Part shown: positions 1 through 30,551 of the stretch, piece by piece
Numbering within the stretch: position 1 is the stretch's first letter
How the letters are laid out: the number at the start of each line of letters is the position of its first letter
Virus record (IMG/VR): IMGVR_UViG_3300023276_000024
Location: 1-30,551 of that record
Reading direction: 5' to 3' (one strand)
DNA from: a virus
Length of the DNA stretch: 30,551 nt
The notes under the pieces: model-generated
Told to the model about the DNA's origin: nothing
Seen by the model: the letters and a program-made list of their open reading frames with translations, nothing else
Database searches by the model: none
Translations under genes and position numbers: made by a program

Positions 1-86
1 CAAAAAGAAATATTTAATATTAAAAAAAATTAGGTAGAGTAAAATATTCTATTTAAAATTGCAGACATAAACTAAAATTAAAAACT
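1..86 (+). promoter_or_regulatory. A-rich leader of the first gene, possible promoter
   Basis: Non-coding, very A+T-rich stretch ahead of the first gene. The last part, AAATTAAAAACT directly before the ATG at 87, resembles the leaders at 25299-25315 and 29112-29130, which follow clear TATATTT boxes. No clean TAnnTTTG box is visible here (TATTCTATTT near 45-54 is only a weak candidate), so the promoter may lie before the window. Confidence 0.35.
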
Positions 87-2309
87 ATGAACGAGATGAA
101 TTACGAAGATTTTTTAAAAACAAAAGAAAAGTCATTTATAGATGCAGGTTTTGATGTTAAACAATCAGAACTAAACAAAAATCTATTCGACTTTCAAAAG
201 CACGTCGTACAAATAGCATTAAAAAAAGGCAGATTTGCTTTGTTTCAAGATTGCGGATTAGGTAAGACTATACAGCAGTTGTCATGGGCGCAGCAAGTAT
301 CTAAGCATACAGATAAGCCAGTATTAATATTAGCTCCATTAGCAGTAGTAGCGCAAACTGTAAGAGAGGGAGTTAAATTTGGAATTAAACTAGAACAACT
401 AAACACTAATATAGATAATCCTATCGGAAGTTTAAAAGGTATTTATATTACTAATTACGATCAATTAAAGAATATACAAAACATTGAATCTTTCGCAGGG
501 GTAGTATTAGATGAGAGTAGTATTTTAAAAGGTAAAGATGGAAAGCTATCTACCTTAATTATAAATACGTTTGAAAATACTCCTTATCGTTTAGCTTGCA
601 CAGCTACTCCAAGCCCAAATGACCACATGGAACTAGGGCAGCATAGTCAATTCTTAGGAGCTATGAGTTACTTAGAAATGTTAGCAATGTACTTTGTTCA
701 TGACGGAGGAGAAACAAGTAAATGGAGGTTAAGGAAACACGCAAAAGATGACTTTTGGAAGTACGTATGTACATGGAGTATTGCAATAGATAACCCTTCG
801 ACATTAGGATTTAAAAGTGTTGGATATGAATTACCTGAAATAGAATACGTAGAACATATTATACCAGTTCCAAATGAAACAGATAATTTATTCGGAGATG
901 TTGCTGTAAGTGCTACTGAGTTGCATAGAGATTTAAAGCGTAGTTATGAGAAACGTATTAAAAAAACTATTGAATTAGTTAATACAGACCAAACTATTAT
1001 ATGGACTTTAAAGAATGATGAAGCTACTCATTTGAATAAAGTTATTGAGGACTCTGTAAATGTACAAGGTGCAGATAAGCCACAAGTAAAAGCAGATAGA
1101 TTAAATGGATTTGCAGATAAAGAGTTTACTAATCTAATTACTAAAACATCGATAGCTTCATTTGGAATGAACTATCAACAATGTAACAATATGATATTTA
1201 CGTCATATGATTTTAAATTTGAAGCATTCTATCAAGCTGTAAGGAGATGTTATCGATTCGGGCAAAAAAGGAAAGTAACAGTTCATATATTAGTACCTGA
1301 ATCACAAAAAAATGTAAGAAAAACAATACTAGACAAAGAACAAAAACATAAAGAAATGATAAGAGAAATGGCTAAATACTCAGCAGAAACAGACTACAAA
1401 AGTAGTAATGGTGCAATAGTGGAAAGTAAAGAGATTAAAACAGAAGATTACCATTTAATAAATGGAGATTGCGTACAAGAAACAGCAAAGCTACCGGATA
1501 ACTATGCAGATTTAGTTTTGTTTTCTCCTCCATTTGCAGAGCTGTATGTATATTCTGATAAGTCGGAGGATATGGGTAATGTATCTAATTACAAAGAATT
1601 TGAAAAACACTTTCAATACTTAATACCTGAATTAAAAAGAACTTTAAAAGATGGTAGAATTTGCGCTGTACATTGTATGGACTTACCAATTCAAAAAGGT
1701 AAAGAGGGTTTTATAGGGTTGAGAGATTTTAGCGGTATGTTAATTGATTGGTTTACAAAACAGGGATTTATATACCACGCTAAAACTACAATATGGAAGA
1801 ATCCAGTAACAGAGATGCAAAGAACTAAAGCATTAGGGTTACTGCATAAAACAATTAAAAAGGATAGCGTAATGTCAAGAGTTGGAATACCCGACTACAT
1901 CCTATTCTTTAGAAATGCAGGAGAAAACAAAATACCTATTACACATCAAGCAGAAGATGAAACAAGGGCAGACTATTTACCAGTTGACCTTTGGCAAAAA
2001 TACGCATCTCCTGTTTGGATGGATGTAGATTATAAAAGAACTTTACAATATAGAAGCGGTAGAGATGGTAATGATGAAAAACATATATGCCCCTTACAAT
2101 TAGATACTATTGAAAGAATAATGCACCTTTACTCAAATGAAGGAGAAACAATACTAAGTCCATTCGGAGGCATTGGATCGGAGGGGTTTTGTGCTATTAA
2201 ACATAATAGAAAGTCAATATCTATTGAATTAAAAGAAAGCTACTTTAATCTTAACTTAAAAAACCATAATTCAGCTGTTCAGGAAAACAGTACATTAACA
2301 TTGTTTTAA
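87..2309 (+). CDS. SNF2-like helicase fused to a DNA methyltransferase
   Basis: 740-residue two-part enzyme. The first ~430 residues are a superfamily 2 helicase/translocase: a Walker A-like CGLGKT at 56-61, a DESS Walker B motif at 142-145, TATPSPND (motif III) at 172-179, and RRCYRFGQ (motif VI) near 386-393. The last ~280 residues are an amino-methyltransferase with FSPPF (motif IV) at 479-483 and FGGIGSEG (SAM-binding motif I) at 693-700. Motif IV before motif I is the beta-class order of N4-cytosine or N6-adenine methylases. No nuclease domain is visible, so it probably modifies phage DNA against host restriction, with the ATPase perhaps helping it move on DNA. The stop overlaps the next start (TAATG). 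The target base and site cannot be read from the sequence. Confidence 0.9.
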   Translation: MNEMNYEDFLKTKEKSFIDAGFDVKQSELNKNLFDFQKHVVQIALKKGRFALFQDCGLGKTIQQLSWAQQVSKHTDKPVLILAPLAVVAQTVREGVKFGIKLEQLNTNIDNPIGSLKGIYITNYDQLKNIQNIESFAGVVLDESSILKGKDGKLSTLIINTFENTPYRLACTATPSPNDHMELGQHSQFLGAMSYLEMLAMYFVHDGGETSKWRLRKHAKDDFWKYVCTWSIAIDNPSTLGFKSVGYELPEIEYVEHIIPVPNETDNLFGDVAVSATELHRDLKRSYEKRIKKTIELVNTDQTIIWTLKNDEATHLNKVIEDSVNVQGADKPQVKADRLNGFADKEFTNLITKTSIASFGMNYQQCNNMIFTSYDFKFEAFYQAVRRCYRFGQKRKVTVHILVPESQKNVRKTILDKEQKHKEMIREMAKYSAETDYKSSNGAIVESKEIKTEDYHLINGDCVQETAKLPDNYADLVLFSPPFAELYVYSDKSEDMGNVSNYKEFEKHFQYLIPELKRTLKDGRICAVHCMDLPIQKGKEGFIGLRDFSGMLIDWFTKQGFIYHAKTTIWKNPVTEMQRTKALGLLHKTIKKDSVMSRVGIPDYILFFRNAGENKIPITHQAEDETRADYLPVDLWQKYASPVWMDVDYKRTLQYRSGRDGNDEKHICPLQLDTIERIMHLYSNEGETILSPFGGIGSEGFCAIKHNRKSISIELKESYFNLNLKNHNSAVQENSTLTLF

Positions 2310-2515
2310 TGCAATCTAAGAAGCACAGTATAATAGAGAGCGTAACTAATACCTTAATTGGTTTAGTTACCTCTTTTATTATTCAAATAATAATATACCC
2401 TTTGTTAGATATTCCAGTAACCATATCGCAAAATGTAATAATTACCTTTGTTTTTTTTATTGCTAGTGTATTAAGGGGTTATTTAATTAGAAGATATTTT
2501 AATAAAAAGACATGA
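2309..2515 (+). CDS. DUF7220-like two-helix membrane protein
   Basis: 68-residue membrane protein with two hydrophobic helices (about residues 14-31 and 40-56). The pattern ESVTNTLIGLV, then P-x-x-x-I-P-V-T-I-S-Q-N, then SVLRGYLIRRYFN matches my memory of the small phage family DUF7220, whose function is unknown. It is coupled to the methyltransferase gene by a TAATG overlap and to the next gene by ATGA, so all three are probably translated from one message. It would sit in the inner membrane. Confidence 0.75.
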   Translation: MQSKKHSIIESVTNTLIGLVTSFIIQIIIYPLLDIPVTISQNVIITFVFFIASVLRGYLIRRYFNKKT

Positions 2516-2775
2516 AAAACAAACTAGAAGATAAAAACGCAGTAGAATGGCTTATATTAATCGGACTATTTAAAGCAACTATAGAGCAGAAAAGTATGTT
2601 AATAGGTACAGAGAAGCAGAGAGCAAAGCAGCTATTTAATAACTGGATGAGGCAAGGTACTAACATACTGAGTAAATTTGAAGCTAATTTCACAGATGAA
2701 CAGTTAGAAGAACTTAGCTTATTAGTTGAAACTTCTATGAATGATTTACGTAAAAACATAGTTGTAGTTGATTAA
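2512..2775 (+). CDS. hypothetical protein, helical
   Basis: 87-residue protein, probably alpha-helical and soluble (EKQRAKQLFNNWMRQG, then EQLEELSLLVETSMNDL). It starts by ATGA overlap with the gene before it and ends just before a promoter, so it closes the first operon. I do not recognise the family. An antisense ORF covers the same bases, but the overlap-coupled start supports the + strand reading. Confidence 0.7.
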   Translation: MKNKLEDKNAVEWLILIGLFKATIEQKSMLIGTEKQRAKQLFNNWMRQGTNILSKFEANFTDEQLEELSLLVETSMNDLRKNIVVVD

Positions 2776-2785
2776 ATAATTTTAG

Positions 2786-2793
2786 TATATTTG
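2786..2793 (+). promoter_or_regulatory. Bacteroidota-type -7 box (TATATTTG)
   Basis: TATATTTG is a perfect match to the Bacteroidota -7 consensus TAnnTTTG. A TTG lies 21 nt upstream (2762-2764), within the usual spacing of a -33 element. Transcription should begin around 2798-2800, on or next to the GTG start of the sigma-like gene. The same TAGTATATTT core recurs at 25286 and 29100. Confidence 0.65.
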
Positions 2794-2798
2794 CAATA

Positions 2799-3275
2799 GT
2801 GAATGAAGATTTTATAAAAGAGAAAAGGCAAGTAATAGAAACAGCTTGTAAAAACATCTGTAAGCATTCCGATATTTGGAGAGATTTATCACAGGAGGTA
2901 AACATATACTTTCTAACTAATGCACTACCTGAGAATCTTAATAAGATAGACGGATTTATTTTCGTAGTGGCTTATAAGATGTTTCACTTGTCGGGTAGCG
3001 AATTTAACCGTTTGCACTTTGATAATGTTTTAAAGGAATCTACAGAACTTGACTACTTAAAAGCTGACGATATTCCGTACATTAGTAACAATGTTTACAA
3101 GGAGTATTTAGAGCAAGTTAAACAGCTAGACGAAATGGAGCGTATTTGGGTAGAGGAAATAGTAAAAAGAAACTTATCTATAAAACTATTCAGCGACCAT
3201 ACAGGAATACACAGAACCACAGCTAAGGAACGAATGAATAGTATATACGAAAAACTAAGAAAGAATAACAAATGA
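2799..3275 (+). CDS. sigma factor-like protein
   Basis: 158-residue protein that looks like a shortened sigma-70-family factor. Residues ~25-60 (DIWRDLSQEVNIYFL, then FIFVVAYKMF) resemble region 2, where host sigma factors carry E-D-L-V-Q-E-V. Residues ~125-155 (LSIKLFSDHTGIHRTTAKERMNSIYEKLRK) form a region 4-type helix-turn-helix. Similar short proteins occur in Flavobacteriia phages. It could redirect host RNA polymerase to phage promoters. The start is GTG: an in-frame TGA at 2769 blocks longer versions and the next Met is residue 61. The promoter places the GTG almost at the transcript 5' end. Alternative: a DNA-binding regulator without sigma activity. Confidence 0.65.
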   Translation: MNEDFIKEKRQVIETACKNICKHSDIWRDLSQEVNIYFLTNALPENLNKIDGFIFVVAYKMFHLSGSEFNRLHFDNVLKESTELDYLKADDIPYISNNVYKEYLEQVKQLDEMERIWVEEIVKRNLSIKLFSDHTGIHRTTAKERMNSIYEKLRKNNK

Positions 3276-3520
3276 GTATAATAATAATTAGCATAATATC
3301 TATCTTAGGATGGACTGATATATTTAAACAAACATTCACAACTACAGAGGGGTTTAATTATAAGTATAAGGCAATAAGTAAAATACTTTATGCAATAGAT
3401 TATAAGCCTTTAAATTGTGCCTATTGCTTATCGTTTTGGGTAGGGTTAATATTTTCTATTGGTTTACTAGACATTTCTTATATGGTTATATTTTTATACT
3501 TTGCTAGAACTAGAGAATAA
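3272..3520 (+). CDS. small membrane protein with a CxxC motif
   Basis: 82-residue protein with an N-terminal hydrophobic helix and a second hydrophobic stretch near residues 50-78. Between them is NCAYCLSFWVGL, a C-x2-C motif next to aromatic residues, a pattern I associate with small membrane proteins of Bacteroidota phages. The cysteines could bind metal or form a disulfide. It is translationally coupled to both neighbours (ATGA and TAATG). Function unknown. Confidence 0.7.
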   Translation: MSIIIISIISILGWTDIFKQTFTTTEGFNYKYKAISKILYAIDYKPLNCAYCLSFWVGLIFSIGLLDISYMVIFLYFARTRE

Positions 3521-3930
3521 TGGATTACAGAAAACTAAAATGGGGAGCTTTAAAGAGCTATGGAACTAAGCTAGGAATAGATACTAAAGGAATGACTAAA
3601 GATGTTCTCTTAGAGTGGTTAGATGCGATGCCCGATGTAGCGCATGGAATAGAGGAGCTAAAGCCTTTTACAGGTATTAAACAGCACCACCCATTGTTTG
3701 ATGAAATAAAAGATTACATTCCATATTTAAAAGCCTTTAAGAAACTCAAAGCAGTATCTCCAGTGCCTGAAGTGAATAAGGCAATAGCTACTTTATTTCT
3801 AAAATACATTGAGGAGCAGAAAAACATACGTATTAATTTAGGATGTGGAAGATGTAAGCATAGTTATTATGAGAGAATGATAGCAGGATATAATAGACTA
3901 GTAGACGAGTATGGAGGAGAACGTATATAG
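3520..3930 (+). CDS. hypothetical protein with SAP-like and CxxC motifs
   Basis: 136-residue protein. Residues ~7-36 (LKWGALKSYGTKLGIDTKGMTKDVLLEWLD) have the shape of a SAP-type DNA-binding helix pair. The C-terminus has LGCGRCKHSYYERM, a C-x2-C knuckle that may hold zinc. A nucleic acid-binding role is plausible but inferred. The start overlaps the previous stop (TAATG). Confidence 0.7.
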   Translation: MDYRKLKWGALKSYGTKLGIDTKGMTKDVLLEWLDAMPDVAHGIEELKPFTGIKQHHPLFDEIKDYIPYLKAFKKLKAVSPVPEVNKAIATLFLKYIEEQKNIRINLGCGRCKHSYYERMIAGYNRLVDEYGGERI

Positions 3931-4066
3931 CTACTGCTTAGAAGTACATGAAGATGGTAACCTTTACATGGTAACTGAGTATATGAATGGATATATTACG
4001 ATATGGGCAGCGAATGCAACTATTGAAACAGAAGGCGAAGTATATTTTATTAACCTATATGAATGA
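3911..4066 (+). CDS. small hypothetical protein (51 aa)
   Basis: Reads MEENVYSYCLEVHEDG and ends INLYE. It begins inside the end of the previous gene (20-base overlap) and has a compact, aromatic-rich composition with alternating hydrophobic residues that suggests a small beta fold (NLYMVTEYMNGYITIWAAN). No family recognised. The dense packing of this block supports it being real. Confidence 0.55.
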   Translation: MEENVYSYCLEVHEDGNLYMVTEYMNGYITIWAANATIETEGEVYFINLYE

Positions 4067-4158
4067 AGATTAAAAAAGGTTTAGATATGTTTACAAAAGT
4101 TTATAAAAGTAAACAGATTTGTTTACAAAATAGCTACTCCAGTAACAAAAGACAATAA
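4063..4158 (+). CDS. possible minigene (31 aa), doubtful
   Basis: Begins ATGAAGATTAAA with an ATGA overlap on the previous stop, as its neighbours do. The 31-residue product (MKIKKGLDMFTKVYKSKQ...) is lysine-rich and featureless, and most of it lies over the GTTTAYAAAA repeats. It may be a chance ORF in a non-coding control region. Confidence 0.25.
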   Translation: MKIKKGLDMFTKVYKSKQICLQNSYSSNKRQ

Positions 4159-4178
4159 GTAGTTACAGAAATAGTTAC
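4089..4178 (+). repeat. GTTTAYAAAA direct repeats and GTAAC/GTTAC cluster
   Basis: GTTTACAAAA at 4089-4098, GTTTATAAAA at 4099-4108 and GTTTACAAAA at 4121-4130, with an inverted GTAAAC at 4109-4114. These are followed by AGTAAC (4141-4146) and two AGTTAC sites (4161-4166 and 4173-4178). Such spaced direct and inverted repeats look like binding sites for a regulator or replication protein. No protein is assigned. Confidence 0.5.
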
Positions 4179-4201
4179 TATAGTATTAAACCAAAACAAA
4201 G

Positions 4202-4375
4202 ATGAGTAAGAAATTAAAAGCGAGTTGGAAAAACAAAGATGGGAATATTATAACAGTAGAAGCTCCTGACTTTGATTTAGAAAAGTTAAAAAAGAAAGTA
4301 AACTATTATAACATATCAAATAATAAAGTAAAATACAATGGAAAACATATTAGAAAAAGCCATAGAACAACTTGA
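4202..4375 (+). CDS. small basic hypothetical protein (57 aa)
   Basis: MSKKLKASWKNKDGN at the start and HIRKSHRTT at the end. It is rich in Lys and Arg, with two short predicted beta stretches (GNIITVEAPDFD, KVKYNGKHI). It follows a ~43-nt gap after the repeats and an A-rich leader, so it could be the first gene of the next mini-operon. The next ORF starts inside it. Family unknown. Confidence 0.55.
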   Translation: MSKKLKASWKNKDGNIITVEAPDFDLEKLKKKVNYYNISNNKVKYNGKHIRKSHRTT

Positions 4376-4463
4376 AAGAGTAAAGAGGGGGGAGATGCCA
4401 ACAGAAGAAGGTAAGAAGCTAATAGGTAAAATAAGCTATTTTAAATCTATTTTAGAAAAATGA
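4338..4463 (+). CDS. small helical hypothetical protein (41 aa)
   Basis: MENILEKAIEQLERVKRGEMP, then a second helix ending KSILEK. It has the shape of a helical hairpin. It begins inside the previous ORF and ends with ATGA overlap onto the next. The composition is protein-like, but the size limits certainty. Confidence 0.5.
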   Translation: MENILEKAIEQLERVKRGEMPTEEGKKLIGKISYFKSILEK

Positions 4464-4624
4464 AGATTAAACGTAAACACTATAAAGCCCTACAGTATGC
4501 CTCCTTAATTCAGAGGTGGAAATACTTGCCCAGTAACTTTATATTTCAGGTAGTACAAAATAGCAAGGTAGATGAAACAATGTTAAACAGAAATAGAATA
4601 GAGCAGAATGATAAAAGAATTTGA
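4460..4624 (+). CDS. small basic hypothetical protein (54 aa)
   Basis: Starts MKIKRKHYKALQYASLIQRW by ATGA overlap with the gene before it. The product is basic with an amphipathic helix at the front. No family recognised. Confidence 0.45.
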   Translation: MKIKRKHYKALQYASLIQRWKYLPSNFIFQVVQNSKVDETMLNRNRIEQNDKRI

Positions 4625-4766
4625 AGAAATGGACTGGAGTAAAGAATACACATACAAAGAAAAAAAGATATACATTAGCTACGAAACTAAGAAGTATATT
4701 TTATGCTCATTCTACGAGAGTGGGAAAGGAACTTTTAAACTAGATAAAACAGAATTTCATGGTTAA
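4608..4766 (+). CDS. small hypothetical protein (52 aa)
   Basis: MIKEFEEMDWSKEYTYKEKK, then a beta-rich stretch (IYISYETKKYILCSFYESG). It overlaps the previous ORF by 17 bases and the next by 8, as in the rest of this block. Aromatic-rich and plausible as a small fold, but unrecognised. Confidence 0.5.
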   Translation: MIKEFEEMDWSKEYTYKEKKIYISYETKKYILCSFYESGKGTFKLDKTEFHG

Positions 4767-4842
4767 TATAGTGATATTTAGTTGGGCTTTAGCAGGAGCT
4801 ATTATCGCATATATTTTAATCGAAAGATATTTAAAAGAATAA
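4759..4842 (+). CDS. single-pass membrane micropeptide (27 aa)
   Basis: MVNIVIFSWALAGAIIAYIL followed by IERYLKE: one hydrophobic helix with a charged tail, the pattern of phage membrane micropeptides. It is embedded between overlapping ORFs. Its size makes it easy to miss; coding is inferred from the clean helix and the context. Confidence 0.45.
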   Translation: MVNIVIFSWALAGAIIAYILIERYLKE

Positions 4843-4843
4843 T

Positions 4844-4984
4844 ATGATAAAACTATTTACTGTAGGCTATCAAATCTACTTAATACCGACTATTAAATTT
4901 ACCCACTCAAAGACATTGAATGGATATAGAGCCTTAGAATTTATATGGTTAAATTGGGGAGTAGAAATAAGACTAAGTAAATAG
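4844..4984 (+). CDS. small hypothetical protein (46 aa)
   Basis: Starts MIKLFTVGYQIYLIPT and ends LNWGVEIRLSK. Beta-like, with several aromatics. It starts one base after the previous stop. No family recognised; an antisense ORF across it has no coupling to any neighbour. Confidence 0.45.
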   Translation: MIKLFTVGYQIYLIPTIKFTHSKTLNGYRALEFIWLNWGVEIRLSK

Positions 4985-4986
4985 AT

Positions 4987-5160
4987 ATGCCTGACATTAG
5001 TATGTGCAAAAATAAAGAATGCAAGTTTAAAAAAGACTGCTATAGATTTACAGCTATTCCTAGCGAGTTTATGCAAGTCTATGGAGATTTTAATTGTAAA
5101 GATAAAGTAGCAATAGATACATTTTTCTGGAGCAATAAACATCTTAACAAAAAGAAATGA
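4987..5160 (+). CDS. small cysteine-rich protein (57 aa)
   Basis: MPDISMCKNKECKFKKDCYR, then FMQVYGDFNCKD. Cysteines at 7, 12, 18 and 37 and the YRF and YGDF patterns resemble a family of very small phage proteins that probably hold a zinc ion. It ends by ATGA overlap with the HExxH gene. Confidence is fair because the cysteine spacing looks like that family as I remember it. Confidence 0.6.
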   Translation: MPDISMCKNKECKFKKDCYRFTAIPSEFMQVYGDFNCKDKVAIDTFFWSNKHLNKKK

Positions 5161-5444
5161 TTAACTTAGTAGATAAATGGCAAAGCAAACTGAACTTAAA
5201 AGAGTGGAGCTTTCCAATACAAGAGATACTACCTACTCAAGTAGTTTATGATAATGACTGCCCAGTTAAAGACAGATACTTTATAGGAATAGAAATAGAC
5301 CAAGAAAACAAGACAGGAACTATCTACCACGATAGAGAATTAACAGAAGCAGATATAATACATGAGCTACTTCATGTTAAGTATCCTGAGAAAGATGAAG
5401 ACTGGATTAATACAACAGAGAATATAATACTAAACAATGAATAA
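5157..5444 (+). CDS. small metallopeptidase-like protein (HExxH)
   Basis: 95 residues with HELLH at 69-73, the zinc-binding signature of zincin metallopeptidases. Acidic residues after it (EKDEDW, 78-83) could supply the third ligand. The N-terminus (VDKWQSKLNLKEWSF) and the spaced beta strands resemble SprT/ImmA-like minimal zincins. It lies between the minigenes and the terminase, overlapping both. It could cleave a host or virion protein, or the zinc site could be structural. Confidence 0.65.
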   Translation: MINLVDKWQSKLNLKEWSFPIQEILPTQVVYDNDCPVKDRYFIGIEIDQENKTGTIYHDRELTEADIIHELLHVKYPEKDEDWINTTENIILNNE

Positions 5445-5892
5445 AGAGCTTACACCTAAAGAACAAAAATTTGCTGAGCTATGTGTTAGCTTAGGGAATC
5501 AAACAGAAGCGTATAGACAGGCTTATAATGTGTCTAATAAGGATGCTGAATGGTTAACTTCTAAAGCAAGTCACATAGCAGCAAAGGACAATGTTAGGGC
5601 AACCATCCAGAACCTTAAAGGAGAAGTAAGTATTCAACATGGAATAGACAGAGCTTTTATTCTTAAAGGTTACTTAGAAATCATAAGCGATGCAGACTAC
5701 ACATTCCAACTAGGAGCAGATAACACGCTTTCTAAAGAAGATAAACAAGCATTCTATAGGGTTATGAACCAGACTAAGAATACAGACAAGCTAAGAGCTT
5801 TAGAATCCATTGCTAAAATGATGGGGTTAAATGAACCTGAAGTGGTGGAGCATAACCATATAGTAAAAACTTACAAGACAAACTGGGGATAA
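5437..5892 (+). CDS. terS: terminase small subunit
   Basis: 151-residue DNA-recognition subunit of the packaging motor. The N-terminus, LTPKEQKFAELCVSLGNQTE followed by AYRQAYN, is the signature of the Terminase_2 family, with a helix-turn-helix that binds the packaging site. The middle (DYTFQLGADNTLSKEDKQAF) and C-terminal helix (residues 112-135) would form the ring and the contact to the large subunit. It lies directly before the large subunit gene. Confidence 0.85.
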   Translation: MNKELTPKEQKFAELCVSLGNQTEAYRQAYNVSNKDAEWLTSKASHIAAKDNVRATIQNLKGEVSIQHGIDRAFILKGYLEIISDADYTFQLGADNTLSKEDKQAFYRVMNQTKNTDKLRALESIAKMMGLNEPEVVEHNHIVKTYKTNWG

Positions 5893-7101
5893 TTGGAGGA
5901 GGTAGATTTATATAGACCACACCCAAAGCAGAGGGAGATACATAAAGCCTTAGACACTGACATCAAATACTGTATAGTTTCTATAGGTCGGCAGTTTGGG
6001 AAGTCTACACTAGGAGAGAACCAAAGTATAAAATGGGCTTTAGAAAATAACCACTGGAAAATTGGTTGGGTATCTCCAATATACAAACAAGCTAAAAAAG
6101 TTTTTAAGGACATAGAGAAAGCTCTAATAGGATGCAAATTTGTTTCTAATGTAAATAGAGGTGATTTGATTATAGAGTTCGATACAGGCTGCTCTATTCA
6201 ATTCTACTCAGCAGATGCCTACGATTCTATTAGGGGTGAAACATTCGATGCTTTGATTTGTGATGAGTTCGCATTCTTTAGACCTGAAGCATGGAATGAA
6301 GTACTAAAAGCTACTGTTCTGGTTAGAGGTAAAAAGGTATTAATCTTATCAACTCCAAAAGGCAAAAACCAATTTTACAATCTGTTTAATCTAGCAGAGC
6401 ATAATAGCAACTATATTTCATTCAGAGGTAGCAGCTACGATAATCCATTTATAGACCCCGAAGAAATAAAGGAAGCTCAAAGGAACTTACCAGACCACGT
6501 ATTTAAACAGGAGTATCTAGCAGAGTTCTTAGATAATGGCTCTAGTGTATTCCGAAATATAAAAGAATGTATTAAAAGCTCTGTAAATACGTCTAGCCTT
6601 TATGCAGGGATAGACTTAGGTAGGTCAGATGATTATACAGTACTAACGATAGTCGATAGTAATAACATAGAGGTCTATTCTGAAAGGTGGCGACACATGG
6701 AATGGAGTGCTATAATTAATAACATTGTAGAGCAGCTAAATAAGTACAGACCTAATACCTTAGTAGAAAGTAATGGAGCGCAGGATGCTATCTTTGAACA
6801 GATACGTAATAAGGTAGCTTATAATAAGAACTCTATACAGCCTTTCGTTACTACTTCCAAAAGTAAGCAGAATATAGTAGAGGATTTAATAGTACAGTTT
6901 GAGAATAAAGAGATAGGTATAATAGGACACGACTGGCAGATTAATGAGCTAGAGGTTTTTACCTATGAATACAACCTAAAGACTAGAGCAATTAAGTACA
7001 GCGCACCTACAGGACTCCATGACGATTATGTAATGAGTAGAGCAATAACTAACCATGCTCTTAAAACCATGAAAAGCTCAGGCAAGTATTTTGTGTATTA
7101 A
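5893..7101 (+). CDS. terL: terminase large subunit
   Basis: 402-residue packaging motor. ATPase half: GRQFGKST at 32-39 (Walker A) and ALICDEF with D124-E125 (Walker B), then LSTPKG (motif III). The nuclease half is RNase H-like: D241 in AGIDLGRSDDY, E292 in LVESNGAQ, and D377-D378 in HDDYVMS. The start is TTG, placed directly after the terS stop with no gap; no ATG exists until well into the ATPase fold. It drives DNA into the prohead and cuts the concatemer. Its length is at the short end for the family but all motifs are present. Confidence 0.95.
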   Translation: MEEVDLYRPHPKQREIHKALDTDIKYCIVSIGRQFGKSTLGENQSIKWALENNHWKIGWVSPIYKQAKKVFKDIEKALIGCKFVSNVNRGDLIIEFDTGCSIQFYSADAYDSIRGETFDALICDEFAFFRPEAWNEVLKATVLVRGKKVLILSTPKGKNQFYNLFNLAEHNSNYISFRGSSYDNPFIDPEEIKEAQRNLPDHVFKQEYLAEFLDNGSSVFRNIKECIKSSVNTSSLYAGIDLGRSDDYTVLTIVDSNNIEVYSERWRHMEWSAIINNIVEQLNKYRPNTLVESNGAQDAIFEQIRNKVAYNKNSIQPFVTTSKSKQNIVEDLIVQFENKEIGIIGHDWQINELEVFTYEYNLKTRAIKYSAPTGLHDDYVMSRAITNHALKTMKSSGKYFVY

Positions 7102-7126
7102 CGTTAATTACTTCAATGCACTAATT

Positions 7127-7142
7127 CAATTAATATTAATTG
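7127..7142. repeat. 16-bp perfect palindrome between terL and tail genes
   Basis: CAATTAATATTAATTG is its own reverse complement. It lies 10 nt upstream of leader copy A. A regulator-binding site is possible, but A/T-only palindromes are more likely by chance in AT-rich DNA. Confidence 0.35.
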
Positions 7143-7152
7143 CTTTAATTAT

Positions 7153-7185
7153 ACAACTAAACAATAATTTTACAATAGACAATAT
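7153..7185 (+). promoter_or_regulatory. bipartite leader, copy A (tail operon)
   Basis: ACAACTAA (7153-7160), 11 nt, then ACAATAGACAAT (7172-7183), two bases, then ATG of the tail chaperone gene. Three other sites have the same two blocks with the same 11-nt spacing (16476, 18760, 29530). It is probably the start region or 5' leader of the tail transcript. No perfect TAnnTTTG box precedes it (TTTAATTAT only). Confidence 0.65.
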
Positions 7186-7866
7186 ATGAGAATACCCAAA
7201 AGCCTTAAAGAAGTACTTGTAAAAGACTACATTCAGATTAACAAAATACGTAGTGCAGAGTACGACAATCCTTTTACTAGGACTATCGACCTGCTTTGTA
7301 TTTTCAATGACAGAGAGGCGGTTTTAAAGTGCAAACCTGCTGAGTTAGCTGTAGACCTTAGCCACTTATTAGAAGAGCCTAGTAGAGTGCTTAAACAATA
7401 CTTCACTATCAACGGCAAGAGATACGGAATAGTAAACCATGTTAATGATTTAGAAGCAGGGCAGTATATGAGCTTTACTACTTATTTAAAAGGCTTTGCA
7501 GATAACCCAAATGTACATATAGACCAAATGCCTGACATTCTAGCGAGTGTTATATTTCCAGTTGATAAGAACAATAAGGTAATGGCAATAGAGCCGAGCT
7601 ATTTTCGTAACCTCGCAGAGGATATAAGAAACACAATGTCAATAGAAGATGCTTATCCGATAGCGGTTTTTTTTTGCAATCTATCTCGGAGCTTAACGAA
7701 ATGTACTCAGGACTATTTGAACACCAAACTGGAGAAGATGACAGAGGAGAGCAGGAACGCGATTTTGGAAGTAGCGAAGGATTTGGAGAGCGATGGGGTT
7801 GGATTGCCACACTCGATAACCTCTGCAATGGAGATTTTACAAAAAGACCCTACTACGAGAAAATGA
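7186..7866 (+). CDS. tail assembly chaperone, zero-frame product
   Basis: 226-residue protein in the position of lambda gpG. Residues 1-163 are shared with the frameshift product; the last 63 residues (from FFCNLSRSLTKCTQDYLN) continue in the zero frame after the T-run. This tail is protein-like (DYLNTKLEKMTEESRNAIL, then a GVGLPHS turn), so it is probably real and not just read-through. Such proteins bind the tape measure and recruit tail tube subunits. Leader copy A sits just upstream. It has no lambda sequence match that I can see; the role rests on the frameshift and position. Confidence 0.75.
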   Translation: MRIPKSLKEVLVKDYIQINKIRSAEYDNPFTRTIDLLCIFNDREAVLKCKPAELAVDLSHLLEEPSRVLKQYFTINGKRYGIVNHVNDLEAGQYMSFTTYLKGFADNPNVHIDQMPDILASVIFPVDKNNKVMAIEPSYFRNLAEDIRNTMSIEDAYPIAVFFCNLSRSLTKCTQDYLNTKLEKMTEESRNAILEVAKDLESDGVGLPHSITSAMEILQKDPTTRK

Positions 7867-7961
7867 ACGTAATAGAGTTTCTAAATATATGCTCATTCGT
7901 TAAAGAGAAGCAGAAAGCAGAAGCAGCACAGCGTAGAATGGATGAACTTAAAAGAAGATGA
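7186..7961 (+). CDS. tail assembly chaperone, -1 frameshift product
   Basis: Reading 7186-7674, then slipping back one base to continue from 7674 to 7961, gives ~258 residues. The added 95 residues (LQSISELNEMYSGLFEH, an acidic linker, WGWIATLDNLCNGDFTK, then NVIEFLNICSFVKEKQKAE) resemble the second-frame domain of tail chaperones, which ends in a helical, charged segment. It has no good own start: in frame there is only a TTG at 7674 inside the slip site and later internal ATGs. It overlaps the tail completion gene by 4 bases. Confidence 0.75.
7667..7675 (+). other. programmed -1 ribosomal frameshift site (T9)
   Basis: Nine consecutive T. In the zero frame the codons are GTT-TTT-TTT-TGC; slipping back one on T-TTT-TTT gives TTG-CAA. 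The run lies where both downstream frames remain open for about 190 bases, in the position of the lambda G/GT slip. A sequencing error in the homopolymer is the alternative. Confidence 0.75.
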
Positions 7962-8521
7962 GCGAAGGACTAGTAACACCACATAGCACAATTACAGAAG
8001 TACTTAAAGCATTCGGCTTAGAGATGCAAAAGGATTTAAGAGCTGAGCTAGTAAAAGACCATGCTTATGTTTCAGGAGATTTAGCCGAGCAAATAGAGTT
8101 TACTACTGTAGTAGAGGGTACTGCTTTTGTATCTTCTCTTAGATTAAAAGATTATTACGACTATGTTAATAAAGGGGTAAACGGTACTAGGTCAGTTAAG
8201 AATAATACTCCTTACTCTTATATGCAATCTAGTAAAATACCTTTTTACTTTGCTAAACAATGGATGAATGCTAAAGGTTTATTTGTAGATAAAGGAACTA
8301 CGTTAACAAGTCTAGCAGGTAATAAATACAAAGCAGGTAGTAAAGATAGTCAAGCGTTTGCAATGGCTAGGAGTTGGAAAGAAAAGGGTACAGAAGGCAA
8401 TCACTTTTATGACAAGGTAGTAACACAGGCAAGACTAGATAAGCTCAGTAAAGACTTAGCAAGTGCAGCAGCAGGAGATTTAAAGATAGCATTAACAGAC
8501 ACATTCAAAAGACTTAAATAA
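7958..8521 (+). CDS. tail completion / HK97 gp10-like protein
   Basis: 187 residues, beginning with a helix (STITEVLKAFGLEMQKDLRA) and continuing with LKDYYDYVNKGVNGTR and IPFYFAKQWMNAKGLF. The 'DYYxYVxxGvxG' stretch and length fit neck or tail completion proteins of the HK97 gp10 type that cap the tail or join it to the head. It overlaps the frameshift product (ATGA) and the next gene (TAATG). Confidence 0.6.
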   Translation: MSEGLVTPHSTITEVLKAFGLEMQKDLRAELVKDHAYVSGDLAEQIEFTTVVEGTAFVSSLRLKDYYDYVNKGVNGTRSVKNNTPYSYMQSSKIPFYFAKQWMNAKGLFVDKGTTLTSLAGNKYKAGSKDSQAFAMARSWKEKGTEGNHFYDKVVTQARLDKLSKDLASAAAGDLKIALTDTFKRLK

Positions 8522-9729
8522 TGGCAATAACTATACACGCAACTCCTAAAGACTTTGCACCTGTTTATAACAAAATGGAGTACCTAATAGAATCAACTAA
8601 TTATACAGAGCCAAACTTTGCATACTTAGTAGACATCTATATAAATGGTTCAGGAACTAAGACAGTACGCCTAAGAATACCCGTTAGACCTTCTGACAAT
8701 TACGGTAAGGTAGATATCCATAGAGTACTAGAATCTGCTCTTACTAGCGATGTAGGTAACCCACTAGGAATACTAGGAACGTATGAAGCTCCTAATAGCT
8801 CACTTTCTTATATTGTAGAATTTGGAGAGGAGTATGGAACTACAGTAGTACAATATCCAAACCTTACTACTGATATAAGTAGAAACGCTATTAATAGCTC
8901 TTTAGAGAAAGCTGAGTTTATAAATTGGGATGTAACAGAATACGAAATGGATGGTATTACTAAGAAGTTTCTAACTAATATGCCTGACAATAATAAGGTA
9001 TCTATTAACTCTCATGGATGGCTTTATTGTAAGCCGATTATACCGTTAGCTAATTGTACAGTAATTACAAAAGATAGCGCAGGAGCTACTATTAATACTT
9101 TTGAAATAAATATATCAGGAGGTGCTACAGACATTAAATTTATACCTACCGCTCCTGCTTCATTAAATAACATAGATAATGCTAATATAACAGTAGGAGC
9201 GCAACCTATTATTACATCCGATGTAGCGTCTTATGAGTTGTATTTAGTTAAATTCTTTTTACCTGCTCCAGTATCCGAAACTAGAACTTTTGTAATAGAG
9301 GAAAATTGTAAATACAATGTTAACACATTAATCTTTCAAAACAATCTAGGAGGGTTTGATAGCTTTACATTCTACTTAGGAGATATGTCTACAACAGCGA
9401 TAGAAAAAAAGGACATGAAGGTAAACGTAGATACGGTTGTGGGTACTGACATAGTCTACTCAATGAATGAGCGAGAGAAAGTAACCTACTATACAAAGAA
9501 TACACCTAGCCTTAAATTAATGTCTGACTGGATAACAGAGGAGGAGAGCAACTGGCTACTAGAGTTAATGTCAAGTCCTGAGATATATCTACAGAGTGGT
9601 AATGAATTAATAGCAGTAGCTAAGATTAAAGCGAGTAGCTACACTAAAAAGAAAGTAGTACGTGATAAGCTATTTAAACTAGAAGTAGATTTAGAGCTAG
9701 GATACGATAACTACAGACAAAGAATATAA
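8521..9729 (+). CDS. tail structural protein (tip region)
   Basis: 402 residues, mostly beta-rich with repeated short Thr/Ser/Asn strands and no signal peptide. It lies between tail completion and the 979-residue tip gene, whose ATG follows its stop without a gap. The C-terminus (WITEEESNWLLELMSSPEIYL, then KKVVRDKLFKLEVDLELGY) looks like a domain that docks onto other tail proteins. Probably a distal tail or baseplate component; the family is not identified. Confidence 0.6.
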   Translation: MAITIHATPKDFAPVYNKMEYLIESTNYTEPNFAYLVDIYINGSGTKTVRLRIPVRPSDNYGKVDIHRVLESALTSDVGNPLGILGTYEAPNSSLSYIVEFGEEYGTTVVQYPNLTTDISRNAINSSLEKAEFINWDVTEYEMDGITKKFLTNMPDNNKVSINSHGWLYCKPIIPLANCTVITKDSAGATINTFEINISGGATDIKFIPTAPASLNNIDNANITVGAQPIITSDVASYELYLVKFFLPAPVSETRTFVIEENCKYNVNTLIFQNNLGGFDSFTFYLGDMSTTAIEKKDMKVNVDTVVGTDIVYSMNEREKVTYYTKNTPSLKLMSDWITEEESNWLLELMSSPEIYLQSGNELIAVAKIKASSYTKKKVVRDKLFKLEVDLELGYDNYRQRI

Positions 9730-12669
9730 ATGACTACAGAGAAGCTAATAATAGAAGGGGTTACTATACCAATAGACAAGGGTATTTCTACGGTGCTAAC
9801 TTTTAGCATTAAAGATATACAGCAGCCCGATAAGGTAAAGTCTAGTTTTAGTAAGACTATTAAGTTGCCTGGAAGTAAAGCAATAAATGATAAGCTAAAT
9901 TTTATCTTTGAAGTTAATTCAGATTCTACATTTAACCCTAACTTAAAACTAGATGCTGTTTATTACCAAAATGATATAGCAGTATTTAGTGGCTTTATTC
10001 AGTTAAAAGATATAATTAAAAAGGACTATAATCAGGTAGACTATAGTGTGGTATTATTTGGAGAAACAGCTAACATCTTTAGAGAGCTAGGTAACAAGTT
10101 TCTAAATGATGCAGGAATGTTATGGAGTAATTTAGACCATGACTATACAAGAGTAATACAAGAGAATAGTTGGGATACTTCATATATTCTAAATGGAGTG
10201 GTTACACCGTTTCAATACGGAACTGGATATACTTATCCTATGATTAACTATGGCAATGATACAGACATAAATGTATATAATGTTAATGAGATGTTTCCTG
10301 CTGTATATGCTAAGGAGTATATCGATAGAATGTTTGCAGATTCAAGCTATACATATACATCTAATTTCTTTAATGCTTCTTTATTCAGACACTTAATTAT
10401 TCCTTTTAACGGTAAAGAATTTAGCCCTTTGCAGTCTACTCTACTAGCTAAGAGGGTAGAAGCTGATGCTCCTTTATTTTTGTCTAGTGGCTTAGACAAT
10501 TATACTTTAGATGCTTCTTTATACCCTGAGTCAGTTTGGCAATCAAACACTATAAGATTAAGCAATGAGTTAGTAGATGCAGATAACCAATATAACCCTG
10601 CTACAGGAGAAATAACAGTAGGCGAAAATGGGATATATAAGTTATCTTTTAACGTAACTTTACAAATAGACACTACTCCAGATGCAGGAGCAGCGGCAGT
10701 AGGAGGGGTTGTAGGTGGAGCTGACTATCCTTTATTTATTAATAAATTTGGTTTGAAAGTTAACGGAGTAGATGTTAATACATCAACTGCTCACGCTTAT
10801 GCAACTAACTTAACTCCTGCAACAACCTATTCAACAGCAAACCCAACTACCTACCCCGATACTAATTTTAGAGATAGCGATGGATTAACAGATAGAAATG
10901 AAAACCCCCCTAATAAGTACCTGCTAAATGTAGACATACAATTACAAGCAGGAGATATTATTACTATAGATTTACTTTCAAAATGGGAAGGGATAGCGTA
11001 TGAAGATAACTCAGTAACTCCTAGCATATACTATCCTTATATAGATTCTAATCTTAGTAACTTTCCAAACTTAGGGTACTTTGCAGACTTCAAGATTACA
11101 ATGTCAGATGCTAACCTTTCGCTTAACGTGATAGATTCTTTTTATGCAGAAGGCGATGCTATTAATATGTTTACAGCTATTCCAGATAAAGTAAAGCAAA
11201 GAGATTTTTTAACATCCATTATTAAGATGTTTAATCTGTATATGATACCCGATACAGAGAACCCTAAGAATATAATAATAGAACCTAGAAAAGACTTTTA
11301 CACTACTGATATAGTAGACTGGAGCAGTAAGCTAGACTATTCTAAAGAGCATAATCTTACACCTACTGCTGTAACCAATAAGCAGAAATATATATACACC
11401 TATAAGAAAGATGCAGATTATTACAATAAGAAGTACGAAGCAAGTTGGTTAGATATTTATGGAAGTAGAAATGTGTACTTAGAGAATGACTTTAATAAAA
11501 CAGAGCATAAGACTGAGCTTATATTTTCTCCTACTCCAATGGTAGGACAATTAGCAAACAGCAGAGTAGTAAGTACTATTATAGATGTAGATGCAACCTT
11601 ACAGCAAAAGACTATTAAATCTAATATTAGAATATTATATTACGGAGGTCTAAAAAATAGTAGTGACAACTGGATACATGAAGCTCTAGCAGGAAATGTA
11701 TATAGAGGCGAGTATCCTTATGCAGGGCATTTTAATACTCCTTATACCCCGACTATTGATATTAATTTCGGGCTGCCTAGAGAGATATACTACGATAACA
11801 CCTATGGAACTATTACGATAACCAATGCGAATCTTTACGAAACATATCACAGAAAAGAATTAGAGCAGCTAACGGATAAGGATAGTAAGATATTTACAGG
11901 CTACTTTCTACTGAACCCAGTAGATATTGCAAACCTATCTTTTAGAAGTTCTTATTGGTTTGAAAATGAATATTGGACTCTACATAAAGTAATGTACAGT
12001 AGCTCAGTTTACCAACCTAGTAAATGTGAGTTCTTAAAGTTAAAGGCAGTACCTACTCCAACGGTAATAACTGAGGAGATAATAGGAGTAGGGTTTAAGT
12101 CAATAGGAGATGAAGAGCTTCCTAAGATACATCAAAACATACTTTCAGGAGATAATGTACTAAATATGAAGTCTAGCCACGTAGATGGATTAGATAACTT
12201 TATAGATAAGACTGCAATGTTTGTAGACATCAAAGGAGATAGCAATAAAGTATTTACAGGAAGTAAAAACATAACTATACAAGGCGATAATAATGTTATA
12301 GAATCTAACCTAGAAAACATAACTCTTATAAACACCAATAATGTAACAGTAACAGAATCTAATGTAACATATATAAACGGAGAAATAATAGGAACTGGTA
12401 GCGTTATAACTATTAACTCAAATACTACAGCAGACGAGAAAGTAAGCACTTATTTATGTGATACCTCAGCAGGGAGTATATCAATTTCATTACCTGACTC
12501 GCCAACAGTCGGAAAGATTTGGAACTTTAAAAAGATAGCTATAAATAATAACCTGCAAATAAGAGTATCTGCTCCCAACTCAATAGATGGGCAACTAGTT
12601 AAAAACATAACAGCACTTAACAACTCCTATACTTTACAATTTGATGGGTTAACTTATAAGATAATATAA
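9730..12669 (+). CDS. large tail tip / baseplate protein
   Basis: 979 residues, the largest product here. The first half alternates beta stretches; the middle (IIEPRKDFYTTDIVDWSSKLDYS, given as landmarks near residues 515-540) resembles baseplate hub-like proteins. Residues ~835-900 (SKNITIQGDNNVIES, then ITLINTNNVTVTESNVTYI) form short regular strands like a beta-helix, as in fibre shafts. The end (SISISLPDSPTVGKIWNFKK) is a knob-like domain common at fibre C-termini. Its likely role is to form the tail tip and contact the host surface. The exact family is uncertain. Confidence 0.6.
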   Translation: MTTEKLIIEGVTIPIDKGISTVLTFSIKDIQQPDKVKSSFSKTIKLPGSKAINDKLNFIFEVNSDSTFNPNLKLDAVYYQNDIAVFSGFIQLKDIIKKDYNQVDYSVVLFGETANIFRELGNKFLNDAGMLWSNLDHDYTRVIQENSWDTSYILNGVVTPFQYGTGYTYPMINYGNDTDINVYNVNEMFPAVYAKEYIDRMFADSSYTYTSNFFNASLFRHLIIPFNGKEFSPLQSTLLAKRVEADAPLFLSSGLDNYTLDASLYPESVWQSNTIRLSNELVDADNQYNPATGEITVGENGIYKLSFNVTLQIDTTPDAGAAAVGGVVGGADYPLFINKFGLKVNGVDVNTSTAHAYATNLTPATTYSTANPTTYPDTNFRDSDGLTDRNENPPNKYLLNVDIQLQAGDIITIDLLSKWEGIAYEDNSVTPSIYYPYIDSNLSNFPNLGYFADFKITMSDANLSLNVIDSFYAEGDAINMFTAIPDKVKQRDFLTSIIKMFNLYMIPDTENPKNIIIEPRKDFYTTDIVDWSSKLDYSKEHNLTPTAVTNKQKYIYTYKKDADYYNKKYEASWLDIYGSRNVYLENDFNKTEHKTELIFSPTPMVGQLANSRVVSTIIDVDATLQQKTIKSNIRILYYGGLKNSSDNWIHEALAGNVYRGEYPYAGHFNTPYTPTIDINFGLPREIYYDNTYGTITITNANLYETYHRKELEQLTDKDSKIFTGYFLLNPVDIANLSFRSSYWFENEYWTLHKVMYSSSVYQPSKCEFLKLKAVPTPTVITEEIIGVGFKSIGDEELPKIHQNILSGDNVLNMKSSHVDGLDNFIDKTAMFVDIKGDSNKVFTGSKNITIQGDNNVIESNLENITLINTNNVTVTESNVTYINGEIIGTGSVITINSNTTADEKVSTYLCDTSAGSISISLPDSPTVGKIWNFKKIAINNNLQIRVSAPNSIDGQLVKNITALNNSYTLQFDGLTYKII

Positions 12670-12670
12670 C

Positions 12671-12820
12671 ATGACATACATACCCGACATATACAGCGGA
12701 GTAAATTACATAGCTCCTAATAACATTCTAACAATTATCCAATATAGTCAAATGATTAACTACGGAGGTTTAGCAATTAGTGGGGTTCTAGTTATCAATG
12801 GAGATTTAATATTAAAATAA
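12671..12820 (+). CDS. small hypothetical protein (49 aa)
   Basis: MTYIPDIYSGVNYIAPNN, then QMINYGGLAISGVLVINGD. Starts one base after the tip gene stop and ends six bases before the next ATG, filling the gap exactly. It is beta-like and may be a small virion or fibre-associated protein. Confidence 0.6.
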   Translation: MTYIPDIYSGVNYIAPNNILTIIQYSQMINYGGLAISGVLVINGDLILK

Positions 12821-12826
12821 TAAACA

Positions 12827-13489
12827 ATGGCACACATACAAATAGGAACAGCAGATGGCTCTACGCTAGGTAATCCAATAGTAGGAGATTTTTACATCTT
12901 TATAGATAGTAATAACGCTAACAAATATACGCTAAGAAATAGCGCAGGAACAGATACTATCTTAGGCGGTGGAGTAGCTGCTACTCTTTACGGGTTATAT
13001 TCGCAAACGGCAAATAGTTCAACTATTAACACAACCGGCGAACAGTCAATTGTTGGAAGCGGTGTTGGTTCTTTATCAATTCCGGCTGATGCTTTTGTTG
13101 TTGGTGATTCTTTCCACGCTAAAATTGGCGGTGTTTTAAATGCAACCGGTGGTGGTGGCCGTTCAGAATTGATTGTAAAAATTAAAGCCGGTGCAACTGT
13201 TTTGGCTACAACCGGTGTTTTTGATTTAGACAATGCAAACAATCAAGGTTGGGAATGCGAATTGGATTTTACAATTACGGTAATCGGTGCAACCGGAACA
13301 ATTTGCACGAATGGAAATTTTGCCTATGTGAAAGATAATGACCGAAAAGTGAGCGGATATATCTTCCAAGATGCACAAACAATAGATACGACCATAAGTA
13401 ACACCTTAGATATAACCGTTGAATGGAATGTATTAAATGTAGGAGATGACATTTATAGTGCAAACTTTGTATTATTTAAAACTTACTAA
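12827..13489 (+). CDS. receptor-binding protein candidate with a foreign-looking C-terminal part
   Basis: 220 residues. The first ~60 (IGTADGSTLGNPIVGDFYIF, then KYTLRNSAGTDTILGGG) look like an attachment domain with the codon style of the neighbours. From about residue 60 the sequence becomes Gly/Thr/Val-rich beta (INTTGEQSIVGSGVGSLSIP) and changes codon choice to ACC-GGT, GCC and GGT. A manual count of 13021-13320 gives 41% GC. The end returns to the phage style. A tail-tip adhesin with a swapped head is the simplest reading. Confidence 0.55.
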   Translation: MAHIQIGTADGSTLGNPIVGDFYIFIDSNNANKYTLRNSAGTDTILGGGVAATLYGLYSQTANSSTINTTGEQSIVGSGVGSLSIPADAFVVGDSFHAKIGGVLNATGGGGRSELIVKIKAGATVLATTGVFDLDNANNQGWECELDFTITVIGATGTICTNGNFAYVKDNDRKVSGYIFQDAQTIDTTISNTLDITVEWNVLNVGDDIYSANFVLFKTY

Positions 13490-13492
13490 GAT

Positions 13493-15856
13493 ATGGCAGA
13501 CGATAAAATAGCATTAAGTATAGAGATAGAAGCTGACAGAGCGCAGATGTCTCTAGGCGAATTAGAGGAGGGCTTTGATGGTTTAAGGGAGAAACTTAAA
13601 GCCACTAATAGAGGTACTGAGGAAGGTAGAAAACAGTTTAAAGAGCTATCTACTCAAATGGCTCAAACTAGCGCGGAAATTAAAAACATAGAATTAGCTT
13701 TTGAAGGATTAGACAGAGAGCAGGTTGCCAGTGAACTCGGCTCTGTGGCGGGGGGTATTTCTGATGTAACAGCTAGTCTAGTTTTGATGGGTGGCGAGAA
13801 TGAAACTATAGAGCAAATGGCAGCGAGTATAGAAACTGCTATGGCTATTTCTATGGGAATGAAGGGAGCTATAGAAGGGTTAAGCTCAGCAAAGAAACTA
13901 TATAACAATCTACTTGAAAACGGTAAGATTGCACAAATAAAAGATACTATAGTAACCTCAATAGCTACAGCTAAAACTTGGCTTTTAAATACTGCTAAGA
14001 AAGCAGCTGCTACGACTACAGGAGTATTAACTGGAAAGATTAAAATAGCAACTGTAGCGACTAGAATATGGAATGCTGTTTTAAAAGCTAATCCTTTAGG
14101 GATATTGGTTACTGTAATTGTAGCAGCAGGTGCAGCCTTATTAATATTTGCTAAGAACACAGGAAAAGCAGCTAGAGAACAAAAGGCACTAGCAGATAGT
14201 TTAGAGGCTGTTTCTGGGGAGATTACTTCTGTATATGAGGAAGTTAATAAAATGGAAAGTTCTTTTGAATTGGCGAGGAAGGGAGTAATAAGTAAAGAGG
14301 ATGCACTTAAAACTTATAACGAAACAATAGGGCAAACAATAGGAGAGGCAGAAACTTTAGAGGAAGCAGAAGCTAGATTTGATAAAAATACAGGAGCGTA
14401 TATAGAGGCAGCTATTGCAAGAGCCCAAGCTCAGGAACTTATTAAAATGGCAGCAGAGGAGCAGACAGCAGCACTCTTAGCAGGAGAGGACGACAATAGA
14501 GCATGGTACGAAAGTACGATAGGTTTTATAAACGATGCAGGAGCAGCCTTTGCAGATTACTCCACTTTAGGAGTTTTTGAATTAGGTAAGGCGAGCGATA
14601 AATTAAACGACAAATTAAAAGAGGGAGCTACTGAAAGGTTAGTAAATGAGAAGGAGGCCAATGCACTTTCTTATAAAGAACTAGCTAAGAGTTTAAATGA
14701 GAAAGCTGCTTTAATTGAAAAGGATAATGGGTTTATATCTGATGCAGCTAAGAAGGTAGCAGATGATAAAGCTAAGAAGGAAGCAGATGATAAAAAAGAA
14801 GCTGAGAGGAAAGAAAAAGAAAGAGCAGATGCAAGAGCAAAAGAAAAAGAAAGACTAAGATTAAAAGAAATTGCAGATGCTAAAACTTTAGCAGAATTTG
14901 AGGAGGAACAAGCAAAGACAAAGATAGCACTTATCCAGGATGAAGGAGAACGGAAAAGGGCAGAGATAGATTATAACACCCAGTTAGAACTGGAGGCTTT
15001 AGAAAAGAAAGGGCAATTAACTTTTGATGCTCAGATGTTAATAGCTCAAAAAAAGAATAAAGCATTAGCAGACTTAGAGAAAGAGGAGGACGCTAAAAGA
15101 TTTGCAGCAGAGCAGGAAGCTCAAGTAAAAAGAGATGAATACGATAAACTACTATTTGACGCTAAGGTAGCAAATGAGGTAGAGGAAACAGAAAGACAAA
15201 GACTACAGATAGAGGAGGACTTTCAAAACAACTTAGCAACTTTAGAGGAGCAAGGGCTTTTAACAATGGAGCTAGAGTTTGAATTAATGTACGCTAAAGA
15301 ACAGGCTTTAGCAGATATTGAAAAGGAGTTTAGAGAGAAAGCAGCAGCAGAGAAACAAGCTCAAAGAGATAAGGACTTTGCACTAGCTACAGCATTAGTA
15401 AGCTCTTTATCTGCTTTAAACGATGCAGCCTTAGCAACAGACTTACTTAATGCAGCAGGAGACGAGGAGAAAAAAGAGAAAATAAGAAAGGCAAGTTTTG
15501 AAAGACAGAAAAAACTTAATATAGCAATGGCTGCAATTAATGGAGCGCAAGCAGTACTAGCAGGATTTGCTCAGGGAGGTTTACCGATGGCTATAATAGC
15601 AGGAGTTACAGCAGCAGCGCAACTAGCAGCAATAGTAGCAACTACTTATCAAGGTGGAGGTAGTGCAGCAGAAGTAGAAACACCAACTCAAGAACTTAGA
15701 CCCGATGGAGCAGGTGGCGGTGGCGGTGGTGTACAATTAAGCCCAGTAAGTAACACTAGCACAATATTAGGAAATCAGCAAGTATTCGTAACTGAAACAG
15801 ACATAACAGAAACACAAAACAACGTTAGCGTAATAGAAGAAAGCGCAACTTTTTAA
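13493..15856 (+). CDS. tail tape measure protein
   Basis: 787 residues. N-terminal helical region (MADDKIALSIEIEADRAQMS, then long helices to residue ~90), a hydrophobic membrane-type segment near residues 200-222 (LGILVTVIVAAGAALLIFA), a long charged coiled coil from ~405 to 640 rich in AEKER repeats, then a second hydrophobic part (AVLAGFAQGGLPMAIIAGV) and a glycine-rich linker. This is the tape measure pattern: it sets tail length and is thought to help DNA cross the membrane. At about 1.5 A per residue it fits a tail of roughly 120 nm. Confidence 0.85.
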   Translation: MADDKIALSIEIEADRAQMSLGELEEGFDGLREKLKATNRGTEEGRKQFKELSTQMAQTSAEIKNIELAFEGLDREQVASELGSVAGGISDVTASLVLMGGENETIEQMAASIETAMAISMGMKGAIEGLSSAKKLYNNLLENGKIAQIKDTIVTSIATAKTWLLNTAKKAAATTTGVLTGKIKIATVATRIWNAVLKANPLGILVTVIVAAGAALLIFAKNTGKAAREQKALADSLEAVSGEITSVYEEVNKMESSFELARKGVISKEDALKTYNETIGQTIGEAETLEEAEARFDKNTGAYIEAAIARAQAQELIKMAAEEQTAALLAGEDDNRAWYESTIGFINDAGAAFADYSTLGVFELGKASDKLNDKLKEGATERLVNEKEANALSYKELAKSLNEKAALIEKDNGFISDAAKKVADDKAKKEADDKKEAERKEKERADARAKEKERLRLKEIADAKTLAEFEEEQAKTKIALIQDEGERKRAEIDYNTQLELEALEKKGQLTFDAQMLIAQKKNKALADLEKEEDAKRFAAEQEAQVKRDEYDKLLFDAKVANEVEETERQRLQIEEDFQNNLATLEEQGLLTMELEFELMYAKEQALADIEKEFREKAAAEKQAQRDKDFALATALVSSLSALNDAALATDLLNAAGDEEKKEKIRKASFERQKKLNIAMAAINGAQAVLAGFAQGGLPMAIIAGVTAAAQLAAIVATTYQGGGSAAEVETPTQELRPDGAGGGGGGVQLSPVSNTSTILGNQQVFVTETDITETQNNVSVIEESATF

Positions 15857-15867
15857 AATATAAGAAT

Positions 15868-17091
15868 ATGGAAAAGATAGAAGTATTTGAGTTGGTAATA
15901 GACACCGACGATGAAAGCGGAGTTACTGCCATCGCACTAGTAGACCAACCTGCAATAGAGTCAAACTGGATGGCGTTCAGTCAACAGACAGAACATAAGT
16001 TTAAAGTAGCTGACGAAGAGAAAAGAACTATAGAAGGTTATTTTATGGTAGCTGACTTATTAATCCCAAGAATAGACCCAGACACAGGAGCTAAATTCTT
16101 TGTTAAATTCTCAGGAAAGACTATAGAATTAATAAGAGAGAAGCAATCAAAGAACGGATTAACTAACAACTTTAATTTAATGCACGACCCTAGACAAATA
16201 GCTGAGGGTGTATTCATGTTAGATAACCTTATAATTGATAACGAACGCGGAAAGGTAGCACCTAACGAATTTGAGAAAGTACCTAACGGTTCTCTTTGGG
16301 GTTCTGCTAAAGTTGATAACGATGAAATTTGGGAGCAAGTAAAGAACGGAACTTTTAAAGGTTTTAGCGTAGAAGGGATGTTTAAACAACTTGAGCCTGT
16401 AACAATGGATGAAGATGTAATTAACAAAATAATCAAAACTATACAAGACTTTGAAAAAAGTATAGAGGATAATGTACAAGTAACAAATAAACAAACAATA
16501 GATAATATGAGCAAAGAAACATTAGACAAGGTTAAGAAATTAATCTTTGGAGAAGAAACAGTAGAAACACCTACTGAAGTAATCGAGGTAAAATTAATGA
16601 GCATGGAGCTTGCAGATGGCACTATGGTAAACATCGAACCTGCATTAGAAGTTGGTGCAATGGTAACTGTAGAAGTAGAGGGTGTAGTAGCTCCAATACC
16701 AAACGGTGAATATCCTTTAGCAGATGGAATGATTATAACTATTTCAGAAGGTGCTATTTCAGACATCAAAGAAGTAGAAGCAGAGGAAGAGGAAGCAATG
16801 GAAACAGAAGCAACTCCACAAGCAACTACTGAAACAGTAACAGAAGCTAAGATTAGAAAGATTATCGAATCTACTGAAACAGTTTTCGCTAAGGTTGAAA
16901 CTTTAGAAACTGAATTAGAAACTGTAAAAGCAGAATTTGCTAAATACAAAGAGGAAAGCGATGCAAAAGAGAAAGCAATGTTTTCAGCAGTAGAGGAGTT
17001 AGCAACAGAAGCTAGTGTAGCACCAGTTAAGAAAAAAAGAAGTGGAGTAATATCTGCTAAAAAGAAATCAATTTTTACAGTAAACAAATAA
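15868..17091 (+). CDS. prohead protease fused to scaffold (XkdF-like)
   Basis: 407 residues. Residues 1-~175 match XkdF-type prohead proteases (peptidase S78_2): SGVTAIALVDQPAIES near the start, RTIEGYFMVADLLIPRID, FNLMHD with H106, and GFSVEGMF with S167 as likely catalytic residues. Residues ~214-407 are acidic, coiled-coil and scaffold-like (EAEEEEAMETEATPQ, then LETVKAEFAKYKEE), ending in a basic tail. The protease would cut the scaffold and perhaps capsid during maturation. An internal in-frame ATG (16507) preceded by the leader motif suggests that the scaffold is also made alone. Confidence 0.85.
   Translation: MEKIEVFELVIDTDDESGVTAIALVDQPAIESNWMAFSQQTEHKFKVADEEKRTIEGYFMVADLLIPRIDPDTGAKFFVKFSGKTIELIREKQSKNGLTNNFNLMHDPRQIAEGVFMLDNLIIDNERGKVAPNEFEKVPNGSLWGSAKVDNDEIWEQVKNGTFKGFSVEGMFKQLEPVTMDEDVINKIIKTIQDFEKSIEDNVQVTNKQTIDNMSKETLDKVKKLIFGEETVETPTEVIEVKLMSMELADGTMVNIEPALEVGAMVTVEVEGVVAPIPNGEYPLADGMIITISEGAISDIKEVEAEEEEAMETEATPQATTETVTEAKIRKIIESTETVFAKVETLETELETVKAEFAKYKEESDAKEKAMFSAVEELATEASVAPVKKKRSGVISAKKKSIFTVNK
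16476..16506 (+). promoter_or_regulatory. bipartite leader, copy D, inside the protease gene
   Basis: ACAAGTAA (one base from the ACAACTAA of the other copies), exactly 11 nt, then ACAATAGATAAT and ATG at 16507. It lies within coding sequence but in front of an in-frame Met, so it is not explained by codon needs alone. The major capsid gene and a terminator lie downstream, consistent with an extra promoter or translation start for scaffold plus capsid. Confidence 0.6.
16507..17091 (+). CDS. free scaffold protein from an internal start
   Basis: Predicted 194-residue product that starts at Met214 of the fusion (MSKETLDKVKKLIFGEE). It contains only the acidic, helical part of the protein, as expected for an assembly scaffold. 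The start is chosen because leader copy D ends directly at this ATG. Nested scaffold genes in protease genes are known (lambda C/Nu3). Expression is inferred, not seen. Confidence 0.55.
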   Translation: MSKETLDKVKKLIFGEETVETPTEVIEVKLMSMELADGTMVNIEPALEVGAMVTVEVEGVVAPIPNGEYPLADGMIITISEGAISDIKEVEAEEEEAMETEATPQATTETVTEAKIRKIIESTETVFAKVETLETELETVKAEFAKYKEESDAKEKAMFSAVEELATEASVAPVKKKRSGVISAKKKSIFTVNK

Positions 17092-17106
17092 TAAAAAAAA
17101 AGAATT

Positions 17107-18048
17107 ATGGCATTTGACGTAACAGCATTATCAGCATACATAGAAGACCAAGACTTTCCATTAATTGCACAGATGCAGGCGACAGGAGGATTGGCAGAAG
17201 TAGCTAACATTCAAACAGGAATTAAAGGCTCTTCTAATTTACAATTCTTAGACACAGGAGTTACATTTGGTAGCGATTCATGTGCTAGAACTCCATCAGG
17301 AAATGCAGTATTTTCACAAAGAACAATCACAGTAGGAGCTATCGCAGTATCTGAAGATTTATGTGTAAAAGACTTAAACGGATATTGGGCGCAAGTTCTA
17401 GTTAAAAAAGGAGCAGCAGGAGAAGAGGAACTTCCTATGGAGATTGAAGCGGTTTACATGGCAAAGAAAATGAATGCAATGGCTAACGCTTTAACTTTAG
17501 CAGACTTTCAAGGAGACACAGCTTCAGCAACTAACAACCTATCTTACTACGATGGTCTTTTGAAAATTGTAGATGCAGGAGCACCAGTAGATGGAAACAC
17601 AGGAGCTGTAACAGTAGCGACTACTATTTCAACTTCTAACGTACTTGACATCTTGGATGGAATGTGGGAGTCTATTCCTGACAATATCTCAGATGCAGAA
17701 GATTTATCTTTATGGGTACCGACATCAGTTTACAAAAAATATGTAGTAGCACTTAAAAACGCTAACCTATTTCATTATTCAGCAGATGGAGAGCAAGTAA
17801 AACTTTATGGAACTAACGTAGCTTTACGTTCTACAGTTGGACTTCCAGGAGCAGCAGGAACAGAGAGAATGATTTTAACTAGAGATTCTAACATCACTAT
17901 CGGAATGGATGGAGATGCTGACGAGGATGCAATGAAAGTAAGACTAGACCCTGTTTCTGAAAAAAGCATTTTCTTTGACGTTACTTTCAAAAGAGGCGTA
18001 CAGTTAAATTTCATTGACGAAGTAGTAGAATTTACATTAGTACCTTAA
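17107..18048 (+). CDS. major capsid protein
   Basis: 313 residues, placed right after the protease-scaffold gene and before a strong terminator, as expected for the most abundant product. The N-terminal helix (ALSAYIEDQDFPLIAQMQ), a long E-loop-like region, the spine-like helix (IEAVYMAKKMNAMANALT) and C-terminal strands (SIFFDVTFKRGVQLNFIDE) fit an HK97-like fold. No delta domain cleavage site is obvious. The leader is an A-rich run before ATG. Confidence 0.8.
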   Translation: MAFDVTALSAYIEDQDFPLIAQMQATGGLAEVANIQTGIKGSSNLQFLDTGVTFGSDSCARTPSGNAVFSQRTITVGAIAVSEDLCVKDLNGYWAQVLVKKGAAGEEELPMEIEAVYMAKKMNAMANALTLADFQGDTASATNNLSYYDGLLKIVDAGAPVDGNTGAVTVATTISTSNVLDILDGMWESIPDNISDAEDLSLWVPTSVYKKYVVALKNANLFHYSADGEQVKLYGTNVALRSTVGLPGAAGTERMILTRDSNITIGMDGDADEDAMKVRLDPVSEKSIFFDVTFKRGVQLNFIDEVVEFTLVP

Positions 18049-18072
18049 TAAGTACTTTAACAATAACTTAAG

Positions 18073-18105
18073 AAGGGGTGGGTAAAATACCTTACCCCTT
18101 TTTTT
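18073..18105 (+). terminator. intrinsic terminator after the major capsid gene
   Basis: AAGGGGT (18073-18079) pairs with ACCCCTT (18094-18100), with inner GGTA/TACC pairs and a 7-T tract (18099-18105). It is one of the strongest hairpins in the window and lies 24 bases after the capsid stop, so it should close the scaffold-capsid transcript. Confidence 0.85.
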
Positions 18106-18122
18106 ATAACAAAACAATAATA

Positions 18123-18137
18123 ATAACTTAAAGTTAT
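18123..18137. repeat. 15-bp palindrome ATAACTT-A-AAGTTAT
   Basis: Seven-base arms around one central base, between the capsid terminator and the next gene, and similar to the 16-bp palindrome at 24632 (GTAACTT-AT-AAGTTAC). Possible operator shared by two operons. Confidence 0.4.
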
Positions 18138-18178
18138 AGTTTAACTAAATACTGTAACTTACTAAAAATCAATAAGAT

Positions 18179-18697
18179 ATGGCGTGCAATTTGACACAAG
18201 GTAGAGCAATAGACTGCCGAAACAGTACAGGAGGAATTGAGGAAGTTTTAATAGCTAACTTTGATGACATAACTATCACATCTGTAGCAGCAGGAGTATT
18301 AACAGGATTAACTCAAGCAGCAGCTACTAGCTTTTATCGTTACTCCTTAGAAAAGGAAAACGGTTCTTTAGTAGAAACACATACAGGGTCTTTAGAGAAT
18401 GGAACTAATGTTTATGATTCTGTCTTAGACTTTAACACTAAAAACTTAACAGCATCAGAAAGCGAGGAGCTAACACTTTTAGACCAAGCTAGATTGTTCG
18501 TGATTGTAAAAGATATGAATGGAATTTATTGGAGCGTAGGCGCATATCACGCAGCAGATAAATTGACAGGAACATCTGTAACAGGTGCAGCGTTTGGAGA
18601 TTTGAATGGCTACACATATTCAATTTCGGCTAAAGAGTCTGTTCGAATGTTAGAGGTAGATGCATCTACTGTAATTGCAGGGTTAACAATTTCATAG
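18179..18697 (+). CDS. virion structural protein
   Basis: 172 residues, starting MACNLTQGRAIDCRNSTGGI, which I associate with structural proteins of Bacteroidota phages. The fold appears beta-rich (DDITITSVAAGVLTGLTQ; SISAKESVRML). It has its own upstream palindrome and sits between two terminators, so it seems to be a single-gene transcript and may be made in large amounts, as a decoration or tail tube protein would be. Which of these it is cannot be decided here. Confidence 0.6.
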   Translation: MACNLTQGRAIDCRNSTGGIEEVLIANFDDITITSVAAGVLTGLTQAAATSFYRYSLEKENGSLVETHTGSLENGTNVYDSVLDFNTKNLTASESEELTLLDQARLFVIVKDMNGIYWSVGAYHAADKLTGTSVTGAAFGDLNGYTYSISAKESVRMLEVDASTVIAGLTIS

Positions 18698-18718
18698 TTT
18701 TAAACAACTAATTAAGAG

Positions 18719-18748
18719 AGGGCAGTATTAATTTATTGCCCTTTTTTT
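18719..18748 (+). terminator. intrinsic terminator before the portal operon
   Basis: AGGGCA (18719-18724) pairs with TGCCCT (18737-18742), with a 12-nt loop and a T tract (18742-18748). It separates the 18179 gene from leader copy B, which begins 12 bases later. Confidence 0.8.
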
Positions 18749-18759
18749 GTTTATACTAT

Positions 18760-18790
18760 ACAACTAAGTAAAAAAATTACAATAGATAAT
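18760..18790 (+). promoter_or_regulatory. bipartite leader, copy B (portal operon)
   Basis: ACAACTAA (18760-18767), 11 nt, then ACAATAGATAAT (18779-18790) directly before ATG 18791. It starts right after a terminator, which supports a promoter or transcript start here. TTATACTAT precedes it in the place where copy C has TATATTTGT. Confidence 0.7.
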
Positions 18791-18964
18791 ATGGAACTAA
18801 AAAAAGAGTTTTTAAAAGGCGGTACAGTTTGGCACAAAGTAGTCGGGCACGTTACCATAGTGAACGATGAAAAACAGTTTGCGAAGTACAAAAAATTAGG
18901 GTTAGATGTTTTTAAAGTTGAGAAAAAAAAGAAGGAAAAGAAAGACAAAAGCGATTCTGAATAA
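18791..18964 (+). CDS. small basic protein (57 aa)
   Basis: MELKKEFLKGGTVWHKVVGH, then DEKQFAKYKKLGLDVFKVE and a Lys-rich tail. First gene of the portal operon, under leader copy B, and coupled to the next gene by TAATG. It may be a head completion or small structural protein; family unknown. An ORF on the other strand is rejected because this one is linked to both leader and next gene. Confidence 0.65.
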   Translation: MELKKEFLKGGTVWHKVVGHVTIVNDEKQFAKYKKLGLDVFKVEKKKKEKKDKSDSE

Positions 18965-19359
18965 TGCCAATTTTAATAAACCAAAATACAACAAACAGTC
19001 TGACGTTTACACTAAAGGAAAAGACTACATTATCTTCTCCAGTCTACCTATTTCAATTTAGGAACGTAACAGAGAAAGTAAGTTACTATTGTATAATGGC
19101 TGACATCTCTTTATATAAAGATAGGTATAACGAATTTGTATTTACAGAAGGAACTAACCTACCATTAGTAGGCGAGCTTATACTAGGAGCAGGCGGACAA
19201 TATGAGTACTTTGCTTATGAGCAAACTAGCACTACTAACCTAGACCCTACACTTGCAACTGGCTTAGTAGAAAGCGGTCTAATGACACTAGAGAGAGGTA
19301 GTACTACTTACTCAGAACATACGATAGACCAAACATATAAAACACATCAGGTAACATGA
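18964..19359 (+). CDS. hypothetical virion protein
   Basis: 131 residues, beta-rich (NSLTFTLKEKTTLSSPVYLF, then EYEYF-like strands). The 'LTLxEKxTLxxPxYLFxF' pattern recurs in Bacteroidota phage structural proteins as I remember them. It overlaps the previous gene (TAATG) and the portal (ATGATGA). Probably part of the head or neck. Confidence 0.6.
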   Translation: MPILINQNTTNSLTFTLKEKTTLSSPVYLFQFRNVTEKVSYYCIMADISLYKDRYNEFVFTEGTNLPLVGELILGAGGQYEYFAYEQTSTTNLDPTLATGLVESGLMTLERGSTTYSEHTIDQTYKTHQVT

Positions 19360-21275
19360 TGAACAAAGAAAATATTTTAATCTTTAACTTTGAAGCTAAT
19401 AAGCCTCCAGTATTTAAAGAGGAAAGAGGTAAAGACTATATTGTATATGGCACAGAAGCACCTTGGAAAAATTTATATCCAGACTATTTAGTTGAGCTTT
19501 ACAATACTTCAGGAAAGCACAATGCTATAATCAACGGTAAGACTAACTACATAAGTGGTAGAGGTTGGAAAGTAGACCAAACTGTAAGAACACTACAGGA
19601 CAAAGTAAAGCTAGAAAACTTTATTAATAATCCTGGAAACGATTCACTATTTGAACTTACTAAAAAGATAGTAAAAGACAATGAGCTTTATGGCGGTTAT
19701 GCTTTGGAGGTTATTGTAACTAAAGATGGCAAAGGATTAATTATTAATCATATTGATTTTGGATATATTAGAGTAGGAGTAGAGGAGGATACGTACTTTT
19801 ATACAGACGATTGGGCAAGTAGAAAGCCTACATCAAATGATGACTTTGAAACATTAATCCCGTTCCCTTTTGATGGTTCAGCAGTAAGAGGACAGAGATA
19901 CATTTGCTACTATAAGAGCTATAGACCAAACTTAAAAGAATACCCTTTACCAAATTACGTGGCAGGAGTACCGTATATAAGTGCGGACTATGAAGTAGCT
20001 AACTACGTGTTAAACAATACTAAGAACGGTTATTCAGGCGGCACGATTTGGAACTTTCACAATGGGCAACCTACTCAAGAAGCTCAAGCATATATTAAAA
20101 AACAAATTAAGAATAAGCATCATGGTTCAAATAATGCAGGTGAGCCAGTTATAATCTTTGATGACGGAAAGGACAAAGGAGTAGAAATAATTTCTACTAA
20201 CCCAAACGGTCAAGATGACAAGTTTATTAACTTAAACCAACAGATACAAGATGAAATCTTTACAGCTCATGGAGTAGATGCTTCTGTATTTATTAAAACA
20301 ATAGACACAGGGTTTAGTAATAACGCAGATGAATTAAGAGTAGCTATTGAGGCAATGAATAGCTCATACATCGAACCTAACCAACGATTATACGAAAAGC
20401 TATTTAATGACTTTGTTGTATTACTTGGAATGCCTAGTGGTCTTAAAATAGAAAAGGTATTACCTATCTCTACTCCACTATCTGAAACTGCTTTAACTGC
20501 TGTAATGACTACAGCCGAAATAAGAGATATGGCAGGCTTACCGCCTTTAGCGGGTGAGGAGAAATCAGCAGGAGGAGCAGCAGACAAACTAGCTACACTA
20601 TCTCCTTTGGTTGCGACTAAGGTATTAGACAAGATGACTGATGAAGAGATTAGAGGCTTGATTGGTTTAAGAGGTAGAGGTCCAGTAGTAACAGAAACAG
20701 AAACTAGGTTTAGTAGTGATGAAATAGACTTAGCATTTAGTAAGATAGGTTATACAGATGACCAAATAGAAGTTATAGAGGTATTCGATATTGACTATAA
20801 CCCTTTCGACTTTGCGGATATGTCAGCAATAGATAGCCAAATAATAGACATCGTTAAAGCTAATCCCAAAACTACAGTACCTGAGATAAGCGACCAAGTA
20901 GGAGAAACTCCTAGCGAAGTTCAAAAGAGAATAGATAGACTAGTTAAGAATGGATTGTTAGACCTACAGAAAACTAAAATAAAAGTAACTGAGGAAGGGG
21001 AGCAGGAAGTTTCAGAACTTATCACAGTTTACAAATACCAAAAGAGAGCCGACATAAGCGGTAGCGAAATAATCGCAGGTACTAGAGATTACTGTAGAGA
21101 TATGTTAGCTAGGGATAAGAGCTACACTAGACAGGAGCTACTAGGAATGGTTAACGATTTTGGACAAAGTACATTTACTCACAGAGGAGGATGGTGGAAT
21201 AGGAACGGAAACAGAGTGCCTTACTGTAGGCACGTATGGTCTGCTAGAACGGTCAAACTTAAACAAAATGCTTAG
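19356..21275 (+). CDS. portal protein with winged-helix and MuF-like C-terminal domains
   Basis: 639 residues. Residues ~1-390 are the portal: EAPWKNLYPDYLVELYNTSG at the front, a central ETL-rich and GFSNNADELR region, and helices that would line the DNA channel. Residues ~490-540 (SQIIDIVKANPKTTVPEI, then VQKRIDRLVKNGLL) form a winged helix. Residues ~576-635 (TRDYCRDMLARDKSYTRQE, then GGWWNRNGNRVPYCRHVW) resemble the core of MuF (SPP1 gp7) minor head proteins. Either ATG at 19356 or 19359 may be the start. It is unusual that both extra parts are fused to the portal. Confidence 0.8.
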   Translation: MMNKENILIFNFEANKPPVFKEERGKDYIVYGTEAPWKNLYPDYLVELYNTSGKHNAIINGKTNYISGRGWKVDQTVRTLQDKVKLENFINNPGNDSLFELTKKIVKDNELYGGYALEVIVTKDGKGLIINHIDFGYIRVGVEEDTYFYTDDWASRKPTSNDDFETLIPFPFDGSAVRGQRYICYYKSYRPNLKEYPLPNYVAGVPYISADYEVANYVLNNTKNGYSGGTIWNFHNGQPTQEAQAYIKKQIKNKHHGSNNAGEPVIIFDDGKDKGVEIISTNPNGQDDKFINLNQQIQDEIFTAHGVDASVFIKTIDTGFSNNADELRVAIEAMNSSYIEPNQRLYEKLFNDFVVLLGMPSGLKIEKVLPISTPLSETALTAVMTTAEIRDMAGLPPLAGEEKSAGGAADKLATLSPLVATKVLDKMTDEEIRGLIGLRGRGPVVTETETRFSSDEIDLAFSKIGYTDDQIEVIEVFDIDYNPFDFADMSAIDSQIIDIVKANPKTTVPEISDQVGETPSEVQKRIDRLVKNGLLDLQKTKIKVTEEGEQEVSELITVYKYQKRADISGSEIIAGTRDYCRDMLARDKSYTRQELLGMVNDFGQSTFTHRGGWWNRNGNRVPYCRHVWSARTVKLKQNA

Positions 21276-21423
21276 TAGTTACCAACGGTTAAAGTTTAAA
21301 AAGGATTTAGCGGTTAAAGTAGCTGAGGAATTAAAAGAGGATATTGAGTTTGTGATATTATACCCACATACAGCAAGAGCAAAGAATATAAGAAGGGAAG
21401 TAAAAGAGAAAAACAATGGCTAG
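21268..21423 (+). CDS. small head-tail region protein (51 aa)
   Basis: MLSSYQRLKFKKDLAVKVAE, then LYPHTARAKNIRREVKEK. The ATG at 21268 is used because it follows an A-rich stretch and overlaps the portal end by only 8 bases. A longer start at 21160 would lie fully in the portal frame's tail. The product is basic and helical; family unknown. Confidence 0.55.
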   Translation: MLSSYQRLKFKKDLAVKVAEELKEDIEFVILYPHTARAKNIRREVKEKNNG

Positions 21424-21970
21424 AACATTACTTATAGATATGGACTACATAAAGGATAACTCTATCCTAGATGACAATGTAGACGAGCGACTTATGGTAG
21501 ATGCGCTCTGGACTTCGCAACGTGAATACATTAAACCGATTCTAGGAACTGATTTATTCGATGACATTATAAGCAAAGCAGGTTTAGGAACTCTAGCAGG
21601 GAATGATTTAATCTTAGTTAATACTTATATAGCTCCATGCTTATTAAAGTACTTAGTATTTGAGATGACACCGATACTAGCTTACAAGTACAGAAATAAA
21701 GGAGTAGTACAGCAGAACTCAGAGAACAGCCAAGTAACTTCATTCGATGACCTTAACCATTTATTAAATAGGTGGCGAGATAAAGCAGAGATGTTTGCAG
21801 AGGACATAATTAGTTACCTATGTGCTAACTCTACACTATTCCCATTATATACTAGCAACTCAGATGCAGATGACATCTATCCTAGCAACTCTGCTTTTAC
21901 TGGTGGCTTATATTTAGGTAATGGAAAGTCTAGGGGTGGCTTTGACTACTTAAGAGATTGTTGCGATTAA
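21416..21970 (+). CDS. head-tail connector (DUF6712-like)
   Basis: 184 residues with an N-terminal helix pair (DERLMVDALWTSQREYIKPI), LGTDLFDDIISKAG, and a second half with LLKYLVFEMTPILAYKYRNK and LNRWRDKAEMFAEDIISYL. This helical layout and the 'LGxxLF' turn resemble connector (gp15/gp6-like) proteins that sit below the portal; I recall the family as DUF6712. Location between portal and tail terminator-like gene fits. Confidence 0.7.
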   Translation: MARTLLIDMDYIKDNSILDDNVDERLMVDALWTSQREYIKPILGTDLFDDIISKAGLGTLAGNDLILVNTYIAPCLLKYLVFEMTPILAYKYRNKGVVQQNSENSQVTSFDDLNHLLNRWRDKAEMFAEDIISYLCANSTLFPLYTSNSDADDIYPSNSAFTGGLYLGNGKSRGGFDYLRDCCD

Positions 21971-21973
21971 AAT

Positions 21974-22105
21974 ATGGGAAAAAATAAAGTAAAGAAATTT
22001 AGTATAGTTGATAAGAAGCTAAGAAAGTTTAGAAATGAAGATAACGTACAATCAAATAATAAAACAATTCGAGGACTTCGCAACAGCTCACAAACAAATA
22101 AATGA
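21974..22105 (+). CDS. possible small basic protein (43 aa)
   Basis: MGKNKVKKFSIVDKKLRKF, then NNKTIRGLRNSSQTNK. It starts three bases after the connector stop, but overlaps the next gene by 71 bases in another frame. Only the first half looks protein-like, so it may be a chance ORF or a leader for the next gene. Confidence 0.3.
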   Translation: MGKNKVKKFSIVDKKLRKFRNEDNVQSNNKTIRGLRNSSQTNK

Positions 22106-22490
22106 GTTTGGAGTAGGAGATTTGTGGGAAGTAGTACAGCATGATTCTTTATTAAAGGACTTTAACTACCCTTTATTATTTGTCCAGGATAGCCCTGCAA
22201 GTGTAGGCGATGGCTTTATAACTAACAGCTTTAACATCCTAGTAATGGATAAAGCTAATGAAGGTACTATCGAAACAGAAGTAAAGTCAGATACCTTGTT
22301 AACCTTATTAGATGTATTGGCTTACTTTGATAAACTCTATACAGATAATTGGAAGTTTGTAAGCCTACAAAAGAATGGAAGTGTAAGCAGTTTTACAGAG
22401 AGATTCGATGACACATTAACAGGATGGACAATGTCTATCCAATTTACACAGCCACTAGCATACGATGAATGCCAAATACCACAAAATTAA
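22035..22490 (+). CDS. tail terminator-like protein
   Basis: 151 residues: MKITYNQIIKQFEDFATAHK, then FNYPLLFVQDSPASVGDGF and GWTMSIQFTQPLAYDECQIP at the end. Length, the mixed helix-strand pattern and place after the connector fit a tail terminator or neck stopper. Evidence is context and general shape, not a specific motif. Confidence 0.6.
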   Translation: MKITYNQIIKQFEDFATAHKQINEFGVGDLWEVVQHDSLLKDFNYPLLFVQDSPASVGDGFITNSFNILVMDKANEGTIETEVKSDTLLTLLDVLAYFDKLYTDNWKFVSLQKNGSVSSFTERFDDTLTGWTMSIQFTQPLAYDECQIPQN

Positions 22491-22502
22491 TAAATAAATA
22501 AA

Positions 22503-22775
22503 ATGACAAACTCAGGAGAATTAATCGCTATCAATGGCGTAATTGTAGTAAACGATACAGTAGAGAATACAACCCATGCAGACTCTTACTACGTAGCAGA
22601 AGATACAGTAATAGCAAGTATCAAAATTAACGGAGCAGCGACAGATGTTAAAGCTACTTATATTTCAGCACCTGCAACAGCAGTAAAAGGAGGAGTATTA
22701 ATAACACCACAAAGCGGTGCTTACTTTTCAGGAATAACTTTAACAAGCGGTTCGGTAGTAGTAATCTTAAAATAA
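22503..22775 (+). CDS. small structural protein, beta-rich
   Basis: 90 residues with repeated short strands (ELIAINGVIVVNDTVENTT; VLITPQSGAYFSGITLTSG). No Cys, few charged residues. It could be a head decoration or fibre stalk protein. It follows the neck gene and precedes the fibre. Confidence 0.55.
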   Translation: MTNSGELIAINGVIVVNDTVENTTHADSYYVAEDTVIASIKINGAATDVKATYISAPATAVKGGVLITPQSGAYFSGITLTSGSVVVILK

Positions 22776-22781
22776 GTATTT

Positions 22782-23618
22782 ATGTATGGATACGGTTACA
22801 GATATAACAGCGGTCTAGTAGTAAGTGGAGGCGGTGGAGGCGGTGCTTCTTATTTAGTAGATGACTTCGCTCCTTACATAGCTTATGATTTGCGTAAAAT
22901 TTCAAGCACAGCAACTAATTCTATAAGGGTTAGGAGGCTTAGTGATAACACTGAGCAAGACATTGGTTTTAACGGAGATGCTTTAGACGAGTTAGCTTTA
23001 ACTACATTCTGTAGTGGAACAGATGGCTTTGTAACTACCTTCTACGACCAAAGTGGAAACTCTTTAGATGCTGTAATGGCTACTGCTTCAAGTCAACCAC
23101 GTATTTGTTTAAATGGCGTTATTGACTCTGTTAACGGTAAACCTGCTATTTTAGGAGATGGGGTTAACGATAGCTTAAGGGTTGCAAGTTTAGTTGGCTC
23201 TTTACCTAATACTCAATTTACACTTTACGACAAGGTAGGAACAAGTGGTTATTTTGGTGCTTTTGACAATACTAATGTAACTGGTTTTGGTCTTGGTGCA
23301 AATGGTTCAAGAATTTATCAAAATGGCGCAGCGCTTAGTCCTTTTTCAACTTTGAATACACAAGCGTTATTAATGATGAAATCAACAGAATTAACTACTT
23401 CGGATTGGAAATTTTATGAGAATGGTAGCGAAATAACTAATAGTGGTGTAGATATAGGCACATCTATTTATAATAACATTAGTCTATTTGACCGTTCAAA
23501 TAACCAGTCAAGATGTAATATGTATGTTCAGACTTACCTAATGTTTAATTCAGACGAATCAATAACAAATAGAATAGCTATTCAAGACAATATAAACACT
23601 TATTATACAATTTATTAA
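22782..23618 (+). CDS. tail fibre with glycosidase-like or lectin-like domain
   Basis: 278 residues. A short N-terminal head (MYGYGYRYNSGLVVS), a Gly linker, then IRVRRLSDNTEQDIGFNGD and FVTTFYDQSGNSLDAV, which match the opening of alpha-L-arabinofuranosidase B catalytic domains and related jelly-roll fibres. The rest resembles a concanavalin-like lectin. It probably binds or cuts host surface glycan. The catalytic residues cannot be confirmed here. The middle part (23200-23400) uses GGT and TTT codons more than its neighbours, as does the adhesin at 12827. Confidence 0.65.
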   Translation: MYGYGYRYNSGLVVSGGGGGGASYLVDDFAPYIAYDLRKISSTATNSIRVRRLSDNTEQDIGFNGDALDELALTTFCSGTDGFVTTFYDQSGNSLDAVMATASSQPRICLNGVIDSVNGKPAILGDGVNDSLRVASLVGSLPNTQFTLYDKVGTSGYFGAFDNTNVTGFGLGANGSRIYQNGAALSPFSTLNTQALLMMKSTELTTSDWKFYENGSEITNSGVDIGTSIYNNISLFDRSNNQSRCNMYVQTYLMFNSDESITNRIAIQDNINTYYTIY

Positions 23619-23619
23619 T

Positions 23620-23862
23620 ATGATAGTTACTGGATATAAATTTTTAACAATAGAAGATTTTAATACTTCTAATTATTTACTGAATAATCATTATGGGATA
23701 CCTGTAAATGATACAGATACTACTCGAAATTGGATAGCTTACTCAATAAGTTACAATCTTAATAATTCGGTTGATTTTTATTATTGTATTTGCGATGAGA
23801 CAGCAATTTTAGGCGCGCCAACAGAATTTGAAGTTCGCAATATGATAGATATGTTAAAATAA
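23620..23862 (+). CDS. hypothetical protein after the fibre gene
   Basis: 80 residues (MIVTGYKFLTIEDFNTSN; TRNWIAYSISYNLNNSVD). It starts one base after the fibre stop and shares the fibre's T-rich codon style, so it was probably acquired with it. A fibre chaperone or cap is possible. Confidence 0.55.
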   Translation: MIVTGYKFLTIEDFNTSNYLLNNHYGIPVNDTDTTRNWIAYSISYNLNNSVDFYYCICDETAILGAPTEFEVRNMIDMLK

Positions 23863-23880
23863 ATTAAAACAATTTTAGGA

Positions 23881-24195
23881 ATGGAGGGGATGGAGGCTAC
23901 TTTTATTTTAAAAGATGTTATTTACATAGTTGTGGGAGTTGGCTCTGCTTTGGGCTTCTATTGGAAAATGGTTATTAGCGACAATAGGCAAGACGATAAG
24001 ATTAAACAGATGAAGAAAGACATAGAAAAGAATGAATCTGTAATGTTTAAGAAGTTCTCAGGCATACATTCACGAATGGAAAAGAACGAGGAGAAAACTA
24101 AAGAAACTAACGACATCTTTAATAAAGAAATAAACGAGGTTAAAATAGGCATCTCCACAATTAACGGAAAGTTAGACATTCTAATAAACAAATAA
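23881..24195 (+). CDS. membrane-anchored coiled-coil protein (holin-related)
   Basis: 104 residues: one hydrophobic helix (VIYIVVGVGSALGFYWKMVI, about 13-32) and then a long charged coiled coil (KQMKKDIEKNESVMFKKF). This is like XhlA-type holin partners. It overlaps the endolysin start (TAATG). A second ATG at 23890 could also be the start. Confidence 0.6.
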   Translation: MEGMEATFILKDVIYIVVGVGSALGFYWKMVISDNRQDDKIKQMKKDIEKNESVMFKKFSGIHSRMEKNEEKTKETNDIFNKEINEVKIGISTINGKLDILINK

Positions 24196-24629
24196 TGTAT
24201 AGATTTAGCAAAAGAAGTTTAGAACGTATTGAAGGGATAAACCCTTTATTAATTACTATTTTAAAAGAAGCTATTAAAGACAGCCCTTATGACTTTGGCA
24301 TTCCTAGAGATGGAGGCTTTAGAACCTACAGAAGGCAGGAAGAGCTTTACGCTAGAGGTAGAACTACAAATGAGTTAATTGAAAAGGGTATTGTAGGCAT
24401 AGAGGGTAGACCTGACAAAAGCAGGATTACATGGACACTTAAAAGCTATCACATGACTGGAAATGCAGTAGATATATACTGCTACTTTGATAATCGGGCA
24501 AATTGGGATTTAAAGTACTTAGAACCGATAGCAAAACATTTAATAGAAGTAGCGGCAAAGCATGGAGTAATTTTAAGTTGGGGTCAAGACCTTTGGGGTA
24601 AGGATGGCGCACATTTTCAAATAGATTAA
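24195..24629 (+). CDS. endolysin, M15 L-alanyl-D-glutamate-type peptidase
   Basis: 144 residues with the zinc site of M15C/VanY-like peptidases: H86 in SYHMTGNAVDI, D93, and H140 in DGAHFQ. GGFRTYRRQEELYARGRT near 40-57 is the family's conserved N-terminal turn. It cuts peptide bonds in cell-wall peptidoglycan to release progeny. Length is close to the T5 endolysin (137). No signal peptide, so it needs a holin to cross the membrane. Confidence 0.9.
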   Translation: MYRFSKRSLERIEGINPLLITILKEAIKDSPYDFGIPRDGGFRTYRRQEELYARGRTTNELIEKGIVGIEGRPDKSRITWTLKSYHMTGNAVDIYCYFDNRANWDLKYLEPIAKHLIEVAAKHGVILSWGQDLWGKDGAHFQID

Positions 24630-24631
24630 TA

Positions 24632-24647
24632 GTAACTTATAAGTTAC
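24632..24647. repeat. 16-bp perfect palindrome GTAACTTATAAGTTAC
   Basis: Perfectly self-complementary, in the gap between the endolysin and the holin-like gene. It shares its arms with the 15-bp palindrome at 18123. No T tract follows, so a terminator is unlikely; a protein-binding site is preferred. Confidence 0.5.
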
Positions 24648-24679
24648 ATATACATATAATTTAATTTAAAAAAGCATAC

Positions 24680-24859
24680 ATGAAAGGAAAAATAGATAAA
24701 TTTTTAGGGTATTTTATTAGTAAGAAGCTGAGCGTTTTTATAGTTGCTAGTTTCTTTGTAGGGTTCGGAATGATAGCTTCTACTGAGTGGGTAGATGTCG
24801 CAGTTCTTTACATAGGAGGCCAGGCGGTTGTAGATGCTGTAGCTAAATTAAGAAAGTGA
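24680..24859 (+). CDS. small holin-like membrane protein (59 aa)
   Basis: MKGKIDKFLGYFISKKLSVF, then IVASFFVGFGMIAST and DVAVLYIGGQAVVDAVA: one strong and one weaker membrane helix with a charged end (KLRK). It lies in the lysis cassette and overlaps the next GTG start. A holin or antiholin is likely. Confidence 0.6.
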   Translation: MKGKIDKFLGYFISKKLSVFIVASFFVGFGMIASTEWVDVAVLYIGGQAVVDAVAKLRK

Positions 24860-25281
24860 AAGGCTTAATACTTATACTTATATTTCTAACATCCTGCTCT
24901 CCACAAAACAGACTTAATAGAAAAGTAAAGAGAGCAGAGAATTACGCTTATAAACATGGGTTAGTTATTAAAGATACTATTAAGGTAGTTGATACTGTAG
25001 TAATAAACAACTATAGAATAGACACGCTAAACACATTTACAAGACACGACAGCACCGTAGTTTTTAATACGGACAAAGTATATCTAAAGTATTTTTACGA
25101 CACTCTAAGGCAAGAGATTTATCACGAGGTCGAATGTAGAGGAGATACAATAATTAGAGAGGTATTAGTCCCAGTTGATAAGGTCAAAGTAATAGAAAAG
25201 GATAATAGGTATATGATTATTTTGATTGTCTTATTAGCTGCTTTGTTTTTTGTAATTCTCAGGAAAAATTATGTAAGATAG
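24856..25281 (+). CDS. unimolecular spanin (u-spanin) candidate
   Basis: 141 residues with a lipoprotein signal at the N-terminus (LILIFLTSC, with C14 as the lipidated residue) and one transmembrane helix at the C-terminus (MIILIVLLAALFFVIL, about 120-135). The middle is charged and soluble. This is the layout of T1-type u-spanins, which link outer and inner membranes and fuse them in the last step of lysis. The start is GTG, overlapping the holin-like gene by 4 bases. A plain lipoprotein is the alternative. Confidence 0.7.
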   Translation: MKGLILILIFLTSCSPQNRLNRKVKRAENYAYKHGLVIKDTIKVVDTVVINNYRIDTLNTFTRHDSTVVFNTDKVYLKYFYDTLRQEIYHEVECRGDTIIREVLVPVDKVKVIEKDNRYMIILIVLLAALFFVILRKNYVR

Positions 25282-25287
25282 ATTTAG

Positions 25288-25295
25288 TATATTTA
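25288..25295 (+). promoter_or_regulatory. -7 box of the metallophosphoesterase gene
   Basis: TATATTTA, with the same TTTAGTATATTT context as the box at 2786. It lies 20 bases before the ATG at 25316, with an AAATTAAAAACT leader. It separates this gene from the lysis cassette. Confidence 0.6.
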
Positions 25296-25315
25296 CGCAA
25301 ATTAAAAACTAGATT

Positions 25316-26365
25316 ATGCAGCATAGAAACACTAAAAGACTAAGGCTAAAAGATGACGAGTTCGACCTTATCCAAAAGTACAGAAGGATAAAAGAGGAAA
25401 GTATAGCAGCAGGGATTAATCCAGACGATGTTAAACATGGATGGCTTAAAACAGATAAGAGTAGTCTGTTCTTTAAGAACCCAAACTTTAAGACAGAAGA
25501 AAAGAATAAATTTGCTGAGGACTTAATAAAAGAGCTAGAACAATACTCTCCAAATTATCCAACTATAAAAAGAACTAAATCTAATGATGGGCATTTACTA
25601 GTAATTGATATAGCCGACTTGCATATAAACAAGTATGCAGAAGCTCACTTAACAGGAGCAGACTATAATAGTAAGATAGCAGTAGATAGAGCAATAGAAG
25701 GAACTAAAGGACTTATTCAAAAAGCTAGTGGCTTTAATATTGAAAAGGTTGTATTTGTAATAGGTAACGATGTATTAAATACAGATAATCTTTCTAGGTC
25801 AACTACTAAATTTACTCCACAGGATACGGATGTTAATTGGTTTAAAGCCTTTAATATTGCAAAGGATTGTTATATTAAATGTATAGAGTTATGTATGCAG
25901 GTTGCAAATGTAGACATAATCCATTGCCCTAGTAACCATGACGAAATGAGTGGTTGTCTTTTAGCTTCTGTATTATCTGCATGGTTTAGAAAGAGTAAAA
26001 ATATTACATTCGACATAAGCCCAAAGTATAGAAAGTACTACCAGTTCTATAATTCAATGCTAGAGTTTGAACATGGACACAAAGGCAAAATGTTAAACCT
26101 ACCTTTACAAATGGCTAACGAACAGCCACAGATGTGGGCAAGCACTAAGTTTAGATATGCTTATCTGCACCATGTACACCACCAAGACAAGACACAATTC
26201 AAATCTGGTAAAGATTTTACAGGATGCAATGTAACTTATTTACGTTCTCCTAGCTCAGCAGATTTATGGCACGCAGAAAGTGGGTATAGTAATATGGTTG
26301 CTTGCGAGGGCTTTCTACATTCTAAAGACATGGGTAGAGTTTCACACATAACACATTATTTTTAA
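25316..26365 (+). CDS. calcineurin-like metallophosphoesterase
   Basis: 349 residues with the metal-binding motifs in order: D101-L-H103 (IADLHIN), G150-N-D152, N207-H-D209 (SNHDE), H253-G-H255, and HHVHH at 285-289. An ~90-residue helical domain precedes them. It may cut a phosphodiester in nucleic acid or a nucleotide signal. It has its own promoter and stands between lysis and replication genes. The substrate cannot be inferred. Confidence 0.8.
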   Translation: MQHRNTKRLRLKDDEFDLIQKYRRIKEESIAAGINPDDVKHGWLKTDKSSLFFKNPNFKTEEKNKFAEDLIKELEQYSPNYPTIKRTKSNDGHLLVIDIADLHINKYAEAHLTGADYNSKIAVDRAIEGTKGLIQKASGFNIEKVVFVIGNDVLNTDNLSRSTTKFTPQDTDVNWFKAFNIAKDCYIKCIELCMQVANVDIIHCPSNHDEMSGCLLASVLSAWFRKSKNITFDISPKYRKYYQFYNSMLEFEHGHKGKMLNLPLQMANEQPQMWASTKFRYAYLHHVHHQDKTQFKSGKDFTGCNVTYLRSPSSADLWHAESGYSNMVACEGFLHSKDMGRVSHITHYF

Positions 26366-26457
26366 TGATACGAATAGAACTATCGGATAATGAAATAGAG
26401 TATAGTACTTACTTTCCTATTGACGACCCCCACGACATAATGTATAGCTTTGAATAA
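26365..26457 (+). CDS. possible minigene (30 aa)
   Basis: MIRIELSDNEIEYSTYFPID, then DPHDIMYSFE. Begins by TAATG overlap with the previous stop. Acidic and short; the coupled start is the main support. Confidence 0.4.
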   Translation: MIRIELSDNEIEYSTYFPIDDPHDIMYSFE

Positions 26458-26547
26458 ATGGTAAGAATGTACACCAAAGCAGACCTAGAAGTTGACAGCT
26501 ATATTCTACAGAGAGCAAAAGAAATTAAATTAAAAAATAGTAATTAA
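26458..26547 (+). CDS. possible minigene (29 aa)
   Basis: MVRMYTKADLEVDSYILQR, then AKEIKLKNSN. Directly follows the previous stop. It looks like one helix; function unknown. Confidence 0.4.
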   Translation: MVRMYTKADLEVDSYILQRAKEIKLKNSN

Positions 26548-26558
26548 AATAAAAGGGT

Positions 26559-26566
26559 TATATTTA
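26559..26566 (+). promoter_or_regulatory. weak promoter box TATATTTA
   Basis: TATATTTA preceded by GGGT. Only ~32 bases separate it from the terminator hairpin, so a transcript from here would be a ~60-nt RNA. There is no TTG at the -33 position, so this may be a chance match. Confidence 0.3.
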
Positions 26567-26597
26567 CAGCTTCATAGTTAGTTTTAGTTTGGTTCGG

Positions 26598-26632
26598 GAG
26601 GGATAGCATTAATTTGTTATCCTTCTTTTTTT
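26598..26632 (+). terminator. intrinsic terminator after the phosphoesterase operon
   Basis: GAGGGATAGCA (26598-26608) pairs with TGTTATCCTTC (26615-26625), 11 bp including two G-T pairs, 6-nt loop, and seven T (26626-26632). It closes the operon that starts at 25288. Confidence 0.85.
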
Positions 26633-26679
26633 GCTTAATTTTAAAAATAAGTACTTAAAAATTTTTTTATTCGAAAACT

Positions 26680-26687
26680 TATATTTA
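26680..26687 (+). promoter_or_regulatory. -7 box of the recombination/replication operon
   Basis: TATATTTA directly after the terminator, in an AT-rich stretch 36 bases before the ATG at 26723. It would start the early genes that follow. The match is good at TATATTT but has A instead of G at the end. Confidence 0.5.
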
Positions 26688-26722
26688 ATATTGTTGAAAA
26701 CTTATTAACTAAATTAAACACT

Positions 26723-26908
26723 ATGGAAAAGAAAAGATTAAATGACATTAACACTTTTATGTCAACAGACACTAACGAAACTATACTACAAGGTACTGAC
26801 GAATATGGCGAGGAGTTCAGTATTACATTTGATACTATCGAACTACTAGACTGGCTAGATATTGAACACATGAAAAACAAAGCTAAAACTTATATTAACA
26901 ATCTTTAA
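26723..26908 (+). CDS. small acidic protein (61 aa), first of the early operon
   Basis: MEKKRLNDINTFMSTDTN, then FDTIELLDWLDIEHMKNK. It is acidic with a helical end. It stands first after promoter and terminator. Family unknown. An antisense ORF over it lacks a start context. Confidence 0.6.
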   Translation: MEKKRLNDINTFMSTDTNETILQGTDEYGEEFSITFDTIELLDWLDIEHMKNKAKTYINNL

Positions 26909-26918
26909 AACTAGAACT

Positions 26919-27005
26919 ATGAAAAACAAAGCAGCATTAATATCCTTTTGGGATAACTTCAATACAGAGCTATATTATAAATATCTTAAAGCTAGACAGA
27001 AATGA
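26919..27005 (+). CDS. possible minigene (28 aa)
   Basis: MKNKAALISFWDNFNTELYY, then KYLKARQK. ATGA-type overlap with the next ORF (27002) suggests coupling. Helical; function unknown. Confidence 0.45.
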   Translation: MKNKAALISFWDNFNTELYYKYLKARQK

Positions 27006-27187
27006 AACAGAAACTAACTCACTCGCTTTACGAAGCTAAGAAAGTACAGAAAGACTTATACGAAGTATGTACTACCAACTACTGGAATAACGGAACTTAT
27101 ACAGTAAAAGATATTTCACACCACAGTACAGAGCGAGAAGCTCAGGAACAAAAAGAAATTAATAAACATAAAAACCAAATCAAATGA
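27002..27187 (+). CDS. small hypothetical protein (61 aa)
   Basis: MKQKLTHSLYEAKKVQKDLY, then EREAQEQKEINKHKNQIK. Charged and helical, coupled to the ERF gene by ATGA overlap. Not recognised. Confidence 0.55.
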   Translation: MKQKLTHSLYEAKKVQKDLYEVCTTNYWNNGTYTVKDISHHSTEREAQEQKEINKHKNQIK

Positions 27188-27696
27188 AAAACTTACTAAA
27201 ATCATTATCGGAATTTCAGAATGAAGTACCAACTATCCACGAGGAAACAAAAGGTTTCAATTACACTTATTCAAACCTCAACTCTATTTTTAAAGTAATT
27301 AAACCACTATTAAAAAAACATGGCTTAGGCTTCTACCAAAACTTAGATGCACGTAGTTTAGTTACTACTGTCTTTCACGTAGAAAGCGGAGAGCAAATAC
27401 AGAGCAGCTCTGCAATACCTGAAGTAACTCTTAAAGGAATGAATGACTTCCAAACTTTGGGAAGTGGTATAACCTATTTAAGACGTTACAGCCTTAGCAC
27501 AATTTTAGGGCTTATCACAGATAAGGATGTAGATGCCTGTGGAACTCAAGAAACTAAGCCAGTAGGTAAAAAACCCTTCACAGCTAAAGATGCAGTAGCA
27601 GAGAAGCTAAAGGGTACTGAGGGCAAAGACTTAAAAGATAAGTACATCTGTACAAACATTCAGATAGCTAAGTATAACGAATTAAAAACTAAGTAA
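27184..27696 (+). CDS. ERF-family single-strand annealing protein
   Basis: 170 residues. FNYTYSNLNSIFKVIKPLLK, then a beta part and LGSGITYLRRYSLSTILGL match the ERF superfamily core, which anneals complementary DNA strands in recombination and replication. It lies near the exonuclease at 27869, its usual partner. The C-terminal ~35 residues are variable and charged. It is shorter than P22 Erf (204), but the core is complete. Confidence 0.85.
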   Translation: MKNLLKSLSEFQNEVPTIHEETKGFNYTYSNLNSIFKVIKPLLKKHGLGFYQNLDARSLVTTVFHVESGEQIQSSSAIPEVTLKGMNDFQTLGSGITYLRRYSLSTILGLITDKDVDACGTQETKPVGKKPFTAKDAVAEKLKGTEGKDLKDKYICTNIQIAKYNELKTK

Positions 27697-27872
27697 TGGA
27701 AACTATATTAAGAAGTGAACTGGAAACAGCAGACAAAAGAATAATAGTATTAGAAAGTACTATAGATACTTATAAGCGAATACTAGATGCTCAAGATGAA
27801 CGAATAGAACTAATGGAGAAAAGCCATAAGTTTGAATTAGAAAACTATTACACTAAAAACACAGAACTATGA
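27696..27872 (+). CDS. small coiled-coil protein (58 aa)
   Basis: METILRSELETADKRIIVLE, then LDAQDERIELMEKSHKFELE: a strong heptad-like pattern over most of its length. It overlaps both neighbours (TAATG and ATGA), between annealing protein and nuclease. It may bridge them; this is a guess from position. Confidence 0.6.
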   Translation: METILRSELETADKRIIVLESTIDTYKRILDAQDERIELMEKSHKFELENYYTKNTEL

Positions 27873-28507
27873 AAATAAGATGCAGCGCACTAGGTAAAAT
27901 AATGACAAACCCTAGAGCTAAAAGTGAAACATTGTCAGCAGGTTGCAAGACCTATATAAAAGAATTAGTAAAAGAGGATTTGTTTGGTTACAAGTCTACA
28001 ATAGATTCTAAATACCTAACCAAAGGAATAGACTTAGAAGATACCTCTATCGACCTTTACAATGAAGTGCATGGTACTTTGTATCTAAAGAACACAGAAA
28101 GGCTCTCTAACGAGTTTATAACAGGCGAGTGTGATATTAATGCAGAGGATAAGATAATAGATATTAAGACATCTTGGAGTTTAGAAACTTTTCCTGCTGC
28201 TGTAGATGACATTAATAACAAAGATTACGAATGGCAACTACGTTCTTATATGTGGCTCTACGATAAGCCTAAAGCAGAACTCGCTTACTGTATGGTTTCA
28301 ACTCCAGACTACTTATTAAAAGACTGGGATAATTATAAGATACACAAAGTTGATAAGTTCGACCCATTTCTAAGAGTTACTACTATTTCATTTGAACGTG
28401 ATACAGAAAAGGAGCAACTAATAAAAGAGCGAGTAATAGAATGCGGAAAGTTTTACATTGAGTACAGAGATTCGATTCTAAACAAGCAATTAATACTAAG
28501 CGAATGA
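27869..28507 (+). CDS. YqaJ/lambda-exo-like PD-(D/E)XK nuclease
   Basis: 212 residues. E57 in KGIDLEDTSID, D89 in GECDIN, D98-x-K100 in IIDIKTSW and Q123 in EWQLRSYMWLY form the nuclease core of the YqaJ/lambda exonuclease family. It would chew one strand of double-stranded DNA ends so that the ERF protein can anneal the single strand. The order annealing protein, coiled coil, nuclease and the overlaps support a recombination module. Confidence 0.8.
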   Translation: MKIRCSALGKIMTNPRAKSETLSAGCKTYIKELVKEDLFGYKSTIDSKYLTKGIDLEDTSIDLYNEVHGTLYLKNTERLSNEFITGECDINAEDKIIDIKTSWSLETFPAAVDDINNKDYEWQLRSYMWLYDKPKAELAYCMVSTPDYLLKDWDNYKIHKVDKFDPFLRVTTISFERDTEKEQLIKERVIECGKFYIEYRDSILNKQLILSE

Positions 28508-28725
28508 GAAAGGAGGATAGATATAAACCTTACATTTACAAGACTAGAAATAAACAAGGAAAGCTAGAGGAGTATAGTAGGTACTACAAGACTAAAAGAG
28601 AAGCTGTGTACTGGTATAAGACTCAGGGCAAATGGCTAGAAAAACACCTCAACAGAAAACTAATATTAATCGACACAGATATAAACTTATTCACTTATGT
28701 ACCACGCGCACTACTTAACAGATAA
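28504..28725 (+). CDS. small basic hypothetical protein (73 aa)
   Basis: MRKEDRYKPYIYKTRNKQGK, then YYKTKREAVYWYKTQGKWLE. Rich in Tyr, Lys and Arg, like a small nucleic acid-binding protein. ATGA overlap with the nuclease and a 29-base overlap with the next gene. Confidence 0.6.
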   Translation: MRKEDRYKPYIYKTRNKQGKLEEYSRYYKTKREAVYWYKTQGKWLEKHLNRKLILIDTDINLFTYVPRALLNR

Positions 28726-29095
28726 AGGAGTAAAGAGCTACCTTAAAACAATAGATGAGGAAGTCTATAGAAAATATAAACAAATGTATTTAAACAGAGA
28801 TAAACACATCGAGAATATATGCAGGATAGTATTTGCTTATTTTGATGTGCCACTAGAAAAGATAAAAGAAAAGAACAGACAAGCTCAAATAATAAGAGCT
28901 AAACAATTTACTACTTATTTTCTAAGGCGAGAAGTAAACAAAACATCGTTAAACGAAATAGGTAAAATATTTGACTTGGATCACGCTACTATATTACATT
29001 CAATAAATAAGATAAAAGGAGTTATAGAAGTAGACAAAGAATATAGAAACTATCACAATGAGTTAAGCTCTAAGATGATGGAATTATATAAATAA
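28697..29095 (+). CDS. DnaA domain IV-like DNA-binding protein
   Basis: 132 residues. From about residue 36 it matches the DNA-binding domain IV of DnaA: IENICRIVFAYFDVPLEKIK, then QAQIIRAKQFTTYFLRRE and the signature DLDHATILHSINKI at 93-106. The AAA+ ATPase of real DnaA is missing. It may bind DnaA boxes to recruit or block the host initiator, or act at a phage origin. It stands just before SSB and other replication genes. Confidence 0.85.
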   Translation: MYHAHYLTDKGVKSYLKTIDEEVYRKYKQMYLNRDKHIENICRIVFAYFDVPLEKIKEKNRQAQIIRAKQFTTYFLRREVNKTSLNEIGKIFDLDHATILHSINKIKGVIEVDKEYRNYHNELSSKMMELYK

Positions 29096-29101
29096 AAATA
29101 G

Positions 29102-29109
29102 TATATTTG
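29102..29109 (+). promoter_or_regulatory. promoter box TATATTTG of the SSB gene
   Basis: TATATTTG in the context TAGTATATTTGTAA, 21 bases before the ATG at 29131. The leader (CAATTAAAAATTAAATT) is like those at 86 and 25315. No TTG is seen at -33. Confidence 0.65.
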
Positions 29110-29130
29110 TAACCAATTAAAAATTAAATT

Positions 29131-29472
29131 ATGGAATTAGAAGTAAAAGGAACTCTAACCAAAATAGGAGAAACAGTTACAGGAACTGGAAAGGATGGCA
29201 CGCCTTGGCAGAAGCTAACTTACACAGTAGAAACAGACCAAACGTATAACAACCTATACGCTTTTGAAGTATTCAGTCAAGAGAAAGTAGAGCAGTTTAA
29301 AAAATACAATACTGAGAATACTAAAGTTTGTGTAAAATTTAACGTCAGTACAAATGAATGGAAAGGTAAATATTTCACAACGTTGCAGTCTTGGAGATGC
29401 ACAAAAGACGATGCTCAGGATCCAAAGAAAGAGACTGTACAGGCTACGACAGAGGATGACTTACCCTTTTAA
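29131..29472 (+). CDS. ssb: single-stranded DNA-binding protein (DUF3127-like)
   Basis: 113 residues with an OB-like run of strands (MELEVKGTLTKIGETVTGTG; WQKLTYTVETDQTYNNLYAF; KGKYFTTLQSWRC), then an acidic tail ending EDDLPF, the typical SSB C-terminal tip that binds replication partners. DUF3127 is the Bacteroidota phage form of this fold. It would protect single strands during replication and recombination. Confidence 0.85.
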   Translation: MELEVKGTLTKIGETVTGTGKDGTPWQKLTYTVETDQTYNNLYAFEVFSQEKVEQFKKYNTENTKVCVKFNVSTNEWKGKYFTTLQSWRCTKDDAQDPKKETVQATTEDDLPF

Positions 29473-29520
29473 GAAGGTAATACAATTATTTTTAAGCAGA
29501 GGATACAAAATAAAATAGCT

Positions 29521-29528
29521 TATATTTG
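29521..29528 (+). promoter_or_regulatory. promoter box TATATTTG of the structured RNA
   Basis: Perfect TAnnTTTG box, 49 bases after the SSB stop. Transcription is predicted to start within TACAACTAA directly downstream. It is the only one of the four leader copies with a perfect box. Confidence 0.7.
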
Positions 29529-29529
29529 T

Positions 29530-29560
29530 ACAACTAAGGAAATTTATTACAATAGATAAT
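29530..29560 (+). promoter_or_regulatory. bipartite leader, copy C, ending at ATG-TAG
   Basis: ACAACTAA (29530-29537), 11 nt, ACAATAGATAAT (29549-29560), then ATG (29561-29563) immediately followed by TAG. Unlike the other copies it does not open a gene. The ATG-TAG lies on the 5' side of hairpin P1. Confidence 0.7.
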
Positions 29561-29608
29561 ATGTAGGCTGAACCGCAAAAGCAGCTACACATAAATATTA
29601 ATAAGATT

Positions 29609-29664
29609 AAACCCTTTAATGGTTAGTAGAGTTGCGGTCTCGAAAGCTATTAAAGGGTTTTTTT
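29609..29664 (+). terminator. terminator hairpin of the structured RNA
   Basis: 12-bp perfect stem (29609-29620 with 29649-29660) around a structured 28-nt inside, followed by a T tract to 29664. It ends 12 bases before the ATG of the replication gene, so it can attenuate that operon. Confidence 0.75.
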
Positions 29665-29676
29665 ATACACAATATT

Positions 29677-30312
29677 ATGGCAAAAGACTTACCTTATTTT
29701 AAGTTCTTCTGTTCCGAGTGGAACGATGGAGATATAACCCTAGAAGATTACGAGATACAAGGATTATTTATTAATATCTGCTCCTATTACTGGAGTAGTG
29801 GTTGCGAAATTTCACTACAAAAACTAAAAAAAAGATTCAGAAATCAGGATAAAAACATAAATTATCTGTTAAAAACTGAAATAATTAAGAGAAAAAATAA
29901 AAATATTTCTATAAATTTTTTAGATGAACAATGGATTGAAAGACAAACCAAAAGCAGTAAGAACTCAGCAGCAGCAAAGGCTAGATGGGATAAGCAAACG
30001 CAATGCGAACGCAATGCGAACGCATCAGAAATGCAATGCGAAAGTGATGCCATTAAGATAAGAGAAGAAAAGAAAAGAAAAGATAAGATAAGAGAAGAAC
30101 TTTTTAACTCTCAAGTTTGGAAGGAAGGAATAGCTAAATTAAATAAATGTAAATTAATTGAGGTAGAAAAGTTTTTAGTTATATTTTTGGAAGGTCAAGA
30201 ATTAGATGACAATTTAGACAGAGATTTACAGGAGGTTAAAAAACACTTTCGAGCGTGGTTTAAAAAACAAGACTTTAAATCTGACAAACCAAAAAGAACT
30301 ATAGCACTATGA
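29677..30312 (+). CDS. replication initiator-like protein (DUF4373/Lin1244-type)
   Basis: 211 residues starting MAKDLPYFKFFCSEWNDGDI, the typical front of DUF4373/Lin1244-like phage replication proteins with a winged-helix domain (residues ~1-90). A charged linker with KSSKNSAAAKARWDKQ, a Cys/Asn repeat and KIREEKKRKDK follows, then a helical C-terminal part (WKEGIAKLNKCKLIEVEKFL). A TTG start at 29632 would run through the terminator stem and is rejected. The linker DNA contains iterons and a purine tract like an origin (see 30000). It stands before the primase gene. Confidence 0.75.
   Translation: MAKDLPYFKFFCSEWNDGDITLEDYEIQGLFINICSYYWSSGCEISLQKLKKRFRNQDKNINYLLKTEIIKRKNKNISINFLDEQWIERQTKSSKNSAAAKARWDKQTQCERNANASEMQCESDAIKIREEKKRKDKIREELFNSQVWKEGIAKLNKCKLIEVEKFLVIFLEGQELDDNLDRDLQEVKKHFRAWFKKQDFKSDKPKRTIAL
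30000..30099. repeat. candidate phage replication origin: iterons plus purine tract
   Basis: GCAATGCGAAC at 30000-30010 and 30011-30021 (tandem), a partial copy at 30022 (GCATCAGAA), and GCAATGCGAAA at 30033-30043. They are followed by ~45 bases almost all A and G (30055-30099) with AGATAAGAGAAGAA given twice. Iterons followed by an AT-rich, one-sided purine stretch inside the initiator gene is the arrangement of the lambda origin in gene O. Confidence 0.55.
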
Positions 30313-30551
30313 ACAACTTTATAGAATGGAATACGCTTAACTTTAAAAAGGACAAAGGACAAGAAAAGATACGCTGTCCTGAGTGCGATAACTCCAGAAC
30401 AGACAAAACAGACAAGAGCTTACAGATTAATCACAATGGAGGATATGGTAAATGTCATTACTGTAGTGCTTTAACTTTTAGAGATAAGAACGAATACGAG
30501 CCAAAGGTAATACTACCTAGTCAAGACTGGCAGAACTTTACTAAACTATCT
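30309..30551 (+). CDS. T7 gp4-like primase/helicase, N-terminal part only
   Basis: Starts MNNFIEWNTLNFKKDKGQEK and runs past the window end at 81 residues. A zinc-binding primase motif is present: C23-P-E-C26, the conserved NSRTDKTDKSL, then KCHYC with C49 and C52. In T7-type primases this domain reads the priming site. The ATGA overlap with the previous gene couples it to the initiator. The Toprim and helicase domains should lie outside. Confidence 0.8.
   Translation, partial: MNNFIEWNTLNFKKDKGQEKIRCPECDNSRTDKTDKSLQINHNGGYGKCHYCSALTFRDKNEYEPKVILPSQDWQNFTKLS

Follow-up and report, generated by a model that had tools for sequence, protein, structure and literature searches.

A promoter-like element inside a phage protease-scaffold gene, and the probable nested scaffold start that it precedes

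In herpesviruses, the UL26/UL26.5 locus combines a protease-scaffold fusion with a separate short transcript for the scaffold alone. Amongst phages, nested scaffolds are known from lambda C/Nu3, as the original prediction for the locus studied here had pointed out, and also from Mu I/Z; in Mu-like phages, the protease gene contains a Shine-Dalgarno site for the internal scaffold start (PMC4378225). Our locus shares the nested arrangement of the lambda and Mu genes; however, their internal start is translational, whereas here it is a promoter-like element that lies in the coding sequence, and the protease is of another kind, belonging to the S78_2 (XkdF-like) family. The herpesvirus comparison has its own limits, as UL26/UL26.5 belongs to a eukaryotic virus and uses a polymerase II promoter, whereas the element described here is two-part and of bacterial-sigma type, and our proposed short mRNA would include the capsid gene as well. 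Phages 7-11 and phiEco32 resemble our proposal in that a phage sigma factor reads a few phage-specific late-gene promoters, those of 7-11 being two-part (PMC8948821). However, these promoters differ from ours in both letters and spacing, and those described stand upstream of genes, with none inside a protease gene. The seawater Nonlabens phage P12024L has a homologous protease-scaffold protein (~28% identity), its own sigma-like gene and its own repeated two-part element, but this element stands before the whole protease gene, and none was seen at the internal boundary. A literature search, with most subscription journals outside its coverage, found no phage scaffold with an internal promoter, and no published promoter maps for marine Bacteroidota phages. 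Nested scaffolds as such are already known (lambda, Mu, herpesvirus); the phage-type promoter that we propose inside the gene is what is new.

The window, by which we mean the whole stretch of DNA analysed, comprises the 30,551 bases of a virus record and carries a terminase gene (5893), tail genes, the protease-scaffold fusion, a capsid gene and a portal gene (19356); the features relevant here are collected in Table 1. As its relatives are contigs from an environmental virus collection and, at a greater distance, P12024L, the virus is most naturally read as a phage of marine Bacteroidota. Amongst cellular genomes, a scan turned up only three relatives, one of which (L133) is a full fusion. 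The homologue search used six seed peptides, and one of them, NKQTIDNM, covers the element copy inside the protease-scaffold gene (hereafter copy D), which gives the sample a mild bias towards sequences that bear it. Rfam and tRNA searches across the window gave no match, and a scan of the window for sigma70-type promoters was uninformative, with 37 found vs 31 expected. As a side observation, the portal protein (19356-21275) contains a winged-helix (AsnC/MarR-type) domain near residues 489-541, which is unusual for a portal.

Table 1. Positions in the window of the features discussed in the text.
Feature	Position	Strand	Remarks
Host-type (Bacteroidota -7) box TATATTTG before the sigma-like gene	2786..2793	+	repeat family D3
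Sigma-factor-like gene, candidate reader of the element	2799..3275	+	L130 relative; PHROG match
Element copy 5' of ORF 7186	7152..7185	+	
Fused protease-scaffold gene, 407 aa	15868..17091	+	directly 5' of capsid gene
Strongly constrained GACTTTGAAAAAAGT tract upstream of copy D	16447..16461	+	possibly an UP-like A-tract
Copy D, upstream half, TACAAGTAA	16475..16483	+	-35-like
Copy D, downstream half, ACAATAGA	16495..16502	+	-10-like; ATG 4 nt further on
Nested scaffold frame, Met214 to stop, 194 aa	16507..17091	+	aligns with the separate L079 gene
Capsid protein gene, second gene of the proposed transcript	17107..18048	+	PHROG_1623 virion structural protein, E 9e-7; position after protease-scaffold
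Intrinsic terminator, would close the proposed scaffold and capsid transcript	18070..18105	+	-18.1 kcal/mol, z -3.1
Element copy 5' of ORF 18791	18759..18792	+	directly after terminator 18714-18747
Element copy 5' of the non-coding RNA	29529..29562	+	ATG, then TAG at once
Non-coding RNA: 5' hairpin, terminator hairpin, kissing loops	29561..29666	+	z -3.9

The protease part of the fusion matches Peptidase_S78_2 (PF14550) over residues 92-174 (E 1.6e-8), its 35.1 bits exceeding the curated cut-off of 24 and so placing it amongst the XkdF-type proteases, and the gene also matches the PHROG head maturation protease (E 3e-6). The scaffold is encoded in frame by the 3' part of this gene, ahead of the capsid gene and in the manner of lambda Nu3, and its ATG (16507-16509) forms codon 214 of ORF 15868-17091. 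That copy D lies within the protease coding sequence and leads to an in-frame ATG at the boundary between protease and scaffold, as originally predicted, is borne out by the sequence itself, by the close relatives, 32 of 32 of which keep the Met214 ATG at this domain boundary when aligned, and by one relative (L079, 38% identity) in which protease (8229-8822) and scaffold (8863-9384) are two separate genes, split exactly at Met214. The alignment of the L079 scaffold begins with its own first Met, which falls on Met214 (MYKEAIEKIKAVLFGE against MSKETLDKVKKLIFGE; BLASTP E 8e-9). At the place aligned with Met214, P12024L has Met-Ser, and a Met also marks the protease/scaffold boundary in the Flavobacterium prophage L133. 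A long helix is predicted at residues 324-379 of the fusion, in a low-confidence model (pLDDT 46) that is too poor to decide anything. The terminator expected after the capsid gene is also real (Table 1), and is kept in relatives at 15 of the 15 loci printed. Two further observations concern the same gene: the protease homologues L071-L076 have ~100 extra residues in the protease part, 5' of the nested start, and an antisense open frame of 390 aa (16038-17210) runs across the protease-scaffold gene, probably as an effect of composition.

The element reads TACAA(G/C)TAA-N11-ACAATAGA and occurs four times in the window (7152, 16475, 18759 and 29529), with a spacer of 11 nt in every copy. Copy D spans 16475-16502, one base upstream of the start at 16476 given in the original prediction, and consists of TACAAGTAA, 11 nt and ACAATAGA, followed by TAAT and then the ATG. 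When scored with a matrix built from the non-protease copies only, the four sites reach 21-28 bits, the next best site in the window lying at ~7. Amongst 741 kb of fetched DNA (records, some of them overlapping), the spacer is exactly 11 nt in 115/115 sites with two mismatches or fewer, and at the same threshold no site has a spacer of 6-10 or 12-16 nt. An apparent spacer-8 form of the element was rejected as a register artefact, being the same sites read in another register. In several relatives, the copy corresponding to that at 7152 begins right behind the terminase stop codon and takes up all the space to the next ATG, and in two relatives a copy is found 5' of the tape-measure gene. Two conserved halves at a fixed spacing are found before several transcription units, which is what would be looked for in promoters of a phage sigma factor.

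Could copy D nonetheless have arisen merely because the codons are A-rich and the linker peptide is conserved, with only the fusion protein being made? It had been argued that codon needs alone would not be expected to produce it, and this argument turned out to be weak: when the codons were shuffled synonymously, with amino-acid sequence and codon usage preserved, 13% of the shuffles (520 of 4000) put copy D back in place from the protein of the window. As a single sequence cannot show codon needs to be insufficient at such a rate, we replaced the codon argument by comparative tests. Each of the 40 homologues examined from the clade keeps the element or a variant of it at the same place. On a tree of 35 sequences, its five core third-codon positions show two changes in total against ~26 expected (gene mean 5.3 each; P 5e-5), whereas nearby codons vary and the spacer has changed freely. 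The protein, moreover, changes while the DNA is kept: codon 205 alternates between GTA and CTA (V/L) and codon 206 between ATA, ACA, AGT and AAT (I/T/S/N), and the letters of TACAA(G/C)TAA are retained throughout. Internal and intergenic copies have also changed alike, as in L068 the internal copy shares an altered right half, ACAATTAATAGTATG, with the copy before the 18791 homologue, and the corresponding pair in L069 reads ACAATAAATA(A/C)CATG in both copies. Constraint is also visible upstream of the element, with the lowest synonymous-change windows of the gene starting at codons 192-200 and positions 16453-16459 unchanged in 35 sequences. With the L079 gene split at the same Met, we give a mere by-product almost no credence: the comparison across relatives settles the question on the level of sequence, and copy D is more than a codon accident. 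Indeed, as copy D is kept in ~40 relatives, as the L068 and L069 copies are altered alike and as L079 is split at Met214, the nested start at Met214 is very probably real.

What kind of signal, then, does the element represent? The original prediction described a leader giving Met214 its own signal and feeding both scaffold and capsid. The nested start with a signal of its own is strengthened by conservation and by L079, but the label of a leader is probably wrong, and the element looks more like a promoter. The alternative is that it acts in RNA as a translation signal, allowing internal initiation at Met214 on the long mRNA with no separate transcript. Such a signal would fit with copies that mostly stop a few bases short of an ATG, with the scarcity of synonymous changes both just behind Met214 and behind the first codon of the whole gene, and with the known nested phage scaffolds (lambda Nu3, Mu Z), which use internal translation starts (PMC4378225). 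It fits poorly with the geometry, as the invariant 11-nt spacer, with halves 20 nt apart, suits a protein binding to DNA, whereas the distance from ACAATAGA to the ATG varies amongst copies (4, 5, 6 or 7 nt, and longer at L135 15060). Nor does every copy serve a reading frame: downstream of the 29529 copy stand ATGTAG and, behind it, a structured RNA that closes with a terminator, no frame opens there in ten relatives, and L168 has no ATG at all. The start of the capsid gene, a product needed abundantly, has no element copy, the 18759 copy directly follows a terminator, and a sigma-like gene travels with the element. For these reasons, we consider a translation signal unlikely and favour a DNA promoter over a leader. 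It counts against the promoter reading that the spacing from TACAAC to ACAATA is shorter than that of a standard -35/-10 pair. In bacteria, promoter boxes ~10 bp ahead of the ATG have been described for leaderless genes (PMC3160421), and a proven precedent is offered by the sigma factor of phage 7-11, which reads two-part late promoters whose starts lie 6-9 bp from the element (PMC8948821).

The candidate reader is the protein of ORF 2799, whose assignment as a sigma factor is indirect. It matches a PHROG sigma factor over residues 94-156 (E 0.0016), has no sigma match in Pfam or NCBIfam and falls short of the sigma-70 family cut-off; a full-length relative with 34% identity (L130) matches TIGR02937, sigma70-ECF, over residues 3-152 (E 1.5e-5, below the curated cut-off). 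Sigma factors are amongst the top fold matches of the predicted model at a non-significant E >1, but this low-confidence model (pLDDT 65) is too poor to settle the matter, and no relevant hit came from searching the PDB with a profile of the sigma-like family. The gene is itself preceded by a TATATTTG box of the host (Bacteroidota -7) type. The sigma-like gene is found on at least 8 contigs that also carry the element, and the L130/L135 phage, whose sigma relative has diverged to 34% identity, keeps TACAAC and the spacing and has a changed downstream half, ACCATTAT, at two sites, at one of which the ATG is much further away. This change favours reading by a sigma factor, and we infer that the 2799 protein reads the element. 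Could a phage activator or repressor, working with the host polymerase, bind the element in place of a phage sigma? The element would still mark a transcription start within the gene, a protein of this kind would go well with halves separated by about two helical turns, and the indirect sigma assignment leaves room for it. The co-occurrence of sigma-like gene and element, and the changed downstream half that accompanies the diverged sigma relative, speak against an activator or repressor, to which we allow only a slim chance.

Some details of these more distant phages deserve mention in their own right. In L135, the two copies (14234 and 15060) read TACAAC-N-ACCATTAT-NN-AGTAT, the ATG distance being the longer at 15060. 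P12024L also speaks for a sigma factor as reader: it contains six copies of a two-part element with another spelling, AAACAA-N-CGTTA(A/T)TA (146, 2998, 5379, 24739, 25978 and 27579), where 0.04 are expected, and its own sigma-like gene matches sigma70-ECF (E 5e-7); this element is unannotated and ends ~12 nt before ATGs.

The 29529 copy stands before a conserved non-coding RNA that precedes the replication gene at 29680. The loops of this RNA are complementary (ACCGCAA/TTGCGGT), 5/7 of its kissing pairs show compensatory, both-side changes in relatives, and it has no match in Rfam. Hairpin and T-run structures are also seen before the same replication gene in more distant phages (L173, L179, L182 and L186). 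A host-type TATATTTG box (29521-29528) lies directly upstream of the element copy and is conserved in all ten relatives, so that the RNA could start from this box, which counts against a promoter role for the element at this site. Possibly, box and element form a double promoter, used early by the host polymerase and late by the phage sigma.

Returning to copy D, the element, its conservation, its fixed spacer, the Met214 boundary and the terminator are all there to be seen in the DNA. We think it probable that this copy is a phage-class promoter, read via the 2799-3275 sigma-like protein and starting a scaffold and capsid mRNA near the Met214 ATG. RNA polymerase with this protein would read copy D from inside the protease coding sequence, and the mRNA would begin at the ATG or a few bases from it, a 5' end that we place from geometry, making the message leaderless or nearly so. 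It would encode both scaffold (194 aa) and capsid protein and run as far as the terminator 18070-18105. The full-length protease-scaffold fusion, on the other hand, would come in small amounts from the long upstream transcript, such that the nested promoter would supply an excess of free scaffold over protease, coupled to the shell protein.

Capsid assembly raises the general question of how a single phage gene can give much more scaffold than protease. Tentatively, and at a little short of an even call, we posit that marine Bacteroidota phages evolved a nested scaffold under a phage-sigma promoter of their own, with a leaderless scaffold and capsid mRNA, as a solution similar to that of UL26/UL26.5 and with promoter letters that co-evolve with the phage sigma. 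If this is true, these phages would have arrived at the herpesvirus solution by means of a bacterial promoter embedded in protein-coding DNA, a promoter that would be visible from conservation alone, given ~40 sequenced relatives and a distant relative with a split gene. For the marine Bacteroidota phages, this gives a candidate late promoter and sigma factor, as well as a set of candidate leaderless starts.
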